Below the pieces are notes generated by a model. It searched no databases. It was not told the DNA's origin and was given only the letters and a program-made list of their open reading frames with translations. Of a stretch of 64,000 nt of DNA, positions 1 to 64,000 are shown in pieces; position 1 is the first letter of the stretch; each line of letters begins with the position of its first letter. The position numbers and the translations under genes are program-made. The stretch is from Streptomyces sp. WMMC500 (GTDB lineage Bacteria > Actinomycetota > Actinomycetes > Streptomycetales > Streptomycetaceae): contig NZ_CP114905.1 of assembly GCF_027497195.1 (NCBI RefSeq), forward strand, positions 3,086,001 to 3,150,000, given 5' to 3'.

Positions 1-1365
1 GACGGCGACGGAGGCGCCGGCGGCGTGCTTGACGGCGTTGGTCAGCGCCTCCTGCACGACGCGGTACGCGGCGAGGTCGACGCCGGCGGGCAGCGGGGCC
101 TCGGGGGCGCCGGTCACGGACACCTCGACGGGGACGCCGGTGTCGCGTACGCGCCCGGCGAGGGCGGCGAGTTGGCCGAGGCCGGGCTGGGGGGCGAGGT
201 CGACGGCGACGGCCGGGTTCGCGCCGCCGGGCGGCCCGGTGGGGGAGGCCGGGCGGCGGCCGGCTTTGTGGCTCTTGTGGGCCCTGCCGCCGTTCGCCGC
301 GCGGGCCGGCCCCGGGAGCGTCGTCGCCTCCGCCGCCGGACGCGCCGCCGGGTCCGCCGTGGGGCCCTCCCCGTCGTGCCCCTCGCGCTCCGCCGCCGCC
401 ATCGTCAGCAGCCCCATGACGTGCCGCAGTTCCGCCATCGCCGCCCGCCCGCCGGCCTCCACGGCGCGCATCGCCTCCCGCGCCTGCTCCGGCGAGGTGT
501 CCAGCACCTTGCGCGCCGCCCCGGCCTGGATCGTCATCACGCTGACGTTGTGCGTGACGACGTCGTGCAGCTCGCGCGCGATCCGCGACCGCTCCTGGTC
601 CACAGCGAGCCTCGTCGCCGCCTCCTGCTGCTCCTGGAGGGCGCGTACGCGCTGCTGCCAGGTGTGGATGGCGTTGGCGGCCAGCCCGATCGGCAGCAGC
701 ACCAGCAGCGGTACGAAGCCGCGCCCCACCTCCGGCACCACACCCGCCACCGCGAACAGCGGCACCCCCGCGAGCAGGCTCGCCAGCGCGCTCCTGCGGT
801 ACGGGCTGTACATCACCGCGCTGTACGCCGCGACCACCCCGGCGGCGAACGCGAACGCCGTCGCGCCGCGGGCGACCTCGCCCAGGTGGAACGCCGTGGC
901 CGCACCGAGCACCGCCCAGAACGCGGCGAGCGGGTAGCGGCGCCGTAGGGCCAGCGGCACGGCGGTCAGCGCGGCGAGCACCAACTCCCAGCCCTGCGCG
1001 GGCGGCAGCACGTGCTCGACGACGTGCGGCAGCGCGTATGTCCCCTCGGGGGGCGGCTCCGCGGGCGGTTCGGCTCCGGGCGGCGGGAGGGCCGGCAGGC
1101 CGGGGGGCGGCGCGGGCAGGCGGACGATCTCCTGCGGAGCGTCCTGGCGCGGCTCGTAGAACGAGCGGTCGAGGTCGGCGACGACGGTGCCGACGGACAG
1201 CACGAGGGCGAGGGCGACGTCGGCGGTCCAGGCCCACCGGGAGAGCCGCGGCACGCGCACGCCGCCCGCGCCGCGGGGCCCCCGCGCGAACCACCCGCGC
1301 GCCCGGCCCACCGCGCGCCCCACGCCGCGCCCGTACCGTCCGATGACCGCACCCGCCCACGTCAC
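1..1365 (-). CDS. Two-component sensor histidine kinase, NarL/DesK type (C-terminus outside window)
   Basis: This membrane kinase would phosphorylate a NarL-type regulator encoded beyond the window edge. 455 codons are visible. A basic N-terminus is followed by a membrane segment (about residues 45-65), a proline-rich loop, and four or five further membrane segments up to about residue 235. A HisKA_3 dimerisation helix follows, with the phosphoacceptor motif ELHDVVTHNVSVM. The frame is still open at base 1, just after the HATPase N-box motif VVQEALTNAVKHA, so only the end of the ATPase domain is missing. A Gly/Pro/Ala-rich linker of about 60 residues separates HisKA_3 from the HATPase domain. 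The GTG start is the most upstream good candidate. The gene is divergent from an ABC exporter that it probably controls. Confidence 0.88.
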   Translation of the reverse strand, partial: MTWAGAVIGRYGRGVGRAVGRARGWFARGPRGAGGVRVPRLSRWAWTADVALALVLSVGTVVADLDRSFYEPRQDAPQEIVRLPAPPPGLPALPPPGAEPPAEPPPEGTYALPHVVEHVLPPAQGWELVLAALTAVPLALRRRYPLAAFWAVLGAATAFHLGEVARGATAFAFAAGVVAAYSAVMYSPYRRSALASLLAGVPLFAVAGVVPEVGRGFVPLLVLLPIGLAANAIHTWQQRVRALQEQQEAATRLAVDQERSRIARELHDVVTHNVSVMTIQAGAARKVLDTSPEQAREAMRAVEAGGRAAMAELRHVMGLLTMAAAEREGHDGEGPTADPAARPAAEATTLPGPARAANGGRAHKSHKAGRRPASPTGPPGGANPAVAVDLAPQPGLGQLAALAGRVRDTGVPVEVSVTGAPEAPLPAGVDLAAYRVVQEALTNAVKHAAGASVAV

Positions 1366-1474
1366 CGCCTCAGTGTGCCAAGCCGCCCCGTGCCGCCGGA
1401 TCCACCGCGCGACCCACCCGCCGTCCACCCGGCGCCTACACCGCGCGGATGACGCCGCCCGCCGTCGGCCGGAC

Positions 1475-1497
1475 GCGGTACGGACCTTCCGTACCGC
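1475..1497. promoter_or_regulatory. Perfect inverted repeat, probable operator between kinase and ABC exporter
   Basis: The arms GCGGTACGGA and TCCGTACCGC are exact complements separated by CCT. The repeat lies midway in the 209-bp divergent spacer, about 30 bp upstream of a TAGCGT -10-like box for the exporter. This is a typical position for the site of the cognate response regulator. The assignment to that regulator is inference. Confidence 0.5.
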
Positions 1498-1574
1498 GGC
1501 CGACGTGCCCGCGTCCCCGCCGCGCCTAGCGTCTGGCCGCACGCCGACCGCCGAACTGGGGAGGGACCCGGGCC

Positions 1575-2336
1575 ATGGCCGCACCACCGCACACCGCCGC
1601 ACGCACCGAACCCGAGAGAGACCACGGTGCCGGGGTACTCATCGACCTGCGCGGGGTCAGCAGGACGTACGACGAGGGCCCGCCCGCGCTGGACCACCTG
1701 ACGCTCGCGGTGCGCACCGGGGAGACGCTCGCCGTCCTCGGCCCGTCCGGCAGCGGCAAGTCGACGCTGCTCAACCTCATCGCGGGCCTGGACCGCCCGA
1801 ACGCCGGCACCGTCACCGTCGACGGCCTGCGCGTGGACGAGCTGAGCGAGAGCGCGTCGGCGAAGTACCGCAGGGCGTCGGTCGGCATGGTCTTCCAGTT
1901 CTTCAACCTGCTCGACGACCTGACCGTCGCGGACAACGTCCTGCTGCCGGCCCAGTTGGCCGGCATGCCCCGGGCCCGCGCCGCCGCGCGGGCCGCGGAA
2001 CTCCTCGCGTACCTCGGCATCGAGCGGCACGCCCGCGCGTACCCCGGGCGGCTGTCGGGCGGCGAGCGGCAGCGCGTGGCGGTGGCGCGGGCGCTGATGA
2101 ACCGCCCGTCGCTGCTGCTCGCCGACGAGCCCACGGGGGCGCTGGACACCGCGTCGGGGGCGGAAGTCCGGGAGCTGCTGCGGGACTTGCACGCGGACGG
2201 GCAGACGATCGTGCTGGTGACGCACGACCTGACGCTGGCGGAGTCGTGCGCGACGCGGACGGTGGAGCTGGTGGACGGGCGGATCGCCCGGGACAGCGCG
2301 GACGCCGGGGCCGGGACCGCCGGAGCGGCGCGGTGA
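1575..2336 (+). CDS. ABC transporter ATP-binding protein, MacB/LolD type
   Basis: This cytoplasmic ATPase energises the FtsX-type permease encoded immediately downstream. Of 253 residues, the Walker A motif GPSGSGKST is near residue 58, the signature LSGGERQRVAVARAL near 155 and the Walker B motif LLADEPTGALD near 178, followed by an H-loop (VTHDL). The LDTASGAEVRELL region is typical of the MacB/LolD family. A purine-rich ribosome site (GGGGAGGGA) lies 11 nt before the ATG. The stop codon overlaps the GTG of the permease (GTGA), so the two are translationally coupled. Such pairs next to NarL-type two-component systems commonly export peptides or antibiotics; the substrate here cannot be read from sequence. 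Confidence 0.93.
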   Translation: MAAPPHTAARTEPERDHGAGVLIDLRGVSRTYDEGPPALDHLTLAVRTGETLAVLGPSGSGKSTLLNLIAGLDRPNAGTVTVDGLRVDELSESASAKYRRASVGMVFQFFNLLDDLTVADNVLLPAQLAGMPRARAAARAAELLAYLGIERHARAYPGRLSGGERQRVAVARALMNRPSLLLADEPTGALDTASGAEVRELLRDLHADGQTIVLVTHDLTLAESCATRTVELVDGRIARDSADAGAGTAGAAR

Positions 2337-4828
2337 GCGCCCTGGGCCGGGTGGTGCGCGCCGGGGTGGGGCGACGGCGCGTGCAGACCGCCGTGATGGT
2401 GCTGACCACACTGCTCACCGTGGCCGCCTCCGTGCTGGCGACCGGGCTGCTCGTCGCCTCCCGGGCGCCGTTCGACGACGCCTTCGCGCGGCAGCACGGC
2501 GCCCACCTCACCGGGCAGTTCGACGCCGACAAGGCCACGGCGGCGCAGGTACGCGCCACCGCCGGCGCCGACGGCGTCACCGCGGCCGCGGGCCCGTACG
2601 CGATCACCTTGCTGCGCCTGCACGTCACCACCGCGCCCGCGGGCGCCGTGTCGCCGCCGCTGACGGTGGCCGGGCGGGCGTCGGCCGGCGGTCCCGTGGA
2701 CGACCTCGACGTCACGCAGGGCCGCTGGGCGCGGGCGCCCGGCGAGATCGTGATCGAGTCGGGCGTGCGGTCTATGGACATGACGGTCGGCGCGCGGGTG
2801 CGGATCGCCGGGGAGGGGAGCGGGGACGGGAACGGGGACGGGCCGGCACTCACGGTCGTCGGGATCGCCGAGTCGGTGGGCCAGAGCGCGGACGGCTGGG
2901 TCGTACCGGCGCAGCTCGGCGACCTCACCGCGGGCGGCGCCCGGCCGGACCGGCAGATGCTCTACCGCCTGGCCGACGCGGGCACGCGCGGCGAGGTCGC
3001 GGCGGGACGCAGGGCGGTGGCGGCGGCCGTACCCGCGGGGGCGCTGACGGGCACGCAGTCGTACCTCGACATCAAGCAGGCCGCGCACCAGAACACCGCC
3101 GCCTTCATCCCGTTCGTGACCGCCTTCGCGCTGCTGGGGCTGGCGATGTCGGTGCTGATCGTGAGCATCGTCGTCAGCGGCGCGGTGGGCGCGGCGACGC
3201 GGCGGATCGGCGTGCTGAAGTCGCTGGGCTTCACGCCGCCGCAGATCGGGCGGGCGTACGTCGCGCAGGCGGCGATCCCGGCGGTGGTGGGGGCGGTGCT
3301 GGGCGCGGGGGTGGGCAACCTGCTGTCCGTACCGCTGATGAAGGAGGTGGCGAGCGCGTACGGAACGGGGCGGATCCCCATCCCGCCGTGGGTCTCGCTC
3401 GCGGTGCCGGCGGCGGTCGTCGCCCTCGTCGCGGCGACGGCCCTGGGCCCGGCGCTGCGCGCGGCCCGGCTCCGTACGACGGCGGCGCTCAGCGTCGGCC
3501 GCACGCCGCGCGCCGCGCGGGGGCGCCGGGTGCGGCACGCGCTGGGCCGGCTGCCGTTGCCGCGGGCGGTGGGTCTTGGCCTGGCGGGCCCGTTCGCCCG
3601 CCCGGCGCGGTCGGCGACGATGGCGGCGGCGGTGACGTTCGGGGCGCTGGCGGTGACGTTCGCGGTGGGGCTGGGGACGTCGCTGATCGCGGTGCAGAAG
3701 GAGGGGACGCCGGACGCGGCGGGGGACGTGACGGTGCACAGGATGCACGGCCCGGAGCCGGCGGGGGCGCCGGGCGAGGCGGGCGGCGAACCGCGTGGAG
3801 CGAGAGCCGAGGCGGGCGGCGGGGCGGGAGCCGAAGCGGGCGGCGACCCGGGCGCGGCACCGGAGCCCCCCGCCCCGGCCCCCGGCGACCCCTCCGCCTC
3901 CGGCGCCTCCCCCGCGGAGCTCGCCGCCGCGATCGCCGCCCGGCCGGAGACCGCGCACTACTTCGCCACCGCGGAAACCGACGTCGGCGTCACCGGCCGC
4001 AAGGGCGCCGTACCCCTGGTCACGTACCGCGGCAAGGCCCCCGCCGACGGCCACCGCCTGGCGGCGGGCCGCTGGTTCGCCGCCCGCGGCGAGGCGGTGG
4101 CAGCGGCCCGCTTCCTCCAGGCCACGAACACCGCCGTCGGCGACACCGTCACGCTCAGGGACGGCAGCCGCACCGCCGAACTCCGCATCGTCGGCGAGGT
4201 CTTCGACCTGGGCGACGAGGGCATGGCCGTACGCACCGCGCACGCCTCCGTCGCGAAGCTGGTCCCGGATCTGGAACCCGCCCAGTACACGGTGGACCTG
4301 GCCCCCGGCACGGACCGCCACCGCTACCTCAAGGCCCTCAACGACGACCTGCGCCCGCTGGGCGCCGAAGGCACGATCTCCGAGAACGACGAGGAGTCGC
4401 CCGTGATCCTCGCCATGCAGGCGCTGATCGCGATGCTGACGGCGATGCTGGTGGCGGTGGCCTGCCTCGGCGTCCTCAACACCGTGGTCCTCGACACCCG
4501 CGAACGGGTCCACGACCTGGGCGTGTTCAAGGCCCTGGGCATGAGCCCGCGGCAGACGGTCGCGATGGTCCTCACGTCGGTCGCGGGCATCGGCCTGGCC
4601 GCGGGCGCGGCGGGCGTCCCGCTCGGCGTGGCCCTGCACCACTACGTGGTCCCGGAGATGGGCCGCTCCGTCGGCACGAACATCCCGGACGCCCTGGTCG
4701 ACATCTACACCCCCGCCCACCTGACCCTCCTGGCCCTGGCGGGAGTGGCCATCGCCACGGCGGGCGCACTCCTCCCCGCCACGTGGGCGGCGGCCACCCG
4801 CACGGCCACGGCGCTGCGCTCGGAGTGA
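2333..4828 (+). CDS. ABC transporter permease, FtsX/MacB-like, two FtsX domains
   Basis: This is the membrane partner of the preceding ATPase, 831 residues. An N-terminal membrane anchor (about residues 17-42) precedes an extracytoplasmic MacB periplasmic-core-like region. A first FtsX block of three to four membrane segments follows (about 260-400), then a second anchor near 425. A second extracytoplasmic region and a C-terminal FtsX block (about 685-830) complete it. Between residues about 465 and 525 lies a Gly/Ala/Glu/Pro-rich low-complexity stretch that looks like an expanded linker. The GTG start overlaps the stop codon of the ATPase gene. Both halves keep the conserved LG.LKALG-type motif (VLKSLGFTPPQIG, VFKALGMSPRQTV). 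It is a half-transporter of macrolide or lipoprotein exporter type with unknown cargo. Confidence 0.92.
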   Translation: MSALGRVVRAGVGRRRVQTAVMVLTTLLTVAASVLATGLLVASRAPFDDAFARQHGAHLTGQFDADKATAAQVRATAGADGVTAAAGPYAITLLRLHVTTAPAGAVSPPLTVAGRASAGGPVDDLDVTQGRWARAPGEIVIESGVRSMDMTVGARVRIAGEGSGDGNGDGPALTVVGIAESVGQSADGWVVPAQLGDLTAGGARPDRQMLYRLADAGTRGEVAAGRRAVAAAVPAGALTGTQSYLDIKQAAHQNTAAFIPFVTAFALLGLAMSVLIVSIVVSGAVGAATRRIGVLKSLGFTPPQIGRAYVAQAAIPAVVGAVLGAGVGNLLSVPLMKEVASAYGTGRIPIPPWVSLAVPAAVVALVAATALGPALRAARLRTTAALSVGRTPRAARGRRVRHALGRLPLPRAVGLGLAGPFARPARSATMAAAVTFGALAVTFAVGLGTSLIAVQKEGTPDAAGDVTVHRMHGPEPAGAPGEAGGEPRGARAEAGGGAGAEAGGDPGAAPEPPAPAPGDPSASGASPAELAAAIAARPETAHYFATAETDVGVTGRKGAVPLVTYRGKAPADGHRLAAGRWFAARGEAVAAARFLQATNTAVGDTVTLRDGSRTAELRIVGEVFDLGDEGMAVRTAHASVAKLVPDLEPAQYTVDLAPGTDRHRYLKALNDDLRPLGAEGTISENDEESPVILAMQALIAMLTAMLVAVACLGVLNTVVLDTRERVHDLGVFKALGMSPRQTVAMVLTSVAGIGLAAGAAGVPLGVALHHYVVPEMGRSVGTNIPDALVDIYTPAHLTLLALAGVAIATAGALLPATWAAATRTATALRSE

Positions 4829-4831
4829 CGG

Positions 4832-4864
4832 GGTGCCGGCCGCCGGGGGGGGGCGGCCGGCACC
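4832..4864 (+). terminator. Strong GC hairpin terminator
   Basis: A 13-bp perfect stem (GGTGCCGGCCGCC with its complement) encloses a loop of seven G. It starts four bases after the permease stop. There is no U tract, as is usual in streptomycetes. It insulates the exporter operon from the attenuated ABC-F transcript. Confidence 0.75.
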
Positions 4865-4910
4865 TGGCCACAGGGCGATCGCGAGCGGCAGGGAGGTGGC
4901 TCACGCCACG

Positions 4911-4956
4911 CACAAATCCCTCGCTCCTGCCCGCGGCCCGTCCGTAGACTGGGGGC
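4911..4956 (+). promoter_or_regulatory. Probable promoter of the leader/ABC-F transcript
   Basis: A TAGACT hexamer sits six bases before the leader ATG, so transcription would begin at or next to the A of the start codon, giving a leaderless uORF. A short A/T-rich patch (CACAAATCCC) occurs just upstream of the expected -35 position. This arrangement is known for WhiB7-activated promoters of actinomycete resistance genes. The -35 itself is not recognisable. WhiB7 control is inference. Confidence 0.45.
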
Positions 4957-4992
4957 ATGTCTTTCATCGCGAAGCCCTGGTCCCGCCGCTGA
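4957..4992 (+). CDS. Leader peptide MSFIAKPWSRR upstream of ABC-F gene
   Basis: This is an 11-residue open frame whose stop codon lies in the loop of a CCGCCG/CGGCGG hairpin. Stalling or slow translation of its C-terminal Pro-Trp-Ser-Arg-Arg codons would cover the 5' arm of that hairpin and let the 3' arm pair with a downstream CCGCCGTC instead. That is the layout expected of ribosome-mediated attenuation controlling an antibiotic-resistance gene. The start follows a -10-like TAGACT by six bases, so the mRNA would be leaderless. Leader peptides ahead of erm and ABC-F genes are well established; this particular peptide is not one I can match to a characterised system. Confidence 0.6.
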   Translation: MSFIAKPWSRR

Positions 4993-5085
4993 CGGCGGCG
5001 GAACCCGACTGATCTCTCGCCCGCCGTCCTGGCCTTGTGCCGGGCGGCTTCCGCATGCTGCCCGGCTCCACGACGAGCTGAGAGA
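4983..5085 (+). promoter_or_regulatory. Attenuator with mutually exclusive hairpins
   Basis: Four elements can be read. (a) CCGCCG-ctga-CGGCGG at 4983-4998. (b) GACGGCGG at 4991-4998 pairs perfectly with CCGCCGTC at 5021-5028, and is therefore exclusive with (a). (c) GCCGGGC at 5039-5045 pairs with GCCCGGC at 5060-5066. (d) TCTCTC at 5013-5018 is complementary to the GAGAGA at 5080-5085 that is the only Shine-Dalgarno-like sequence before the ABC-F ATG. Switching between (a) and (b) in response to ribosome position on the leader could expose the ribosome site or prevent termination. The pairings are seen; the mechanism is inferred. Confidence 0.55.
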
Positions 5086-5091
5086 ACACGC

Positions 5092-6780
5092 ATGCTTCGT
5101 AGTACTTCCTCCTCCCCTGTCTCCGCCCTGCCCCGGGACCTCCCCGCCGGCGCCGCCGCGCACGTGCGCGCCGAGGGGGTCGTGGTCCGGCTGGGCGAGC
5201 GCACCGTCCTGTCCGGCGCCGACGTGACGGTCTCGGCCGGTTCCCGTCTGGCCGTCGTCGGCGAGAACGGACGGGGCAAGACGACCCTGCTGCACGTGCT
5301 GGCCGGCACGCTGACACCCGACGCGGGCACGGTCGCGCGTACGGGGACGCTCGTGCTGGTCGAGCAGACCCTGCACGTCGACGCCGAGCGCACCGTCGGT
5401 GACCTGGTAAAAGAAGCCGTCGGGGACTCCCTGTCGGCCCTGGACCTGCTGGAGAGCGCGACCGAGGCCCTCGCCCAGGGCGAGCCGGGCGCGGAGGACG
5501 CGTACGCCCAGGCCCTGGAAGCCGCCACCGCGCTGGAGGCCTGGGACGCCGAGCGGCGCGTCGACGTCGCCCTGGAGGGTCTGGGCGCCTGCACCGACCG
5601 TGACCGGCGTCTGTCGACCCTGTCGGTCGGGCAGCGCTACCGGGTGCGCCTGGCGGTCGTGCTGGGCTCGACCACCGATCTGCTTCTGCTGGACGAGCCC
5701 ACCAACCATCTGGACGCCGCTGCCCTGGGCTTCCTGGCGCGCAGGCTGCGTGAGCACGCCGGGGGCGTGGCCGTGGTCAGCCACGACCGGGCGCTGCTGC
5801 GCGACGTCGCCACGACCTTCCTGGACCTGGACCCGAGCCGGGACGGCCTGCCCCGCCTGTACGCGGGCGGGTACGACGGCTGGGTCGAGGGCCGCCGTCG
5901 CGAGCGGGAGCGGTGGGAGCAGGAGTACGCCGCCCAGCAGGCCGAGCACGCCCAACTGACCCGGGCCGCCGAGGAGGCCCGCGGGCGCCTGCAGACCGGC
6001 TGGCGCCCGGACAAGGGCACGGGCAAGCACCAGCGCGCGACGCGCGCCGCGGGGGTCGTCCAGTCCTTCAACCGGCGCGTGGAAGACCTGGAGCGCCACC
6101 GCATCACCGTGCCCGAGCCGCCCCGCAGCCTGTCCTGGCCCGACCTGCGCACCCGCGCCGGACGCCCCCTCCTGCACGGTCAGGACCTCACGGTCTCCGG
6201 ACGCCTGCACCAGCCGGTGGAGGTGACGCTCACCGGCGGTGACCGGCTGCTGCTGACCGGCCCGAACGGCGCGGGCAAGTCCACCCTCCTGGGCGTGCTG
6301 GCCGGGCAGGTGCGCCCCACCGGCGGCACCCTGCACGTCCACCACGACGCACGGGTGGTCCTGCTGTCCCAGGAGGTCCCCGCCTGGAACCCGGAGCACA
6401 CCGCCTACCGGGCCTACGAGGCCCACGTGGACAGCCTCCGGTCCCGGGGCCTGAAGGGCCATGCGCCCTCGCTCAGCGGGCTGGGCCTGCTGGACGCGAT
6501 CACGCTGCGTACCCCGGTGGGACGCATGTCCCAGGGCCAGCAGCGGCGCCTGCACCTGGCGATGTGCCTGGCCGAGCAGCCCGACCTGCTGATGCTCGAC
6601 GAACTCACCAACCACCTGTCCGCGTCCCTGGTCGACGAACTCACCGAGGCACTGACCACCACACCCAGCGCGGTCGTGGTCGCCACCCACGACCGGCAGT
6701 TGCTCACCGACCTGGCGGACTGGCCCCGCCTGGAACTGACCGGACCGCCGCGGACGAGCCCAGGGGGTCAGCCGACGTAG
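5092..6780 (+). CDS. ABC-F family ATPase, probable ribosome-protection antibiotic resistance protein
   Basis: This soluble protein of 562 residues has two ABC domains and no membrane segment, so it is an ABC-F rather than a transporter. Domain 1 has Walker [10 protein letters not shown] (about 57-65), signature [13 protein letters not shown] (about 175) and Walker [13 protein letters not shown] (about 197). Domain 2 has Walker [10 protein letters not shown] (about 390), signature [13 protein letters not shown] (about 478) and a Walker B of unusual form, [11 protein letters not shown], where the family normally has DEPTNHLD. An interdomain linker rich in Arg/Glu (about 265-340) would reach the ribosomal P/E site. 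ABC-F proteins behind regulated leaders in streptomycetes usually dislodge macrolides, lincosamides or pleuromutilins from the ribosome. The drug class is not decidable here. Confidence 0.88.
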
Positions 6781-7214
6781 TTCTTCAGGGTCTCCGTGTC
6801 GAGCGTGATGCCCACCGGGTCGGGGAGAGTGACCTGCTCGCCGAAGGGTGCCCGGTGGATGTCCAGGTAGCACCGGAGCTTCGTGTCCGGAGTGGTGTGC
6901 ACGACGACCACGCCGGCGCCGCGGTCCACCAGGAGGTAGACGGGGATGCCTGCCGCCGCGTAGGCGGCCGGCTTCTCGTGCCGGTCACGGCGATCGGTGT
7001 CCCCGTCGTACGACGTGACCTCGACGGCCATCAGCACGCCCTCGGGGTCCGACCACTCACCGTCGCCGGCGAAGTGCCCGTCCGGCGCCAGGACTCCGTC
7101 GGGGCGGGCCCGCCCCTTGCGGTACTCCTCGACCTTCAGCCCGCGCCCGGTCGGGTAAAGAAAGAGATCGGGGCGGTGCTGCATGCAGCGCTCCAGCAGC
7201 CGAATCACTCCCAC
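6768..7214 (-). CDS. Uma2-like (DUF820) putative restriction-endonuclease-fold protein, short N-terminus
   Basis: The conserved Uma2 core is visible: ARPDGVLAP, then VLMAVEVTS with the metal/catalytic acid, then [21 protein letters not shown] with the lysine of the PD-(D/E)XK-like fold. At 148 residues it lacks roughly the first 40 residues found in most family members. An in-frame stop lies 19 codons upstream of the GTG and no other start codon occurs between, so the shortening is real. Its 3' end overlaps the ABC-F gene by 13 bp in convergent orientation. Uma2 proteins are abundant in actinomycetes and cyanobacteria; their role is not established. It may be a decayed copy. Confidence 0.7.
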
Positions 7215-7265
7215 GGGTGACCGATCACTCCTGGCGCATCTTCCGGCGAGCCCCTGCGCATCCGC

Positions 7266-7691
7266 TCAACTGTCGGCTTCGGGCGGACGCTGACCGCGCG
7301 CGCGAACCTGAAGGCTGTGCTCGACCTCCAGCCCCAGGACCAAACGGTCCAACTCGTCCACCTTACGGCGCATTTCGTCCACAGTTGTCCGGAGTTCCCG
7401 CCGTTGGCTTCGCCGAGCGCGCCGGTCCTCCGGCGGCGGCTGCTCCGCCGCCCTCACCACCCGCTGGTAGTGCTCCTCCACGTCCTCGAAGAAGCGCCGA
7501 AGGAGGTGTGCTTTCCCCCACAGCTCCATGTCCCCGGCACCGATCCACCCGGCCAGGGGCCGCATCCGGTCGCCCAGGAACTGGCAATGGCGGTACGCGT
7601 CCGCGGCCTGACGCTGGAGGGATTGGAGATACCGACCACCGCGATCCGAAGGCACGCCTCCATCTTCCCTCAGCGAGATACCCGACGTCAT
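7266..7691 (-). CDS. Hypothetical protein with C-terminal coiled coil
   Basis: It is a 141-residue soluble protein that I do not recognise. The N-terminal half contains a Trp-rich helical stretch (GWIGAGDMELWGKAHLL, about residues 47-63) and an acidic helix FFEDVEEHYQRVV. The second half is strongly charged with heptad spacing (RRELRTTVDEMRRKVDELDRLVLGLEVEH), indicating a coiled coil. It begins 23 bp after the GH15 stop on the same strand and is probably cotranscribed with it. No clear Shine-Dalgarno is seen before this ATG. Confidence 0.5.
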   Translation of the reverse strand: MTSGISLREDGGVPSDRGGRYLQSLQRQAADAYRHCQFLGDRMRPLAGWIGAGDMELWGKAHLLRRFFEDVEEHYQRVVRAAEQPPPEDRRARRSQRRELRTTVDEMRRKVDELDRLVLGLEVEHSLQVRARGQRPPEADS

Positions 7692-7714
7692 CCCATACCG
7701 CAGGAGCGTGGGTT

Positions 7715-9559
7715 CTAGCCCAGTCTGCGGTCGAGGTTGAAGGCGGCGCTGATCAGGGCGAGGTGGGTGAACGCCTGGGGGAAGTTGCCGAGTTGCTCCC
7801 CTGTGTGGCCGATTTCCTCGGCATAGAGGCCGAGGTGGTTGGCGTAGGTGAGCATCTTCTCGAACGCGAGCCGGGCCTCGTCGAGGCGGCCTGCCCGGGT
7901 CAGTGCCTCGACGTACCAGAACGAGCAGATCGAGAACGTGCCTTCCTCGCCCGGCAGCCCGTCCGCGCCGAGCTGCGGGTCGTAGCGGTAGACCAGCGAG
8001 TCGGACACCAGGTCCTCGCCCAGCATGTCCAGTGTGGCAAGCCACTTGGGGTCCGTGGGGGAGATGAACTTCGTGAGCGGCATCATCAGAAGGGACGCGT
8101 CGAGGTGGTGGCTGTCCTCGTACTGGACGAAGGTGTTCCGTTCGGTGGACCAGCCCTGGCGCATGATCCGGCGGTAGATATCGTCCCGGGCCCGTCCCCA
8201 CCGCACCAGGTCGGCGGGCAGTCCGCGGTGGCGGGCCATGCGCATGGCCCGTTCGATCGCCACCCAGCACATCAGTCGTGAGTAGAGGAAGTTCCTGGGT
8301 CCGCTGCGGGTCTCCCAGACCCCCTGGTCGGGCTGGTTCCAGTGGGCGCACACCCAGTCGACCAGCGCGCTGATGCCGTCCCAGTAGGCGCTGGAGACGG
8401 GCTGCCCCCATTTGTCGTAGAGGTAGAGGGAGTCGACGAGTGCCCCGTAGATGTCCAGTTGGAGTTGGTCGACGGCGCCGTTGCCGACGCGTACGGGGGC
8501 CGAGCCCCGGTAGCCCTCCAGGTGCGGAAGCTCCTGTTCGGGCAGGTCATGGCGTCCGTCGATGCCGTACATGATCTGCAGCGGGCCGGGCCCCTCGGTT
8601 GCTTCGAGGCGCACGTGCTCGGAGAGGAAACCCATGAACGCCTCGGCCTCGTCGGTGAAGCCGAGCCTGAGCAGTGCATACACACAGAACGCGGCGTCAC
8701 GGATCCACACGTACCGGTAGTCCCAGTTGCGCTCTCCGCCGATGTGCTCGGGCAGGCTGGTGGTCGGCGCGGCGATGATGGCGCCGGTGGGGGCATAGGT
8801 CAGCAGCTTCAGGGTGAGGGCGGAGCGGTGCACCACCTCCCGCCAGCGACCGCGGTAGCGCGACCGGGACAGCCACCGCCGCCAGTAGGCGACGGTGGCG
8901 TTGAACTGCTCCTCCGCCTCGGCCTCGGGGCAGTGGCGGGGCATCACGTCGCCGCCGACCCGGTCGAGGGCGAAGACGGCCGACTGGCCCTCGTGCAGCT
9001 TGAACAGCGACCACGCGTCCCCGCCGGCGACCTCGATCGGCACACTCGACGTCAACGCGAGGGTCAGCGAGGACGATTCGAAGACCACCTGACGGTCCTG
9101 CGCATGCGCCGTGTGCGGCTCCGTCCCGTACCCGAAGCGGGGTGCCACGCGGGCGCGGAACGGCAGCGTTCCGCGGACGCACACCACGCGGCGGATGAGC
9201 CGGTGCCGGTCGGCCTCGCGTGAGTCGTTGACGACCGGCATGAAGTCCTGGATCTCCCCTATCCCGTCGTCCGCGGAGAAGCGGGTGATCAGCACATTCG
9301 TATCGGGAAAGTAGAACTGCTTCCTCCGCGCGGGGACGTCCGCCGCGAGTTCGAAGGACCCGCCCCGCTCGGCGTCGAGGAGCGAGGCGAACACGCTGGG
9401 AGCATCAAAGCGCGGACAGCAGTACCAGTCGATGGTCCCGTTCGTGCCCACCAGCGCCGCGCTGCGCAGATCACCGATCAGCCCGTGGTCGGCGACCGGC
9501 AGATAGCGGGGTGCACCAACGCCGATCTCTCCCCTGGGGGCTTCGGCTTCGTTCGTCAT
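7715..9559 (-). CDS. Glycoside hydrolase family 15 protein (glucoamylase/trehalase-like)
   Basis: A 614-residue cytoplasmic enzyme with no signal peptide. The N-terminal beta-sandwich begins with YLPVADHGLIGDLRSAALVGTNGTIDWYCCPRFD split over residues about 19-52, a hallmark of bacterial GH15 enzymes including mycobacterial trehalase. The (alpha/alpha)6 barrel starts near residue 240 and contains ERNWDYRYVWIRDAAF, the conserved substrate-site block of the family. The C-terminal barrel half includes CSFWYVEAL. Expected activity is hydrolysis of alpha-glucosides, with trehalose or maltodextrins most likely. The ATG is preceded by GGAGG six bases upstream, which favours it over the adjacent GTG. 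Confidence 0.92.
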   Translation of the reverse strand: MTNEAEAPRGEIGVGAPRYLPVADHGLIGDLRSAALVGTNGTIDWYCCPRFDAPSVFASLLDAERGGSFELAADVPARRKQFYFPDTNVLITRFSADDGIGEIQDFMPVVNDSREADRHRLIRRVVCVRGTLPFRARVAPRFGYGTEPHTAHAQDRQVVFESSSLTLALTSSVPIEVAGGDAWSLFKLHEGQSAVFALDRVGGDVMPRHCPEAEAEEQFNATVAYWRRWLSRSRYRGRWREVVHRSALTLKLLTYAPTGAIIAAPTTSLPEHIGGERNWDYRYVWIRDAAFCVYALLRLGFTDEAEAFMGFLSEHVRLEATEGPGPLQIMYGIDGRHDLPEQELPHLEGYRGSAPVRVGNGAVDQLQLDIYGALVDSLYLYDKWGQPVSSAYWDGISALVDWVCAHWNQPDQGVWETRSGPRNFLYSRLMCWVAIERAMRMARHRGLPADLVRWGRARDDIYRRIMRQGWSTERNTFVQYEDSHHLDASLLMMPLTKFISPTDPKWLATLDMLGEDLVSDSLVYRYDPQLGADGLPGEEGTFSICSFWYVEALTRAGRLDEARLAFEKMLTYANHLGLYAEEIGHTGEQLGNFPQAFTHLALISAAFNLDRRLG

Positions 9560-9752
9560 CACGGGCCTCCCAGATACTGCCGCCCGGGTGTCGACGTGGA
9601 AAGGCAGCCCCCGTCGGGATGGCGTGTCCCGATCAGACAGCGGCCATGAACCGCCGCAGCGTGCGCGTCAGGCCGATCACTCGCCTCCGAAACCACGCTA
9701 ATACGGCATACCGCCTGCAGCAACCGGCCGCCCGGTCTCAGCCAGACCGAAG

Positions 9753-9809
9753 GCGCGTACGCTGCGCGAGCGTACGCGCACACAGGGTGGACAGTACTCG
9801 TGACTGTCC
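9753..9809. promoter_or_regulatory. Two inverted repeats in the GH15 / XRE divergent spacer
   Basis: The first (9753-9779) has perfect 11-bp arms GCGCGTACGCT and its complement with a 5-nt centre. The second (9789-9809) has 7-bp arms GGACAGT/ACTGTCC spaced by seven bases. Both fall within the 307-bp gap between the divergent GH15 and XRE genes, the second ending 57 bp before the XRE start. Either could be an operator for the XRE protein; the first could also form an RNA hairpin. Confidence 0.45.
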
Positions 9810-9866
9810 GTGAGCATAGGTGTGTTGGGTGTGAGGTACGGGGCAGGTGCGCGAGAGGTGGCCAGG

Positions 9867-10721
9867 ATGGCCGATGGCACGACGGAGACGGGTGGTGGCG
9901 ATGGCTGCGGGGGCGAGCCGGAGTCGTCGGACAGCATGCGGACGTTCGGCGCGATGGTCCAAGCGCTGCGAGAACACACCGGGTTGAGCCGGGAGCAACT
10001 CGGGGAGCATGTGCGGTACTCGAAGCACATGGTGGCGTCGATCGAGATCGGACGGCGGATGCCGCCGCCGGACTTTGTGGAGCGGGCCGATCCGGTGCTC
10101 GGGGACACGGGCGTGCTGCGGAAGTCGGCGCGGCACCTGGTGCGAAAGCCGGGGCTGGCGCGGTGGTTCCGGGAGTGGGCACGGCTGGAGAGGGAGGCGA
10201 TCAGTCTCTATACGTACGAGTGTCGGCTGATCCCGGGCCTGTTGCAGACGGAGGCGTACGCGCGGACGCTGTTCACGCATCAGCTACCTCCGCTTGGTAG
10301 CGAGCAGATCGACGCCCAGTGGGAGGCGCGGGCACAGCGGCAGATGCTGCTTCGGGAGCGAGAGAACACCGCGTTCAGCTTCATCCTGGAGGAGCACCTG
10401 TTTCTGCGACAGATGGGCGGTGTGGAGATCACGCACGAACTGATCGACCACGTGCAGGGGACCGCAGAGCTACCGAACGTCGAGATCCAGGTCATGCCTC
10501 AGGTACGCAGGACACATGCGGGGTTGGACGGCCCGATGCAGTTGCTGGAGAGCCCGGAGAACCAGTGGTTCGCCTACAACGAAGGCCAGCGAGGTGGCTT
10601 GTTCATCTCTGACCCGAAAGAGATCAGCGTGCTCCAACGGAGGTATGCCAGGATGTGCGCGCAGGCTCTCACCCCCGAAGATTCCCTGAGCCTGCTCCAG
10701 CAGATGCGAGGAGCGCTATGA
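9867..10721 (+). CDS. XRE-family regulator with DUF5753 domain
   Basis: A 284-residue DNA-binding protein. Its N-terminal helix-turn-helix (about residues 25-80) reads LREHTGLSREQLGEHV then YSKHMVASIEIGRRMP. The DUF5753 sensor-like domain begins at about residue 105 (EREAISLYTYECRLIPGLLQTEAYARTLF) and contains the usual LEEHLFLRQMGG, IQVMPQ and GPMQLLESPE blocks. These regulators are paired with small DUF397 proteins throughout Streptomyces, as here, where the stop overlaps the ATG of the next gene (ATGA). BldB/AbaA-like control of development or antibiotic production is known for some members. Specific targets cannot be inferred. Confidence 0.9.
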   Translation: MADGTTETGGGDGCGGEPESSDSMRTFGAMVQALREHTGLSREQLGEHVRYSKHMVASIEIGRRMPPPDFVERADPVLGDTGVLRKSARHLVRKPGLARWFREWARLEREAISLYTYECRLIPGLLQTEAYARTLFTHQLPPLGSEQIDAQWEARAQRQMLLRERENTAFSFILEEHLFLRQMGGVEITHELIDHVQGTAELPNVEIQVMPQVRRTHAGLDGPMQLLESPENQWFAYNEGQRGGLFISDPKEISVLQRRYARMCAQALTPEDSLSLLQQMRGAL

Positions 10722-10963
10722 GCCCCACTGACCTGGCCTGGTTCAAGTCCAGCTACAGCAGCGGCGGCGACGGCGACTGCGTCGAGGTCGCCGTCTCCTG
10801 GCACAAGTCCACCCACAGCAGCGGCAGCGACGGCGACTGCGTCGAGGTCGCCGCCTGCCCCTCCGCCGTCCACGTCCGCGACTCCAAGGACAAGACCGGC
10901 CCCCAGCTCACCTTCACCCCCGACGCCTGGGCCGACTTCGTCACCTTCGCCCGCCAACTCTGA
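10718..10963 (+). CDS. DUF397 protein with internally duplicated core
   Basis: This small acidic protein of 81 residues is translationally coupled to the preceding XRE regulator. Normal DUF397 proteins of about 60-70 residues have one block of the form W-x-KSS-YS-x-G-x-x-x-CVEVA. Here that block occurs twice, 20 residues apart (WFKSSYSSGGDGDCVEVA, then WHKSTHSSGSDGDCVEVA). The second copy is followed by the usual VHVRDSKD and FTPDAWADFV segments. DUF397 partners are thought to modulate their XRE regulator. The duplication lengthens the cysteine-containing module and is recent at the DNA level. Confidence 0.85.
   Translation: MSPTDLAWFKSSYSSGGDGDCVEVAVSWHKSTHSSGSDGDCVEVAACPSAVHVRDSKDKTGPQLTFTPDAWADFVTFARQL
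10739..10858 (+). repeat. 60-bp tandem duplication inside DUF397 gene
   Basis: Two consecutive 60-bp units, each starting with the TGG codon, are nearly identical over their last 40 bases (the GACGGCGACTGCGTCGAGGT core is exact in both). They encode the doubled DUF397 motif in frame. Confidence 0.8.
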
Positions 10964-10973
10964 CTACCCCCGC

Positions 10974-11014
10974 GCCGACCCAGCACCGACCGCGAGGGTC
11001 GCCGCTGGGTCGGC
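10974..11014. terminator. Bidirectional hairpin between convergent genes
   Basis: An 11-bp perfect stem (GCCGACCCAGC with its complement) has an internal smaller CGACC/GGTCG pairing. It sits in the 67-bp gap between the convergent DUF397 and phoD genes and would stop transcription from both sides. Confidence 0.7.
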
Positions 11015-11030
11015 CGCATCCGAAACCGGG

Positions 11031-12689
11031 TCAGAACTGGTCGTCGTCCACGTCGTAACCCTGCTCCGCCAGCCGCATCGGGCGGGCCGGGTCCGGGGTC
11101 GAGGCCGCCGTGACGCCCGGGCGGCCCGCTTCGATCACGAACTCCGCGGACGTGGTGACCGTGGTGCCCTCCGGGCGCCAGACGGTGTCGACGGTGCGGA
11201 GTTCCGCGGTCATCCGCTCGCGGGTGACGTCGCAGAGCACGTACGCGCGGCGGTTGTCGATGTACTTCCAGTGCGGGCTCTCCGCCATGATCGGGTCGTA
11301 CGTCGCGTGGAAGGACACCGGGTCGCTGTCGCCGCCCGAGGAGATCGAGGAGCCGGTCAGCTCCGCGCCGACGACCGGGCTCGCCGGGTCGTCGAAGTCG
11401 GGCTTGAGGTCGGCGACCCACGTGGCGTGGCGGTCGCCGGTGAGGATCACCGGGTTTGCCGTGCGGCCGGAGCCGAAGAACTCCAGGAGGCGGCGGCGCT
11501 GGGCGCGGTAGCCGTCCCAGTTGTCGAAGTCGAAGACCTGCTCGGGGCCGGCCTTGCGGTCGTTCTGGGCCCACATGAGCTGGTTGGCGAGCAGGTTCCA
11601 GCGGGCACCGGAGCGCTCCATGCCGCGTACGAGCCAGCGCTCCTGCTCCGCGCCCGTCATGCTGCGGGTCGGGTCCTCGGACTGTTCGAGGGTGGTGATC
11701 TGGTCGCTGCGGTACTGGCGGGTGTCCAGGACGTGGACGGTGGCGAGGTTGCCGTAGCGCACCGAGCGGTAGAGCTGCATGTCCAGGCCGTTGGGCATCG
11801 AGGAACGGCGCAGCGGCATGTGCTCCCAGTACGCCTGGAGCGCGGCGATGCGGCGGGCCCGGAAGGACTCGGGGGTCTGCTTGTCGGGGTCCTGGGGGAT
11901 CTCGTCGGCCCAGTTGTTGTCGATCTCGTGGTCGTCGAGGGTCACGATCCAGGGCGCGTGGGCGTGCGCGGCCTGGAGGTTGACGTCGCTGCGGTACTGG
12001 GCGTGGCGGTTGCGGTACTGGGTGAGGCTGTACGGCTCGTCCGTGCCCTCGTGCTTGCGGACGGTGGTGTCGCGGGGCACCGACTCGTAGATGTAGTCGC
12101 CGAGGAAGGCGATGAAGTCGACGTCCTCCTGCGCCGCGTGGTGCCAGGCGGTGAAGTAGCCGTCCTGCCAGTTCTGGCAGCTCGCGAAGAGGAAGCGCAG
12201 GTTGCGCTGGCGGGCGTCGGCGGCGGGGGCGGTACGGGTGCGGCCGGCCGGGGAGGTCTCGCGGCCGACGCGGAAGCGGTACCAGTACTCGCGGTCGGGC
12301 CGCAGGCCGTGCACCTCGACGTGGACGGAGTGGCCGTGCTCGGGGCGGGCGAGTGTGGCGCCCCACTTGCGTACCCGCGTGAAGGAAGGATTCTCCGAGA
12401 CCTGCCACTGCACGGGCACCGGCCGCGCCGGCATCCCGCCGCCGGCGAGCGGGTCGGGCGCCAGCCGGGTCCAGAGGACGACCCCGTCGGGCAGCGGGTC
12501 GCCGGAGGTGACGCCGAGGGTGAACAGCCCGGAGGGCAGCCCGTCGGCGGTGCCGCTGCGTTCGGCGGCGGTGGCGGTGGAGGGGGCGAGCAGGGCGGGG
12601 GCGCCGGCGGCGGCACCGAGGGTGCCGAGGGCGAGGGCACCGCCGGTGCCGAGCACGCTGCGTCTGTCCGGATTCGAGCGAGAGCTCAC
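11031..12689 (-). CDS. phoD: Alkaline phosphatase D (PhoD), Tat-exported
   Basis: A secreted phosphodiesterase/phosphomonoesterase of 552 residues that releases phosphate from wall teichoic acid or organic phosphates, using Ca/Fe in its active site. The N-terminus has a twin-arginine motif (DRRSVLG) and an Ala/Gly-rich segment ending near residue 45. PhoD blocks follow: GVTSGDPLPDGVVLWTRL, FASCQNWQDGYFTAW, FLGDYIYES, TLDDHEIDNNW and the C-terminal LTGDRHATWV, which carry the metal-binding Asp, Asn and His residues. The GTG start is chosen because AAGGAAG lies six bases upstream and the Tat motif then falls at residue 8. I did not find a convincing pair of Pho boxes upstream. Confidence 0.93.
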   Translation of the reverse strand: MSSRSNPDRRSVLGTGGALALGTLGAAAGAPALLAPSTATAAERSGTADGLPSGLFTLGVTSGDPLPDGVVLWTRLAPDPLAGGGMPARPVPVQWQVSENPSFTRVRKWGATLARPEHGHSVHVEVHGLRPDREYWYRFRVGRETSPAGRTRTAPAADARQRNLRFLFASCQNWQDGYFTAWHHAAQEDVDFIAFLGDYIYESVPRDTTVRKHEGTDEPYSLTQYRNRHAQYRSDVNLQAAHAHAPWIVTLDDHEIDNNWADEIPQDPDKQTPESFRARRIAALQAYWEHMPLRRSSMPNGLDMQLYRSVRYGNLATVHVLDTRQYRSDQITTLEQSEDPTRSMTGAEQERWLVRGMERSGARWNLLANQLMWAQNDRKAGPEQVFDFDNWDGYRAQRRRLLEFFGSGRTANPVILTGDRHATWVADLKPDFDDPASPVVGAELTGSSISSGGDSDPVSFHATYDPIMAESPHWKYIDNRRAYVLCDVTRERMTAELRTVDTVWRPEGTTVTTSAEFVIEAGRPGVTAASTPDPARPMRLAEQGYDVDDDQF

Positions 12690-12850
12690 GGATTCTTCCT
12701 TCTTGTATGGGAAGTTGCGAGAACTCGCATGACCATGACAGTGCAAGGAAAAGTCGCGAGGAAGCGGTGGCTACGGCCCGGTGGGCACCGCTTGAAGGGT
12801 GGGCGACCAGCGGTTCCGCGTGCGCGACGGGTCCGCGGGGTGACTGCCCG

Positions 12851-13531
12851 TCAGACCGCCGGCGGAGGGGCCAGGAGGGCGGCGACCTCCGCCGCGTACA
12901 GCTCGGCGGGGTCGAACCGCATCCCCGTGAAGTGCCCCGCCAGCTCCAGCGACAGCACCCCGTGCAGCCGGGTCCAGATGGTGAGGGCCCGGTGCAGGAC
13001 GGCGGACGGGGCGGCGTGGCCGCGGGCCCAGTCGCGGTGGGCTTCCAGGTGCGCGGCGAACGGCGTCTGGGGCGGGGCGTGGGGTATCGCGGTGCAGGCG
13101 TCGAGGAGCGTGCCCATGATCTCGGCGGAGATGGCGGTGATGTCGTCGGGCGCGTGATAGCCGGGGATGGGGGTGCCGTAGATGAGCAGGTAGCGCTGCG
13201 GGTCGGCGAGCGCCCACACGCGCAGGGCGCGCGCCAGGTCCTGGACGTCAGGGGCGCCGGAGGGGACGCCGGCGTCGGCCGCGGCGGTCCGCAACGTGTC
13301 GGCGAGGCTCCGGTACGCGTCCCTGATCAGCGCGGTGATCAGCTCGTCGCGGTTGGCGAAGTAGCGGTAGAGCGCCGGCCCGCTCATGCCCATCTGCTTG
13401 GCGATGGCGTTGAGGGAGAGCGCGGAGGCGCCCGCCGTGCCGATCTGGTCCCACGCGTGGTCCTTGATCTCCGCGCGCACCTGGGCGCGGTAGCGCTCGC
13501 GGGGGGTCGTGGAATCCGTCTTCCCGGCCAT
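12851..13531 (-). CDS. TetR/AcrR-family regulator with WHG-type C-terminal domain
   Basis: A 226-residue repressor divergent from an MMPL exporter. The helix-turn-helix covers about residues 28-65 (SLNAIAKQMGMSGPALYRYFANRDELITALI). The C-terminal ligand domain has the IYGTPIPGY and WTRLHGVLSLELAGHF motifs of the TetR_C_13/WHG group. The ATG is preferred over a GTG three codons upstream because GGGGAG is correctly spaced only for the ATG. Its likely operator lies inside the exporter promoter. A paralogue with the same C-terminal motifs occurs near 30 kb. Confidence 0.9.
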   Translation of the reverse strand: MAGKTDSTTPRERYRAQVRAEIKDHAWDQIGTAGASALSLNAIAKQMGMSGPALYRYFANRDELITALIRDAYRSLADTLRTAAADAGVPSGAPDVQDLARALRVWALADPQRYLLIYGTPIPGYHAPDDITAISAEIMGTLLDACTAIPHAPPQTPFAAHLEAHRDWARGHAAPSAVLHRALTIWTRLHGVLSLELAGHFTGMRFDPAELYAAEVAALLAPPPAV

Positions 13532-13588
13532 GACCTGCACTCTCCCCTCTCGGTCCCAGGGTCTTGCACGAAGGTATCACCTCTCCCG

Positions 13589-13618
13589 TTGACTCCAAGC
13601 GTTCGCGAGCGTTATAAC
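13589..13618 (+). promoter_or_regulatory. Promoter of MMPL gene with embedded operator
   Basis: TTGACT and TATAAC are separated by 18 bp, a close match to a principal sigma-factor promoter. The spacer holds an imperfect palindrome centred on TCGCGA (13598-13613). A TetR dimer bound there would block RNA polymerase. The palindrome also lies 67 bp upstream of the divergent TetR gene, consistent with autoregulation. Confidence 0.65.
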
Positions 13619-13659
13619 TTCTAACTGTCAGAACGGCCTATATGAAACGGGAGACCGTC

Positions 13660-13695
13660 ATGTCAGCGACCACCCACACCACCGAGGGGCGGTAG
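13660..13695 (+). CDS. Short leader ORF MSATTHTTEGR before MMPL gene
   Basis: An 11-residue frame begins at an ATG that follows GGGAG by five bases and stops four bases before the MMPL ATG. Its last codons (GAGGGGCGG) contain the Shine-Dalgarno of the exporter. Ribosomes translating it would terminate on top of that site, suggesting translational coupling. It may instead be an unused start. The peptide has no recognisable function. Confidence 0.4.
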   Translation: MSATTHTTEGR

Positions 13696-13699
13696 CCCG

Positions 13700-15970
13700 A
13701 TGCTGTCGCGCATTGCCGAACTGGCCATCCGCCGCGCCCGCCCCCTGCTCCTCCTCGCCGCCCTCGCGGTCGCCGTCATGGCCGTCGTCGGCTTCGGCGC
13801 CTTCGGCAAGCTCAGCGGCGGCGGGTTCAGCGACCCGGACGCGCCGTCGAGCCGCGCCGAGCAGGTCATCGAGGAGGAGTTCGGCGGCGACACGAACCTC
13901 GTCCTGCTGGTCGACGCCGAGCGCGGCGGCCCCGACGCCCCCGCCGCCGCCGAGCGCGGCCGGGCGATCGCCGACGGGCTGCGCGCCGAGGAGACCGTCT
14001 CCCACGTCGTGTCGTACTGGGACCGCGACGACGCGAGCCTGAAGTCCCGCGACGGCGACCAGGCCCTCGTCCTCGCCCATGTCGAAGGCGGCGACCGGCA
14101 CGAGGGCGAGAACGCCGAGGCGCTGATGGCGAAGTACACCGGCGAGCGGGACGGCGTCACCGTCCGCGCCGGCGGTACCGCCGCCGTCAACAGCGACATG
14201 TCGACCCAGGTCGCGGAGGACCTCGCCCTCGCCGAGGCCATCGCCGTGCCCGTCACCCTCCTCCTGCTGGTGATCGCCTTCGGCAGCCTGGTCGCGGCGC
14301 TGCTGCCGCTCGTCATCGGGCTGATCGCCATCCTCGGCACCCTCGCCGAGCTGTACGTGCTCGGCAGCCTCACCGACGTCTCCGTCCTCTCCGTCAACCT
14401 CACCACCGCGCTCGGCCTCGGCCTCGGCATCGACTACGGCCTGCTCCTCGTCTCCCGCTTCCGCGAGCAGTTGGCGGCCGGCGACTCCGTACCGGACGCC
14501 ATCCGCCGCACCGTCACCACCGCCGGACGCACCATCGCCTTCTCCTCCGCGGCCGTCGTGGCCGCCCTGGCCGCGCTGCTGGTGTTCCCGCTGTTCTCGC
14601 TGCGCTCCTTCGCGTACGCCGGGATAGGCGTGGTGGCGATCGCCGCGATCAGCTCGCTGCTCGTCATCCCCGCGCTGCTCGCCCTCCTGGGCCACCGCGT
14701 CAACAAGGGCCGCGTCCCCGGCACCCGCGCCGCCCACCGCACCGACTCCCCGCTGTGGGGCCGCATCGCCGGCGCCGTCATGCGCCGCCCGGTACTGACC
14801 TCCCTGCCTGTGCTCGCCGTGCTGCTGCTCGCCGCCAGCCCGCTGCTGGGCGTCGGCTTCGGCACGCCCGACGAGCGGGTGCTGCCCGAGAGCGCGCAGA
14901 GCCGCCAGGCCACCGCCGAGCTGCGCGCCGGGTTCGCGGCCAACGACGACGCCGCGGTGCAGATCGTCACCACCGGACCGGTGGCGGCCGACGCGCTCGG
15001 CTCGTACGCGACCGAGCTCTCCCGGCTCGAAGGCGTGCGCCAGGTCGACGCCGCCACCGGCAGCTACGCCGACGGCCGGCGCGCCGCGCCCGGCCCGGCC
15101 GCCGCCTCCCTCGCGTCCCCGGACGCCCAGCGGCTCACCCTCGTCCACGACCTCACCCCGGCCTCCGGCGCGGCGCAGGACCTCGTCCGCGACATCCGCG
15201 CCGTCGACCCGCCCGCGGGCGCCGACACGCTCGTCGGCGGCGCGGACGCCCGGCTGGTGGACTCCAAGGACGCCATCGCCGACGCGCTGCCGGTGGCCGT
15301 CGCCTGGATCCTCGGCACCACGTTCGTGCTGCTCTTCCTCTTCACCGGCAGCGTGGTCCAGCCGCTGCGCGCCCTCGTGCTCAACGCGGTCAGCCTCATG
15401 GCGACCATGGGCGCGATGGTCTGGATCTTCCAGGACGGCAACCTCAGCGGCCTGCTGGGCTTCACGGCGCAGCCGATGGAGACGGGCACGGTGGTGCTGA
15501 TGTTCTGCATCGTCTTCGGCCTGTCCATGGACTACGAGGTCTTCCTCACCAGCCGCATCAAGGAGCTGCACGACGCGGGCGCGCCGCCCGCCGAGGCGGT
15601 CACGAAGGGGCTCGCGGGCACCGGGCGGATCGTCACGATGGCCGCGGGGCTGCTGGCCGTCAGCTTCTTCGCCTTCGTCACCAGCGGCGTCAGCTTCATC
15701 CAGATGTTCGGGCTGGGCAGCGGGCTCGCGATCCTCATCGACGCCGTCGTCGTACGGGGCGTGCTCGTACCGGCGGCGATGCGGCTGCTGGGGCGGTCCG
15801 CCTGGTACGCGCCGGCGGGCCTGCGCCGGCTGCACGCGAAGGTCGGGCTGAGCGAGGGGCCGCGGGCGGCGGCGGGGACCCCGGAGTCCACCGATGCTCC
15901 GGCGTCCGTCGAGGTCCCGGAGTCCGCGCAGGTCAGGGACGCGGAGAAGCGGGAGCGGGCGGGCGCGTAG
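13700..15970 (+). CDS. MMPL-family RND exporter
   Basis: A 756-residue inner-membrane exporter. An N-terminal membrane anchor is followed by an extracytoplasmic domain (about residues 40-170) and five membrane helices (about 172-330). A second anchor near 365, a second extracytoplasmic domain and a second five-helix bundle (about 530-700) complete the fold. The Asp-Tyr pairs of the proton relay are present in both halves (GLGIDYGLLLVSRFRE and GLSMDYEVFLTSRIKE). The C-terminal tail of about 45 residues is charged and repetitive (APASVEVPESAQV). MMPL proteins export lipids or hydrophobic compounds. Regulation by the divergent TetR gene is expected. It is preceded by an 11-codon leader frame. 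Confidence 0.93.
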   Translation: MLSRIAELAIRRARPLLLLAALAVAVMAVVGFGAFGKLSGGGFSDPDAPSSRAEQVIEEEFGGDTNLVLLVDAERGGPDAPAAAERGRAIADGLRAEETVSHVVSYWDRDDASLKSRDGDQALVLAHVEGGDRHEGENAEALMAKYTGERDGVTVRAGGTAAVNSDMSTQVAEDLALAEAIAVPVTLLLLVIAFGSLVAALLPLVIGLIAILGTLAELYVLGSLTDVSVLSVNLTTALGLGLGIDYGLLLVSRFREQLAAGDSVPDAIRRTVTTAGRTIAFSSAAVVAALAALLVFPLFSLRSFAYAGIGVVAIAAISSLLVIPALLALLGHRVNKGRVPGTRAAHRTDSPLWGRIAGAVMRRPVLTSLPVLAVLLLAASPLLGVGFGTPDERVLPESAQSRQATAELRAGFAANDDAAVQIVTTGPVAADALGSYATELSRLEGVRQVDAATGSYADGRRAAPGPAAASLASPDAQRLTLVHDLTPASGAAQDLVRDIRAVDPPAGADTLVGGADARLVDSKDAIADALPVAVAWILGTTFVLLFLFTGSVVQPLRALVLNAVSLMATMGAMVWIFQDGNLSGLLGFTAQPMETGTVVLMFCIVFGLSMDYEVFLTSRIKELHDAGAPPAEAVTKGLAGTGRIVTMAAGLLAVSFFAFVTSGVSFIQMFGLGSGLAILIDAVVVRGVLVPAAMRLLGRSAWYAPAGLRRLHAKVGLSEGPRAAAGTPESTDAPASVEVPESAQVRDAEKRERAGA

Positions 15971-15999
15971 CGCCCGGAATGCCCGACCTCACGTCGCGG

Positions 16000-16035
16000 G
16001 TGCGGGAGTTGACAGCAATCTGCCAATTCCCGCAC
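16000..16035. terminator. Long palindromic hairpin between MMPL gene and nitrate operon
   Basis: GTGCGGGAGTTGACAG pairs with CTGCCAATTCCCGCAC around a CAAT loop. The 16-bp stem has one G-U pair and one mismatch. It lies 29 bp after the MMPL stop and 65 bp before the nitrate reductase start. It can act as a terminator, but the A/T-containing inner stem is unlike the G/C-only terminators elsewhere in the window, so it may be a regulatory palindrome or a dispersed repeat. Confidence 0.6.
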
Positions 16036-16100
16036 CCGGCCCGGCAGGCGATGATGCCCGTACGGCTCCGAAGCGGTGACGCCTGAAGTGGGGTATCCGG

Positions 16101-18308
16101 ATGAGCAGTGGCTCCTCGCGCGCACCGTCCTCGCCGACCCCGCATCCGCTCCCCGGGGCAGCGGTGGCCACGCACTGCCCGTACTGCGCGCTCCAGTGCG
16201 GCACCCGCCTGGAGCCCGGCGCCACCCCCGCGGAACCGCTGCGCGTCGAGCCCGACGCCGACTTCCCCGTCAACCAGGGCGGTCTGTGCCAGAAGGGCTG
16301 GACCGCCCCCGCCGTGCTGCGCGCCCCCGACCGGCTGCGCACCCCCCTCGTGCGCGACGACGCCGGCCGGCTCGCCCCCGCCGGCTGGGACACGGCCCTG
16401 GACACCGTCGCCGGCCGGCTGGCGGAGATACGCGCCGCGCACGGCCCCGACTCCGTCGCCGTCTTCGGCGGCGGCGGGCTGACGAACGAGAAGGCGTACC
16501 TGCTCGGCAAGTTCGCCCGCGTGGCCCTCGGCACCCGGATGATCGACTACAACGGCCGGTTCTGCATGTCCTCCGCCGCGGCGGCCGGCCTCGCGGCCTT
16601 CGGCCTGGACCGCGGGCTGCCGTTCCCCGTCACCGACCTCGCCGAGGCCGACACCATCCTCATCGCCGGCGCCAACCCCGCCGAGACGATGCCGCCGCTG
16701 ATGCGCCACCTCAACAAGGCCGGCGCCCTCGTCGTCATCGACCCCCGCCGCACGGCCACCGCGGAACGCGCCACGCTCCACCTGGCCCCCGCCCCCGGCA
16801 CCGACCTCGCACTCGCCCTCGGCCTGCTGCACATCGCCGTCACCGAGGGGCTGCACGACGAGGAGTACGTCCGGACCCGTACGAGCGGCTTCCGCGCCGC
16901 GTGGCGGCGTGCCGCGGGCTGGTGGCCGGAGCGGGTGGAGCTGGTGACCGGCGTGCCGGCGGCGGCGCAGCGGGAGGCGGTGCGGCTGCTGAGCGAGGCG
17001 CGGCGCGGGTACGTCCTCACCGGGCGCGGCGCCGAGCAGCACAGCAAGGGGACGGACACGGTGGCGGCGTTCGTCAACGTCGCGCTGGCGCTGGGGCTGC
17101 CGGGGCGGCCCGGCTCCGGGTACGGCTGCCTGACCGGGCAGGGCAACGGGCAGGGGGGCCGCGAACACGGCCAGAAGGCCGACCAGTTGCCCGGCTACCG
17201 GCCGCTCACGGACCCCGCGGCCCGCGCGCACGTCGCGGGCGTGTGGGGCGTGGACCCGGAGAGCCTGCCGGGGCCGGGGCTGAGCGCGGCGGAGCTGCTG
17301 AACGCCCTGGGCACGCCGGACGGGCCGCGGGCGCTGCTGGTGTTCGGCTCGAACCCGGTGGTCTCGGCGCCGGACGCCGAGCGGGTCCAGCGCCGGCTGG
17401 CGGAGCTGGACCTGCTGGTCGTCGCGGACTTCGTACCGTCGGAGACCGCGACGCTGGCGGACGTGGTCCTGCCGGTCACCCAGTGGGCCGAGGAGGAGGG
17501 CACGCTCACCAACCTGGAGGGACGCGTCCTGCGCCGCCACCGCGCTCTGACCCCACCCGCGGGCGTACGCGACGACCTGGCCGTACTCCGCGCGCTCGCC
17601 GTCCGGCTCGGCGAGCCGCCCGACCGTTTCCCGGCCGAGCCGCGCGACGTCTTCGACGAACTGCGCCGCGCGTCCGCCGGCGGCACGGCCGACTACAGCG
17701 GCATCAGCTACGGCCGCCTGGACGCCGGCGAAGCGCTCCACTGGCCCTGCCCCGCCGTCCCGGACGGCGACGCCCCCCACCCAGGCACCCCGCGGCTGTT
17801 CCTCGACCGCTTCGCCCACCCGGACGGCAGGGCGCGCTTCCAGGAGGTCGACCACCGCGAACCGGCCGACGCGCGCGACGACCGCTTCCCGCTGTGGGCC
17901 ACGACGGGCCGGCAGCTCGCGCACTACCAGTCGGGCGCGCAGACCCGCCGGGTGCCGGAGCTGGTACGGGCCGCGCCGGAGGCGACGGTGGAGATCCACC
18001 CGGACACGGCGGCGCGCGCGGGGCTCGCGGAGGGCGAGCTGGCGCGGGTGCGCTCGGCGCGGGGGGCGGTGCTGGCGCGGGTGCGGCTGGTGGCGACGCT
18101 GCGGACGGACACGGTGTTCCTGCCGTTCCACTTCCCGGGGCACGGGCGGGCGAACCTGCTGACGGGGACGGCGCTGGATCCGCGCAGCCGGATGCCGGAG
18201 TTCAAGGTGAGCGCGGTGAGCGTGGCGCCGGTGGGCGCGGAGGAGCCGGCGGGGCCGGACTCCGCGGAGCCGATGCGGGAGCCGGCGGTACGGGGCGTGG
18301 GCGGATGA
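16101..18308 (+). CDS. Assimilatory nitrate reductase catalytic subunit (molybdopterin oxidoreductase)
   Basis: A 735-residue cytoplasmic enzyme that reduces nitrate to nitrite for nitrogen assimilation, related to NasC/NarB. The [4Fe-4S] ligands are Cys26, Cys29, Cys33 (CPYCALQC) and Cys63 (GGLCQKGW). The probable Mo ligand is Cys155 in YNGRFCMSSA. Mo-bis-MGD binding blocks include LIAGANPAET, TDTVAAFVNVALALG, CLTGQGNGQGGREHGQK and LVFGSNPVVSAPDA. The C-terminal molydop-binding domain begins around residue 595 and contains LWATTGRQLAHYQSGAQTRR. There is no signal peptide. The stop overlaps the ATG of the next gene (ATGA). No clear GlnR box was seen upstream. Confidence 0.92.
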   Translation: MSSGSSRAPSSPTPHPLPGAAVATHCPYCALQCGTRLEPGATPAEPLRVEPDADFPVNQGGLCQKGWTAPAVLRAPDRLRTPLVRDDAGRLAPAGWDTALDTVAGRLAEIRAAHGPDSVAVFGGGGLTNEKAYLLGKFARVALGTRMIDYNGRFCMSSAAAAGLAAFGLDRGLPFPVTDLAEADTILIAGANPAETMPPLMRHLNKAGALVVIDPRRTATAERATLHLAPAPGTDLALALGLLHIAVTEGLHDEEYVRTRTSGFRAAWRRAAGWWPERVELVTGVPAAAQREAVRLLSEARRGYVLTGRGAEQHSKGTDTVAAFVNVALALGLPGRPGSGYGCLTGQGNGQGGREHGQKADQLPGYRPLTDPAARAHVAGVWGVDPESLPGPGLSAAELLNALGTPDGPRALLVFGSNPVVSAPDAERVQRRLAELDLLVVADFVPSETATLADVVLPVTQWAEEEGTLTNLEGRVLRRHRALTPPAGVRDDLAVLRALAVRLGEPPDRFPAEPRDVFDELRRASAGGTADYSGISYGRLDAGEALHWPCPAVPDGDAPHPGTPRLFLDRFAHPDGRARFQEVDHREPADARDDRFPLWATTGRQLAHYQSGAQTRRVPELVRAAPEATVEIHPDTAARAGLAEGELARVRSARGAVLARVRLVATLRTDTVFLPFHFPGHGRANLLTGTALDPRSRMPEFKVSAVSVAPVGAEEPAGPDSAEPMREPAVRGVGG

Positions 18309-19792
18309 GGCGTACCGGAGTGCGCCGGACGAGGCGCGGCGGGACGAGGCGTACGGAGACCGGGGGGCCGACGCAGGGCGGGACGGGCAGTACGGCCGAT
18401 ACGGCATCCCGTGTCGTGATCGTCGGCGGCGGCCCCGTGGGCCACCGCGTCGCCGAACGCCTCCGCCACCACGGCCACGAAGGCCCCGTCACCCTCCTCG
18501 ACGCCGAACCCGGCCCCGCCTACCACCGCGTCCTCCTCCCCGCCGTCCTCGACGGCAGCCTCACCCCCGCCGACCTGCGCCTGCCCGACCTGCCCGGCGT
18601 GACCGTGCGCCACGGCGTCTCCGCGGCCGGCGTGGACCGCCACCTGCGGCAGGTGCGGACGACGGAACACGACCGGCTCCCGTACGACACCCTCGTCCTG
18701 GCCACCGGCGCCCGCCCGCACTTCCCGCCCGTCCCCGGGCTGCGCCACGCCTCCGGCTGGCTGATCGACGGCGTCACCGGGCTGCGTTCGCTCACCGACT
18801 GCGCCCGCGTGCGCGGCGACGAGATCGTCGTCCTCGGCGGCGGCCCGCTGGGCGTGGAGAGCGCGGCGGCGCTGCGCCGTGGCGGCCGGCGCGTCACGCT
18901 GGTGCACCCGGGCCCGTACCCGCTGGACGACCGCCTCGACGCCGAGGCCGGCGCGTTGCTGACGCGGCATCTGGCGGACCTGGGCGTCGGGTTGGAGCTG
19001 GGCCGGGTGGCCGCCGAGGTGCAGCCGGGCAAGCTGGCGCTCGACGACGAATGGGCGCTGCCCTGGGACACCCTCCTGTGCTGCACCGGCGTCCGCCCGC
19101 GCACCGGGCTCGCGGAGGCGGCGGGTCTGGAGGTACGGACCGGGGTGCTGGTCGACGCGGAGGGGCGCACGAGCGACCCGGCGGTCCGCGCGGTGGGCGA
19201 CTGCACGGAGCCGGCGGGTTCGCTGTTCACGGGCTGGGAGCAGGCGGAGGCGGTGGCCAGGTCGCTGACCGGCAGGGGTGCGCCGTACGGGCTCGACGGC
19301 CGGCGGGGGCCGGTGTTCCGGCTGCGGGTGCCGGGGCTGACGCTGGGGGTGCTGGGCGGCGGCGGTGCGGACGCGGGGGGCGAGGGCGCGGGGGGCGAGA
19401 TCGTCACGTACCGGGACCCGGCCCGCGGCCGGTACGCCCGGCTGGCGCTCGACGCGACGGGCCGCCTGACCGCGGCAACCCTGGTGGGCCTCCCCCAGGC
19501 CCTGGCCACGCTGACCCAGCTCTACGAGACGTCCACGCCCCTCCCGGAAAGCCGCCTCGCCCTGCTCCAGGGCCGCCCCGCCCCGCGCACGGGCCCGCTG
19601 CCCGCGCTGCCGCCGGAGGCGGTGGTGTGCCGCTGCAACACCGTGACGAAGGGGGCGCTGGCATCGGCCTGGGACGGGGGCGCGCGCGACCCGGGCGCGC
19701 TGGCGCAGGCGACGCGGGCGACGACGGGGTGCGGCTCGTGTGTGGACGACATCCGCCGGATATGCGAGGAGTTCGCGGGGCGCACGCCATGA
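18305..19792 (+). CDS. FAD-dependent oxidoreductase with C-terminal BFD-like [2Fe-2S] domain, nitrate reductase electron donor
   Basis: A 495-residue flavoprotein. The first 35 residues are Arg/Gly/Thr-rich and probably disordered. FAD binding uses VVIVGGGPVGHRVAERL (about 37-53) and the second nucleotide site uses VVLGGGPLGVESAAAL (about 176). AVGDCTEPAGSLFTGW is the flavin-closing motif. The last 60 residues carry CRCNTVTKGAL and, about 30 residues on, TGCGSC, the four-cysteine BFD-like [2Fe-2S] module seen in NirB and in NasB-type reductases. It overlaps both neighbours by four bases and would pass electrons from NAD(P)H to the catalytic subunit. It is an alternative arrangement to a single NasB polypeptide. 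Confidence 0.88.
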   Translation: MRRTGVRRTRRGGTRRTETGGPTQGGTGSTADTASRVVIVGGGPVGHRVAERLRHHGHEGPVTLLDAEPGPAYHRVLLPAVLDGSLTPADLRLPDLPGVTVRHGVSAAGVDRHLRQVRTTEHDRLPYDTLVLATGARPHFPPVPGLRHASGWLIDGVTGLRSLTDCARVRGDEIVVLGGGPLGVESAAALRRGGRRVTLVHPGPYPLDDRLDAEAGALLTRHLADLGVGLELGRVAAEVQPGKLALDDEWALPWDTLLCCTGVRPRTGLAEAAGLEVRTGVLVDAEGRTSDPAVRAVGDCTEPAGSLFTGWEQAEAVARSLTGRGAPYGLDGRRGPVFRLRVPGLTLGVLGGGGADAGGEGAGGEIVTYRDPARGRYARLALDATGRLTAATLVGLPQALATLTQLYETSTPLPESRLALLQGRPAPRTGPLPALPPEAVVCRCNTVTKGALASAWDGGARDPGALAQATRATTGCGSCVDDIRRICEEFAGRTP

Positions 19793-20997
19793 AACGACTG
19801 CTGGTGATCGGCTACGGAATGACGGCACACCGCCTGGTGGAGGAGGTGCGCTCGCGCGACCGGGAGGACCGCTGGCGGATCCTGGTACTGGGCGAGGAGC
19901 CGCACGAGGCGTACAACCGCATCGCACTGGCGGACAGGTTGCGGGGGGTGCCGGCGGAGGAGCTGAAGCTCAGGGCCCTCGAAGACCCGCTGCTGCAGGT
20001 GCGTACGGGCACGGCGGCGGCAGCGATCGACAGACCGGCGCACGAGGTGGTGACGACCGCCGGCGAACGGATCTCGTACGACGCGCTGGTGCTGGCCACG
20101 GGCGCGACCCCGGCGCGCCCGCCGGTGCCGGGGGCGGAGCTGCCGGGGTGCCACCTGTACCGCACGCTGGACGACGTCAACACGATCCGCGAGGCGGCCG
20201 AGGCGCGGCGCGGCGAACGGGCGGTGATCGTCGGCGGCGGCCTGCTGGGCCTGGAGACCGCGGAGGCACTCCACCGCCACCTGGGCGTACGCCCGTACGT
20301 GGTGGAGGCGGCCCCGCACCTGATGCCGGCCCAACTGGACCCGGCGGCGGCGGACATCCTGGCAACCTGGCTGAGCGGGACGGGCATCCGCCTCCACCAG
20401 GGAAGGGGCCTCCTCTCCGTGGACGGCGGCCCGTCCGGCGAGGTGACCGGGGCGACGCTGACGGACGAAACCCGCATCAGGACGAACCTGGTGGTCTTCA
20501 CCGCGGGCACCCGCCCCCGCGACGACCTGGCGGCGGACGCAAACCTGCCGCGGGGCCCCCGGGGCGGCTACCTGGTGGACGACGACTGCCGGACACCGGA
20601 CCCGGACATCTGGGCGATCGGCGACTGCGCGGCGATCCACGGCAGCCGCACGGGCACGGTGGCCCCCGGCTACCACATGGCGACGAAGGTCGCCGACCAC
20701 CTCGTCGGCAACCCGGCACCGCTGCCGCCGCTTTCGGCGGCGGAGCCCTCAACGGTGCTGAAGCTCCCGGGCGTCGAGGTGGCCAGCATGGGCAACCCCC
20801 ACGCCTCCCCCGAAGGCGCCATCGAACTCACCTACACCCACCCCGCCCCGACCCCCCGCTACGCCAAACTCATCCTGGACCCGGAGGCCCACACCCTCCG
20901 GGCGGCCATCCTCCTGGGCCACCCGCACGCCTACGGCCGCCTCCACAGCCTGGTAGGCCAGGAACTCCCAGCCCCCGCCGAACAACTCCTCACCTGA
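19789..20997 (+). CDS. NirB-like FAD/NAD(P)-dependent oxidoreductase, flavin part only
   Basis: A 402-residue protein equivalent to the N-terminal flavoprotein part of NirB. LLVIGYGMTAHRLVEEV is the FAD site, YNRIALADRL and LVLATGATPARPPVPG are typical of NirB/rubredoxin-reductase-like enzymes, and VIVGGGLLGLETAEALH is the NAD(P)H site. A conserved C-terminal domain (about 320-402) ends the protein. The sirohaem/[4Fe-4S] nitrite reductase part of NirB is absent, so this gene supplies electrons and does not itself reduce nitrite. It is the third cistron, coupled by an ATGA overlap. No nitrite reductase gene occurs in the window. Confidence 0.87.
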   Translation: MKRLLVIGYGMTAHRLVEEVRSRDREDRWRILVLGEEPHEAYNRIALADRLRGVPAEELKLRALEDPLLQVRTGTAAAAIDRPAHEVVTTAGERISYDALVLATGATPARPPVPGAELPGCHLYRTLDDVNTIREAAEARRGERAVIVGGGLLGLETAEALHRHLGVRPYVVEAAPHLMPAQLDPAAADILATWLSGTGIRLHQGRGLLSVDGGPSGEVTGATLTDETRIRTNLVVFTAGTRPRDDLAADANLPRGPRGGYLVDDDCRTPDPDIWAIGDCAAIHGSRTGTVAPGYHMATKVADHLVGNPAPLPPLSAAEPSTVLKLPGVEVASMGNPHASPEGAIELTYTHPAPTPRYAKLILDPEAHTLRAAILLGHPHAYGRLHSLVGQELPAPAEQLLT

Positions 20998-21002
20998 ACC
21001 GC

Positions 21003-21033
21003 ACCCTCAGCCCACCTCACACCCGCTGAGGGT
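21003..21033. terminator. Hairpin shared by nitrate operon and lipoprotein gene
   Basis: ACCCTCAG and CTGAGGGT form an 8-bp stem five bases beyond the flavoprotein stop. The right arm lies inside the last codons of the convergent lipoprotein gene, so the hairpin can act in both directions. Confidence 0.55.
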
Positions 21034-21730
21034 CCTGCGCCTCAGCCAGCCGCTCGACCTGCGTCTCGATCAGCTCCGCCGGGAAGGGAGTGACACGCCC
21101 CAGGTCGTACCTGTGGAAGGTCGCGATAACGCTATCGACCCGCACCACAGTGAACTGTTTCATCCGCTCCCGGGGATCATCAGGGTGATCCGACGGAATG
21201 ATTTGCACGAAGGTCACCGACTCGTCGCCGAATCCGGCGGTCGACTTTGCTTCGATACTTGCCTCGAAATCCCCGGCGTAGCCTTCACCCTCGTAAGATC
21301 GGCAGGAATCAAGCGCCTGCTGGAAGCGATCAAATTCGCCCTGCGCCAGCCCTTCGGGATAAGCAGCGATTATCGAGCCACTGGCGAATATGCTGTCCTT
21401 CCAGTTGAACATTTGCGAAACCCCTGAGGATGCGCGCTCACCAGAAAGGGCCTCGTGCATCACCTGGCAGTCAGGATCCGACACGGGCGGAAATTCGCTT
21501 TCCTCATCCTCTGCTGAGAACGCCGTCACCTGCATACCCCCCTCATACGCCTGCGGCACCTCGCCGTCCTTGAAGGTGAGCGCCTTGAGCTCCGCCGTCG
21601 TCAGTGACGCCCGTGTGAATTCCGTCACTCCACCCGCCCGCGACTCGCTCACTTCGGGTTCAATATCCTGCCGACTCGAACAGCCGGACAAAAAGGCCAG
21701 GAGAACGATCGATGAAACAATGTTGCGCAT
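21017..21730 (-). CDS. Putative lipoprotein, function unknown
   Basis: A 237-residue exported protein. A short signal sequence MRNIVSSIVLLAFLSGCSS has a clear lipobox (LSGC), so the mature N-terminus would be a lipidated cysteine anchored to the outer face of the membrane. The rest is acidic and soluble, with one conserved-looking pair of cysteines (DPDCQVMHE and LDSCRSYEG). I do not recognise a domain. The start is chosen because it places the signal peptide at the N-terminus. Base composition is noticeably less GC-rich than the flanking nitrate operon, as in the following genes, which suggests one acquired block. Confidence 0.7.
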   Translation of the reverse strand: MRNIVSSIVLLAFLSGCSSRQDIEPEVSESRAGGVTEFTRASLTTAELKALTFKDGEVPQAYEGGMQVTAFSAEDEESEFPPVSDPDCQVMHEALSGERASSGVSQMFNWKDSIFASGSIIAAYPEGLAQGEFDRFQQALDSCRSYEGEGYAGDFEASIEAKSTAGFGDESVTFVQIIPSDHPDDPRERMKQFTVVRVDSVIATFHRYDLGRVTPFPAELIETQVERLAEAQDPQRV

Positions 21731-21928
21731 AATTAACCCCACTGTACAAACGCACCTGAATAAATCCGGATCAATCAACGCGCACCCGCGACTCTAAATG
21801 TCCCCAGGAGCTTTCTCGATTCCCTCATAAATCCACCCGAGGAACTCGCGCCGGATTCACGGGACGGCGACCCGCTCGCGCAGCCACAGCAGCCTGTTGC
21901 ACGGTTGGTGCGCCTTATCAACTGCCTC

Positions 21929-22246
21929 TCATTGGTGGGGCGATTCCAAGAAGGATTCCAACTCATCGAAGAGCACGGCGACCGCCTTCGCACTCTCTTC
22001 ACGCGTAGCCGTCAGCCAGAAATCAGTTCCCTTGTCGGGATAAGCAATTCTGACCAGCAATACCGGCAATGCGAGATTCGCCCCAAGGTTCGACTTGGCT
22101 GCCAGCCATTCTCGGAATCCCTCTAGAAACCGCCAATCAGTCGCCGCGTCTACACCTGTAAGAAACGCGACTACTTCACCGAGTGTGCTCAGGCCATACG
22201 CGCGTGGACGTCTACGCACGTCGGCAAGCCTTTCACGCAGTTCCAT
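21929..22246 (-). CDS. Small hypothetical protein, immunity-like
   Basis: A 105-residue acidic protein without signal or membrane segment. It begins MELRERLADVRRRPRAYGL, a helical opening with an RP-x-x-YG motif that recurs in several polymorphic-toxin immunity families. It then runs through a Trp-rich centre (TDWRFLEGFREWLAA) to an acidic helix EESAKAVAVLFDELESFLE. Its start overlaps the end of the preceding gene by 14 bp. The immunity role is inferred from size, acidity and context beside a deleted toxin gene. I could not identify the family. Confidence 0.6.
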   Translation of the reverse strand: MELRERLADVRRRPRAYGLSTLGEVVAFLTGVDAATDWRFLEGFREWLAAKSNLGANLALPVLLVRIAYPDKGTDFWLTATREESAKAVAVLFDELESFLESPHQ

Positions 22247-23231
22247 ACTCAGTCGGCCAGCGCAGGACGAGTGCTCCGCCCGTAACGCAATCTGCATCGC
22301 TCAGGTTGACCACAGTATTGGTAAAGAGGAAATGAATCCTCCCATCGATCACATCCGACGAGGCTCCAATCCCAGACTCAATACCTCTAAGAATCCACCC
22401 AGGACCATCGCAGCCGACGAACCTCAACACCTGCGGCTCCTGACCCTCGAGGCGAGGAAGAATTGCCATAACCTCAGGACCTAGAGCGCGATTCGCCTCT
22501 TCTGCCCCTCCTCCCTTAGCTATGGCACTCTCGGTGATGCCCTTCCGGGAGGAACTCCACGTCTTGCCAGATGAGCCGACCTGGAACGCCTGCATAACAA
22601 ATCTCATTCCAACCAGCTTTGCAATTGCGCCTACAATCCTGTCGTCCACCCGGTACGGCAAGATGTCAACTCCAGATATGCGCGGCACCAGCAATGATCC
22701 GAGGTCAAGACGCTCGACCTCCGGGCTCCAAGATTCCGAGATATCCCATGGCCCGTATTCGCCGCTGCGGACTCTGGGCTCCGACAGGAACCTGCTTGTC
22801 AGAACTTCATGACACGTGGCTTCCGCTCTCTCCAGCAGGTCATCAAGTTCTGTGGAAGAGATCCTTCGGGCACTGATTATTCCCCCGAGGAGGCGGAATG
22901 CTTCATCCCAGGTCATCCCTCCTGGGCCGTCCAAGCGGCTCGACCGCACCACATCCGCAAGCAGCAACCCTTCGAGGTCGGCGCCCTCAAGGTCCTCCAA
23001 CCCCCGCGTGTGGGCGACTACCTCGTTCAAGAATCTTCCCACGCTGCCGTCTTCGCGAAGACTTCCTAATTCATCCACGACGGCCAAATGAATGGCGATG
23101 AGTGCGAGCAGCCCAGGTGTGGTGCGATCCCATGCCACCGGACTCACACCCTGCATGGACATCTGCGACAGATGGCCTTCAGCTTCAAGACGCCGCAGCA
23201 TCTCCTTGACCTGCTCCACCGGTTCTGACAT
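22233..23231 (-). CDS. DUF3710-domain protein with unusual N-terminal extension
   Basis: A 332-residue soluble protein. Residues about 155-325 match the DUF3710 layout: GPWDISESWSPEVERLDLGSLLVP, MRFVMQAFQVGSSGKTWSSSRKGI, AKGGGAEEANRALGPEVMAILP and VLRFVGCDGPGWILRG. Housekeeping DUF3710 proteins are about 200-250 residues and sit near dut. This copy instead has about 150 extra N-terminal residues of helical sequence and lies in a lower-GC block of immunity-like genes. The ATG has AGGAG seven bases upstream; the GTG five codons earlier would include that site and is rejected. A role as an immunity or resistance factor is inference. Confidence 0.75.
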   Translation of the reverse strand: MSEPVEQVKEMLRRLEAEGHLSQMSMQGVSPVAWDRTTPGLLALIAIHLAVVDELGSLREDGSVGRFLNEVVAHTRGLEDLEGADLEGLLLADVVRSSRLDGPGGMTWDEAFRLLGGIISARRISSTELDDLLERAEATCHEVLTSRFLSEPRVRSGEYGPWDISESWSPEVERLDLGSLLVPRISGVDILPYRVDDRIVGAIAKLVGMRFVMQAFQVGSSGKTWSSSRKGITESAIAKGGGAEEANRALGPEVMAILPRLEGQEPQVLRFVGCDGPGWILRGIESGIGASSDVIDGRIHFLFTNTVVNLSDADCVTGGALVLRWPTEYGTA

Positions 23232-23242
23232 GGGAGAACTCC

Positions 23243-23341
23243 TCACGGCCCAAGCCGCTTCGCGATTCTTCTGACCACATCGTAAGTCACTATGGCTGTT
23301 GCGACGAAAGTCCCGTTTGCTGCTGCTAACGGATCTTCTGC
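23243..23341 (-). pseudogene. Possible C-terminal remnant of a polymorphic toxin
   Basis: An open stretch of 32 codons between stops has no start codon of its own. It reads EDPLAAANGTFVATAIV, then TYDVVRRIAKRLGP, and ends in a TGA two bases before the AGGAG of the DUF3710 gene. Toxin genes of Rhs/YD type normally end immediately upstream of their immunity gene, and short displaced toxin tails are commonly left in such arrays. The identification rests on position and on the hydrophobic-then-basic composition only. Confidence 0.35.
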
Positions 23342-23364
23342 TTACCCGTCCGCCTCATCGCCTG

Positions 23365-23847
23365 TCACTCTGCAAAAACGGGATTAAGCCAGACCGAAAC
23401 CAGATCACCGTTGTCGACGCCCAAGACAGTCCCGCTAGCGATTTGGACGAACTTAGCGCCGGTGGCATCGTTCAGACGAATGGCGACCCACCCGGAGGAA
23501 GGATCATACGAAACCCGCCACCCGCCTCCAGGAACCTCGAAAGAAACCCCAGGCTCCCAGCAGTGGTCCGACGAGATGAATAGCCGCCCGGGATTGAACT
23601 GTGGAGCTGTCAACTCGGCCACCACACCCCGAACATTCGGGAAGTATCCCCAGGCGAACAGGACTTCCCGAGACTCAATATCAACCTCAAGTTGGAGCGT
23701 GCCGATCAGCACACTCGCAACCCCCTCCGAGCCGAGCCTCTCGCTCAACGACTTCCCACTCTGCGCACTGAAGGAGAATCCGTACTCAGACTCGGCATAG
23801 GTGAGAACGCCCTCAAGAGGAGATCGGTTTTGGATGGAGAATTTCAT
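23365..23847 (-). CDS. Hypothetical protein, probable immunity protein of the deleted toxin
   Basis: A 160-residue soluble protein, beta-rich by eye, with no membrane or export signal (MKFSIQNRSPLEGVLTYAE at the start; GGGWRVSYDPSSGWVAIRLN near the end). It starts six bases after the natural stop codon of the toxin tail preserved just upstream, in the position of a cognate immunity gene. No family is recognised. Its survival after loss of the toxin body is typical of orphan immunity genes, which can protect against neighbours still carrying the toxin. Confidence 0.6.
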   Translation of the reverse strand: MKFSIQNRSPLEGVLTYAESEYGFSFSAQSGKSLSERLGSEGVASVLIGTLQLEVDIESREVLFAWGYFPNVRGVVAELTAPQFNPGRLFISSDHCWEPGVSFEVPGGGWRVSYDPSSGWVAIRLNDATGAKFVQIASGTVLGVDNGDLVSVWLNPVFAE

Positions 23848-24683
23848 TTCAGGCTAGCCTTTTGCGCTCTTGAAGATGAAGTGGACGATTCTGTTGGAAT
23901 TTGCGTCGATGTTGAGCTGGAGTCCCACATCACGGGCTGTGGCGCCTCGAACACCGCGCCCCCGGCTCCGGCGTCGACCGCTTCGAGACCGCCGGCCGCC
24001 GTTTCGCGTACGTCCATCCCGGTGGTGTCCAGGTGCAGCCGGAGTTCCGCCAGCTCCGGATTACGCGCGGCCTCGGCGGACTTGACGACGAGCAGTTGGG
24101 TGAAGCCGTCGGCCTGCACCCCCATACGCAGATCGACCCCCGGCAGCACCTCCGGATAGACGGCTGCGTCGTCCTCCAGCCGCGGCTGCGGCAGTTCCCC
24201 CGGCCACGAGAGCGACAGCTCCCGCCCGGCCCTGGACATCCGCACCAGCGGCGCCGTACCACCGCCGGAGAACTCCATCCCCACAGTGGTCGCACCCGGC
24301 GCCACCATGCCGCCGTCGGCCGCGGCGAGCCGGGTGTCGATCGCTTTCCACTCACCACCCACACGGGTCCGTACCGGCCGCAGGTACTCGCGCGCCTCCA
24401 GGTTGCCGTCGGGAGTGGCGAACACCTCGCTGGACTCCCCGCGCAGCGAGGCGATCTCCACCGGCTCACCGGTACGTTCCGCCCGCGCCACCGCTTCCGC
24501 CTCGGTCTCCGCAGCCGCCGTGTCCGAGGCCGCCACATCCGCCTTGGCGTCCGACGCCGCCGAGGGCGCGCGCGTGCCGCCCGCAACCGCGCTCGCCTCC
24601 ACGACCGGGGCTGCGCCCAGGAGCAGCGCCGTGCCCAACCCCGCCGTCAACCACGCACGACATCGCTGCCCTCGCCCACGCAT
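23844..24683 (-). pseudogene. Truncated Rhs/YD-type secreted toxin: N-terminal export region fused out of frame to the toxin tail
   Basis: The first 250 codons encode the secreted N-terminal region of a very large actinomycete YD-repeat or DNRLRE-type protein. There is a basic start MRGRGQRCRAWLT, a hydrophobic segment, Ala/Glu-rich mature sequence, then REYLRPVRTRVGGEWKAID, YPEVLPGVDLRMGVQADGF and FEAPQPVMWDSS. In intact proteins this block is followed by more than a thousand residues. Here it ends after 24 further low-complexity residues. In another frame the same DNA reads NIDANSNRIVHFIFKSAKG and stops, an authentic-looking toxin C-terminus. The junction near 23.92 kb therefore marks a deletion that removed the body and toxin core and broke the frame. 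Confidence 0.7.
23854..23913 (-). other. Displaced toxin C-terminus in alternative frame
   Basis: Nineteen codons plus TAG (NIDANSNRIVHFIFKSAKG) are out of frame with the upstream export region and stop six bases before the immunity-like gene. Base composition drops abruptly here relative to the region upstream, marking the deletion junction. Confidence 0.55.
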
Positions 24684-25020
24684 CACCACAGAGCCCCACC
24701 CCTGAGACAACGGAACGTAACGTCGCGTTAACCTAACGGGATGAGTGAGACTGGACTAGACCTTCTTAACGGGCAAAACCGGTAATTCACCTATGCCACC
24801 CGTGACTTGCATCACACCAATTGCCCCTTCAGGCATAGGTACTTCGACAAAGCACAGTGGATATGAACCAAAGAGCACTCAAGTCAGGACACTTCAGAGG
24901 AGATACAGGCACACGCGTACGATCCCTCGGCCACCCCTGCCACATAGGTGCGCCCCGCGCCGCCCCGCGGGGTCGGGGTTCGTGGGCGGCGCGGGGCACG
25001 GGTGGGAGGCTGCCGTGGGG
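24684..25020. other. Intergenic region upstream of the toxin relic
   Basis: There are 337 bp between the relic start and the end of the GH81 gene, both on the minus strand. A 13-bp palindrome TAACGTCGCGTTA (24718-24730) lies about 35 bp upstream of the relic start. The middle is unusually AT-rich and contains no open frame of note. It probably held the promoter of the former toxin gene. Confidence 0.4.
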
Positions 25021-27300
25021 TCAGCCCGTTTCGGTGGCGGAGGAGCGGGGCGGGACCGTGAGGGTCTTGCCGTCGGAGAAGGTCACCGTCTGCTCGGCGG
25101 CGCCGTAGTTGTGCGCCGCGTACGTCTTCGTGGAGCCGTTGGCGAAGACCGCGGCCGTCGGGCTGTCCGCCGTCACCGCGGTGTCCGGGGGGCCCGTCGC
25201 CGCGAGGGTGTGGATCCAGTGGTAGACGTGCGCCCACGACTCGCCGGCCTCCGGCGCGTACGTGCCGCCGCCGCCCGCCGCGTACGCCTGGCGGGCCGCG
25301 GCCGGGTTGCTGAGGGCCTGGAACTCCCAGAGAATTTCGCGCCACTCGACCGCCGGGCCGCCGTTCTCGCGTTCCATCTCGGCGAGGTTGCGGTCGATCG
25401 CGGCCTTGTCGCGGGCCAGGTGCAGCGAGCCGCCGGTGACCGGGAGGACGTTGATGCCGTGGATCTCCTCCGGGTTGCCGGTCCACCACGTGGCGTGGGC
25501 GCCGCCGGCGCTCCACACCATGCCCAGGGTGTTGTGCTGGAAGTCGGCCGGGAAGGCGTCCTCGTCGGCGTCGAACCAGTAGTTGCGTACGGCCTCGGAC
25601 TCCGTCGTCAGCAGGTACACGCCGAGGTCACGCAGTTCGGTGTCGCCCGTGGCGGCCCCGAACATGATCAGGCCGGCGCTGAGGTTGACCGACTCGGACG
25701 ACGCCTCCTGGTTGTTGCCCGCCGCGAAACCCGCGTGGCCGGCGGCCCAACTGTGTCCGGCGTAGACGTCGAAGCCGCGCAGGAACGGGTAGCGGTCGCC
25801 GTCGCGGGCCGGGTTGGCCGCGTCGGCGATCAGTTCGCGGACCATGCCGCCCCAGGCGGAGTCCTCGGCCCAGGCCGCGTCGTACCGGGCGACGACGGCG
25901 GCGGCCATGACGTAGTAGCCGTAGTGGAAGTGATGGTCGTTCAGCTCCGTGTCGCTGCCGTACGAGGCCGGGTAGCCGGTGAGGGTCTTCCAGTCCGCGT
26001 CGTACGAGAACTCCGTCTCGCCGCCCGCCGTGAACCACTCCTCCAGCCGCGACTTCATCACGCCGAGGATCTTGTCCCGGGCCGCCGTGGCGCCCACCTG
26101 GTCGGCGAGCGGCACGACCTGGCCGAGGCGGCCGAGTGCCTTGCCCGTCCAGTACGTGTCGGCGCGGCCGATGGCGGCGGTGTCCGCGACCTCGTTGACG
26201 AAGGCGGTGAGCTGACCCTGGTCCACGCCGCCCGACTCCGGCAGCGCGGGCAGGACGCCGGTGACGTCCTGCGAGGTGGTGAAGGAGGCGCCCTCGCGGA
26301 CCTTCATCGTGCCGCGCGGCGAGACGTACTCGTACGCCGTGAGCTGGTCGGAGGTGTGCTTCCACTGGTGCGGGTAGAGCGCCTGGAGGGTGCCGGTCTC
26401 GGTGCCCTCGCGGGCCTCGGTCTCCAGGGTGTACGTGGCGTTCATGCGGCCCTGGCCGGTGGCGTAGTCCCAGTCGACGCGCGAGCCGGTGACGAAGCTG
26501 AAGGCGTACCGGCTGAAGGTCTCGAAGGCGTCGGGGCCCGGGAGGACGGCGACGGAGTAGTAGTCCTTGCCGCCGAGGTCGGCGCTGAGGGTGCCGCCGG
26601 AGACGGTCCAGTCGCTGCCGGTGGGGGCGAAGAGCGCGTAGTGCTTGCCGCCGACGGTGATGCCGAGGGCGTTGCCGTCGTCGGCGAAGACCTCGGGCGC
26701 GGCGGAGGCGGTGATCTGCGCGGCGCCGCCGGTGGCCTCGGCGTAGACGAAGGGGCTGCCGTGCCCGATGGTGGCGCGCAGGGTCTGCCCGCCGCCGTCC
26801 CAGTAGGGGCTGACGGTCCAGTCGGACCAGCCGTCCGCCTTCGCGTCGGGCGCGTTGAGGCCGGCGACGCCCAGGGTCAGGTCGGCCTTGTGCTGGAACT
26901 CGTACTGCACGCCGCCCCCGACGACGACGTGCTCGGTGGCGTACCCGACCTCCAGCCCGCCGGCCACCGCACGGTAGCTGAGGGGGTGGCCGAACATGGG
27001 CAGGGAGTACAGGTTGTCGGCGGCCCGCTGGAACGCGAGCGACGACCACCAGTCGTTGGTCGGTACGGGCCGGTCCGCGACCCGCTCGGTCACCTTCGGC
27101 GACACCGGCTGCCCGGCGTTGTCGACGGGCCCGGAGGTGCCGGCCGGCCGGGTGTCGGAGTAACTGCCGTTCCCGACCGGTATCACGGCGGCGGCGCTCG
27201 CCTGCCCGGCGGGCAGGCCCGCCCCGGCGACGACGGTGGCGGCGGCGGTGAGGGCTAGGAGGATGCGGCTGCTGCGTCTGCGCTTCGGATGTGGTCCCAC
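25021..27300 (-). CDS. Secreted endo-beta-1,3-glucanase, glycoside hydrolase family 81
   Basis: A 759-residue exported enzyme that cleaves beta-1,3-glucan of fungal or plant origin. A basic N-region (PKRRRSSRI) and a long hydrophobic core ending ASAAA form the signal peptide. The GH81 N-terminal beta-sandwich has PTNDWWSSLAFQ and PLSYRAVAGGLEVGY. The (alpha/alpha)6 catalytic domain carries NDHHFHYGYYVMAAA with the proposed general acid Asp, and AAGNNQEASSESVN with the catalytic Glu residues. A short C-terminal beta domain follows. The GTG is chosen for GAGG ten bases upstream; earlier starts would add an unlikely leader. A LacI-type operator lies 40 bp upstream. Confidence 0.93.
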   Translation of the reverse strand: MGPHPKRRRSSRILLALTAAATVVAGAGLPAGQASAAAVIPVGNGSYSDTRPAGTSGPVDNAGQPVSPKVTERVADRPVPTNDWWSSLAFQRAADNLYSLPMFGHPLSYRAVAGGLEVGYATEHVVVGGGVQYEFQHKADLTLGVAGLNAPDAKADGWSDWTVSPYWDGGGQTLRATIGHGSPFVYAEATGGAAQITASAAPEVFADDGNALGITVGGKHYALFAPTGSDWTVSGGTLSADLGGKDYYSVAVLPGPDAFETFSRYAFSFVTGSRVDWDYATGQGRMNATYTLETEAREGTETGTLQALYPHQWKHTSDQLTAYEYVSPRGTMKVREGASFTTSQDVTGVLPALPESGGVDQGQLTAFVNEVADTAAIGRADTYWTGKALGRLGQVVPLADQVGATAARDKILGVMKSRLEEWFTAGGETEFSYDADWKTLTGYPASYGSDTELNDHHFHYGYYVMAAAVVARYDAAWAEDSAWGGMVRELIADAANPARDGDRYPFLRGFDVYAGHSWAAGHAGFAAGNNQEASSESVNLSAGLIMFGAATGDTELRDLGVYLLTTESEAVRNYWFDADEDAFPADFQHNTLGMVWSAGGAHATWWTGNPEEIHGINVLPVTGGSLHLARDKAAIDRNLAEMERENGGPAVEWREILWEFQALSNPAAARQAYAAGGGGTYAPEAGESWAHVYHWIHTLAATGPPDTAVTADSPTAAVFANGSTKTYAAHNYGAAEQTVTFSDGKTLTVPPRSSATETG

Positions 27301-27339
27301 GAGCTGCGTACCTCGCAATGAGTGGGGGACAGAGGAGGG

Positions 27340-27353
27340 TGAGAGCGCTCTCA
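27340..27353. promoter_or_regulatory. LacI-family operator upstream of GH81
   Basis: TGAGAGCGCTCTCA is a perfect 14-bp palindrome. It differs from the known CebR box of Streptomyces (TGGGAGCGCTCCCA) only at symmetric positions 3 and 12. It sits 40 bp before the GH81 start, consistent with repression relieved by a beta-glucan oligosaccharide. The regulator gene is not in this window. Confidence 0.7.
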
Positions 27354-27538
27354 GAGGGGGCGTCACGGAACCTAGAGCGACCCGAAACCGCTGTCAACAC
27401 CTCTCGTCAGGACGCGACCCGATGTCCGCACTTCCGCGTTCAGTTTCTGAACACACCGGAGGGCGGGCCCGGTTCACGGCACCCGCGCGGGCGAGCGGGC
27501 CCCGGGGCGGCCGCAGCCGGCGGCGGGGCGCGGACGCG

Positions 27539-28390
27539 TCAGGGCTTGCGGAGGATGCCGCCGTACTCGTACAGCCTGTCGCTCCTCTTCGTGGCGCCGA
27601 CGTACTGCTGCAGGTCCGGCACGACCGGCGGCAGCGGCGGCTGGGACGGGTCCGGGCGCCACTTCGCGACGTTCACCAAGCCCGGGGAGACCGGCTCCAG
27701 GCCGTCGGTGTAGGCGTCGACCTGCGCGGGGGTGCGGGTCTGCCAGGGGACGCGGTTGGTGTTCATGTACTCGGTCGTGCCGATGGCGGCCTCCTCGTCG
27801 TCGGAGACGACCTGGGAGAGCGTGAGGTAACTGCCCGGCACGGCGGAGTCGATGACGGTGCGCAGGATCCTGCGGGGGTCGTCGGCGTCGAGGAGGTGGT
27901 GGACCACGGAGAGGAAGAGCACGGCCACCGGCTCGTCGAAGTCGATGAGCCGCTGGAGGTCCGGATGGCCGAGGACGACCTCCTGGTCGCGCATGTCGGC
28001 GGTGATCACCGCCGTGGAGTCGTCGTCGGCGAGCAGCGCGCGGCCGTGGGCCAGGACGATGGGGTCGATGTCGACGTAGACGACCCGGCAGGACGTGCCG
28101 TACTTCTGCGCGACCTGGTGGACGTTGTTGTTCGTCGGCAGGCCGCAGCCCATGTCGAGGAACTGCCGGATACCGGCCTCCCGGGCGAGGTAGCGCACCG
28201 CGCGGTAGAGGAAGAGCCGGTTCTGCCGGGTCATGTCCAGGCCCTCGGGGAACCGCGCCAGCCCGACGCGGAGCATGTCGCGGTCGACCTCGTAGCTGTC
28301 CTTGCCGCCCAGCATCCAGTCGTAGGCGCGGGCGGAGGTGGGGCGGTCGGTCGGGATGCCCGGTAACGCGGGTCCTTCTTCAGGCGCCAC
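27539..28390 (-). CDS. SAM-dependent methyltransferase, DUF574 type
   Basis: A 283-residue cytoplasmic protein of the actinomycete DUF574 group, members of which are very numerous in Streptomyces. TSARAYDWMLGGKDSYEVDR opens the family domain and FLDMGCGLPTNNNVHQVA is the SAM-binding glycine loop. VVYVDIDPIVLAHGRALL contains the acidic residue that contacts the ribose, and LFLSVVHHLLDADDPRRIL is motif III. The GTG has a well-placed GAGGAGAG upstream. The methyl acceptor is unknown for the family. Confidence 0.9.
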   Translation of the reverse strand: MAPEEGPALPGIPTDRPTSARAYDWMLGGKDSYEVDRDMLRVGLARFPEGLDMTRQNRLFLYRAVRYLAREAGIRQFLDMGCGLPTNNNVHQVAQKYGTSCRVVYVDIDPIVLAHGRALLADDDSTAVITADMRDQEVVLGHPDLQRLIDFDEPVAVLFLSVVHHLLDADDPRRILRTVIDSAVPGSYLTLSQVVSDDEEAAIGTTEYMNTNRVPWQTRTPAQVDAYTDGLEPVSPGLVNVAKWRPDPSQPPLPPVVPDLQQYVGATKRSDRLYEYGGILRKP

Positions 28391-28453
28391 TGCCTACTCT
28401 CCTCGTCTCGCGGCGGGCCGAACACGCGGCCGTTTTCAGGGAGTTGAGACTAG

Positions 28454-28612
28454 CCGGAGTGGCTCATCCGATCCACAGCCACCCGGCCGCCACTTGGCGC
28501 CCTGGCGGCGACGGTCCGGGCGACGAACGACCCCGCACGCGCGGCCCGCCACACGGCCGAGGCCGACCGCATCGAGCAGCAAACGGGCTACCACCCGGGC
28601 CCGGCCGTCTAG
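28454..28612 (+). pseudogene. 3' fragment of an unidentified gene truncated upstream
   Basis: A frame open from the preceding TAG reads through ALAATVRATNDPARAARHTA, then EADRIEQQTGYHPGPAV, and stops at a TAG that is the left flank of the IS5 element. The helical, codon-biased composition looks like the C-terminus of a real protein, but no start or upstream domain remains. Family not recognised. Confidence 0.35.
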
Positions 28613-29609
28613 GCCCTGTCCGGGCGATCATGAGCGGAGCCAGATGATGGTTGCTGCGACGGTGACGGTGCCGAGGAAGATGTGGCCGCGTTTGTCGTAG
28701 CGAGTTGCGACGGCTCGGGACTGCTTCAGCTTGTTGATCGCCCGTTCCACGACATTGCGCTTCTTGTACCGCTCCTTATCGAAGCCAGGAGGCCGCCCGC
28801 CGCGGGAGCCTTTGCGTAGGCGGGCGGCCCGCGAGTCGGCCTTCTCCGGAATCACGTGCCGGATCCCGCGTCGGCGCAGGTACTTACGGCAGGGCCGGTT
28901 GCTGTACGCCTTGTCGGCGGCCACGCTGTCGGGACGCTTGCGCGGCGTGCCCGACCCGGTGCGGGGGACCCGGATCTTCTCCAGCACCGGCACGAACTGC
29001 GTGGTGTCCGCCCGCTGGCCAGGTGTGACCATCAAAGACAGCGGTCGACAACGGCCGTCCGCGCTCAGGTGGACCTTGGTGGTGAACCCGCCGCGTGAGC
29101 GGCCGAGTCCCTCACTTCCTGGACCACCCCCGCCAGCCGGACGCACAGGCTGGGCCGCGCAGTCTCGCTCTGGTGTTCCGCCGCCGACGCCCCCTTTGCA
29201 CCGCCGACGGCCGGCGGTGGCGCCGCGCGGGAACCGGCTGCGTGCTGGTGGGCCCGCATGATGGTGGAGTCCACCGAGATATCCCAGTCGATCTCGCCGG
29301 AGGCATCGGCGGCAGCCTGTGCTTGCTGGAGCAGGCGTTCCCAGGTGCCGTCAGCCGACCACAGCCGGTGCCGCTCATAGACCGTTTTCCACGGCCCGAA
29401 GCGTTCGGGCAGGTCACGCCACTGCACCCCGGTCCGCACGCGGTACAGGATCCCGTTGATCACCTGCCGGTGGTCCCGCCACCGTCCACAACGCCCGTTG
29501 CTCACCGGCAAGAACGGCCGCAGCCGCTCCCACTCCTCGTCAGACAAGTCCCCCCGACCCACACCAGCACAACGACCCGACCACCGGACAGTCACATGAT
29601 CGGCGGAAC
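28613..29609 (-). mobile_element. IS5-family insertion sequence flanked by CTAG
   Basis: About 1 kb carrying one frameshifted transposase gene. Imperfect terminal inverted repeats share a GATCATG core (left GTCCGGGCGATCATG, right complement GTTCCGCCGATCATG). The sequence CTAG abuts both ends, matching the 4-bp YTAR target duplication common in IS5-type elements; GCC beyond each copy is also shared. Exact ends are uncertain by a few bases. The element lies exactly at the shared stop codons of two convergent genes and appears complete. Confidence 0.8.
28628..29595 (-). CDS. IS5-family transposase, two frames joined by a -1 frameshift
   Basis: OrfA (29595 to about 29100) contains the DUF4096 DNA-binding region LSDEEWERLRPFLP and the first catalytic Asp in DISVDSTIMRAHQHAAG. 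OrfB (from about 29146 to 28628) has SRGGFTTKVHLSADG, the second Asp in VAADKAYSNR and the catalytic Glu in KKRNVVERAINKLKQSRAVATRYDK. The two overlap out of frame around a GGGGG run at 29127-29131, where OrfA reads RLAGVVQEV and OrfB reads RPAGGGGPG. A -1 slip there restores a complete DDE transposase of about 320 residues, as is normal for this IS group. No other damage is seen, so the element may be active. Confidence 0.85.
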
Positions 29610-30332
29610 CTAGGCCAGGCCCAGTGATCTGACCAAGTCGAGCATTTCGGCGTGGTGCAGGGCGGCCGGGTTGCCCGCGACAGGGTGGATGTGGCCGTCA
29701 ATCTCCAGGGCCACCAGGCCGTGCATCCGGCCCCAGACGCGCAGGGCGAGCGCCGCCGCGGCGGGTGGCACGTCCGGGAGATCCGCCTGGATCTTCGCGA
29801 CGTAGTCCGGGTGAAGGACGGACCAGGAGGTCTCCTCGGGCTGGCGGTGCCGGGCCTGGGGCCAGGCGGCGGCCACCAGGCGGGTGAGCTCGCGGCACAC
29901 ACGGCGTGCCGTCTGGTCCACCGGCCCGTCCTCAGGGGGTTGGTAGCCGGGGATGGGGTGGCCGTAGAAGAGTCGGAAGCTCTCCGGGTGAGCCAGCGCC
30001 CATTCCCTCAGGGCCTGGCCCCAGGCCAGCAGCCTGCCGCCGGGATCGGTGTCGGGCACGGCGTTGCTGGCAGTCTCCACTGCCTCCGCGAGCGAAGCGG
30101 CGATTCCGCTGATCAGTGCCGTGATCAGGGCATCTCGGGTGGGGAAGTAGCTGTAGATTGCGCGAGCGGTCATCCCCATCTCGCGGGCGATGCCGCGCAG
30201 TGAGATCGCTCCAGGCCCCCCTTCTGCCATCTGCCGCAGCGCGATGGCCTGGATCTCCCGGCTCGCCTCCAGCCGCAACCGCTCCCGGCGGCTCATCACA
30301 CCCGCGACGCGTTCGTCCTCGTCAATGCTCAC
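29610..30332 (-). CDS. TetR-family regulator with WHG-type C-terminus
   Basis: A 240-residue repressor. The helix-turn-helix is SLRGIAREMGMTARAIYSYFPTRDALITALI (about residues 44-75, split motif). The C-terminal domain has LFYGHPIPGYQPPEDG and RMHGLVALEIDGHIHP, closely paralleling the TetR near 13 kb. The GTG start lies seven bases after a TAACCT -10-like sequence, suggesting a leaderless mRNA; an ATG 12 codons in (MSRRERLRL) is the alternative. Its promoter overlaps that of the divergent DUF1330 gene, which is its probable target. Its TAG stop lies in the IS5 target duplication. Confidence 0.87.
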   Translation of the reverse strand: MSIDEDERVAGVMSRRERLRLEASREIQAIALRQMAEGGPGAISLRGIAREMGMTARAIYSYFPTRDALITALISGIAASLAEAVETASNAVPDTDPGGRLLAWGQALREWALAHPESFRLFYGHPIPGYQPPEDGPVDQTARRVCRELTRLVAAAWPQARHRQPEETSWSVLHPDYVAKIQADLPDVPPAAAALALRVWGRMHGLVALEIDGHIHPVAGNPAALHHAEMLDLVRSLGLA

Positions 30333-30333
30333 C

Positions 30334-30362
30334 TTGAACAGGTTACAGGGATGCAATAGTAT
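30334..30362 (+). promoter_or_regulatory. Promoter of the DUF1330 gene overlapping the TetR promoter
   Basis: TTGAAC and TAGTAT are 17 bp apart. The -35 overlaps the region between the TetR -10 (TAACCT on the minus strand) and its start codon, so one bound repressor could shut both promoters. Half-sites AATAGTATC and CATTAGTAC just downstream may form the operator. Confidence 0.55.
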
Positions 30363-30409
30363 CTGCCGTGACATTAGTACACGCCGTGTCCACGCGAGCG
30401 AGGAATCCC

Positions 30410-30724
30410 ATGTCCGCTTACGTCATCGTCAACGTCGATGTGCTCGACGAGGAGGCCGGCCTGGCCTACGCCCCCGTGGCCCAGAAGTCCATCCTCAGCC
30501 ACGGCGGCCGTTATCTGGTCGCAGGCCCCACGCCCAGGCCCGTCGAAGGCGCCTGGGGCTCTTCCCGGTTCGTGGTCATCGAGTTCCCCGACATGGACCG
30601 GATCCGGGAGTGGTATGACTCCCCCGAGTACCGGCGGGCCCGGGAGATTCGAGAGGGCAAGGTTCGGGTGGGAATGCTGTTCGTCGAGGGCGCGCCGCCC
30701 GAGGGCTTCTCCCTCCCGGCTTAG
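30410..30724 (+). CDS. DUF1330 family protein (dimeric alpha-beta barrel)
   Basis: A 104-residue soluble protein of the dimeric ferredoxin-like (EthD/ABM-like) fold. It shows the DUF1330 pattern: SAYVIVNVDVLDEEAGLAYA, an ILSHGGRYLVAGP turn, FVVIEFPDMDRIREWYDSPEYRRAREIR and a final GMLFVEG strand. GAGGA lies five bases before the ATG. It is divergent from, and probably repressed by, the adjacent TetR gene. Members are suspected small-molecule enzymes or stress proteins; no precise reaction is known. Confidence 0.88.
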   Translation: MSAYVIVNVDVLDEEAGLAYAPVAQKSILSHGGRYLVAGPTPRPVEGAWGSSRFVVIEFPDMDRIREWYDSPEYRRAREIREGKVRVGMLFVEGAPPEGFSLPA

Positions 30725-30774
30725 CCGCACTGCTGGCGCGGTGACCGGAGCGGGTTGCCGGGAAGGGCTCGCGG

Positions 30775-30803
30775 CGGTGTCCGACGCGGTGCACCGGACA
30801 CCG
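30775..30803. terminator. Hairpin between DUF1330 gene and toxin remnant
   Basis: A 9-bp perfect stem CGGTGTCCG/CGGACACCG with an 11-nt loop sits in the gap between two convergent transcription units. Confidence 0.55.
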
Positions 30804-30835
30804 AGCGCTGATTCGCCAAGATCGCCCGACAGACC

Positions 30836-30975
30836 CTAGTAGTGGTATCTGGCGGCCAGGATCACGATCTCCTCGTCCAGGACCAGGTAGACGAGGCGGT
30901 GCTCTTCGTCAATCCTGCGCGACCACGCCCCGGCCAGGTGGTATTTGAGCGGTTCGGGCTTACGACGAGTCTCAC
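30836..30975 (-). pseudogene. YoeB/Txe-like mRNA interferase toxin with internal deletion and frameshift
   Basis: A GTG overlapping the antitoxin stop begins VRLV, the usual YoeB N-terminus. The next bases switch frame into [25 protein letters not shown] and end ILAARYHY, the intact YoeB C-terminus with its catalytic-site Arg and His-Tyr end. A normal toxin is about 85 residues. Here roughly 40 residues between the fourth residue and the KPEPL motif are missing, and the two parts are in different frames. The toxin is therefore inactive while the antitoxin remains. Confidence 0.75.
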
Positions 30976-31253
30976 TCGGCACCCTCGCCGGGATCGGCCC
31001 TGTCCGGATCGATGAGCTCGCGCTCCGACACGTTGACATGGCCCAAGGCGTTCTCGTACGCCTTGAGCAGCCGCCGCGCGTTCGCCGGCGAGCGCAGCAA
31101 ATACGAGCCCTCGCGCAGGGCGGCGTAGTCCTCGGCCGAGACGAGGACGGCGTTGCCGTGCTTGGAGACGATCTCAATGGCCTCGTGATCGTCGTTGACC
31201 TTCTTGATCAGCGGGAAGAGACCCTTGCGGGCTTCGCTCGCCGTCACAGACAT
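30972..31253 (-). CDS. YefM/Phd-type antitoxin, orphaned
   Basis: A 93-residue antitoxin. The N-terminal Phd/YefM DNA-binding fold is [38 protein letters not shown] (split over residues 2-39), followed by [26 protein letters not shown]. The C-terminal toxin-binding tail is acidic ([17 protein letters not shown]). GAGGGGG lies eight bases before the ATG. Its stop codon overlaps the start of the deleted toxin. It could still autorepress or neutralise related toxins elsewhere in the genome. Confidence 0.88.
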
Positions 31254-31497
31254 GGACTGACCCCCTCGGCAAGTGGTACCGAACAACGTACCCGGGGCCG
31301 GGCAGGTCGGCCCTGATCGCCGAGCCGCCGGCGGGGCTGCCGTCCACGAGAAGACGGCGACGGCCGTCGGCCGGCCGCGTCGGGGCTGCCGTTATTACCC
31401 GTGATTAGCCCGCGGGTTCCCTTGACGGCCTTCGGCGGGCGGCGGCACAGTCCTGCTCATCCGCATCAGCTCCCGCCCCGGGCGGTTTCCGTTCCCG

Positions 31498-31515
31498 AGG
31501 TAATGCGTATTACCT
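31498..31515. promoter_or_regulatory. 18-bp perfect palindrome upstream of the beta-propeller gene
   Basis: AGGTAATGCGTATTACCT has exact 7-bp arms around GCGT. It is the only A/T-rich symmetric site in the 311-bp gap between the antitoxin start and the secreted protein gene, and ends 49 bp before the latter. It is a probable operator for a LacI/GntR/MarR-type regulator not found here. Confidence 0.55.
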
Positions 31516-31564
31516 GTGCGCGTCGCGCAGCCGCCCCACCCCCGCAGCCGACAAAGGAGCCCCC

Positions 31565-32572
31565 ATGACACTCGACCGCCGCCGCTTCCTGCGCACCGCC
31601 TCCGCGGCCTCCGCCGCCACCGCCGGCGGCACCCTCCTCGCCCTCGGCGGGCCCGGTGCCGCGTCCGCCGGGGCCGCGCCCGGAGGGTTCCCCGACTACC
31701 GGTACGTGCGCACGCTGCTCGTCCCCGGGCAGCTCTCCTACAACCCCACCGGCGAGATCATCTTCCCCTGCATCCGCGGCGTCTACGACCGCCTGCCGAA
31801 CCCGCTCGGCCGCTACTACCTCTACTACGCCCCCCACAACGAGCCCGGCGGCATCTGCCTCGCCTACGGCGACTCCCTGGAGGGGCCGTTCACCGAGTAC
31901 CCGCGCAACCCCCTCGTCGGCAACGTCTGGGCCCCGCACTACGACGTCAGCCACGTCTCCTCGCCGCACGTCATGTGGCACGCCGGGCGCCGCGAGATGT
32001 GGCTCTACTTCCACGGCGAGAACAACACGACCCGCCTCGCCCGCTCCACGGACGGCATCCGCTTCACGTACGACAAGACCGTGCTGACCACCGCGATGCT
32101 CCCCGCCGGCACCACCGAGACGTCCTACGCCCGCGTCTTCCCGTACGAGCTCCCGGGCCGCGGCGCCCGCTACGTCATGCTGTTCATGCGCAACGACCGC
32201 ACCAACCACCGCGACATCGGCTGGGGCTGGTCGCCCGACGGCCGCACCTGGACGTTCGACCCCGCGCCGCTCATCGACCACGCCGCCGTCGGCGCCTCCG
32301 ACGTCTCCGGCGCGCACCTGCTGGAGCGGGGCGGCAGCGCGTACGTCGTTTACCACACCGACAAGGGCAGCGGCGGGAACATCCTCATCACCGAGGTCGG
32401 CGCCGACTTCTCCCGCCGCAACCACCTCGGCGTCTTCTACGACTCCCGCTCCGCCGCGCCCGACAACGGCCGCGCCGCGGCACCGTCGTTCGGCACCGAC
32501 CGCGGCGTGCCGTACATGATCTACGAGGCGGGCGAACGCCTCTCCGGCTCCATCGCCATGGCCCGCGGCTGA
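31565..32572 (+). CDS. Tat-exported GH43-like five-bladed beta-propeller protein
   Basis: A 335-residue secreted protein. The twin-arginine motif DRRRFLR is at residues 4-10, followed by an Ala-rich hydrophobic segment with cleavage near residue 36. The mature part has repeated propeller blades of glycoside-hydrolase 43/32/68 type: GRYYLYYAPHNEPGGICLAYGDSLEGPF, EMWLYFHGENNTTRLARSTDG, RYVMLFMRND and SAYVVYHTDKG. AAAGGAG is well placed before the ATG. It may be a glycosidase or a sugar-binding protein; catalytic carboxylates cannot be assigned with certainty. Confidence 0.75.
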   Translation: MTLDRRRFLRTASAASAATAGGTLLALGGPGAASAGAAPGGFPDYRYVRTLLVPGQLSYNPTGEIIFPCIRGVYDRLPNPLGRYYLYYAPHNEPGGICLAYGDSLEGPFTEYPRNPLVGNVWAPHYDVSHVSSPHVMWHAGRREMWLYFHGENNTTRLARSTDGIRFTYDKTVLTTAMLPAGTTETSYARVFPYELPGRGARYVMLFMRNDRTNHRDIGWGWSPDGRTWTFDPAPLIDHAAVGASDVSGAHLLERGGSAYVVYHTDKGSGGNILITEVGADFSRRNHLGVFYDSRSAAPDNGRAAAPSFGTDRGVPYMIYEAGERLSGSIAMARG

Positions 32573-32634
32573 CGCACCCGGACGGCGGCGCGGACAGCGG
32601 CGCCAAAGCCCGCGCGGACGCCCGCGCGGCCCGG

Positions 32635-33846
32635 CTACCGCAGCACCCGCACCGGGTCCCCGTCGCCGTCCACCGCCGCCACCTCGTACGACGTCGTGCT
32701 GCCGTCGATCCCGTACTTCTCCAGGTCCACCGCCAGAAACCTGCCCCGCCCGGCGACCCGCCTGCCGTCCCCGAGGACGACCTCGATCCGCTCGACCTCC
32801 TGCGTGCCCGCGACCACGATCCAGTGCCGGTACGGCCCCTCCTCCGCCGGGTCCGTCCGGTCGTACCACGACGCGACCGCCGCGCTGCTCCACAGCGTGC
32901 CCGGCACGTCCCGGCCCAGGACGAAGCCGCCGTCGTCGTCGTTGTCGGAGGCGAGGAGCAGCAGATTCTCCTCCCCCGTGCCCAGGGTGAGGAGCGAACC
33001 GCCGCCGCCCGCGGGCAGGTCGCCGCGCCACAGCTCCGAGACGTACCAGAGGCCGGTCAGCGGCTCCCGCGTCTCGCTCTTGTCCACGCAGGCGAGCCGG
33101 GACAGCAACCGCAGTTGCGCGGCGTCGAGTTCCCGCTCCCCCACCCGCGGCCGGTCCTCCGGCGGTCGCCGCCCCGCCGCGTCCAGCGGCCGGACGTCGC
33201 CCTGCAGCACCGCCCCGACGGGGCTGCTCCCGGAGCGTACGACGTGCACGAGCCCGCGGCCCCGGTCGGCGACCACCCGCAGGCCGCAGCCGTCCGGGGC
33301 AGCCTCCGGCACGCCGCGCGCGACCCCGTCCTCGACGTCGACCGGCCGCCACCGCAGGCCGTCCCCGGCGAGCACCGCGGCCTCCAGGCCCGCGCGCGGC
33401 AGGTCACCACCCACCCATATCTCGGAGGGCCCGACGAGCAGCGACCGGGCGGCGACCCGCGCCGGTTCCTCCCCGTCCGCCGCCGAGCCGATCGGCGTGA
33501 CCCACTCCACCTGCCCGCCGCCCTCCGCGGAGCGCGCGTACGCGCTGCCGAGGCCGGTCTCGTCGAGCAGGACGACGACGTCCCGGTCGCCGGCGCGGGC
33601 GGAGTGGACGACGGAGATCCCGCCGCGCGGGCGGTCGTTCGCGGGTTCGGCGCGCCATGCGTCGGCGGCGGTACGCACCAGGTCCTCGTCCGCGTCCGCG
33701 TAGTCCACGACGGGGTCGGGCCCGTCGGCGCCGGAGTCCACGACCAGCCACGTCGCCGCCGCCCCGACGAGCAGCCCGGCGATCCCCGCCACCGCGGGCA
33801 GCCTGCCGCCGGGAAACCCGCCGACGGCGCGTATCCGACCCCTCAT
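32635..33846 (-). CDS. Hypothetical single-pass membrane protein
   Basis: A 403-residue protein with one N-terminal membrane segment (about residues 17-36, AVAGIAGLLVGAAATWLVV) and a large extracytoplasmic domain. The domain has alternating beta-like segments (DVVVLLDETGLGSAYARS, NLLLLASDNDDDGGFVLG, ERIEVVLGDGRRVAGRGRF) and a single pair of cysteines (DGCGLRV and LACVDKSE) that could form a disulfide. No family is recognised. It is convergent with the preceding secreted-protein gene and has no operon partner. Confidence 0.75.
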   Translation of the reverse strand: MRGRIRAVGGFPGGRLPAVAGIAGLLVGAAATWLVVDSGADGPDPVVDYADADEDLVRTAADAWRAEPANDRPRGGISVVHSARAGDRDVVVLLDETGLGSAYARSAEGGGQVEWVTPIGSAADGEEPARVAARSLLVGPSEIWVGGDLPRAGLEAAVLAGDGLRWRPVDVEDGVARGVPEAAPDGCGLRVVADRGRGLVHVVRSGSSPVGAVLQGDVRPLDAAGRRPPEDRPRVGERELDAAQLRLLSRLACVDKSETREPLTGLWYVSELWRGDLPAGGGGSLLTLGTGEENLLLLASDNDDDGGFVLGRDVPGTLWSSAAVASWYDRTDPAEEGPYRHWIVVAGTQEVERIEVVLGDGRRVAGRGRFLAVDLEKYGIDGSTTSYEVAAVDGDGDPVRVLR

Positions 33847-34086
33847 GCGCGCGAGCGTAGCGGCAGGAGGGCCCCTCCGCGGGCGATCGGCCGCACCCCG
33901 TCCCCGTACGGCACCCGCCCGCCGCTGTCCCCCGCGCGAGCTACACGCAGGTGTCCTCCCTGCGGTGACGATTCCGGGGCCGCCGGGTCCCTAGCGTTCT
34001 GGGCAACCGGAGTGCGGCCCCTCGGCCGACCCCGCGGCCGATCGGCCGGCCGACCGGGCCCGGATTCCCGCCACTTGGAGGACATC

Positions 34087-35034
34087 GTGTTCCGCAGCAT
34101 CCGCAGCAACGGCACCGCGACGGCACTGGTCTGGCTGTGCTGCACGGCGGCGGGGGCAGGGCTCGTCGGCTGCTCGGACTCCTCCGACTCCGCGGACGAC
34201 TCCGGGGGCTCCGAAAACAAGGCCGCCGCCCAGGAGCGTACGGCCGAGAAGGACCTGCTCACCGGCACCGAGAAGATCGACGTCGACGGGCAGTCCGTGA
34301 ACGTCTCCTGCTCCGGCAGCGGCGCCGCCGACCGGCCGGTGGTCGTCCTGCTCTCCGGGGGCGGCGACGACCTGACCAAGCTGGCCGGCATCCAGAAGAC
34401 GCTGAGCGCGAAGGACCGCGTCTGCTCGTACGACCGGCTGGGCCAGGGCGCCAGCGACAAGCCCGACGGGCCGCAGACGATCGAGAGCACGGGCGAGGTG
34501 CTGACCGGGGTGATCGAGCAGGTCGCCGGCGACCGGCCCGTGGTGTTGGCGGGGCACTCGCTGGGCGGGCTGATCTCCGCGCGGTACGCGCCCGACCACG
34601 GCGACCGGGTCAAGGGGCTGGTCCTCATGGACGCCACCTCGCCCACCCAGAACGCCGACCTCGCGCGGGAGATCCCCGAGACCGCCACCGGTCCCGCGGT
34701 CGAACTGCGCGACCAGACGCTCGCCATCCTCGGCGGGCAGGGGCCGGAGAAGCTGACGGTGACGGACGGCGAGGTGCGGTCCGCGGGCGACATCCCGGTC
34801 GAGGTGATCCGGCACGGCAAGGAGTACCTCGCGCCGGTGCCGGAGTACGGGCCGGGGCTGGAGCGGGCGTGGCTCGACGGGCAGCGCAAGTGGCTCGCGC
34901 TGTCGGAGCGGAGCGAGCTGAGCACGGCGGAGAACAGCGAGCACTACATCTACGCGGACGAGCCGGACGTGGCCGTGGCCGCCATCCGGCGGGTCACGTC
35001 GCAGGCGGCCGAGGACGCGGGGGCGAAGGGGTAG
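34087..35034 (+). CDS. Alpha/beta-hydrolase lipoprotein
   Basis: A 315-residue surface lipoprotein. The signal ends in the lipobox LVGC, followed by a Ser/Asp/Gly linker. The hydrolase domain starts near residue 65. The nucleophile elbow is GHSLGG (Ser about 160), LVLMDAT provides a candidate for the acid region, and NSEHYIYADEP near the C-terminus carries the catalytic His. CSYDRLGQGASDKPDG is the conserved oxyanion-side loop. The GTG is preceded by TTGGAGGA. The substrate is unknown; similar proteins are esterases or haloalkane-dehalogenase-like enzymes. Confidence 0.85.
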   Translation: MFRSIRSNGTATALVWLCCTAAGAGLVGCSDSSDSADDSGGSENKAAAQERTAEKDLLTGTEKIDVDGQSVNVSCSGSGAADRPVVVLLSGGGDDLTKLAGIQKTLSAKDRVCSYDRLGQGASDKPDGPQTIESTGEVLTGVIEQVAGDRPVVLAGHSLGGLISARYAPDHGDRVKGLVLMDATSPTQNADLAREIPETATGPAVELRDQTLAILGGQGPEKLTVTDGEVRSAGDIPVEVIRHGKEYLAPVPEYGPGLERAWLDGQRKWLALSERSELSTAENSEHYIYADEPDVAVAAIRRVTSQAAEDAGAKG

Positions 35035-35202
35035 GCGCGGGTACGACGGCACGGGACCCGGCGACGGTCCGACACCCCCACCACAGGCAGAGACCCCCAC
35101 GTGCTCCCGCCCGACCGGCCGCCGCCGTACGCGAACCCCCGACCGTACGGCGGCCCCACGCCGCCCCGCCGGGCCCGCACCGGCCGCGGCTACACTCCAC
35201 CG

Positions 35203-36357
35203 GTGACGAGTCCTCGGCAACTTCCGGAGCTGTGGCGCCGCTTCGACGTCACGGTCCGGGACCTCCCCCTCGGGCTCCTCATCATGTTCGCCGCGCTCCT
35301 CCCGGCGTCCCACACCCACGGCACCCAGCTCGGCGGCCTGCCCGGCCGCGAGTTCGACGCCCTCGCCGTCGTCGCGGTCGCGTTCCAGTGCCTGCCGCTT
35401 GCCATCCGGCGCCGGTGGCCGCTGCTCTGCCTCACCCTGGTGACGGCCGGCTTCTTCGTCGACCAGCTCCGCGGCTACCACTCCCTCGCCGGCACCGCCC
35501 AGGCCATCGCCCTGATGAGCGCGGGCGCCCACCTGGAGCGCCACCGCCGCCCGCTCGCGCTGCTGTTCTCCGTCGTGTACGTGGCGCTGGCCGTCGCGCT
35601 CGTCGGGGTCGGCGGGACCGAGGGCCCGAGCGAGTTCGTCATGTACTACGTGGCGATGGCCCTGGTGTGGGGCATGGGGTCGTGGCTGCGCTCGACGCGG
35701 GCGGCGGAGGCCGCGCACCGGCGCCGGGTCGCCGAGGACACCCGTACCGCGGAACGCACCCGCATCGCACGGGAGTTGCACGACGTCGTGACCCACCACG
35801 TGACGGCGATGGTGGTGCAGGCCGAGGCGGCGCGCTACCTGACCGCCGCGCCCGACCGCCTGGAGTCGACCCTGACCGCGGTCACCGACACGGGCCGCCG
35901 CGCGATCACGGACCTGCGGCACCTGCTCGACGTGCTCGACCCCGGCTACGACGGCGAGGCCGGCATCCCGTCGGCCGGCAGGCTGCTGACGCTGGTGGAG
36001 CAGACACGGCTGGCGGGCCAGCCGGTGGAGTTCACGGAGGAGGGGACGCCGCCGGAGTCGACGGGCAGCGCCGACCTCGTCGCGTACCGGGTCGTCCAGG
36101 AGGCGCTGACGAACGCCCTGAAGCACGCGCGCGGCAGCCGCACCTCGGTCGAGGTGCACCACGGGGCGGGCGAGATCACCGTGGCGGTGAGCACGGCGGG
36201 CGCCGCCTCGCCGGCCGCCTCCCCCGGCGGCAGCGGCCGGGGCCTCGCGGGGCTGCGCGAGCGGGTGGACGTGCTGGGCGGCGAGTTCAGCGCGGGCGGG
36301 GAGCCGGGCGGCGGTTTCGTCGTACGGGCCCGCATACCGGCCGGCAGTGCTCCGTGA
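35203..36357 (+). CDS. Sensor histidine kinase, NarL/DesK type
   Basis: A 384-residue kinase. Five to six membrane segments (about residues 20-165) are followed by a basic HAMP-less linker. The HisKA_3 motif ELHDVVTHHVTAMVVQAEAA has the phosphorylated His. The HATPase domain has VVQEALTNALKHA (N box) and GRGLAGLRERVDVLGGEF (G boxes). The GTG chosen follows TACACT by six bases, so the transcript is probably leaderless; a GTG 34 codons upstream would add a Pro/Arg-rich tail with no ribosome site. It overlaps the response regulator gene by four bases. Confidence 0.9.
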   Translation: MTSPRQLPELWRRFDVTVRDLPLGLLIMFAALLPASHTHGTQLGGLPGREFDALAVVAVAFQCLPLAIRRRWPLLCLTLVTAGFFVDQLRGYHSLAGTAQAIALMSAGAHLERHRRPLALLFSVVYVALAVALVGVGGTEGPSEFVMYYVAMALVWGMGSWLRSTRAAEAAHRRRVAEDTRTAERTRIARELHDVVTHHVTAMVVQAEAARYLTAAPDRLESTLTAVTDTGRRAITDLRHLLDVLDPGYDGEAGIPSAGRLLTLVEQTRLAGQPVEFTEEGTPPESTGSADLVAYRVVQEALTNALKHARGSRTSVEVHHGAGEITVAVSTAGAASPAASPGGSGRGLAGLRERVDVLGGEFSAGGEPGGGFVVRARIPAGSAP

Positions 36358-37013
36358 CCGCGCCCATCCGCGTCCTGATCTGCGACGACCAGGTCCTGGT
36401 CCGTACCGGCCTGGTGACGATCATCGACGCCCAGCCGGACCTGGAGGTGGCCGGCGAGTGCGGCGACGGCGCGACCGCCGTCGAACTCGCCGGCCGGCTG
36501 CGCCCGGACGTCGTGCTGATGGACGTACGCATGCCGGTGCTCGACGGCATCGAGGCCACCCGCCGCCTGGCCGGCGCCCGGGTGCCGCGCCCGGCGAAGG
36601 TGCTCGTCCTGACGACGTTCAACCTGGACAAGTACGTGTACGAGGCGCTGCGCGCCGGCGCCGCCGGCTTCCTGCTGAAGGACGCGCCGCCGGCCCAACT
36701 CCTGCACGGCATCCGCACGGTGGCCACCGGCGCGGCCCTGCTGGACCCCGAGGTGACCCGTCAGCTCGTCGGCCGCTACGCGGCCCGCATCCGCCCGGCG
36801 GACGGCGCCCCGCGGGACGTGCCGCTGACGCCGCGCGAGCTGGAAGTCCTCCGCCTCATCGCGAACGGCCTGTCCAACGGCGAGATCGCCGCGGAACTGC
36901 AGCTCAGCCACGAGACGGTGAAGACGTTCGTGTCCCGCATCCTCACGAAACTCGATCTGCGGGACCGCGTCCAGGCCGTGGTCTACGCGTACCGCCAGGG
37001 GCTGGTGACCTGA
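36354..37013 (+). CDS. NarL/FixJ-family response regulator
   Basis: A 219-residue transcription factor and partner of the preceding kinase (GTGA overlap). The receiver domain has the acidic pocket ICDDQ, the phosphorylation site VVLMDVRMP and the Lys of FLLKDAPP. The LuxR-type helix-turn-helix is at about residues 153-215 (LTPRELEVLRLIANGLSNGEIAAELQLS, then HETVKTFVSRILTKL). Adjacent target genes are not obvious; the upstream hydrolase lipoprotein is a candidate. It converges on the SDR gene with a 12-bp gap. Confidence 0.94.
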   Translation: MTAPIRVLICDDQVLVRTGLVTIIDAQPDLEVAGECGDGATAVELAGRLRPDVVLMDVRMPVLDGIEATRRLAGARVPRPAKVLVLTTFNLDKYVYEALRAGAAGFLLKDAPPAQLLHGIRTVATGAALLDPEVTRQLVGRYAARIRPADGAPRDVPLTPRELEVLRLIANGLSNGEIAAELQLSHETVKTFVSRILTKLDLRDRVQAVVYAYRQGLVT

Positions 37014-37025
37014 GTGGCACGGGCC

Positions 37026-38606
37026 TCACCGGGCCCGGGCCCCGGCGGCCGGCCGGGCGCCCGCGGCACCGCTCGGGTCACCGCCCTGGGCACCGCCCGC
37101 GGCCCGGGTGATGTTGCGGGCCATGCCGCCGAAGACGATGTTGTGGAACGGGAACACCGACCACCAGTAGGCGTGGCCGAGTAGCCCGCGGGGGTGGAAC
37201 AGCGCGCGCTGCCGGTAGCGGGTGCGTCCGTCGACGTCCTGCTCGGCGTACATCTCCAGCCACGCCAGCCCCGGCATCCGCATCTCCGCCCGGAGCCGCA
37301 GCAGGTGCCCGGGCTCGATCTCCTCGACGCGCCAGAAGTCCAGCGAGTCGCCGACCCGCAGCCGCTCGGCGTCGCGCCGGCCGCGGCGCAGGCCGACGCC
37401 GCCGGCGAACCGGTCGAGCCGGCCCCTGACCGCCCAGGCGAGGGGGAAGGAGTACCAGCCGTTCTCGCCGCCGATGCCCTCGATCACCTTCCACAGCCGT
37501 TCCGGGGACACGCCGACGGAAAGCTGCCGGTCGTCCTCGTACAGGCTGCCGCCCGCCCAGTCGGGGTCGGTGGGCAGCGGGTCGCTGGGGGCGCCGGGCA
37601 CGGCGGCGGACGACCAGCGGGTGGGCACGCGGGCTTCGCCCACCCGGCGCAGCGCCAGGGCCAGCGCCTCGTCGAAGGACAGCGGCCGGCCGGGGAGGTC
37701 GGGCACGTACCGGGCGATGTCGTGCTCCTGGCAGACGACCTCGTGGCGCAGCGACTCCGTGAGGGGCCGGGCGATGGCGGCGGGCACGGGGGTGACGAGC
37801 CCGATCCAGTGGCTGGACAACCCCGGCGTGAGCACCGGCACCGGCACGACGAGCCGCTTCCGCAGCCCGGCCGTCTCGGCGTACCTGCTCATCATCTGCC
37901 GGTAGCTCACGATGTCGGGACCGCCGATGTCGAAGGCCCGGTCCACGTCCCGCGGCATGGTGGCGGAGCCGACCAGATAGCGCAGCACGTCGCGGACGCC
38001 GATGGGCTGGATGCGGGTGTGCACCCATCTGGGGGTGACCATGACCGGCAACCGCTCGGTCAGATAGCGCAGCATCTCGAACGAGGCCGACCCGGAACCG
38101 ATCACGATGGCCGCCCGCAGCACGGTGGCGGGCACGGGCCCGTCCAGGAAGATCCGCCCGACCTCGGCGCGGGAACGCAGGTGCGGGGAGAGCTCCCGCT
38201 CCGGTACGCCCCGGGGCGTGAGCCCGCCGAGGTACACGATCCGGCGCACGCCCGCGGCGTGCGCCTGCCGGGCGAAGACATGCGCGGCGCGCCGGTCGGT
38301 CTCCTCGAACCCGGCACCGGAGCCGAGGGCGTGCACCAGGTAGTACGCGACGTCGATCCCGCGCATCGCCGCCGCCGTCGACTCCTCGTCCGTGACGTCC
38401 CCGCGCACGACCTCGGCTTCGCCGGCCCAGGGGTGGTCGCGGAGCTTGTCGGGTGAACGGGCCAGACACCGCACGCGGTGGCCGGCCTCCAGCAGCTCCG
38501 GCACCAGACGCCCGCCGAGGTACCCGGACGCCCCGGTGACCAGGCAGGTCAGCGGGGCCCGGGCAGGCTGACGCTCACGGCCGTCAGGACGAGGGCTCGA
38601 CACCAC
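37026..38606 (-). CDS. SDR-family NAD(P)-binding protein with C-terminal DUF2867 domain
   Basis: A 526-residue two-domain protein. The N-terminal atypical SDR has LVTGASGYLGGRLVPELL (about residues 20-37) and VVRGDVTDEESTAAAM, with a YxxxN-like active site replaced by VYLGGL as in nucleoside-sugar-epimerase-like proteins. Around residue 350 begins DUF2867, a START-like domain (RLWKVIEGIGGENGWYSF, then RVGDSLDFWRVEEIEPGHLL and RALFHPRGLLGHAYWWSVFP). Such fusions occur widely in actinomycetes and may be carotenoid- or quinone-related oxidoreductases. The start is uncertain: two adjacent GTGs are available and GGAG is rather close. Confidence 0.88.
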   Translation of the reverse strand: MVSSPRPDGRERQPARAPLTCLVTGASGYLGGRLVPELLEAGHRVRCLARSPDKLRDHPWAGEAEVVRGDVTDEESTAAAMRGIDVAYYLVHALGSGAGFEETDRRAAHVFARQAHAAGVRRIVYLGGLTPRGVPERELSPHLRSRAEVGRIFLDGPVPATVLRAAIVIGSGSASFEMLRYLTERLPVMVTPRWVHTRIQPIGVRDVLRYLVGSATMPRDVDRAFDIGGPDIVSYRQMMSRYAETAGLRKRLVVPVPVLTPGLSSHWIGLVTPVPAAIARPLTESLRHEVVCQEHDIARYVPDLPGRPLSFDEALALALRRVGEARVPTRWSSAAVPGAPSDPLPTDPDWAGGSLYEDDRQLSVGVSPERLWKVIEGIGGENGWYSFPLAWAVRGRLDRFAGGVGLRRGRRDAERLRVGDSLDFWRVEEIEPGHLLRLRAEMRMPGLAWLEMYAEQDVDGRTRYRQRALFHPRGLLGHAYWWSVFPFHNIVFGGMARNITRAAGGAQGGDPSGAAGARPAAGARAR

Positions 38607-38823
38607 TCCATGGTCACGGCGGCCGGGGTGCCGCGCGACCGCACGGGTCTTCCGGGGGACCCGGGGCCTTCCTATGGGAGCCAGTCATGTCGGCCGATCA
38701 TGACGCGCAGTGCTCTTTGTCAGAGCGGAGGGGGCAAATCAGCGCTTGCCCGGGTCCGGCGGCTGCGCCAGGTCAACTCCCCGCGACGCGGAGTCAATTA
38801 TTCCGCGAGAACGCGCGACAACC

Positions 38824-38853
38824 TTGTCATCGAACACACGATCCCCCTAGCGT
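38824..38853 (+). promoter_or_regulatory. Promoter of the riboswitch/peptidase transcript
   Basis: TTGTCA and TAGCGT are 18 bp apart. Transcription would start about 27 bp before the first paired strand of the riboswitch. Confidence 0.6.
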
Positions 38854-38887
38854 GCTGCCCGTTCGAGAGGCGAACATCCGCTGCGCG

Positions 38888-39082
38888 CCGGACCGCCGAA
38901 TCCTGCCCCCGGCGCCGCGGGCCCTGCCATCAGCTCTCACCGCCGGGCAGGAGCGGGGGACCCACGGGTCCGGCCACCGCCGGACCACGCCGTCCCTCAG
39001 GACGGCTCGGGGTGAGGCCCGCCGAAGCCGGCGGCCGGGCATCTCCAGCCCGAACCCGACAGCTCACCTCGCAGGCGTCCGG
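38888..39082 (+). ncRNA. ydaO/yuaA-type c-di-AMP riboswitch
   Basis: Conserved blocks occur in order: CGCCGAATCC, AGGAGCGGGGGACCCA, CGGGGTGAGGCC and CCCGAACCCGACAGCTCACC followed by TCGCAGGCG. The closing helix pairs CCGGACcGCC at the 5' end with GGCGTCCGG at the 3' end, whose last bases adjoin the GGAGAAAGAGG ribosome site. In streptomycetes this class controls cell-wall hydrolases such as rpfA, with c-di-AMP switching expression off. The gene behind it here is a LysM-M23 hydrolase, in agreement. Confidence 0.9.
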
Positions 39083-39099
39083 AGAAAGAGGCCCGTCAG

Positions 39100-39888
39100 A
39101 TGTCATCACCTCACGGCCGCCACCGAGCGCGCCGCGCCCCCAGCGGCGCCCGCAAGCTCGCCACCCGCGCCTCGGCGGCGGGCGCCACCCTCGCGCTGCC
39201 CGTCATCGGCGCGTCCACCGCCTTCGCCGGGGAAGACACCACGTACATCGTCGCCTCGGGCGACACCCTCTCCGTCATAGCAGCGGAGCAGGACGTCGAC
39301 GGCGGCTGGAAGACGCTGTACGAGAACAACAGATCCGTCATCGGCGACGACCCGGACCTGATCGCCCCCGGCATGGAACTCTCCCTCGACGGCCCCGCCG
39401 CCGGCTCAGCCGGCGGATCCGCCACCGACGCCGACAACGCCTCGTACGGCACCGACACCGCCGCGGACGAGCCGACCGCCGTCATGCCCGTCGACGGCAG
39501 CACCCCGACGGCGGGCTACGAGGCGTCCGGCGCGCACTGGGAGAACGGCCACACCGGCCAGGACTGGTCGGTGCCCGTGGGCACGACGGTCAAGGCCGCG
39601 GCCAAGGGAACCGTCGTCGAGGCCGGCTGGGACGAGTCCTTCGGCTACCAGATCGTCATCAAGCACGGCGACCAGGACTACACCCACTACGCCCACCTCT
39701 CCCAGATCGACGTCTCCGTGGGCGCCACCACGGGCATGGGCGAGGCCATCGCCAAGTCCGGCGCCACCGGCAACGTCACGGGCCCGCACCTGCACTTCGA
39801 GGTCCGCACGACACCGGAGTACGGCTCGGCGAAAGACCCGGTCGCCTGGCTGAAAAACCACGGCGTGACCGTCTCGAACCCCGCCTGA
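39100..39888 (+). CDS. Secreted LysM-M23 peptidoglycan hydrolase
   Basis: A 262-residue exported endopeptidase. A basic N-terminus and hydrophobic stretch form the signal (cleavage near AFAGE, residue about 44). One LysM wall-binding domain (about 47-93, TYIVASGDTLSVIAAEQ) is followed by an Ala/Thr/Asp-rich linker. The M23 domain has the zinc ligands of GAHWENGHTGQDWS (His and Asp) and the C-terminal HLHFEV motif. Tail-end GSAKDPVAWLKNHG is typical. It cuts peptide cross-bridges, probably during germination or growth, under c-di-AMP control. Confidence 0.93.
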   Translation: MSSPHGRHRARRAPSGARKLATRASAAGATLALPVIGASTAFAGEDTTYIVASGDTLSVIAAEQDVDGGWKTLYENNRSVIGDDPDLIAPGMELSLDGPAAGSAGGSATDADNASYGTDTAADEPTAVMPVDGSTPTAGYEASGAHWENGHTGQDWSVPVGTTVKAAAKGTVVEAGWDESFGYQIVIKHGDQDYTHYAHLSQIDVSVGATTGMGEAIAKSGATGNVTGPHLHFEVRTTPEYGSAKDPVAWLKNHGVTVSNPA

Positions 39889-39903
39889 CCCCCACCACCC
39901 GCC

Positions 39904-39939
39904 CCGTGTGCCCCGTCCACCCCCGGCCGGGGCACACGG
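39904..39939 (+). terminator. Terminator of the LysM-M23 gene
   Basis: A 12-bp perfect stem CCGTGTGCCCCG with its complement encloses a 12-nt C-rich loop and starts 15 bp after the stop codon. Confidence 0.75.
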
Positions 39940-40178
39940 CCGATCAGCCGCAGTGTCCCAGCCGCCCCAGAACCCCCCGGCGCTGCAGGTCCCGGATGCG
40001 CACGGCCACGGGCCGAGTTGGCCGTGGCCAGCAGTTCGGTTGGGCCGCGCACGGGCAGGCACGGCGACGAAGTCGTGACTGCTCACGTGGCCGTGCAGTC
40101 CTGCGGTGCGCAGGAGGAGAGCGCCGAACAAGTCGTCATCTCAGGTGGTTGGGTGCGTGGCGATCCGGAATCGTTCAG

Positions 40179-40619
40179 CTACTCGGCGACGCTCGTGATG
40201 AACGTGTTGATCTCGGCGGTGAGGTTGCGCATGCCCTCCCCCGCTGCGTGCACCGTGGTGGTCTCGAACTGCCATTCCTCCGAGGGTGCCCGGTCGTGGA
40301 TCCCCCAGGTCAGTCTGACGTGGCCACCAGCGTGGTGTTCCGCCGAGAGAGTCAGGTCGTAGCAGAGGGAGTGCCACGTGCGCGCTCCCTTCCAGCCCCG
40401 GAAGTCCTCGGCAAGTGAGGCGAGGAAGGTGTCGAGACCGTCGCCGTCCCAGGTCTCCACCGTGGTCTCGACACTTCCCCAGGGTCCGCGGGCCCTGATG
40501 AGGAAGTCGAGTGTCAGTTCGTCCTCGTACCGCCGGGTTGGCTCCGAGAGGAGCAGGCGTGCCGGCCCGGAGTCCCCCACCTGGACCACGGGGCGGCCTG
40601 AATCGTCGTAGTCGATCAC
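40179..40619 (-). CDS. DUF6228 family protein
   Basis: A 146-residue soluble protein. It resembles the DUF6228 layout: short strands at the start, then WDGDGLDTFLASLAEDFRGWKGARTWHSL, LTLSAEHHAGGHVRLTWGIHD and a final GEGMRNLTAEINTFI helix. The GTG follows a TAACCT box by six bases, suggesting a leaderless mRNA. Family members are often found among immunity-like or accessory genes; no function is established. The preceding 239 bp (39940-40178) contain nothing I can support. Confidence 0.75.
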   Translation of the reverse strand: MIDYDDSGRPVVQVGDSGPARLLLSEPTRRYEDELTLDFLIRARGPWGSVETTVETWDGDGLDTFLASLAEDFRGWKGARTWHSLCYDLTLSAEHHAGGHVRLTWGIHDRAPSEEWQFETTTVHAAGEGMRNLTAEINTFITSVAE

Positions 40620-40800
40620 GCGATCAGGTTAGAAGACCGGGTTCGGCAGCCGTCGTGCTGCCGGCTGGGCCGCATCGGACGTAGCCGCTGAGGTCACGCT
40701 CACCTGGGACCACGACGGCATCGCCCCGATCGCCAGACCGAGCGCATCGCCGACGCCACCACCCAGGACGAGATCGACGCGCGCGTCTTCGCCATCGTCA

Positions 40801-41421
40801 CCGACTTCTTTCCGTGCTGAGTGGCGATCTTCCTGCACTGCCCGGCAGTCGCCTTGAACTTCGCCAGCCTCTTCGGGTCCGCATGGAGCTTCTGCCAAAC
40901 CTCCCGTCCGCTCCCCGGAAGCGGCGGTGTAGCAGCGCACCGCCGCGTACTCCGCCGCGAGCACCGCGACCCCGCTGCCGTGGCAGCAGCTCGGTGACGT
41001 CGTTGTGGTGGCCGCCGATGAGGGCAACCGCAAGTGGGGTGCCGTGCCCGTCGGTGATCAGGGTGGCGCTTGGCCCCGGTCCGGCCCCGGTCGACCGGCG
41101 ACGGCCCGGTGTGGCTCCACCTTTGAGGGGCCGAATTTGGCTGCTATCCACCACCGCCCGCGACCAGTCCATCGTGCGGCAGCATTCAGCTCCGCGAGGA
41201 GCCCGCGGCAGACGTTCCCGGGGAATGTCGCTGAACAGCACAGAGGGGATCCCGCACAGCACCTTCCGGTCCCGTATCGGTCTACGGCCTGGATGGCGAA
41301 ATCGGCGCTCCCGCCGTGGCAGCAGCGGTTCGATCCGCACCCCACAGCACATCCGACACGATTCCCCGCAGCGGCCCGGCCTCCGGGCTCGACGCGCCCT
41401 GCCGTCACTCCACGGTCGCAT
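40801..41421 (-). pseudogene. Degenerate IS5-family transposase
   Basis: Recognisable blocks are scattered over two frames. One frame has DRKVLCGIPSVLFSDIP, then MDWSRAVVDSSQIRPLKGG and SATLITDGHGTPLAVALIGG followed by HHNDVTELLP. The other has LLAELNAAARWTG. Comparison with the usual order shows that the stretch between the VLxGI and LLAELNAAAR blocks is deleted and that the frame changes several times. The 3' part with the last catalytic residue is missing. No terminal repeats are visible. The stretch just before it (40705-40820, plus strand) may hold the tail of another broken gene ending IVTDFFPC. Confidence 0.75.
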
Positions 41422-41541
41422 CCCCCATCAGCCCGGCGGTGGAGCGTGGTTCAGTCCTCGGAGTGACTCGTCGCGCGGCTACCGCTGCGATCGTCCTTGC
41501 TGGAGAGATCAGCCACCAGCCTGTCGAAACCAAGGAGTCAC

Positions 41542-42135
41542 ATGCAGCCCCTCTTGCACGTCGAGGACGCGGCTGCGGCTGGGGCCGGCCGGCTCCGGTC
41601 GGCATGGCGGGCAGCCCACGAGCCCGTCGCCGGTGTCTCCCGTCGGCTGCAGCTCACCGCCTACGCAGTGCCGCTGGTCGTCTCACCCTCGAGCCTTTGG
41701 CGACTCCCGGCGGTTCTCAACGACGGAATCAGCCTCGGTGAGCGGATATATGTCCCCTCCCTGTCGATCCTCTCCGAGGTTCTGGCGTTCACCGCAATCG
41801 GCCTGATCGCCCGTTGGGGCGAGGTCTTCCCCCGCTGGATCCCACTCCTGCGCGGGCGGCAGGTCCCGACCTGGGCCGCGGTCCTCCCGGCCGGCATCGG
41901 GGCCGTGATGCTGACGCTCCTGTTCACCGTGCTGGTGCCCATCAATGACATGAGGGGCACCACGATCCGAGGCGACGACGTTTCCGCCGACGCCCCGACC
42001 GAGGCCGGCGGCTGGGAACTCGCTTGGTTCTACGCGTGCTACACGCCGCTGATCTTGTGGGGGCCGCTCCTGGCCCTGCTGACCGTTGCGTACTACAAGC
42101 GCCGCCGCAGAGCCGGCACGCCTGCCGCGGCGTGA
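41542..42135 (+). CDS. Hypothetical multi-pass membrane protein
   Basis: A 197-residue protein with four probable membrane segments: LQLTAYAVPLVVSPSSLW (about 35-55), LSILSEVLAFTAIGLIA (about 75-95), AAVLPAGIGAVMLTLLFTVLV (about 112-135) and WFYACYTPLILWGPLLALLTV (about 163-185). A short basic C-terminus suggests a cytoplasmic end. AAGGAG is six bases before the ATG. No family is recognised with certainty; similar small proteins in actinomycetes are annotated only as membrane proteins. The gene stands alone between transposase debris and an XRE/DUF397 pair. Confidence 0.75.
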   Translation: MQPLLHVEDAAAAGAGRLRSAWRAAHEPVAGVSRRLQLTAYAVPLVVSPSSLWRLPAVLNDGISLGERIYVPSLSILSEVLAFTAIGLIARWGEVFPRWIPLLRGRQVPTWAAVLPAGIGAVMLTLLFTVLVPINDMRGTTIRGDDVSADAPTEAGGWELAWFYACYTPLILWGPLLALLTVAYYKRRRRAGTPAAA

Positions 42136-42264
42136 GCGTCGGACGTCACCCCGCTCATTCTGTGAGAGGTTCTCACGCGGTTGCGGAGGACGGCATGGGT
42201 CGGCCCCGGCCGGTGGCGTGATGCCGCGGGTTCCGGGGCCGTGTTGGTGCGTGGGTGAGGCGCG

Positions 42265-42486
42265 TCAGGCGGCGGGGAACTCGTTCGCCTTGACCGCCGC
42301 CACGAAGGACCGCCAGGCGTCGCCAGTGAAGACGAGGGCGGGGCCGTGGGGGTCCTTGGAGTCGCGTACGGGGACGGTGGGGTGGCCGTCGGCGATCTCG
42401 ATGCAGCTCCCGTTGTTCCCCCCGCTGTAGCTGGACTTACGCCACGACGTCAGTGTCGACGCCACGGCGATGACGTTGTCACGCAT
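42265..42486 (-). CDS. DUF397 domain protein
   Basis: A 73-residue protein with the canonical single motif: TSWRKSSYSGGNNGSCIEIAD, VPVRDSKDPHGPALVFT and DAWRSFVAAVKANEF. GAGGAG precedes the ATG by seven bases and lies inside the end of the XRE gene, whose stop it overlaps by eight bases. It forms the usual regulator-partner pair with that gene. It contrasts with the duplicated DUF397 protein near 10.8 kb. Confidence 0.92.
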   Translation of the reverse strand: MRDNVIAVASTLTSWRKSSYSGGNNGSCIEIADGHPTVPVRDSKDPHGPALVFTGDAWRSFVAAVKANEFPAA

Positions 42487-43288
42487 TGCGGAACTCCTCT
42501 GCTGCCGCCCGTAGGAGAGCGATGGATTCAAACGGAGGCAGTGCGTCCCCCAGCGCGAGCGTGTAGGACGTGACGCACGCCGCAACCCGCGCCGGATCAT
42601 CCAGCAACTGCCCCACGTGCACTCCCTCAACGTATGCCACCGGTGCCATGGCGTCGAACGACATAAGGCTGAGCATGCCCTCCATCAGCGCGTGGGCCCC
42701 CGAGGAGTAGGGGATCACGTGCAGCCGGATGCGCCCGGTATCAACCAGGCCGAGGATGTGCTCCACCTGTTCGGCCATGACCGCGCGGCCACCGACCACA
42801 CGCCGGATGACGGCCTCGTCGAGGACTGTCCACACGGCCGGAGACTGCGGATCGTCGAGGAGTTGGGCCCGTTCAAGCCGGTTGACCACTCGTCGGTCAA
42901 GTTCCTCCACCGTGTGGTTGGGCTGTGCGGCCCGGAAGAGGGCGCGCGCATAGTCGGGTGTCTGGAGCAACCCGGGGACGGCCAGGGCGGCGAACTCCTT
43001 GATGACGACCGCTAATTGCTCCAGCTCCGCCGCCTCCGCGAAGTGGTCCGCGTAACGTCCCTCAAGGTTCACCAGCCAGCGCGCGAAGAACCCGTCGGTG
43101 CCCAGGGCCTGGTCGATCCGGTGGGCGTCCTCCGTCCGGGGCAGCCTCCGCCCCGCCTCGAAGTGGCTGATCAGCGTGGGAGAACACACCACCACCTCGG
43201 CCAGCGCCTCCTGCGTCATGCCCTTCGCCAGCCGCCGGAGCCTCAACTCCTCGCCGTACTTCTGGCGCGGGGTCTTACACGTCTCCAT
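42479..43288 (-). CDS. XRE-family regulator with DUF5753 domain
   Basis: A 269-residue regulator. The helix-turn-helix is at residues about 12-66 (YGEELRLRRLAKGMTQEALAEVV, then CSPTLISHFEAGRRLPR). DUF5753 follows from about residue 90 with FAALAVPGLLQTPDYARALF, VWTVLDEAVIRRVVGG, RIRLHVIPYSSGAHALMEGMLSLMSF and the C-terminal ESIALLRAAAEEF. GGGAGGTGAG directly before the ATG fixes the start. It is transcribed with the DUF397 gene and is divergent from a small Cys-containing protein gene. Confidence 0.92.
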   Translation of the reverse strand: METCKTPRQKYGEELRLRRLAKGMTQEALAEVVVCSPTLISHFEAGRRLPRTEDAHRIDQALGTDGFFARWLVNLEGRYADHFAEAAELEQLAVVIKEFAALAVPGLLQTPDYARALFRAAQPNHTVEELDRRVVNRLERAQLLDDPQSPAVWTVLDEAVIRRVVGGRAVMAEQVEHILGLVDTGRIRLHVIPYSSGAHALMEGMLSLMSFDAMAPVAYVEGVHVGQLLDDPARVAACVTSYTLALGDALPPFESIALLRAAAEEFRNA

Positions 43289-43401
43289 CTCACCTCCCAC
43301 TTGAACGACGCACTGTCAGCCGAACAACTCTGGTGCACCGTAGTCGCACCCAGTCACGCTTGATGCACAGAAAGCAATGATTCCACAGAAAGAGCGAATT
43401 C

Positions 43402-43791
43402 ATGGGTGAGGAAGCTCAGTGCAGGGAATGCCTGCGACTCGCCGTGCATCTGCGCAACGCCATCACCACGCGGGACGGCTCCAAGGAGACAGACGCCCGT
43501 GTGCTCATCAAGCGCCACAAGCGAGAGGCGCACTCGGCGGAAGGCTACGGCCCCGAGGATGAGGTTCGCGCAGACGTCATCCTGGGCAGGGTCCTCCGGC
43601 GCGACGCCAAGGTCCTGCCCTTCACCGCCGACGACGGCGCGCGGGTGGTCGTCCCCCTCCGCGGAGAACCGGGGACGACCAGCAACCTGGAGCTGACCCG
43701 CAGCGACGCCGAGCATTTGTGTGCGCGGTTGGAGTTCCTTCTCGACGGAGGCCGAAGCCTTGATAGGTACGCGCAGCGTTACGGCGTCTGA
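43402..43791 (+). CDS. Small hypothetical protein with N-terminal CxxC
   Basis: A 129-residue soluble protein opening MGEEAQCRECLRLAVHLRNAI, where a CxxC pair may bind metal. A charged Lys/Arg/His segment follows (VLIKRHKREAHSAEGYG), then a compact C-terminal half (VLPFTADDGARVVVPLRGEPG, LTRSDAEHLCARLEFLL). I do not recognise a family. It is divergent from the XRE regulator and could be its target. The following 220 bp hold no supportable gene. Confidence 0.55.
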   Translation: MGEEAQCRECLRLAVHLRNAITTRDGSKETDARVLIKRHKREAHSAEGYGPEDEVRADVILGRVLRRDAKVLPFTADDGARVVVPLRGEPGTTSNLELTRSDAEHLCARLEFLLDGGRSLDRYAQRYGV

Positions 43792-44014
43792 GTCAGCGGC
43801 AGCAGCGGCGGCGTGAGCAGAGTGCGCCTTCGGGCGGGAACAGCCCACCGCCACACTCGAAAGTGCCGCCGCCTCGCCGTTCCGCATCGCGGCGACGCGT
43901 GTCAGCGCGATGCCGGGGATGTCGGCGTGTGTGAACGGCTGCGGACTGTCCGGCGATCCAGAGGCCGGGTGCAAAACAGGGCTTCGGCGTCGTCGCGTGA
44001 CGTCCGTTTCGTGA

Positions 44015-44299
44015 TCACGTGAGTCCGAGGAGGGCAAGAGGTCGGCTGGCGTTGCGCCGGAGGCCGGCGGCGTTGCTGCTCTTCCCGGCGAGGCGAAGGG
44101 CGCCGTTGGCGAGGTTGCGCCAAGTCGCCATGGCGCGGGGTACGGAGCCGGTTCGTAGCTGCGAGGCGTCCTCGGCGAACGTCACGTCTCGGACGTGGTG
44201 CAGGGCTTCGATCTTCCGGCGGCTGCGGATCAGCGTAGCGAGCTCGGCGGGCGTGGCCTGCTCCGCAGTGAGGCTGGTGACCGCGTAGACGGTCCTCAT
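44015..44299 (-). pseudogene. C-terminal fragment of an ISAs1/IS4-like transposase
   Basis: About 95 codons read [20 protein letters not shown], then [18 protein letters not shown], then [19 protein letters not shown] and stop after LALLGLT. This is the typical end of H-repeat/ISAs1 transposases, including the final catalytic Glu region (FAEDASQ). The N-terminal two-thirds, including the first two acidic residues, is absent, and no inverted repeats are seen. It is a dead remnant. Confidence 0.8.
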
Positions 44300-44382
44300 G
44301 CTGACCCCTGGTACGGCGCCGGGATGCTCGCGGAGTCGGTCAAGACAAGCGGGATCGGCGATGGCGCGTCGGCAGAGACGGT

Positions 44383-44604
44383 TTATTCGCCCGCGGTGTC
44401 CTCGGCCTCCCAGCGAAGCAGGTCGCCCGGCTGGCACTTGAGCACCTCGCAGAGCGCGGCGAGCGTCGCAAAGCGCACCGCCTTGGCGCGGCCGTTCTTG
44501 AGTACCGCCAGATTGGCGGGCGTGATCCCCACGCGGTCCGCGAGCTCGCCCACGGACATCTTCCGCCTGGCCAGCATGACGTCGATGTCGACGGCGATCG
44601 GCAT
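44383..44604 (-). CDS. Small XRE/Cro-type regulator
   Basis: A 73-residue DNA-binding protein that is a single helix-turn-helix domain: [40 protein letters not shown] and [19 protein letters not shown]. This is the YozG-like type usually encoded behind a DUF2975 membrane protein. Its ATG overlaps the stop of that gene (TGATG), so the two are coupled. It probably binds the CTATCGA/TCGATAG palindrome upstream of the operon and autoregulates. Confidence 0.9.
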
Positions 44605-45095
44605 CAGATCACCTCGTCCAACTCGGCCTGCATCTGTGCCGCTTCGACGTAGCGCGCGACGGCCTGGGCGAGCAGCATCCGCAGCACGAGCACGATGAGC
44701 GCGACGCCCAGGATGGCCACGCCAACCCCGCCCATGATGAGGGTGACGCCCGGGTCGTCCCGCTGGCCCGGCGCGTTCAGGGCCGTGACCGTGAACCACA
44801 CGAGAGCGGCCGCAACGATCGCGCCGATGATGACGTCCACGTACCGGAAGGCGGCGTGGGAGAACACGGTTTCGCGCCGCACCATCGTTGCCAGTCGCCA
44901 TACACAGACCAGTGCGACCTGGGCCGTCCCGATGCCCAGGATCGTGATCACCCGCAGCGGGGTCAGCGGGAGCGACCCGTCCTCCGGGTCGCTCCCGCTG
45001 ACCAACGCCCACACCATCAGTGCCTGTACGAACACGGTGCCGGTGAGCACCACCACCAGCACGACGCGCAGCGCACGCACCGTCAGCTTTCCCAT
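44604..45095 (-). CDS. DUF2975-type membrane protein
   Basis: A 163-residue membrane protein with four segments: [58 protein letters not shown] and [21 protein letters not shown]. The pattern, the charged cytoplasmic end and the downstream small XRE gene identify the DUF2975/XRE pairing. The ATG is chosen for GGGAGGA ten bases before it; earlier in-frame starts would add a non-hydrophobic tail. The membrane protein probably senses a signal and sequesters or modulates the regulator. Confidence 0.85.
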
Positions 45096-45127
45096 GACCC
45101 ATCCTCCCATCGAGCTACGATGGGAAT

Positions 45128-45144
45128 CTATCGAATATCGATAG
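45128..45144. promoter_or_regulatory. Operator palindrome upstream of the DUF2975/XRE operon
   Basis: CTATCGAATATCGATAG has perfect 7-bp arms around ATA. It lies 33 bp upstream of the DUF2975 start, in the core promoter position, and is the natural candidate site for the XRE protein of the operon. Confidence 0.65.
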
Positions 45145-45339
45145 GCGAAGCAAGGACTGGGCGCAGGCGGGCGGCGGTCCCGCACCACGGCGGGATGCCG
45201 CCGCCCCCTCCCACGGCATGCCCGATGCCAAGGTTTCCGATCTTGCCGAAGTCGACCACGCTTAGTACTCCAGTCTGGTTTCGCGATCTATTTGGGCGTG
45301 CACAACGGACGGTGGAACTGGATCATGGAGTGACACCGA

Positions 45340-45662
45340 ATGACTGACGTTGTACCCGAGGTTGAGAACGAGGCGGCGGCGGAGGCTGGTGGCCGGGAGC
45401 CGGTGGTGGATGACCAGTTGATCGGGATGCTGGTCGACCGGGCTCGGGTGGAGGGCCTGCATCTGATCGGTGAGGGCGGGCTGCCGCAGCAGCGGACCAA
45501 GTGGGTGATCGAGTCCGCCCTTGATGGGGAGATGACCGATCACCTCGGCTACGAGAAGCACCATGCGGCCGGCCGGGAGAGGGAACCTTCGAGCCGCAGC
45601 TCGTGAAGAAGCGGCAGCGGCGGCTGACCGGCGTGGACGAGATGGTGCTCTCACTGTCCGAA
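45340..45662 (+). pseudogene. IS256-family transposase, N-terminal remnant with internal deletion
   Basis: The first 75 codons include LPQQRTKWVIESALDGEMTD followed by HLGYEKH, the well-known N-terminal block of IS256 (Mutator-type) transposases. The sequence then jumps frame into EPQLVKKRQRRLTGVDEMVL followed by SLS, which normally lies about 30 residues further on, so the NSRNGTRSKT to EVPRDRDG part is deleted. Homology stops after LSLSELGG, leaving less than a third of the gene and no catalytic residues. Confidence 0.8.
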
Positions 45663-46033
45663 CTCGGGGGGACCCACCCTCGAAACCAGCACAAATCACC
45701 TACCCGGCCAGACTTTCGCCCGAAGGCGCGCACTCGCCCCCCCCCGGAGGCGCCGGCCGCCACCCAGGCCACCCCGGGTGAACGCAGCCGGGTCCCAGAA
45801 GGCGCGTCCCCGGTGGCATCGGTGCAGGACGTGGTCCCAAGACGAAAGAGCCCGTCCCAGCCTGCCTGTTCGTCGGCAGCCGCCAGGGTGGCGACGGTAC
45901 GGGGGTCGGCGAGTCACCGAAGTCGGGGATGTTGACGGAGGAGCACATCCTCGCGGGATGCGCGGCTGGGCCGCGAAAGGAAAATCAGACTCGCAACGAG
46001 ACCACCTTGCCGTCCGTGAGAAGATCAGCGGCT
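45663..46033. other. Gene-free gap after the IS256 remnant
   Basis: There are 371 bp with no convincing frame on either strand, no transposase motif and no clear terminator. The A/G-rich stretch near 45.97-46.02 kb may contain the promoter and ribosome site of the following gene. Confidence 0.4.
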
Positions 46034-47035
46034 GTGATAGACGCTCCGCATCGGCTGCTGTGTCGGCTTGACGAATACTTCCACCTCAGCGTTGTCGCCT
46101 GCCCGAACGACTTGAGCGTGGTACTGGCCGGGGCGGGCGCGACCGGCAACAACGATCTCGGTGAGGTGCTGCTGCTGCGGCCGGATCCCGAGGCCGAAGA
46201 GCCGGACCAGATTGCCGTACTGGCGAAACAGTCGACGGCGGTGGACGCGGTGTTCAGTCCTGACGGTGCGCAGGTGACCGTCGGGTACGCGGACGTTGGC
46301 GGTGGCGGCGATTCTCCGGGAACATACGGCCTCGACGGAGTCCTCCGACACAGGTTCGCCGTCGGCGGCGTACCTGAGGAGGAGGATGACGACCGGGACG
46401 GCGACCTGGACTTCGACGACCTGGATTTCGACCGGCTCGCCCGGTCCGGCGACGGGCGATGGCTCGCCAGCGGCAGCCCGGTGGCGAAGGCGGTGAACGT
46501 GGCCGACTCGGTTACCGGTCGTGTGCTGCTGACCGTGCCGGATGCGAGCGGGCCTGTCGCGCTGGACCACACCGGTCGGCGTCTGGCGTACGCCCGGCCG
46601 GACGGCCGGGTCTCGGTGCGGGAGGTGACACCCGGTGCTGCCCTGTCCACCTGGGAGACCGGCCTTCCCGCGGTGCACGCGCTGGCGTTCTCCCCGGACG
46701 GTGGCGGGCTTGTTGCAGCCGGTGGAGACCGTCCGACCGCTTGTCTGTTCACAGCGGACGGGGAGCGAACGGACGTGAAGGTGGCCGATCCCGCACTCAC
46801 GATCGATGCCACGCTGCCCTGGGCGGCGCTGTACACACGAGCGTGCTGGACCAGCCGCGGCCCGGTCGTCTTCACCGCTGACGACTACCTGGCCGTGCTG
46901 TTCGACGCCACCAACGGCCACGTGCTCGGGACCGGCTCCGACCAGATCGTCGCCTCGTTCACCCCGGATGGTCGAGTATTCATCGCCTCGGGCCCGGATG
47001 GCATCCGCGCCTGGTCCTTCGATTCTCTCGCCTGA
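46034..47035 (+). CDS. WD40/beta-propeller-like repeat protein
   Basis: A 333-residue soluble protein. Repeated segments of the type AVFSPDGAQVTVGYAD, ARSGDGRWLASGSPVAKAV, ALDHTGRRLAYARPDGRVSV, ALAFSPDGGGLVAAGGDRP and ASFTPDGRVFIASGPDGIRAW show at least five beta-propeller blades. A very acidic insertion (EEEDDDRDGDLDFDDLDFD, about residues 116-134) interrupts the third blade. The GTG follows GAGAAGATC. No export signal is seen, so it is probably a cytoplasmic scaffold of unknown partners. Confidence 0.7.
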   Translation: MIDAPHRLLCRLDEYFHLSVVACPNDLSVVLAGAGATGNNDLGEVLLLRPDPEAEEPDQIAVLAKQSTAVDAVFSPDGAQVTVGYADVGGGGDSPGTYGLDGVLRHRFAVGGVPEEEDDDRDGDLDFDDLDFDRLARSGDGRWLASGSPVAKAVNVADSVTGRVLLTVPDASGPVALDHTGRRLAYARPDGRVSVREVTPGAALSTWETGLPAVHALAFSPDGGGLVAAGGDRPTACLFTADGERTDVKVADPALTIDATLPWAALYTRACWTSRGPVVFTADDYLAVLFDATNGHVLGTGSDQIVASFTPDGRVFIASGPDGIRAWSFDSLA

Positions 47036-47221
47036 CGCCGCTGCCCGCGCTCTGCCGCTGCCAGGCGGTGGCGACCGGCGGGGTCACGGCGTCGCCGGGG
47101 ACGTCGACGATGGCGGCGAACAGGTGGGTGCCTTGTTCGGGGTCCCGGGGGTGAGGGTCCGGCGATCTGCCCGGAGCAGAGTGAGAGGGCGCGCCGGCGG
47201 CCGGGCCGCCATGCTGGGCAG

Positions 47222-47638
47222 ATGCACGACCACGATCACACCGAGAGCCTCCGCGCGGCAGAACGGCGCCTCCAGGCCGCCCAGCTCGCCTCCGACGTCG
47301 ACGCACTGTCCGAGCTGCTCGACGACGAGGGCCGGTTCACCGGGCCGGACGGACACCTCTACACGAAGGCCGACGACCTACGCGCCCACGAGACCGGCCA
47401 CCAGGTGCTGACCAGCCTCAGGGAAGAGGACCTGCGGGTGCTTGCCACCGCCGGCACCGGCGTCACCTGGTTCCTCGGCACGCTGGAGGGCTCGGTCGGC
47501 GGGCAGCCGTTGCGTGCGCGGTTGCGCTACACCCGGACGTGGCTCCGCGACCGGGCGGGCTGGAAGATCATCGCGGCGCACGCCACCTTCGCCACCGACA
47601 CACCCCCGGGCACCGGCGACGGCCCGCACCGCGGCTGA
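47222..47638 (+). CDS. NTF2-like protein (SnoaL/DUF4440 type)
   Basis: A 138-residue protein of the cone-shaped NTF2-like fold. A His/Asp-rich start is followed by LRAAERRLQAAQLASDVDAL, SELLDDEGRFTGPDGHLYTK, VTWFLGTLEGSVGGQPLRAR and RYTRTWLRDRAGWKIIAAHA, matching DUF4440. It is soluble. Such proteins bind or transform small ligands, or act in signalling. The preceding 186 bp hold no gene. Confidence 0.85.
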   Translation: MHDHDHTESLRAAERRLQAAQLASDVDALSELLDDEGRFTGPDGHLYTKADDLRAHETGHQVLTSLREEDLRVLATAGTGVTWFLGTLEGSVGGQPLRARLRYTRTWLRDRAGWKIIAAHATFATDTPPGTGDGPHRG

Positions 47639-47668
47639 GCCGCCGAGCCGGTCGAGTCGGCTTGCCGC

Positions 47669-47688
47669 CATGAGTACACGTACTCATG
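47669..47688. promoter_or_regulatory. 20-bp operator-like palindrome
   Basis: CATGAGTACACGTACTCATG has perfect 9-bp arms separated by AC. It lies 32 bp before the start of the small membrane protein gene and 30 bp after the NTF2-like gene. The size and symmetry fit a TetR-family site; no TetR gene is adjacent. It contains an in-frame ATG that could extend the next gene N-terminally. Confidence 0.55.
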
Positions 47689-47720
47689 CCATGTCCCCCC
47701 GCGCCGCGGACCATGGCTCC

Positions 47721-48158
47721 ATGAGACAACTCTCCGCCGTCGCGGCCGTGGGTCTCGTGCTGTCCTGCCCGGTCTGGGTGTGGTGGGCCGTCGGTCAGCA
47801 GGACGCCGACTTCGACGACCTGGACTACGCCGTCCGACCGCCGGAACTGCCCTCGGGGCTGGAGCCCGTGCTCGGCATCGGCGGACTGATCACCACCGTC
47901 GTATGCGCGGCCGTGCTCCTGGTCGCCACCAGCCTGGAGTGGTTCGACTGGCGGTGGTGGCAGGTGATCGGCCCGCTGGTCCTCGCCGGGATCGGCGCGG
48001 CGGTCGGCTGGCGGATCCTCACGGCCGGGTGCGTCGGCGCCAACATCGGCGCCGGGTTCGTGGTGGTTGTCGGGTCGCCGGCCCTGATCGCGGTGCTCGC
48101 CTGGGCGGCCGTACGAAGCCTCCAGTTGACCCGGGACCCGCGCCGGCGCCGGGGCTGA
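47721..48158 (+). CDS. Small integral membrane protein
   Basis: A 145-residue protein with four membrane segments: VAAVGLVLSCPVWVWWAV (about 6-23), VLGIGGLITTVVCAAVLLVAT (about 52-72), WWQVIGPLVLAGIGAAVGW (about 79-97) and GAGFVVVVGSPALIAVLAWAA (about 110-130). An acidic extracytoplasmic loop (DADFDDLDYAV) follows segment one. The family is not recognised. The start at MRQLSAV puts the first helix at the N-terminus; an earlier ATG inside the upstream palindrome is less likely. Confidence 0.7.
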   Translation: MRQLSAVAAVGLVLSCPVWVWWAVGQQDADFDDLDYAVRPPELPSGLEPVLGIGGLITTVVCAAVLLVATSLEWFDWRWWQVIGPLVLAGIGAAVGWRILTAGCVGANIGAGFVVVVGSPALIAVLAWAAVRSLQLTRDPRRRRG

Positions 48159-48235
48159 ACCGCGTACGCGCACGAGAACCGCGACCGCGGAACGGCACCG
48201 CCACCGGCGTACCGGCGGAGGTTCAGGCCGGCGCG

Positions 48236-48541
48236 TCACCAGCTCGACTTGCGGACGCCGGGCAGGTGTCCGGCGTGGGCGTGGGTGCGGAGGTTGATGC
48301 GCGACAGGCCGAAGGCGCGGAAGTAGCCGCGGGGGCGGCCGTCGACGCCGTCGCGGTTGCGTACCCGGGTGGGGCTGGCGTCGCGAGGTTGCGCCCGCAG
48401 CTCACGCTGGGCCGCCTCGCGCACGTCAGGCGGCGTGGAGGGCTTGCGGATGAGTTCCTTCAGTTCTGCGCGGCGCGCGGCGTAGCGGGCGACGACGGCC
48501 CGCCGCCGCTCGTTCTTCGCGATCTTGCTGGTCTTCGCCAT
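48236..48541 (-). CDS. rpsN: 30S ribosomal protein S14, zinc-independent paralogue
   Basis: A 101-residue ribosomal protein: [21 protein letters not shown], the central [19 protein letters not shown] and the end [20 protein letters not shown] followed by [14 protein letters not shown]. The longer form with no CxxC motifs is the C-minus type that replaces the zinc-binding S14 when zinc is scarce. Its ATG overlaps the stop codon of the L28 gene (ATGA), forming a typical Zur-controlled ribosomal operon. Confidence 0.96.
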
Positions 48542-48777
48542 CAGATCTTCTCCCCCCGGGCGCGCATCCGCGCGACCGCGCTCTCGATGCCCATGACGTC
48601 GATGGCCTTGATGCCCTTGGCACTCAGCGTCAGCCGGACGTACCGGCGCTCGCTGGGCAGCCAGTAGCGCTTGCGCTGGATGTTGGGGTCGAAGCGCCGG
48701 CGGGTGCGGCGGTGGGAGTGGGAGACGTTGTTGCCGAAGCCGGGCGTGCGCCCCGTCATCTGGCATCGGGCAGACAT
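48541..48777 (-). CDS. rpmB: 50S ribosomal protein L28, zinc-independent paralogue
   Basis: A 78-residue ribosomal protein with [21 protein letters not shown] and [20 protein letters not shown], characteristic of L28. The zinc-ribbon cysteines are lost: only one Cys remains (SARCQMTGR). It is therefore the C-minus paralogue expressed under zinc limitation, freeing zinc held by the ribosome. GGAGGAAC lies upstream of the ATG. It is the first gene of the L28-S14 operon, with a Zur-like box about 50-70 bp upstream. Confidence 0.95.
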
Positions 48778-48827
48778 CGGGCGGTTCCTCCGATCGGTGG
48801 GTTCCTGCGGCCTGAGAGGACCATACA

Positions 48828-48848
48828 TGAAAATGAAAACCGTTACGA
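48828..48848. promoter_or_regulatory. Zur-box-like sequence between rpmB operon and L31 remnant
   Basis: TGAAAATGAAAACCG and the overlapping TGAAAACCGTTACGA resemble one and a half copies of the streptomycete Zur box (TGAAAATGATTTTCA). The site lies between the divergent L28 and L31-like starts, where Zur boxes normally control such genes. The symmetry is imperfect. Confidence 0.5.
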
Positions 48849-48892
48849 TATCTACTGCGGGGCATCGAAGAGCGCTGAAGGGAGCCCCCCAG

Positions 48893-49110
48893 ATGCAGCC
48901 TGGCATCCACCCCTCCTACGGCCCCGTCGTCTTCCGCGACCGGGCCGCGAACTTCGCCTTCCTCACCCGCACAGCGGCCGTCGAGTCCCTGCTGCGCGCC
49001 GTGCCCGGCGCCGTCGCCGTCCACCACGACCTGGAGGCGGTCGAGGGCAACCGCATGCCCCGCACCGTGCGCGACGCCGACGGCGTACGGGACCGGGGCC
49101 GGCCCCGCAT
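48893..49110 (+). pseudogene. Chimeric remnant: L31 type B N-terminus joined to a CobW-like GTPase fragment
   Basis: The first 27 codons ([27 protein letters not shown]) are the N-terminus of zinc-independent ribosomal protein L31 (RpmE2). The frame continues directly into [20 protein letters not shown], then [15 protein letters not shown], which matches the region after the P-loop in CobW-family GTPases of Zur regulons ([16 protein letters not shown] type). It then loses homology and runs out. The L31 body and the CobW start, including the P-loop, are missing. An in-frame deletion in an ancestral rpmE2 - cobW operon explains it. AAGGGAG still precedes the ATG. Confidence 0.65.
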
Positions 49111-49141
49111 GTCGCCGTCGGCTGACGCACACGCGCACGAT

Positions 49142-49174
49142 CTCGGCCCCGGGGACGGAATCTCCGGGGCCGAG
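49142..49174. terminator. Hairpin after the ABC permease gene
   Basis: An 11-bp perfect stem CTCGGCCCCGG/CCGGGGCCGAG with an 11-nt loop lies 42 bp beyond the stop of the minus-strand permease gene and can also end transcription of the chimeric remnant. Confidence 0.7.
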
Positions 49175-49215
49175 GCATGCGGGCGTTGGGCACAGCCGTT
49201 CAGTCGAGGCGCTCG

Positions 49216-50145
49216 TCAGCCCCCGGCCGGTCCGGCCGCGGCCGGAGCGTTCGGCTCCTCCCTCGCTACGGGCGCGTCGCCGCCCGTCCGGCGCATGTCG
49301 CGCTTGCGGCGCCCGGCGAGCAGCCCGTGGCGGGGTGCGAAGAGCCAGCACAGGACGAAGGCGCCGGTGGCGACGAGGACGATGAGTCCGCCGGCGGCGA
49401 GGTTGCGGTGGTACGAGAGGTACAGGCCGACGATCGCGGAGCCGGCGCCGATGGCCGGGGCCAGGGCCATCATCGCGCCGATGCGGTCGGTCAGCAGCCG
49501 TGCGCAGGCGGCGGGGGTGATGAGTAGGGCGAGGACGAGGATGTTGCCGACGGCCTGGAGGGCGATGACGACGGTGACCGTGACGAGCGCGTAGAGCAGG
49601 ATGTCCAGGCCGAAGACCGGCAGGCCCGCGGACCTTGCGGTTTCGCGGTCGAGGCTGACGGTGACCAGTTCCTTGTGCACGGCCGCGGCGGCGAGCAGGA
49701 CGACCGCGCCCATCACGGCGACGGTGCGGACGTCGCCGTTGCTGATGCCGAGGATCTGGCCGAAGAGGAACGACTCCAGGGAGCCGCTGTAGCCGGGGGC
49801 GGTGCTGAGGATGACGATGCCCAGGCCGAAGGCGGCGGCGAAGAACACGCCGATGACGCTGTCCTCCTTCAGCCGGCGGTTCTGCGAGAACACCGCGACC
49901 GCGAGCGCGGTGAGCAGTCCGGCCACCGCCCCGCCGACGACGAGGTTGAACTCCAGGACGAAGGCCACGGCGACCCCGGGGAAGACCGCGTGGGAGACGG
50001 CGTCGCCGATGAAGGCCATGCCGCGCAGCACGACGTGGCAGCCGACGACGCCGGAGACGATGCTGCACATGACCGCGACGGCGAACGCCCGCTGCATGAA
50101 CACGTGCTGCCACGGGTCGGTGAGGAAGTCGGCGACGGCGCTCAC
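49216..50145 (-). CDS. Metal ABC transporter permease, anchored-repeat type (ZnuB-like, cf. TIGR03770)
   Basis: A 309-residue inner-membrane protein of the ABC-3 family, with eight to nine segments between residues about 15 and 280. [25 protein letters not shown] is the conserved coupling region near residue 40, and [23 protein letters not shown] follows near residue 210. The C-terminus is a cytoplasmic Arg/Pro/Ala-rich tail. It carries Zn2+ (or Mn2+) delivered by the repeat-bearing binding protein encoded two genes upstream. It is the last gene of a six-gene minus-strand cluster and overlaps the ATPase stop (GTGA). Confidence 0.92.
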
Positions 50146-50912
50146 CGGTTGACTCCCAGTGAGGTCAGCAGCGCCTCGGACCTGGTCACGCCGAAGGCGC
50201 GCAGCCAGATCGCGGGGTCGCGCAGGGCGGCGGGTTCGCCGTCGGCGACGACGGTGCGGTTGAGCAGGCACAGCCGGGTGGCGATGTCGGCGGCCTGGGG
50301 GAGGTCGTGGGTGGTCATCAGCAGGGCTTTGCCCTCCGTGCGCAGGCCGGTGAAGAGGTCGGTGAGCAACTCCTGGGTGGGCACGTCGAGTCCGGTGAAC
50401 GGTTCGTCGAGCAGGAGCAGCCCGGGGCGTACGGCAAGGGCACGGGCGACCAGCACGCGCTGGCGCTGCCCGCCGGACAGCTCGCCGATGGGGCGGTCGC
50501 GCAGCCCGGTCATCGCCACCCGCTCCAGCGCGTCGTCGACGGCCTCGCGGTCGGCGCGGCCGGGGCGGCGCAGCCAGCCGACGAGGTGGGTGCGGCCGGT
50601 CATCACGGCTTTGTGCACGGGCAGCGGGAAGTCCCAGGCGAACTCGTGGCGCTGGGGGACGTAGCCGACGCTGCCGCGACCCCGCACCGCGGGCTGCCCC
50701 GCCAGGTCGATCGTGCCCGAGGAGGGGATGAGCAGGCCGAGGACGGCGCGCAGCAGGGTGGTCTTGCCGGCCCCGTTCGGGCCGATCAGGCCGACCAGCT
50801 CCCCGGCCCGTACGGCCAGGTCGACGTCCTCGATCGCCATCCGCCCGCCGAGTTCCACGCCGAGGCCGCGGACGTCGAGCACCGGCGGCGTCTCGCGCAC
50901 CGTGGCGGTCAC
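50142..50912 (-). CDS. Metal ABC transporter ATPase, anchored-repeat type (ZnuC-like, cf. TIGR03771)
   Basis: A 256-residue ATPase. Walker A is GPNGAGKTT (about 44-52), the Q-loop is VPQRHEF, the signature is [15 protein letters not shown] (about 145) and Walker B is [12 protein letters not shown] (about 168), with the H-loop TTHDL. It groups by context with the TIGR03771 proteins that serve transporters whose binding protein contains surface-anchored repeats. The GTG overlaps the stop of the upstream repeat protein gene, and its own stop overlaps the permease start. Confidence 0.92.
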
Positions 50913-51850
50913 CGCTCGCCCCCGCCCGCGCTCGGGCCGCGGCCGCGGCGCCAGACGAGGGTGCCGGCGACGGCCGCCACCAGCGCGGCGGCTCCCACGC
51001 CCCACCACAGCGGCGCGGTGGAGTCGTCGGTGGCCTCCCCCGAGGACGCAACGTCGTCCCGCGCGGGGCCCGTTCGCTCCTCCTCGCCCGCGGACGCCCC
51101 GGGGGTGTGCTCGCCCCGCGCCGCCCCGGCCGCGGCGAAGGCCCTCTCCGGGTTCTGCGGTCCCACGGAGAACCGCAGGGTGCGGGTGTCCTCGTGCTCG
51201 GTGCCGTCCTTGGTGGTCGCGCTCATCCGCACCTCTATCAGGTACGTGCCGGGTTCGGTGAAGGCCCAGTTGCCGTGGACGTGGGAGCCCGTCTCGATGC
51301 CCGTCTCCTGCGGCAGCGGCTTGCGTCCGTCGAAGAGGATCTGCGGGGCGCCGAAGCTGCCGTTGAGGAAGAGCACGAAGTCGCCCGGGCCCTCGACGCC
51401 GGTCAGTTGCCAGGTCACCTCGCGCTCGACGCGGGCGGCGACCTCGGGCTCCTGGCTGTTCCAGCCCGGCCACAGCACCCCCGCCTGCTGCGCCTGCGGC
51501 AGCAGCCACACCCGGCCGCCGGGCTCGCCGAGGAAGGAGAACTCCTCACCCCCCGGCACCTCGACCCCGGCCGCGTCGGTGACGTGCAGGACGACGTCGT
51601 CGGTGTTCCGCCACGTCGGCGGCTCCACGGTGTCGTCGCGGATCTGCACCGTCCAGGTGCCGTCGTCGAAGCGCGGGCCGATGTCGATGTGGCCGTCGCC
51701 GACGACCGTGCGGCCGGTGCCCGTCTTCGCCGCGGCCTCGGACTCGTCGCCCTGGGCGGGCGAGAGGGCCGCGACGGGGGCGGCGGTGAGCAGGGCGGTC
51801 AGCAGCGCGCCGGCCAGGGGCAGGGCGCGTCGGGTGCGGTGACGGGTCAT
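50909..51850 (-). CDS. Secreted choice-of-anchor M (TIGR03769) repeat protein with C-terminal membrane anchor
   Basis: A 313-residue exported protein. A signal peptide (residues 1-28) is followed by one surface-anchored repeat domain (about 46-230): GDGHIDIGPRFDDGTWTVQI, DDVVLHVTDAAGVEVPGG, FSFLGEPGGRVWLLPQAQQA, VLWPGWNSQE, LTGVEGPGDFVLF and the histidine-bearing SHVHGNWAFTEPGTYLIEV. A Gly/Glu/Thr-rich linker leads to a membrane helix (PLWWGVGAAALVAAVAGTLVW) and a short basic tail. No sortase motif is seen. It overlaps both neighbours, so it belongs to the transporter operon and probably presents zinc at the cell surface. Confidence 0.85.
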   Translation of the reverse strand: MTRHRTRRALPLAGALLTALLTAAPVAALSPAQGDESEAAAKTGTGRTVVGDGHIDIGPRFDDGTWTVQIRDDTVEPPTWRNTDDVVLHVTDAAGVEVPGGEEFSFLGEPGGRVWLLPQAQQAGVLWPGWNSQEPEVAARVEREVTWQLTGVEGPGDFVLFLNGSFGAPQILFDGRKPLPQETGIETGSHVHGNWAFTEPGTYLIEVRMSATTKDGTEHEDTRTLRFSVGPQNPERAFAAAGAARGEHTPGASAGEEERTGPARDDVASSGEATDDSTAPLWWGVGAAALVAAVAGTLVWRRGRGPSAGGGER

Positions 51851-53442
51851 CAGGCGGAGCCTCCGAGACAGCGGCGCAACTCGTCGGCGTTGTGCCGCAT
51901 CATGTCGGTGTAGTGCCGGGTGTTCTCGTCGAAGGCGTCGCCGTACAGCTTGCACACCTCCACGCCCTGGTCCTCGGCCACCTGGGTGAGCACCGAGGCG
52001 CGCCGGACGAGGTTGGGCTCCATGAACACGGCCGGGACGCCGAGGTTGTTGATCGTGCGGGTCAGCTTCTCGACGTCGTCCGCGCTGGGCTCCTGGGCCG
52101 GGTTGGGCACGACGAAGCCGGCGACGGTCATGCCGTAGGCGTCGGCCAGGTAGCCGAACGCGTCGTGCGTGGTGATCAACTGCCGCCGTTCCGCGGGAAT
52201 CCGGCCGATCTGGTCGCCCACGTAGCGATCGAGGTCGTCCAGTTCACGCGCGTACGCGCGACTGCCCGCGTCGTACGCGTCCGCGCCCTGCGGGTCGGCC
52301 TTCTTCAGCGTGTCGCGGATCAACTGCGCGTACGCCTTCGCGTTCTGCACGTCCTGCCACAGATGGGGGTCGATCTCTCCGTGCACGTGCTTGCCCAGGA
52401 CGGCCTGCGGAAGCTGGTGGACCGGCTCTCCCGGCCGGCCGAGGAAGGAGAACTCCTCCTCCTTCGGCACCTCTTCGATCGCGCGGTTGGGCACGTCGAC
52501 GACGACGTCGCCCGGCGGTATCTCCTCCTGCTCCTCGCCGCCGGTGCGCAGGTCGGTGTACGCGGACATCCGTCCGGTGTCGATGTTGACCGTCAGGTCG
52601 GTGTGTCCCTCGTCGAGGATGGTGTCGCCCTTGTCCGCCACGGTGTGCGGGTCGACGCCGACCGCGAACGTGAACGTGCCCTCGCCCACCGGCTGCGGCT
52701 CGCCGCCGGGGTTCTTCAGGCGGGCCTGAAGGGTGAGTTCGTACACCCCGGGTTCGGTGAAGGCCCAGTTGAGATGGGTGTGTGCGGCCGGCGGCAGGGA
52801 GGTGGTGTCCGCCGCGGAGAAGCCGTCGGTGGAGTCGAAGTACCTGTTCGGCTTCCCCAGGGACTCGGTCAGGTACGCCACCAGCTCGCCCGGCCCGCTC
52901 ACGTCGGTCGCCGACAGCAGGATGTCGGAGGAGCGGCCGGCGCCGCGCGCCTCGCCGTCGCCGCGCACCCGCAGGCCCAGCCAGAGCACGTCCAGGCCGA
53001 CGTCCTCGACCAGCGGGATGACGTTCGCGCCGTAGGTCTCCGACGCCTCGGCGAGCGAGACGTTCGGCGTGCCCTCGCGGGCGTTGGCGTCGACGGTCTT
53101 GATCAGGGCGTGCTCCTCCAGCAGCAGGTGGTTGGTGAAGGTGACGTCGGCCTCGGTGACCTTCTCCGCATCCTGCGGGGTGGGCTCGTAGGAGTGCGGA
53201 TCGCCTCCGGGCGGCACGACCGAGTCGACCTGCACGCGCTCCCCGCCGACCCGGCGGACCAGGTCGGCGAGGATCTCCGTGGTGGTCACGACCCTCAGCT
53301 CCGCGTCCGGGTTCTCCTCCGCCGCGTCCGGACGGGCGTGGCCCTCGCACCCGGCGAGCACCAGCGCGAGGGCGGCCATGGCGGTCGCGCCGGCGGACGC
53401 GGTGCGCAGCGCACCTCGACGGCGCGCGGTACGGGGCGTCAT
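51850..53442 (-). CDS. ZnuA-like substrate-binding lipoprotein with inserted surface-anchored repeat (cf. TIGR03772)
   Basis: A 530-residue lipoprotein (lipobox LAGC near residue 32). The metal-binding SBP_9 fold is split. The first lobe has VVTTTEILADLVRRVGGERV and PPGGDPHSYEPTPQD with the first His ligand. The fold is interrupted from about residue 150 to 355 by a choice-of-anchor M repeat (AHTHLNWAFTEPGVYELTLQ, EFSFLGRPGEPVHQLPQAVL). It resumes with HGEIDPHLWQDVQNAKAYAQ, LITTHDAFGYLADAYGM and VCKLYGDAFDE, which supply the remaining ligands. It delivers Zn2+ (or Mn2+) to the permease. The repeat insertion distinguishes this transporter type from ordinary ZnuA. Confidence 0.92.
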   Translation of the reverse strand: MTPRTARRRGALRTASAGATAMAALALVLAGCEGHARPDAAEENPDAELRVVTTTEILADLVRRVGGERVQVDSVVPPGGDPHSYEPTPQDAEKVTEADVTFTNHLLLEEHALIKTVDANAREGTPNVSLAEASETYGANVIPLVEDVGLDVLWLGLRVRGDGEARGAGRSSDILLSATDVSGPGELVAYLTESLGKPNRYFDSTDGFSAADTTSLPPAAHTHLNWAFTEPGVYELTLQARLKNPGGEPQPVGEGTFTFAVGVDPHTVADKGDTILDEGHTDLTVNIDTGRMSAYTDLRTGGEEQEEIPPGDVVVDVPNRAIEEVPKEEEFSFLGRPGEPVHQLPQAVLGKHVHGEIDPHLWQDVQNAKAYAQLIRDTLKKADPQGADAYDAGSRAYARELDDLDRYVGDQIGRIPAERRQLITTHDAFGYLADAYGMTVAGFVVPNPAQEPSADDVEKLTRTINNLGVPAVFMEPNLVRRASVLTQVAEDQGVEVCKLYGDAFDENTRHYTDMMRHNADELRRCLGGSA

Positions 53443-55166
53443 GACGCGGCGTCACCGCCGGCCGCGGACACCGTACGCGGGCGTATCCGGCCGAGGGCGA
53501 CGGCCGCCGCGCCGCCGAGCACGAGCGCGCCCGCACCCGCTGCCAGCGCTCCGACCGGGGCACCGCCGGTGTGCGCCATGCTGCCGCCACCGCCGTCGGA
53601 TCCACCCGGATCCGAGGAACCGCCGCCGTCCGCGCCACTGCCGGAGCCGCCGCCCGGCCCGCCGGTTCCGCTCCCGTCGCCGCTGCCGCCGCCCGGGTTC
53701 ACCGTGCCCGGGTCGACGTCGCCCACCGCGAAGGTGTACGTGCGGGTGTCCGAGGTCGCCTGCCCGTTCGGCTTCTCACCGCTCAGCCGGAACGTGACCT
53801 TGTAGACACCCTCCTTGCTGAAGCCCCAGTTGGCGTGCGCGTGCACCCCGAGGCCGACCTCGCGGTCGTCCGGCAGCCCGTCCCGGGAGTTGTACAGCAC
53901 CTCCGCGCCGCCCAGCCCGGCGGTCGACCAGATCGCCAGCTCACCCGGGCCGCTGACCTTGGTCAACGCCATGTCGACCGGACCGTTCAGGTCACCGCCG
54001 TCCAGGGACTCCGTGTTCCACCCCGCCCACACGACGCCCGGCTTCTGCACCTGGGGTACGAGCCAGAAGTCGCCGCCCGCCTCGCCCAGGAAGTCGTAGC
54101 CGCCGCCTGCGGGAACCTTCTCCTTCGCCTCGGGGACGACGTGCATGACCACCGAGGACGGCTCACGCCAGACGATGTCCCCCGGATTGCGGCTGTCCTT
54201 GAACAGCGTGCGCAGCCTGCCGTTCACCATGCGGCCGGCGATCGCGTCGACGTGCCCGTCGTCGATCACCACCTTCTCGGTCGCGATGTCCGACTGAAGC
54301 GTGCCCGCCGAGTCGGCGGTACGGGAGCCGCCGGAGCCCGCGGCAGCCCCCGCACCGCCTGGGGCCGCGCCCGGACGTGCGCCGTCACCGGCGGGCGGGG
54401 CCGGATCGGGGGAGGCCGGAGGAGGGGCCGGGGAACCGGTGTCCCGCGGCGTCACCCGTACCGTCCACTCCGCACTGGCCGTCGCCGACTCCCCCGAGGC
54501 GAGGTCGGCCGTCGCCTCGGAGGTGATGCGGTACTCCCCGGGCTCGTCGAACGCCCAGGCCAGTTCCCCGGTGTCGGCGGCGGGCAGCGCCCGGCCGTCC
54601 GGCAGCCCGTCACTGCTGTCGAACAGCACCCGCGGCCGCTGTGCGTCCTCGGCCGGGTCACCGGCGTCGGAGCCCGCGCCGGCCGAGCCGTCCGCGCCGG
54701 CCGCGAGCGGCTCGAAGACGGCCACGTCCCCCGGCCCCTCCACCCCGGTCAACGCCCACTCCACGGCGCCCTCGGCACCGTCCGCGAGCGCGTCCGCCGG
54801 TACGCCGGACGTGTCCCACCGCGGCGCACCGGCGTCGCCGGCCACCGCGCCGTCCAGGACCCACACCGGGGCGCCGGGCCGGCCCAGGAAGCCGTAGGCG
54901 GAGTCCTCGGGCACGGTGGTCCCGGACTCGGGGCCGAGTTCGAGGTCCGCCGTCCCGCCGTCGCCGGCGTCCCGTGCCCCCGGGCCGAGACCGAGGGTCA
55001 ACGTGCCCTCGTCGAGGGACAACACGACGTCTGCCGCGCCGCCGGAGCCGCTGCCCCCGCCGGGCGCCGCGGGGCCCGCGACCGCCGCGGGAGTACCCGC
55101 CGCGGCCAGAGCCACGGAACCCACGATGCCGGCGGCGGTCCAGCGGACGTTCCTTCTTGCTCCCAT
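53439..55166 (-). CDS. Cell-wall repeat protein of the anchored-repeat ABC transporter locus (cf. TIGR03773)
   Basis: A 575-residue exported protein. A signal peptide is followed by a first, degenerate repeat domain (about 45-245: AYGFLGRPGAPVWVLDG, LTGVEGPGDVAVFEPL, ELAWAFDEPGEYRI). After a Pro/Ala/Gly linker comes a second, canonical domain (about 315-500: DDGHVDAIAGRMVNGRLRTL, IVWREPSSVVMHVVP, FWLVPQVQKPGVVWAGWNTE, HAHANWGFSKEGVYKVTF). A Gly/Ser/Asp linker precedes the tail SMAHTGGAPVGALAAG with a hydrophobic helix and RIRPR. MAHTG resembles the LAxTG motif of class E sortases. Its stop overlaps the start of the binding-protein gene. Confidence 0.85.
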   Translation of the reverse strand: MGARRNVRWTAAGIVGSVALAAAGTPAAVAGPAAPGGGSGSGGAADVVLSLDEGTLTLGLGPGARDAGDGGTADLELGPESGTTVPEDSAYGFLGRPGAPVWVLDGAVAGDAGAPRWDTSGVPADALADGAEGAVEWALTGVEGPGDVAVFEPLAAGADGSAGAGSDAGDPAEDAQRPRVLFDSSDGLPDGRALPAADTGELAWAFDEPGEYRITSEATADLASGESATASAEWTVRVTPRDTGSPAPPPASPDPAPPAGDGARPGAAPGGAGAAAGSGGSRTADSAGTLQSDIATEKVVIDDGHVDAIAGRMVNGRLRTLFKDSRNPGDIVWREPSSVVMHVVPEAKEKVPAGGGYDFLGEAGGDFWLVPQVQKPGVVWAGWNTESLDGGDLNGPVDMALTKVSGPGELAIWSTAGLGGAEVLYNSRDGLPDDREVGLGVHAHANWGFSKEGVYKVTFRLSGEKPNGQATSDTRTYTFAVGDVDPGTVNPGGGSGDGSGTGGPGGGSGSGADGGGSSDPGGSDGGGGSMAHTGGAPVGALAAGAGALVLGGAAAVALGRIRPRTVSAAGGDAAS

Positions 55167-55203
55167 GGGGATGACTGCTCCTTCGCGTTCGGGGGTCTTC
55201 AGG

Positions 55204-56454
55204 TCAGGCGCGTGCCGTGTCCGCGGCCACGTCACCGCCGGCGGGACGCGCCCTTCTGCGGTTGACGTAGACGAAACCTCCGGCCCCCACGGCGATGAGC
55301 GCCGCGCTGGCCACCGCCAGCGGAAGCACCCCGGCGGATCCGGTGCTGGCAAGCCCGCCGCCCTTGGCCGCCCCGCCGTCGCTGCCGCCGGCCACCCCTG
55401 CGGCTCCCGTGTCGCCCCCGGAGGAGCCACCGCCGTCCGTACCCTCACCGACGGAGGCGCCGGCCGCGGTGACGCCGCCGGAACTCCCGCTCGTGCCGCC
55501 GCCGGAAGAGCCACCGTCACTGCTTCCGGCGTCCGTCGTGCCGCCGGAGCCCCCGTCGGCGGTGCCGCCGTCGGAAGAGCCACCGTCGCCGCCGGACCCG
55601 CCGTCGGAGGTGCCGCCGTCGTCTGCGCCGCCGTCCGTGGTGCCACCGTCCGTGGTGCCGCCGTCCGAAGTGCCGCCATCTGAGGAGCCGCCGCCGTCAC
55701 CGGGCAACGTCACGTCGTCCGGATCGATGTCGCCGACCGCCATGGTGAAGACCTGGCTGTCGGAGACCTCCTCACCGGAGGCGAGCGTCGCGGAGAAGGT
55801 GAACGTCATCCGGTACACGCCCTCCTCCGTGAAGGCCCAGTTGGCGTGCTCATGCGTACCGCCCGGCACGTCGTAGCCGTCCGGCAGGCCGTCGCGGGTG
55901 TCGAACCTGGGCAGCGGCTCACCGAACGTCGACCACGCCCAGACGACGAGCGAGCCCGGGCCCTCCACCTCGTCCAGGGACAGCTTCAGGCGGCCGTCCA
56001 GGTCGGCGGCGGCGAACTCCTCGGTGTTCCACCCCGCCCACAGCACCTCCGGATCCTGCGCCTGCGGGATCAGGTGGAAGACATCACCGGGCTCACCGAT
56101 GTACGCCAGCCCTCCGGCCGGGTCGGGGATCGTCTGCCTGCCCGCAGGGGTGAGGTGCATGACCACCGAAGTCGGCTCGCGCCAGATCACGTTGGCGGGC
56201 TCGCGGCTGTCCTTCAGCAGGGTGCGGAACTCACCGTCCACCAGACGCGGCGCGACCGCGTCCACATGTCCCCTGTCGATGACGGTGCGCTCGTCCACCA
56301 CGTCTCCGGCAGCCGACGCGGCCACAGACGCCGCGGGCGGCGTGACGGGTGCAGCATCCCCGTCACCGCCGCCCGCGGCGCCGACCGACACCAGCCCGGC
56401 CGCGGCCAGGACCAGGGCCGCAAGCACCCGGACCGGCCGATTGGTTGCTCTCAT
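55204..56454 (-). CDS. Sortase-anchored choice-of-anchor M (TIGR03769) protein
   Basis: A 416-residue wall protein and first gene of the minus-strand cluster. A signal peptide leads to one repeat domain (about residues 57-245: RGHVDAVAPRLVDGEFRTLL, VIWREPTSVVMHLTP, YIGEPGDVFHLIPQAQDPEV, EGPGSLVVWAWSTFG, THEHANWAFTEEGVYRMTF). About 120 residues of Gly/Ser/Thr/Asp-rich repeats (DGGTSDGGTTDGGTTDGG) form a wall-spanning spacer. The tail has a clear LASTG sortase motif, a hydrophobic helix and NRRRARP. GAGGGGCG precedes the ATG. A Zur-type box lies 100 bp upstream. Confidence 0.88.
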   Translation of the reverse strand: MRATNRPVRVLAALVLAAAGLVSVGAAGGGDGDAAPVTPPAASVAASAAGDVVDERTVIDRGHVDAVAPRLVDGEFRTLLKDSREPANVIWREPTSVVMHLTPAGRQTIPDPAGGLAYIGEPGDVFHLIPQAQDPEVLWAGWNTEEFAAADLDGRLKLSLDEVEGPGSLVVWAWSTFGEPLPRFDTRDGLPDGYDVPGGTHEHANWAFTEEGVYRMTFTFSATLASGEEVSDSQVFTMAVGDIDPDDVTLPGDGGGSSDGGTSDGGTTDGGTTDGGADDGGTSDGGSGGDGGSSDGGTADGGSGGTTDAGSSDGGSSGGGTSGSSGGVTAAGASVGEGTDGGGSSGGDTGAAGVAGGSDGGAAKGGGLASTGSAGVLPLAVASAALIAVGAGGFVYVNRRRARPAGGDVAADTARA

Positions 56455-56553
56455 CGCCCCTCATCTGCAGTTGTGTCCGTCTCCGGGATGACGGCGACGA
56501 AGCCCCCGGGCACGCACTGGTGTGCGTACGACGCGACAGCACGATACCTGCGA

Positions 56554-56568
56554 TGGTAATCATTTTCA
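56554..56568. promoter_or_regulatory. Zur-type box for the anchored-repeat operon
   Basis: TGGTAATCATTTTCA on this strand is TGAAAATGATTACCA on the other, close to the streptomycete Zur box TGAAAATGATTTTCA. It lies 100 bp upstream of the first repeat-protein gene of the minus-strand transporter operon. Confidence 0.7.
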
Positions 56569-56597
56569 ATAACACCGAACCCCCTTCCCTCGCTAAT

Positions 56598-56612
56598 TGA
56601 TAACGATTATCA
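56598..56612. promoter_or_regulatory. Second Zur-type box in the divergent spacer
   Basis: TGATAACGATTATCA has exact TGATAA/TTATCA arms around CGA. It is 30 bp from the first box in a strikingly A/T-rich stretch, about 225 bp before the plus-strand secreted repeat protein. Two boxes in a divergent spacer suggest that each direction has its own operator. Confidence 0.72.
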
Positions 56613-56838
56613 TTCCAATGTGACGCCACGCCAGGCGTGACGCCTGGGCCGGCAGCCGCGCGCCCGGCCGTGTCGGCAGACGCGTCCGCCCGTTGCACCG
56701 CAGGCACCGCCACCGATGAACCGCGCCACCGCAATCCGCCGCACGACGTGCACGCCGGGCCCACGGGCGGGCCGTGTCACGTCAGTCCGCGCGGCGGCAC
56801 GTCGAGCACGTCCAGCAGACCTCGGAGGAGATCCCCTG

Positions 56839-57489
56839 ATGAACATGCGCTCAAAGCTCGTCGTCTCGCTCGGCGCCCTGGGACTGGCGTTCGTCGCCGG
56901 CCCGGGCACCGCGCAGGCGGCCGAACCCGTCACCCTCTCCACCGGCCACGTCGACGTCCTCGACGTCGAACTGCACGTCGACCACTTCCACATCCACCTC
57001 AAGCACGACGCGGACGGCGGGCCGGTCTCGTACGACCCCGGCGAGGTCGTCCTGCACGCCGTGCCCGAGTCCGAGACCACCGTGCCCGACGACGAGCGGT
57101 TCGCCTTCCTCGGCAATCCGGGCGATCCCGTCTGGATCCTTCCCCAGACCCACAACCCCGACGTCCTGTTCGCCGGACTCTCGGCCGAGGGAGTCGAGCC
57201 CGGAGCCACCCGGGGCGACGCCGTCAGCTTCACCCTGACCGACCTCCAGGGCCCGGGCGACTTCTCGGTCTTCGACGTCGGCACAGCCGGCTCGCCGGAG
57301 ATCCGCTTCGACAGCGGCGACGGCCTGCCGGACGTCACCGAGGTCGCCGCCGGCGGGCACGAACACATGAACTGGGCCTTCGAAGAGCCGGGCGACTACA
57401 CCGCCACCATCGAGGTCGCCACGACACTGCTCGACGGCACCGTCGTCACCTCCCCGCCGTACGAGCTGACCTTCAAGGTCGGCGCGTGA
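56839..57489 (+). CDS. Small secreted choice-of-anchor M protein, histidine-rich
   Basis: A 216-residue exported protein with a signal peptide (cleavage after AQA, residue about 28) and a single repeat domain: STGHVDVLDVELHVDHFHIHLKHD split over residues about 35-58, FAFLGNPGDPVWILPQTHNPDVLFAGL, LQGPGDFSVFDV and GGHEHMNWAFEEPGDYTATI. It has no membrane tail or sortase motif, so it should be released. The VDHFHIHLKHD segment adds four His residues to the usual conserved HxH, suggesting direct metal binding. GGAGGAG lies nine bases before the ATG. It is divergent from the anchored operon and shares its Zur-type boxes. It could act as an extracellular zinc carrier feeding the wall proteins. Confidence 0.88.
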   Translation: MNMRSKLVVSLGALGLAFVAGPGTAQAAEPVTLSTGHVDVLDVELHVDHFHIHLKHDADGGPVSYDPGEVVLHAVPESETTVPDDERFAFLGNPGDPVWILPQTHNPDVLFAGLSAEGVEPGATRGDAVSFTLTDLQGPGDFSVFDVGTAGSPEIRFDSGDGLPDVTEVAAGGHEHMNWAFEEPGDYTATIEVATTLLDGTVVTSPPYELTFKVGA

Positions 57490-57511
57490 CCTGAGCCCCG
57501 CGTGACCCCGA

Positions 57512-57541
57512 GCCCGTCCGGGCCGCCCGGCCCGGACGGGC
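57512..57541. terminator. Terminator between secreted repeat gene and methyltransferase
   Basis: A 13-bp perfect stem GCCCGTCCGGGCC with its complement and a GCCC loop lies 22 bp after the stop codon, between two convergent genes. Confidence 0.75.
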
Positions 57542-57616
57542 CCGTCGTCGACCTCGGCGCCGGCCTGGGCGCACGGACGATCGCCGCGGCGCCACCGCCG
57601 GCCTCGTCGGCGTGGG

Positions 57617-58453
57617 TCAGGCCCGGCTCGCCCGCCCGGGGCCGGCGGGCGCGTTGCCGGCGCCGATCAGGGTGGTGGCGTCGAGTTCGGTGACCCCGTC
57701 GGCACGGAGGGAGCCGAGGTAGCGCTCGCGCACGTCTGCCACGGTGCCGGGGTCGAGCGCGGCGATGGCGCCCCGGTAGCCGGACCCGGTCACCACCAGC
57801 CAGGCCAGCTCGGGGGTCATGGTCACCCGCAGCTCGTGTGTCACCACCTCCACCCCGGTCAGGCCGCGCTCGGTCAGCCAGGCGGCGTAGCTGTCGGCCT
57901 GGTTGATCCGGTCGATCAGGTGTGGCTCTCGTTCCCCGGGCGGCGGGTTGCCGGTGGCCGCGGCCACGGCCCGGCCGAGGTGCCGGCCGGCGGCTGCCAT
58001 CGCGTCCCCGCGCCAGATGGTGAACACGATCCGGCCGCCGGGGCGGGCCAGCCCGATCAGGCGCTCGGTGCCGGCCGGCATGTCGGGGAGGAAGAAGATG
58101 CCGAGCGCGGACTGCACCACGTCGTAGCCGCCGGCGTCCCACGAGGTCACGTCGGCGGCATGGGCGCGCACCTGCGGCAGGCCGTCCGACAGCCGGCGCA
58201 GCTCACCGATCATCCGGTCCGACAGGTCGACCGCGTCCACCACCCCTTCCGCGCCCACCAGCTCCGCCGCGGGCAGGGCGGATGCGCCGGCACCGCAACA
58301 GGCGTCGAGGACGCGATCACCCGGACCGATCCCGGCGGCCGCCACGGTCGCGACCCCGATGGGTCCCCACAGATGGCGCCCGAGAGCGGTGAAGTCGGCG
58401 GCGGCGGCGTCGAAGGCGCGCCGCGTGTCATCTTGTCGGCCGGACACAGTCAT
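57617..58453 (-). CDS. Class I SAM-dependent methyltransferase, Zur-type promoter
   Basis: A 278-residue cytoplasmic methyltransferase. Motif I is RVLDACCGAGASALPAAELVG (about residues 46-66), the acidic residue follows in VVDAVDLSDRMI, and YDVVQSALGIFFLPDMPAG carries motifs II-III. PGGRIVFTIWRGDAM is the post-motif. UbiE/Methyltransf_11-like. The ATG lies seven bases after TATCAT, which with GTGACA 18 bp further upstream makes a complete promoter of a leaderless mRNA. A Zur-like palindrome overlaps this -10. Control by zinc and the acceptor substrate are unknown. Confidence 0.85.
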   Translation of the reverse strand: MTVSGRQDDTRRAFDAAAADFTALGRHLWGPIGVATVAAAGIGPGDRVLDACCGAGASALPAAELVGAEGVVDAVDLSDRMIGELRRLSDGLPQVRAHAADVTSWDAGGYDVVQSALGIFFLPDMPAGTERLIGLARPGGRIVFTIWRGDAMAAAGRHLGRAVAAATGNPPPGEREPHLIDRINQADSYAAWLTERGLTGVEVVTHELRVTMTPELAWLVVTGSGYRGAIAALDPGTVADVRERYLGSLRADGVTELDATTLIGAGNAPAGPGRASRA

Positions 58454-58461
58454 AGTAGAGA

Positions 58462-58476
58462 TGATAATCATTCTCA
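58462..58476. promoter_or_regulatory. Zur/Fur-type box between divergent methyltransferase genes
   Basis: TGATAATCATTCTCA (complement TGAGAATGATTATCA) differs by one base from the TGATAATnATTATCA palindrome of actinobacterial Zur. It overlaps the -10 of the minus-strand methyltransferase and lies 47 bp before the plus-strand one. A Fur-like or other metalloregulator is possible. Confidence 0.6.
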
Positions 58477-58523
58477 TCACGGAGTGTCACCCCGAACGCC
58501 CATCAACCCCAGGGACACCGAAC

Positions 58524-59381
58524 ATGACGGACAGACACCAGATCACGTTGGGCCCGGCACAGGAGACGCTGCTGATTCCGCTCTACGGACGGGCCGTCGA
58601 GACCCGCAAGCGCCATCCGATGGCGAGGGATCCGCGTGCCGTGGAGATCGTCGAAGCGATCGACTACGACTTCGCCAAGTTCGACGGAGACCGGAGTCTC
58701 GAGGGTTCGGTCCTGCGCGGGTTGATCTTCGATCACTGGGTCGCCGGTTTCCTGCGTGAGCATCCGGGGGGCACGGTGGTCGAGATCGGCGCGGGGCTGA
58801 ACACGCGGTTCGAACGGCTCGACAACGGGGCCTGCCACTGGGTCGAACTCGACCTGCCCGACTCCATGGAACTGCGGCGGAAACTGTTCCAGGAGAGCGA
58901 TCGGCGTTCGATGATCGCCGCCTCCGTCGTGGACGACACGTGGGCCGCCCGCGTACGTGAGCATCCCGCTCCGTACTTCTTCGTCGCCGAGGCGGTGCTG
59001 ATCTACCTCACCGAGGCCGACGCACGCGGCGTGGTCGGCCGGATCAGGGACGACTTTCCCGACGCCACGCTGGCCTTCGACACCTGGGGCGAGTGGATCC
59101 TGCGCAACCAGCGGCGACGGGACCAACGGCGGCGCGACCCGCTGAGGAAGATGTCCGCCACGCTCGAATGGGCCTGCGACGATCCCCGGGAGATCGAGTC
59201 GTGGCACCCGGGCGTCACGCTGTCCGCCGGCCACACGCTCGCGACTCCACCCCGGGCCGTGAGAACCGCGCTTCCCCTCCGCATGCGGGCGCTGCTGCCG
59301 GTGATGCGTTCTCTCCCACAGACCAGGGCATACCGGCTGAACCTGTTCACCCTGCAGACGTCGTCGAGTTCGGCACGATGA
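58524..59381 (+). CDS. LCM/PPM-family class I methyltransferase
   Basis: A 285-residue protein of the leucine-carboxyl-methyltransferase-like family common in actinomycete metabolism. ETLLIPLYGRAVETRKRHPM and VLRGLIFDHWVAGFLREHPG open the domain. TVVEIGAGLNTRFERLDNG is the SAM-binding loop, WVELDLPDSMELRRKLF contains the acidic ribose contact and FFVAEAVLIYLTEADARGVV is the active-site helix. Related enzymes O-methylate polyketides or siderophore-like compounds. It is divergent from another methyltransferase across a Zur-like box, so both may act on a metal-scavenging product. AGGGAC precedes the ATG. Confidence 0.9.
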   Translation: MTDRHQITLGPAQETLLIPLYGRAVETRKRHPMARDPRAVEIVEAIDYDFAKFDGDRSLEGSVLRGLIFDHWVAGFLREHPGGTVVEIGAGLNTRFERLDNGACHWVELDLPDSMELRRKLFQESDRRSMIAASVVDDTWAARVREHPAPYFFVAEAVLIYLTEADARGVVGRIRDDFPDATLAFDTWGEWILRNQRRRDQRRRDPLRKMSATLEWACDDPREIESWHPGVTLSAGHTLATPPRAVRTALPLRMRALLPVMRSLPQTRAYRLNLFTLQTSSSSAR

Positions 59382-59452
59382 CCGGGTGACGGCCGCCGGC
59401 CGGCGTACAGAGGTGGAGGGGCGCGCGGGAGTGGGATAGGGTTCCCGGCGGT

Positions 59453-60772
59453 GTGCCGGGAAGTCTGGTCGGCGAGCAGGGGATTGATCTCTTTGCTGAT
59501 CGGGGGGCTTCTGTCGTGGTACTCATCGCGGTCTTCGGGGTGGCGCTGCTGGTGGCGGTGCTGCTGTCGGGCCTGGCGGCCCGCTCCGTACTCTCCACGT
59601 CGCTGCTGTTCCTGGTCGGTGGCGCCCTCGTCAGCGACGGCTTCCTGGGTCTGATCCACATCACGCCGGACAGCGACCTGGTGGCGGTGACCGCCGATCT
59701 CGCGCTGTTCGCCGTGCTGTTCACCGACGGCATGCACGTGTCGTTCCCCGCGCTGCGCAGCGCCTGGCGGAACCCCGCCCGCGCACTGGCACTCGGCATG
59801 CCGCTGGCCTTCGTCGGTATGGCGCTGGTGACGCACTTCGTGGTGGGACTGGACTGGACGACGTCCCTTCTGGTGGGTGCGGTACTGGCACCGACCGACC
59901 CGGTGTTCGCCTCGGCCATCGTGAGCCGCAAGGAAGTACCGGCGCGGCTGCGTCAGTTGCTCAATGTCGAAAGCGGCATCAACGACGGCCTCGCGCTGCC
60001 CGTGGTGCTCATCCTGATCGCCACCGCCGGGCCGACCGGGCACGGCGCCGAGGCGGACCTCGGCAAGATCGGCCTGGAACTGGTCGGCGGCCTGGCGCTC
60101 GGGGTCGCGGCGCCGGCGGTGGTGCACTGGCTGGTGCGGTTCCGGCTGCTGGGCCCGGAGCCCAGGTTGCAGCCGCTGCTGCCCCTGGCCGTGGCGGTCA
60201 TCCTGTACGCGGTCTGCCACCTCACCCACTCCAACCCCTACCTGGCGGCGTTCTCCGCCGGCGCGGTCCTCGCGTCCCTCTCCCCGGAGGGCAAGAGTGC
60301 GTTCGAGCCGCTGGGGGAGTCACTGACGGAGCTGGCGAAGTTCGCCGCACTGCTGGTCTTCGGGGCGCTGCTGACGCCGGAGCTGTTCGGTGACCTCTCG
60401 TTCGGCGGGTACGTGGCGGCGGTGCTGGCCATCGTGCTGATCCGGCCGGCTTCGCTGCTGCTGTCCCTGATCGGGACCCGTCTCGACCGGCGTGAGCGGC
60501 TGACCGCCGCCTGGTTCGGGCCGAAGGGCTTCGCGTCGGTGGTCTACGGGCTGCTGGTGCTGCAGGCCGAGGTCCCGCAGGGCGAGGAGGCGTTCACGCT
60601 GATCGCGGTCTGCATCGCGTTCTCGATCGTCGCCCACTCCAGTACCGACGTGCCCATCGCCCGCATGTTCGACGTCGAGGACCTCGTCGGCCTGCCGAAC
60701 GAGACGGACAGGGCTGGGGGCCACGACGTACCGAAGCAGCGGCAGCCGGGAGCGGACCGCGCCCGGTCGTGA
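59453..60772 (+). CDS. Cation:proton antiporter, CPA1 (NhaP-like)
   Basis: A 439-residue membrane protein with about twelve segments. It includes the family motifs LAPTDPVFASAIV and NVESGINDGLALPVVLI, whose acidic residues (Asp of TDP, Glu-Ser-Gly-x-Asn-Asp) form the ion site, and WFGPKGFASVVYGLLVL near the C-terminus. It exchanges Na+ or K+ for protons and contributes to pH and salt homeostasis. The start is uncertain: a GTG 62 bases further on (VVLIAVFGVALLVAVLL), preceded by GGGGGG, would begin at the first helix. A short hydrophilic tail ends the protein. Confidence 0.9.
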   Translation: MPGSLVGEQGIDLFADRGASVVVLIAVFGVALLVAVLLSGLAARSVLSTSLLFLVGGALVSDGFLGLIHITPDSDLVAVTADLALFAVLFTDGMHVSFPALRSAWRNPARALALGMPLAFVGMALVTHFVVGLDWTTSLLVGAVLAPTDPVFASAIVSRKEVPARLRQLLNVESGINDGLALPVVLILIATAGPTGHGAEADLGKIGLELVGGLALGVAAPAVVHWLVRFRLLGPEPRLQPLLPLAVAVILYAVCHLTHSNPYLAAFSAGAVLASLSPEGKSAFEPLGESLTELAKFAALLVFGALLTPELFGDLSFGGYVAAVLAIVLIRPASLLLSLIGTRLDRRERLTAAWFGPKGFASVVYGLLVLQAEVPQGEEAFTLIAVCIAFSIVAHSSTDVPIARMFDVEDLVGLPNETDRAGGHDVPKQRQPGADRARS

Positions 60773-60841
60773 CGGCCGGCGGCGCCGTACGTTCCCGTCA
60801 GACGCCGGCGCCCGGCTCACCGCCTTCTTCGCCCCGGTCCG

Positions 60842-61387
60842 CTAGAACGTGTAGCGGGTGTGGCTGAAGACCTGGCCGTCGTGCCCGAAGCCGTACGCCG
60901 TGCCCGGTGCCACCGCGAACAGCAGGTCCTTCCCCTCGCGGATGCTGTTCCCGAAGCCGTGGAAGACCCCCTCCGGCGAGGTGATGTGATCCCCGTACTG
61001 CGCCTCGAACGCGGCGATGACCTCGTCCTGCCGCGCCCGGTCCGTCACCCGCTCCGCCGTGCCCTCGACCACGATGTCGAGCCCTCCGGCGAGCGAGTTC
61101 TGCCCGGTGGTGAGCGCGCAGTGGTCGTTGCCGGCCAGGTTCTTCGCCTTCTGCTCCTCCGGCCCGGTGCTGAAGTGCAGCGCCCCGTCGTGCCAGGCGG
61201 CGATCAGCGGCGTGACGTGCAGCCGGCCGTCCGGCCTGACCGTGGTGATCCAGAAGACCTCGGCGGCCTTCAGCCGGCTCTCGGCCTCGGCCCAGTCGGT
61301 GGCGGTGACGTTCTCCGCGCCCGGGCGCGGGTTGAGGGCGGCGCTGTAGCGGGCGTCGAGTTCGGCCGTGGGCTGTTTCGGGGACAT
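60842..61387 (-). CDS. Pyridoxamine 5'-phosphate oxidase-like FMN-binding protein
   Basis: A 181-residue protein of the split-barrel flavin/F420-binding fold. AEVFWITTVRPDGRLHVTPL and IAAWHDGALHFSTGPEEQKAKNL are the typical PNPOx N-terminal strands. GLDIVVEGTAERVTDRARQ and a C-terminal GTAYGFGHDGQVFSHTRYTF complete the barrel. AAGGAG is six bases before the ATG. It is a general stress or F420-dependent reductase type; the precise reaction is unknown. It converges with the antiporter gene. Confidence 0.9.
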   Translation of the reverse strand: MSPKQPTAELDARYSAALNPRPGAENVTATDWAEAESRLKAAEVFWITTVRPDGRLHVTPLIAAWHDGALHFSTGPEEQKAKNLAGNDHCALTTGQNSLAGGLDIVVEGTAERVTDRARQDEVIAAFEAQYGDHITSPEGVFHGFGNSIREGKDLLFAVAPGTAYGFGHDGQVFSHTRYTF

Positions 61388-61480
61388 GCGGAACTCCTTT
61401 CCTCTGCCGGCCACGAAGGCTACGCAGCCCGGCCCGGCGGTCGGGCGCGCCACGGGCGACAGCCGCTAACGGACACGCGA

Positions 61481-62365
61481 TCAGGCGTTCACGTCGGGCA
61501 CGCTCGTCCCCCTCTGGTCCTGCCACGACGTGTCCGACCCGTCGACGTCGGTGGTCCGGCTGAGCTCCTCCCACCGGTCGTCGATCTCCAGGCGCTGCCG
61601 CCATGCCGTACGGCCGAACTCGAAGGCGTCACTGCCGGCGAGCAGGCGCAGCGGCGGCTCCGCCATCCCGGCGACCCGGAGGACGAGACCCGCCACCTTG
61701 GCGGGGTCCGAGTTGGCGACCTTCTCGAAGTCCTTCATCGCGCGCGCCGAGGCCCCGACCGTCTGGTCGTACGGTGCGCTGATCCGCGGCGTCTCCATCG
61801 ACGCGCCGGCCCAGTCCGTCCGCATCCCGCCGGGCTCGACGACGGTGATCCTGATGCCGAGCGGGCCGACCTCGGCGGCCAGGGCTTCGCTGAAGCCGCC
61901 GACGGCCCACTTCGCGGACTGGTACGCCGTCATGCCCGGGGTGCCGAGCCGCCCGCCCACCGAGGAGATCTGGATGATCCGGCCACCGCCCTGCCGGCGC
62001 AGCAGCGGAAGAGCGGCCTTGGTCACGTAGACCGTGCCGAGGAAGTTGGTCTCGATCTGCCGCCGGAACACGTCCAGGTCGGTGTCCTCCAGCGCGACCC
62101 GGTCACCCTGGCCGGCGTTGTTGACGACGACGTCGAGGCGGCCGAAGGCGGCGTGCCCCTTCGCCACGGCGGCCTGCGCCGCGGCGGGGTCGGTGACGTC
62201 GAGGGGCTCGACGTGGACGCGGTCGGCGTACCGGGCGGCCAGGTCGTCGAGTGCCTGCGCGCGACGGGCGGTGGCCACGACGCGGTGTCCGGCCGCCAGG
62301 GCGGCCTCGACGATCGCGCGGCCGAGCCCGCGGGAGGCTCCCGTGACGAAGAATACCGAGGTCAT
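61481..62365 (-). CDS. Short-chain dehydrogenase/reductase
   Basis: A 294-residue classical SDR. VFFVTGASRGLGRAIVEAAL has the TGxxxGxG nucleotide site, PLDVTD and VVNNAGQGD follow, and the catalytic Ser and YxxxK lie in IIQISSVGGRLGTPG and TAYQSAKWAVGGFSEALA. The alanine-arginine turn after the first helix (ATARRAQAL) suggests NADP preference. CGGAGGGAC precedes the ATG. Upstream lies a palindromic operator, so a TetR-type regulator probably controls it, though none is adjacent. Confidence 0.93.
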   Translation of the reverse strand: MTSVFFVTGASRGLGRAIVEAALAAGHRVVATARRAQALDDLAARYADRVHVEPLDVTDPAAAQAAVAKGHAAFGRLDVVVNNAGQGDRVALEDTDLDVFRRQIETNFLGTVYVTKAALPLLRRQGGGRIIQISSVGGRLGTPGMTAYQSAKWAVGGFSEALAAEVGPLGIRITVVEPGGMRTDWAGASMETPRISAPYDQTVGASARAMKDFEKVANSDPAKVAGLVLRVAGMAEPPLRLLAGSDAFEFGRTAWRQRLEIDDRWEELSRTTDVDGSDTSWQDQRGTSVPDVNA

Positions 62366-62382
62366 GCCCGTCCCTCCGGAGA

Positions 62383-62447
62383 TAACGCAATGTCCATGCG
62401 TTACCACTGCATCACGCGCACGGGGTTGTGTCAAAGCCATTGCGTTA
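62383..62447 (-). promoter_or_regulatory. Promoter and operator region of the SDR gene
   Basis: A palindrome at 62383-62403 has 7-bp arms TAACGCA and TGCGTTA. A further half-site TTGCGTTA occurs at 62440-62447. A TTGACA -35 (62429-62434, minus strand) lies between them, with only a weak -10 (TGCAGT) 17 bp on. Binding of a dimer to the palindrome would cover the start of transcription. Confidence 0.5.
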
Positions 62448-62591
62448 AGCCGACCGGGTGGCAGGACCTGACGGCGGCCCAGGCCGCCCTCGCCCCACCC
62501 AGCGGAAGCTCTCCGCGGCTGAGTCCCGCAGCGCTGCTGCGACAGCCCGGATACCCTCCGTTCACCCAGGACCGCCGGAATAGCCGACTCC

Positions 62592-62610
62592 GGGGGGCAG
62601 GCTGCCCCCC
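62592..62610 (+). promoter_or_regulatory. Hairpin covering the ribosome site of the binding-protein gene
   Basis: GGGGGGC and GCCCCCC form a 7-bp stem around AGGCT immediately before the GTG start. The left arm is the only Shine-Dalgarno-like sequence, so the helix should hold down translation unless opened. Confidence 0.45.
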
Positions 62611-63693
62611 GTGAGACGAATTCTGGGAATCGTCCTGGCGGTTCTGCTGATCGGCGGTGTCGCCGCCGCCGTGGTGTCAGGCCGCGACAAGGAGGACGCC
62701 CGCACGGCAACGACGACCGTGCGTGGAGTGATCGGATCCGAGAAGGCGGAGTTCTTCGAGGATCCGGAGGTGGTGAAGGCCCTGGCGGACCGGGGCTTCA
62801 CCGTGCGCGCGGAGACCGCCGGCTCGTGGAGCATGCGGGATCTGCCGCTGAAGGAGTACGACTTCGCGTTCCCGTCCAGTTCGGCGGCGGCCGACGAGCT
62901 GAGCCGCTGGTCGAAGGTGCGGGGCGGCCTGGTGCGGCCGTTCTACTCCCCGCTGGTCGTGGTCACCCACCGGAGCACCGCGGAGGTCCTGGCCGACAAC
63001 GGCCTGGCCACGCTCACCGGCCCTGACCGGACGACAGGCACGCTCCGGATGGCGGAGTACGTGCGCGCCGCGCAACGGGACACGACCTGGCAGCAGTTGA
63101 AGGGAACGAGCGGACGGCAGGAGCTGAGCGGCACGCTCTTCGTCTCCAGCACCGACCCGCTCAGCTCCAACTCCGGCGCCCTGTATCTGGCCGCGGCCTC
63201 GTTCGTCGCCAACGGGGGCACCGTGGTGGCCGATCCGGCGGGTCTGGACCGCACCGGCGGGCTGCTGCGCAAGCTGGTCCAGGTGCAGGGGGCGCAGCAG
63301 GCCAGCTCCGACGGCCCGTTCCGGGACTTCGTCAGCGGCGTGGGCAACCCGCTCGTCCTGGTCTACGAGCAGCAGGTCGCCGGTCTGCTGCTGGCGAAGA
63401 ACGATCCGGGCGACCTGACGGTCCTCTACCCGGACACCACCGTCTCCAGCGACCACACCGTCGTCCCCGTGACCGAGGAGGGGCGCCGGATCGGCGAACT
63501 CCTCCGCACCGACAAGCGGCTGCGCGCGCTCGCCGTACGGCACGGCTTCCGCCCGCAGGGCGCCGCCGCCGAGTTCACCGCGGCCACCGCCCCGTACACC
63601 GCCTACCTCAACCAGACCCTGACCGGCGTCCGGCAGGCCCCCGTCCCCACGGCCGAGGTGCTGCGCGAGATGGCGGCCCGGGCCCGCGGCTAG
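62611..63693 (+). CDS. Exported/membrane-anchored substrate-binding-like protein next to telA
   Basis: A 360-residue protein with an uncleaved or cleavable N-terminal hydrophobic segment (ILGIVLAVLLIGGVAAAVVSG). The exported part resembles a type 2 periplasmic binding fold: GVIGSEKAEFFEDPEVVKAL, YDFAFPSSSAAADELSRWSK, FYSPLVVVTHRST, then VSSTDPLSSNSGALYLAAAS and a long C-terminal lobe with LVLVYEQQVAGLLLAK. Such genes sit directly before toxic-anion-resistance genes in actinomycetes, as here (12-bp gap). The ligand is unknown. A hairpin masks its ribosome site. Confidence 0.78.
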   Translation: MRRILGIVLAVLLIGGVAAAVVSGRDKEDARTATTTVRGVIGSEKAEFFEDPEVVKALADRGFTVRAETAGSWSMRDLPLKEYDFAFPSSSAAADELSRWSKVRGGLVRPFYSPLVVVTHRSTAEVLADNGLATLTGPDRTTGTLRMAEYVRAAQRDTTWQQLKGTSGRQELSGTLFVSSTDPLSSNSGALYLAAASFVANGGTVVADPAGLDRTGGLLRKLVQVQGAQQASSDGPFRDFVSGVGNPLVLVYEQQVAGLLLAKNDPGDLTVLYPDTTVSSDHTVVPVTEEGRRIGELLRTDKRLRALAVRHGFRPQGAAAEFTAATAPYTAYLNQTLTGVRQAPVPTAEVLREMAARARG

Positions 63694-63705
63694 GAGACGT
63701 GCACG

Positions 63706-64000
63706 TTGACCGACAACGAGACCTTCACCCTCACCCCGCCCGAGCCGGTCGCCCCGATCGCGCCGGAGCGGGCCACCGGGCTCATCCCGCTGGAGGAGTC
63801 CGTACGGCAGGAGCTGGCGCGCCGCGCCCAGGACTACCTCGACAGGATCGCCGGACTGGACGCCCGCTCACCGGAGTTCGCCGAGCGCATCGGCGAGGTC
63901 GCCGCCCTCGGCTCGGGGGAGATCCGCGCCGCCGCCCAGTCCTCCAACCGCATGCTCGACCGCACCGTGCGCAGTCTGCCCGGCCGGGGCGGTGACGCGC
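63706..64000 (+). CDS. telA: Toxic anion resistance protein, TelA/KlaA family (truncated by window end)
   Basis: 98 codons of an open frame are visible: TDNETFTLTPPEPVAPIAPE, GLIPLEESVRQELARRAQDY, LDRIAGLDARSPEFAERIGE and AALGSGEIRAAAQSSNRMLD followed by RTVRSLPG. This is the N-terminal third of TelA, a coiled, cytoplasmic protein linked to tellurite and cell-envelope stress. The TTG start is supported by GGAG 9-10 bases upstream. It follows the binding-protein gene closely and is probably cotranscribed with it. Confidence 0.85.
   Translation, partial: MTDNETFTLTPPEPVAPIAPERATGLIPLEESVRQELARRAQDYLDRIAGLDARSPEFAERIGEVAALGSGEIRAAAQSSNRMLDRTVRSLPGRGGDA

Follow-up and report, generated by a model that had tools for sequence, protein, structure and literature searches.

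A probable zinc import locus of Streptomyces sp. WMMC500 whose binding protein is predicted to hold a circularly permuted M domain

Can zinc be passed through a thick Gram-positive wall from protein to protein? The question is raised by a locus of Streptomyces sp. WMMC500, in which four exported proteins (M1 to M4) and the binding protein of an ABC importer share one domain, the choice-of-anchor M domain (M domain). The window, which is the whole stretch of DNA analysed, is 64 kb long, and the features of the locus are collected in Table 1. The host is a soil-type bacterium with a Streptomyces-type genome. The locus is probably a Zur-controlled system for zinc scavenging and import of the anchored-repeat (ZnuAECB) kind, with hand-over from M domains to a permuted domain and then to the ZnuA site. 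This kind of system is already known as ZnuAECB/ZnuF/ZnuG of C. diphtheriae.

Table 1. Features of the locus, with positions in the window, strand and supporting matches
Feature	Position	Strand	Match or remark
Zinc-free S14 (rpsN paralog), 101 aa, no Cys	48239..48541	-	NF006477 131.1 bits, cut-off 77
Zinc-free L28 (rpmB paralog), 78 aa, one Cys, no CxxC	48541..48777	-	TIGR00009 90.7 bits, cut-off 48.3
Weaker Zur-like box TGAAAACCGTTACGA	48834..48848	+	between L28 and L31-like ORF (L31-like chimera)
ABC permease, anchored-repeat type (ZnuB-like)	49216..50145	-	TIGR03770 374.2 bits, cut-off 296.8; PF00950
ABC ATPase, anchored-repeat type (ZnuC-like)	50142..50912	-	TIGR03771 339.7 bits, cut-off 268.8
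M1: single M domain, hydrophobic C-terminal tail + RR (ZnuE-like)	50909..51850	-	NF038134 197.3 bits, cut-off 55
Zinc-type lipoprotein binding protein (ZnuA-like), predicted inserted permuted M domain	51850..53442	-	TIGR03772 654.6 bits, cut-off 350.45
Junction KHVHGEIDPH: two His beside M-domain exit, then H360	52363..52392	-	H360 answers to ZnuA-site ligand
M-domain N-terminal half, placed second	52387..52623	-	HMM 2-81 = residues 274-352; GHxD = 279-282
M-domain C-terminal half, placed first	52657..53001	-	HMM 77-186 = residues 148-262; HTH = 221-223
M2: two M domains, MAHTG + hydrophobic tail	53439..55166	-	NF038134, two stretches
M3: single M domain, long linker rich in Gly/Ser, LASTG + hydrophobic tail	55204..56454	-	NF038134 159.5 bits
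Zur-like box TGGTAATCATTTTCA	56554..56568	+	M3/M4 divergent gap
Zur-like box TGATAACGATTATCA	56598..56612	+	M3/M4 divergent gap; no other perfect match in the 8.6 Mb genome
M4: single M domain; signal peptide seen by eye	56839..57489	+	NF038134 165.5 bits
Class I SAM methyltransferase, candidate member of the regulon	57617..58453	-	PF13649
Zur-like box TGATAATCATTCTCA	58462..58476	+	outside 48236..57489; 8 bases ahead of methyltransferase start codon

The permease, ATPase and binding protein score above the family cut-offs of the anchored-repeat zinc ABC system (TIGR03769-03773, ZnuAECB), and the NF038134 cut-off of 55 is passed by M1 to M4 as well as by the binding protein. Six anchored-repeat (TIGR03769) repeats are present, all at the locus, and none was found elsewhere in the 8.6 Mb genome. 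Relatives of the system are spread over many actinobacterial genera, several of which are harmless and convenient to work with.

The pattern TGATAAYNRTTATCA has four matches with up to three mismatches in the 64 kb window against 0.24 expected, a number reached by none of 100 shuffles. With up to two mismatches, the whole genome contains 10 sites against one for the reversed control, and three of these 10 are the boxes at 56554, 56598 and 58462. The two strong boxes and the weaker one of the original prediction are recovered at 56554, 56598 and 48834, and the fourth at 58462 was absent from its list. Related loci were collected with two motif seeds (HTH..WAF and PQAV.GKH), and the best 80 of 434 were kept. 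A box with up to two mismatches occurs in 69 of these best 80 and the reversed control in 3; over 1.65 Mb, 156 box matches compare with 3 for the reversed control. The sequence evidence supports the Zur-type control that had been proposed for the locus. Homologs of the methyltransferase (>100 bits) occur in 4 of the best 80 loci.

Four M proteins with graded anchoring had been predicted, and all four are found by sequence; as a correction, M2 has two M domains. With M2 read from a start codon of the analyst's choice, its first M domain is degenerate and has neither HxH nor HxD, and the second has both. The two motifs are also present in M1, M3, M4 and, in reversed order, the binding protein. 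The TIGR03773 cut-off of 190.3 is passed only by M1 (210.1) and M2 (246.4), and is missed by M3 (156.1) and M4 (117.8). The M domain of M1 is modelled by AlphaFold2 with pLDDT ~97. The tails suggest that M1 would be held at the membrane, that M2 and M3 would be wall-anchored, and that M4, with no C-terminal anchor in its sequence, is presumably released. LASTG of M3 and MAHTG of M2 were read by eye, the sortase-signal model NF058582 giving M3 17.9 bits, below its cut-off of 27, and the genome contains five sortase matches.

The original prediction gave the binding protein an anchored repeat. The domain is present, yet it is inserted and circularly permuted, not appended; the permutation did not figure in that prediction. 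Profile matches and the predicted model indicate that the binding protein holds a single complete M domain in circularly permuted form, its insertion point lying directly ahead of the DPH zinc ligand. PF01297 matches the protein in two pieces. The AlphaFold2 model (mean pLDDT 85.6, pTM 0.82) gives strands of the mature protein at 123-230 that answer strand for strand to M1 98-201, and strands at 243-313 that answer likewise to M1 20-89. The predicted ZnuA-type fold is intact around the insert and matches PsaA, AztC and TroA (TM by target ~0.8). In the four solved-structure alignments listed, the match picks up again at profile 316 or 321, shortly ahead of DPH (mature 327-329), and in the alignments listed ~40 residues ahead of the insert stay unaligned, leaving its left border not fixed.

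The permuted order is found in all of the best 80 related loci, also under stricter limits, and in none of 328 stand-alone ORFs. In those 80 loci (best 80 of 434) the overlap between the two M pieces has a median of 4.5 HMM positions and ranges from 0 to 42, and the linker that joins them has a median of 12 residues. H352, H354 and H360 are kept in 80 of the best 80, H352 lying within a search seed; the conservation of HTH and GKH in this set is inflated because the seeds contain them. Among 12 proteins found by the family HMM instead of the motifs, four of which were not new, all 12 have the permuted order and retain HTH, GHxD, [KR]HVHG and DPHxW.

The comparison with C. diphtheriae is by paper text, not by sequences, and for PMC12445094 it rests on the main text. 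ZnuAECB/ZnuF/ZnuG is Zur-regulated (PMC6711530, PMC12445094), and its cluster is ZnuA-ZnuE-ZnuC-ZnuB, ZnuF, ZnuG, CmrA and CmrA2. Common to both loci are a transporter annotated as anchored-repeat type (PMC6711530), an M-like protein between the binding protein and the ATPase, further M-like proteins with tails of membrane type or sortase-like tails, the motifs HxD and HxH, Zur control (predicted here from the boxes) and a reversed ZnuA motif. In contrast, the present locus has an M protein that is presumably released, another with two domains of which one is dead, adjoining spare genes for S14 and L28, and a box ahead of a methyltransferase gene. The main text of PMC12445094 describes the ZnuA motif only as 'in the reverse orientation', does not contain the word 'circular' and, in the sections consulted, does not place the insert at a transfer loop. 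A permuted insert would also explain this reverse motif.

That the domain is linked to zinc, as had been proposed, is published for C. diphtheriae, and the accompanying statement that no mechanistic role for the repeats was established is therefore out of date (PMC12445094, main text). There, zinc binding is reported for ZnuE, ZnuF and ZnuG with zinc-induced thermal shifts, and the histidines in HxD/HxH have an effect on low-zinc growth in both ZnuE and ZnuG, those of ZnuE being required for it (PMC6711530, PMC12445094). With three alanine substitutions (3xAla), ZnuE no longer complements and ZnuG is left without its growth effect, the 3xAla proteins also being of lower stability. Because 3xAla ZnuE was still shifted with zinc and the ZnuG result was ambiguous, the binding site in vitro is not settled in that text (PMC12445094). 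Moreover, deletion of znuA gave a weak phenotype and single deletion of znuF or znuG none, as described there, which lends at most weak support to a chain that obligatorily passes ZnuA.

With AztABCD the locus shares a cluster A-I ABC importer, here probably for zinc, and, probably, a dedicated extracytoplasmic zinc protein (PMC7463823, PMC6689063). Zinc transfer in that system requires a loop of AztC ahead of the DPH ligand: the D-loop, residues 117-133, lies shortly before ligand His138, and AztC without it is unable to take zinc from the metallochaperone AztD (PMC7463823). The D-loop is short and disordered, whereas a folded permuted M domain is predicted at that place here, and AztD is a beta-propeller, which the M domain is not. 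Of the named zinc binding-protein models, AztC scores highest after TIGR03772, and the Azt cut-offs are missed throughout the locus (AztC 225.3 against 350, AztB 225.4 against 280, AztA 182.7 against 220). No AztD match is listed among the ten locus proteins scanned (for the ATPase, among the best 25 of 190 matches); an aztD locus lies apart from it in the same genome, at 2.016 Mb. To our knowledge, AztD and AztC have no common part as donor and acceptor, and we know of no domain shared by donor and acceptor for ZnuA/ZinT or Pht-AdcAII. The His-rich loop of ZnuA with ZinT, and Pht with AdcAII, resemble the present case in that a zinc protein at the surface or in the periplasm is believed to supply a binding protein of cluster A-I (PMC6689063 and the main text of PMC12445094).

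At low zinc, Zur would leave the boxes, and derepression would lead to production of the ABC importer, the four exported M proteins and the two zinc-independent ribosomal proteins. Three histidines of an intact M domain, both from HxH and the one from HxD, would probably coordinate a single zinc. M proteins at the wall and the membrane would capture zinc and, M1 above all, may dock on the permuted domain as acceptor and hand the metal over. From there zinc would move to the invariant junction His pair, the ZnuA site and the permease. We infer this transfer, with its path and direction, and the circular permutation seen in sequence and model would be its strongest structural argument. The full course, a homotypic relay from released or wall M proteins to the membrane-tailed M1, to the permuted M domain replacing the transfer loop, to the His pair and the ZnuA site, is a tentative proposal. 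If it is true, the permutation turns the donor domain inside out and makes its former mid-loop a tether to the transporter, and a metallochaperone has been captured into its own acceptor. Since donor and acceptor would share a domain, with the acceptor copy at the transfer site, one deletable module would separate capture, hand-over and import.

The order binding protein-M1-ATPase-permease is found in 76 of the best 80 related loci, with the binding protein and M1 fused in two and contig ends in two. This locked M gene and its fusions are left unexplained, as is the same domain beside DPH at the place of AztC's transfer loop, if the wall and released M proteins are a sponge or buffer that stores zinc, the importer takes only freely dissociated zinc and the permuted domain is a second storage site or gate and no docking acceptor. 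Such storage is a rather doubtful explanation of the locus, but it agrees with the expected position of M4 (released) and of M3 and M2 (wall-type by sequence) far from the membrane. In addition, ZnuF and ZnuG lower growth when the transporter is absent, ZnuG requiring its His residues, and the main text of PMC12445094 offers storage beside facilitated transport as options. The fusions would also suit an unlikely role in assembly, with M domains pairing mutually or with the wall, the insert docking the binding protein to M1 or the envelope, and the histidines being structural. In HxHxxWxF..GxY, the W, F, G and Y are kept at 99-100% over 396 stand-alone domains including His-less ones, and thus the fold is useful without His. 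In contrast, HxH and HxD are retained or lost jointly in 394 of these 396 (364 with both, 30 with neither, 2 mixed). Independent changes in HxH state number at least five by parsimony, of which three fall on branches with support, and a sign test gives p 0.25. The 3xAla results for ZnuE and ZnuG also oppose a purely structural role, tempered by the lower stability of those proteins.

It is hardly credible that the two pieces in the binding protein are remnants of a tandem array, each an incomplete repeat, and not one working permuted domain. Tandem M domains are common in neighbouring proteins (x2 to x6), and a permutation that arises through duplication and trimming would begin in this way; in contrast, the pieces, joined by a short linker, together span the model roughly once, AlphaFold2 yields all strands of one M domain, and the three motifs HTH, GHxD and DPHxW persist in every HMM-found protein. 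Another metal or a metal-metallophore complex as substrate is very unlikely. Manganese-type ATPase and binding-protein models do score (NF053840 243.8, NF053842 178.8), far below cut-offs of 400, and solved Mn-binding proteins rank first among structures, while the Zur-like boxes, the zinc-free ribosomal proteins near part of the related loci and the zinc repression of the orthologous C. diphtheriae operon (PMC6711530) speak for zinc.

The ribosomal piece agrees with the original prediction of zinc-free paralogs, as S14 and L28 both exceed their NCBIfam cut-offs, the CxxC zinc ligands are absent and a Zur-like box lies upstream. The idea of one integrated island holds less well: relatives of S14 and L28 lie within ~10 kb in only 21 of the best 80 related loci (of 434), and part of the piece is a partial copy, 94-97% identical, of a cluster at 1.186 Mb. 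The genome has three L28 matches, including the locus copy, and two S14 matches, the other being a 62-aa open frame elsewhere. The weaker box TGAAAACCGTTACGA is found identical at the 1.186 Mb cluster.

The host genome is a single contig of 8.61 Mb, and all six of its TIGR03769 matches lie at the znu-like locus in the window. In NCBIfam, the transporter proteins score above the curated cut-offs for TIGR03770-03772; the NF038134 cut-off is exceeded by each of the five proteins that bear an M domain, namely the binding protein and the exported choice-of-anchor M proteins M1 to M4. The TIGR03773 cut-off is passed by M1 and M2 and missed by M3 and M4, and none of the four has a Pfam match at E ≤ 0.01. 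The system belongs to the anchored-repeat zinc transporters, a known group. The closest named records are from Streptomyces, the top binding-protein segment sharing 88% identity with Streptomyces sp. CNH099 in a listing of nearest relatives that may omit records of the window's own genome. TIGR03772 exceeds its cut-off in 12 of the 199 genomes examined within the genus and in 3 of 296 sampled from the phylum, with the window's own included in both counts, and thus the system is patchy yet wide.

Coordinates and order of genes at the anchored-repeat zinc transporter locus
Feature	Position	Strand	Placement
M4	56839-57489	+	other side of divergent gap
M3	55204-56454	-	first after divergent gap
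M2	53439-55166	-	after M3
Binding protein	51850-53442	-	after M2
M1	50909-51850	-	after binding protein
ATPase	50142-50912	-	after M1
Permease	49216-50145	-	after ATPase
L28, then S14	48777-48239	-	downstream of transporter genes

The binding protein almost certainly carries a genuine M domain whose halves are exchanged. With a profile based on the window's five stand-alone M domains, profile positions 77-186 match residues 148-262 and positions 2-81 match residues 274-352. This order of C-half before N-half was found in 80/80 related loci (the best 80 of 434), also under stricter limits, and in none of the 328 stand-alone ORFs of these best 80. In the binding proteins of the same 80 of 434, the median overlap between the two pieces is 4.5 profile positions (range 0-42), and the linker that joins them has a median length of 12 residues (range 7-37). 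Because the search behind these loci was seeded with two peptide patterns, 12 proteins found with the TIGR03772 model, all those above the cut-off except the window's own, were checked as well. All 12 have the permutation and conserve HTH, GHxD, [KR]HVHG and DPHxW; four of them are not new, L165 and L166 being the genomes of the seed sequences, and L155 and L156 lying on contigs equal in length to those of loci L096 and L044. The literature searched gave no description of a circular permutation at the position of the transfer loop.

The strand order in AlphaFold2 models agrees with this arrangement. The mature binding protein (70 sequences) was predicted with a mean pLDDT of 85.6 and a pTM of 0.82, and M1 (101 sequences) with a pLDDT of about 97 across the M domain. 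The predicted strands of the C-half at mature residues 123-129, 142-151, 156-161, 167-172, 182-185, 189-192, 194-197, 201-212, and 219-230 correspond in order to M1 strands 98-103, 113-125, 130-135, 141-146, 153-158, 162-164, 166-169, 173-185, and 190-201. Those of the N-half at 243-245, 249-255, 260-265, 275-277, 282-286, and 291-293, followed by helix 298-303 and strand 309-313, correspond to M1 20-22, 25-34, 37-44, 51-53, 58-62, and 67-69, helix 74-79, and 85-89. The short M1 helix 107-112 is matched by only three residues of the binding protein (133-135), whose helix 234-237 falls within the new linker. Residues 111-120, ahead of the insert, have a mean pLDDT of 57. In the models, mature H190, H192, and H249 (H221, H223, and H280 of the precursor numbering) lie on elements equivalent to those of M1 H162, H164, and H26.

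The highest Foldseek ranks for the binding protein were PsaA, MtsA, MntC, AztC, and TroA, with TM scores by target near 0.8, and outside the insert the protein is an ordinary cluster A-I binding protein. In its C-terminal lobe, C497 and C525 are each conserved in 79/80 relatives (best 80 of 434) and perhaps form a disulfide. In the four profile alignments printed for solved structures, a first match stops at position 75-76 of the profile. The second starts at 316 or 321 (316-324 across the whole table), immediately ahead of DPH, the motif with the second zinc ligand; the right border of the insert is therefore clear. About 40 residues preceding the M domain are unaligned to solved structures, and the left border is left unfixed by these alignments. 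The AztC model picks up again at its position 99, which is residue 346 of the binding protein, and residues 46-147 are about as numerous as the 98 model positions before it. In AztC, PMC7463823 places a disordered transfer loop (D-loop) at residues 117-133, followed by the ligand His138, and reports zero zinc uptake from the metallochaperone AztD once this loop is removed; the loop and its three histidines are required according to PMC6689063. Residue numbers and the DPH alignment together suggest that the D-loop and the insert occupy the same position, and the permuted M domain would therefore stand where the transfer loop is. An invariant HVHG stretch lies between it and the ZnuA site.

The stand-alone M domains carry a coupled set of histidines. 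Among 396 full-length domains from 321 ORFs of the 80 loci (best 80 of 434), HxHxxW and an N-terminal HxD are both present in 364, both missing in 30, and mixed in 2, one of which has its start cut off. Under the stricter requirement of GHxD, 342 have both, 31 have neither, and 23 have HxH only; 22 of these 23 carry HxD without the G. The motif residues W, F, G, and Y are conserved at 100, 99, 100, and 99% over all 396. A FastTree phylogeny was built from 169 domains, of which 31 are degenerate, 23 are half, 110 were drawn randomly from the 342 intact, and 5 come from the window. It requires at least five changes of the HxH state, with three supported independent pairs; the coupling of this state to HxD runs in the expected direction and is not significant (p 0.25). 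The coupling in the alignments fits one site made from all three histidines, which probably hold the zinc. In two-domain M proteins the first M domain can lose all three while the second retains them, as in M2, in several Streptomyces and Micromonosporaceae loci, and in locus L071.

The permutation at the transfer-loop position and the coupled histidines sharpen the original prediction, in which M proteins capture zinc and pass it on to the same domain in the binding protein, and make it testable. The one-strand order of binding protein, M, ATPase, and permease occurs in 76/80 loci (best 80 of 434); at L061 and L116 the contig stops ahead of any ATPase. In L064 (Catelliglobosispora) and L075 (Allorhizocola), an M domain with a hydrophobic tail is fused onto the binding protein. 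Judged from the longest ORFs, these polypeptides have 773 and 789 aa, and their layout is a lipoprotein followed by a permuted M domain, an unpermuted one, and the hydrophobic tail. Gene order and fusions physically couple M1 with the binding protein, a connection that an acceptor and its donor would call for. A simple relay is not favoured by work on C. diphtheriae (J Bacteriol 2025), since PMC12445094 describes a mild phenotype of the znuA deletion, silent deletions of znuF or znuG, and a 3xAla ZnuE that retains its zinc-induced shift. Its authors consider that the role may be transport facilitation or storage. The same paper reports that ZnuF/ZnuG cause growth loss in the absence of the transporter, which we infer to be expected of a capture step lacking its outlet. 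Zinc hand-over from the M proteins to the binding protein is about as likely as not.

Zur-like boxes accompany the system. Allowing ≤3 mismatches, the consensus TGATAAYNRTTATCA has 4 sites in the window against 0.24 expected, a number reached in 0/100 shuffles; at ≤2 mismatches the whole genome has 10 sites against 1 for the reversed control, and the only perfect one is at window position 56598. Two boxes of the related pattern TGAAAAYNRTTTTCA stand at the head of an operon located at 6.59 Mb, which is taken as znuACB-zur; its order of binding protein, ATPase, permease, and Fur-family protein comes from position and sequence start, the model scan having covered the Fur-family match only. Across the 80 related loci (best 80 of 434; 1.65 Mb), TGAWAAYNRTTWTCA at ≤2 mismatches has 156 sites, compared with 3 for the reversed pattern, and sites occur in 69/80 loci against 3/80 for the control. 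It is absent from 11/80 of these best 80 of 434, 7 of the 11 spanning <15 kb. Of the 156, 115 lie at -500 to +400 bases from the 5' ends of S14, L28, binding-protein, or M ORFs, these ends being rough starts taken from longest ORFs. For the C. diphtheriae znu cluster, a transcriptome table in PMC6711530 indicates repression by zinc and Zur, and lacZ fusions there show both promoters to be zinc-repressed. A SAM methyltransferase (57617-58453, -) stands immediately behind a strong Zur-like box at 58462-58476, with homologs >100 bits in 4/80 loci (best 80 of 434). A leucine carboxyl methyltransferase-like ORF (PF04072; 58359-59381, +) overlaps this box and the antisense methyltransferase start, and its real start is probably further downstream.

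S14 and L28 of the window are without CxxC. Relatives of either lie within about 10 kb in 21/80 loci and of both in 20 (best 80 of 434), with CxxC in 0/41 of these linked ORFs, and linkage to the transporter is therefore recurrent in the group. In this genome it comes partly from a duplicated piece, because part of the cassette is a partial copy of a cluster at 1.186 Mb: window 48473-48865, 48866-48970, and 48968-49113 match it at 93.6%, 96.2%, and 96.6%. L28, L31 and an identical box are present in that cluster, as are an MRF-like GTPase that scores 190.1 bits, short of its 375 cut-off, and an ORF judged S18-like by eye; the cluster gave no S14 match. A chimeric ORF at 48893-49113 (+) fuses codons 1-26 of type B L31 to N-terminal sequence of the MRF-like GTPase type, with a weak NF047431 match (E 0.0013); it is a decayed copy, the intact L31 and MRF-like genes lying at 1.186 Mb below the identical box.

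At locus L127 (genome 2.001-2.0205 Mb), aztD scores 487.4 bits (cut-off 400) and a further AztD-like gene 66 bits. An AztB-like permease, truncated by the end of the stretch, reaches 260.4 bits (cut-off 280), and there is a ZnuA-type binding-protein match; four Zur-like boxes lie nearby. Its neighbours, all below cut-offs, are a FecCD/BtuC-like permease, cysteine desulfurase-like and decarboxylase-like genes, and a methyltransferase. L127 could be a metallophore locus.
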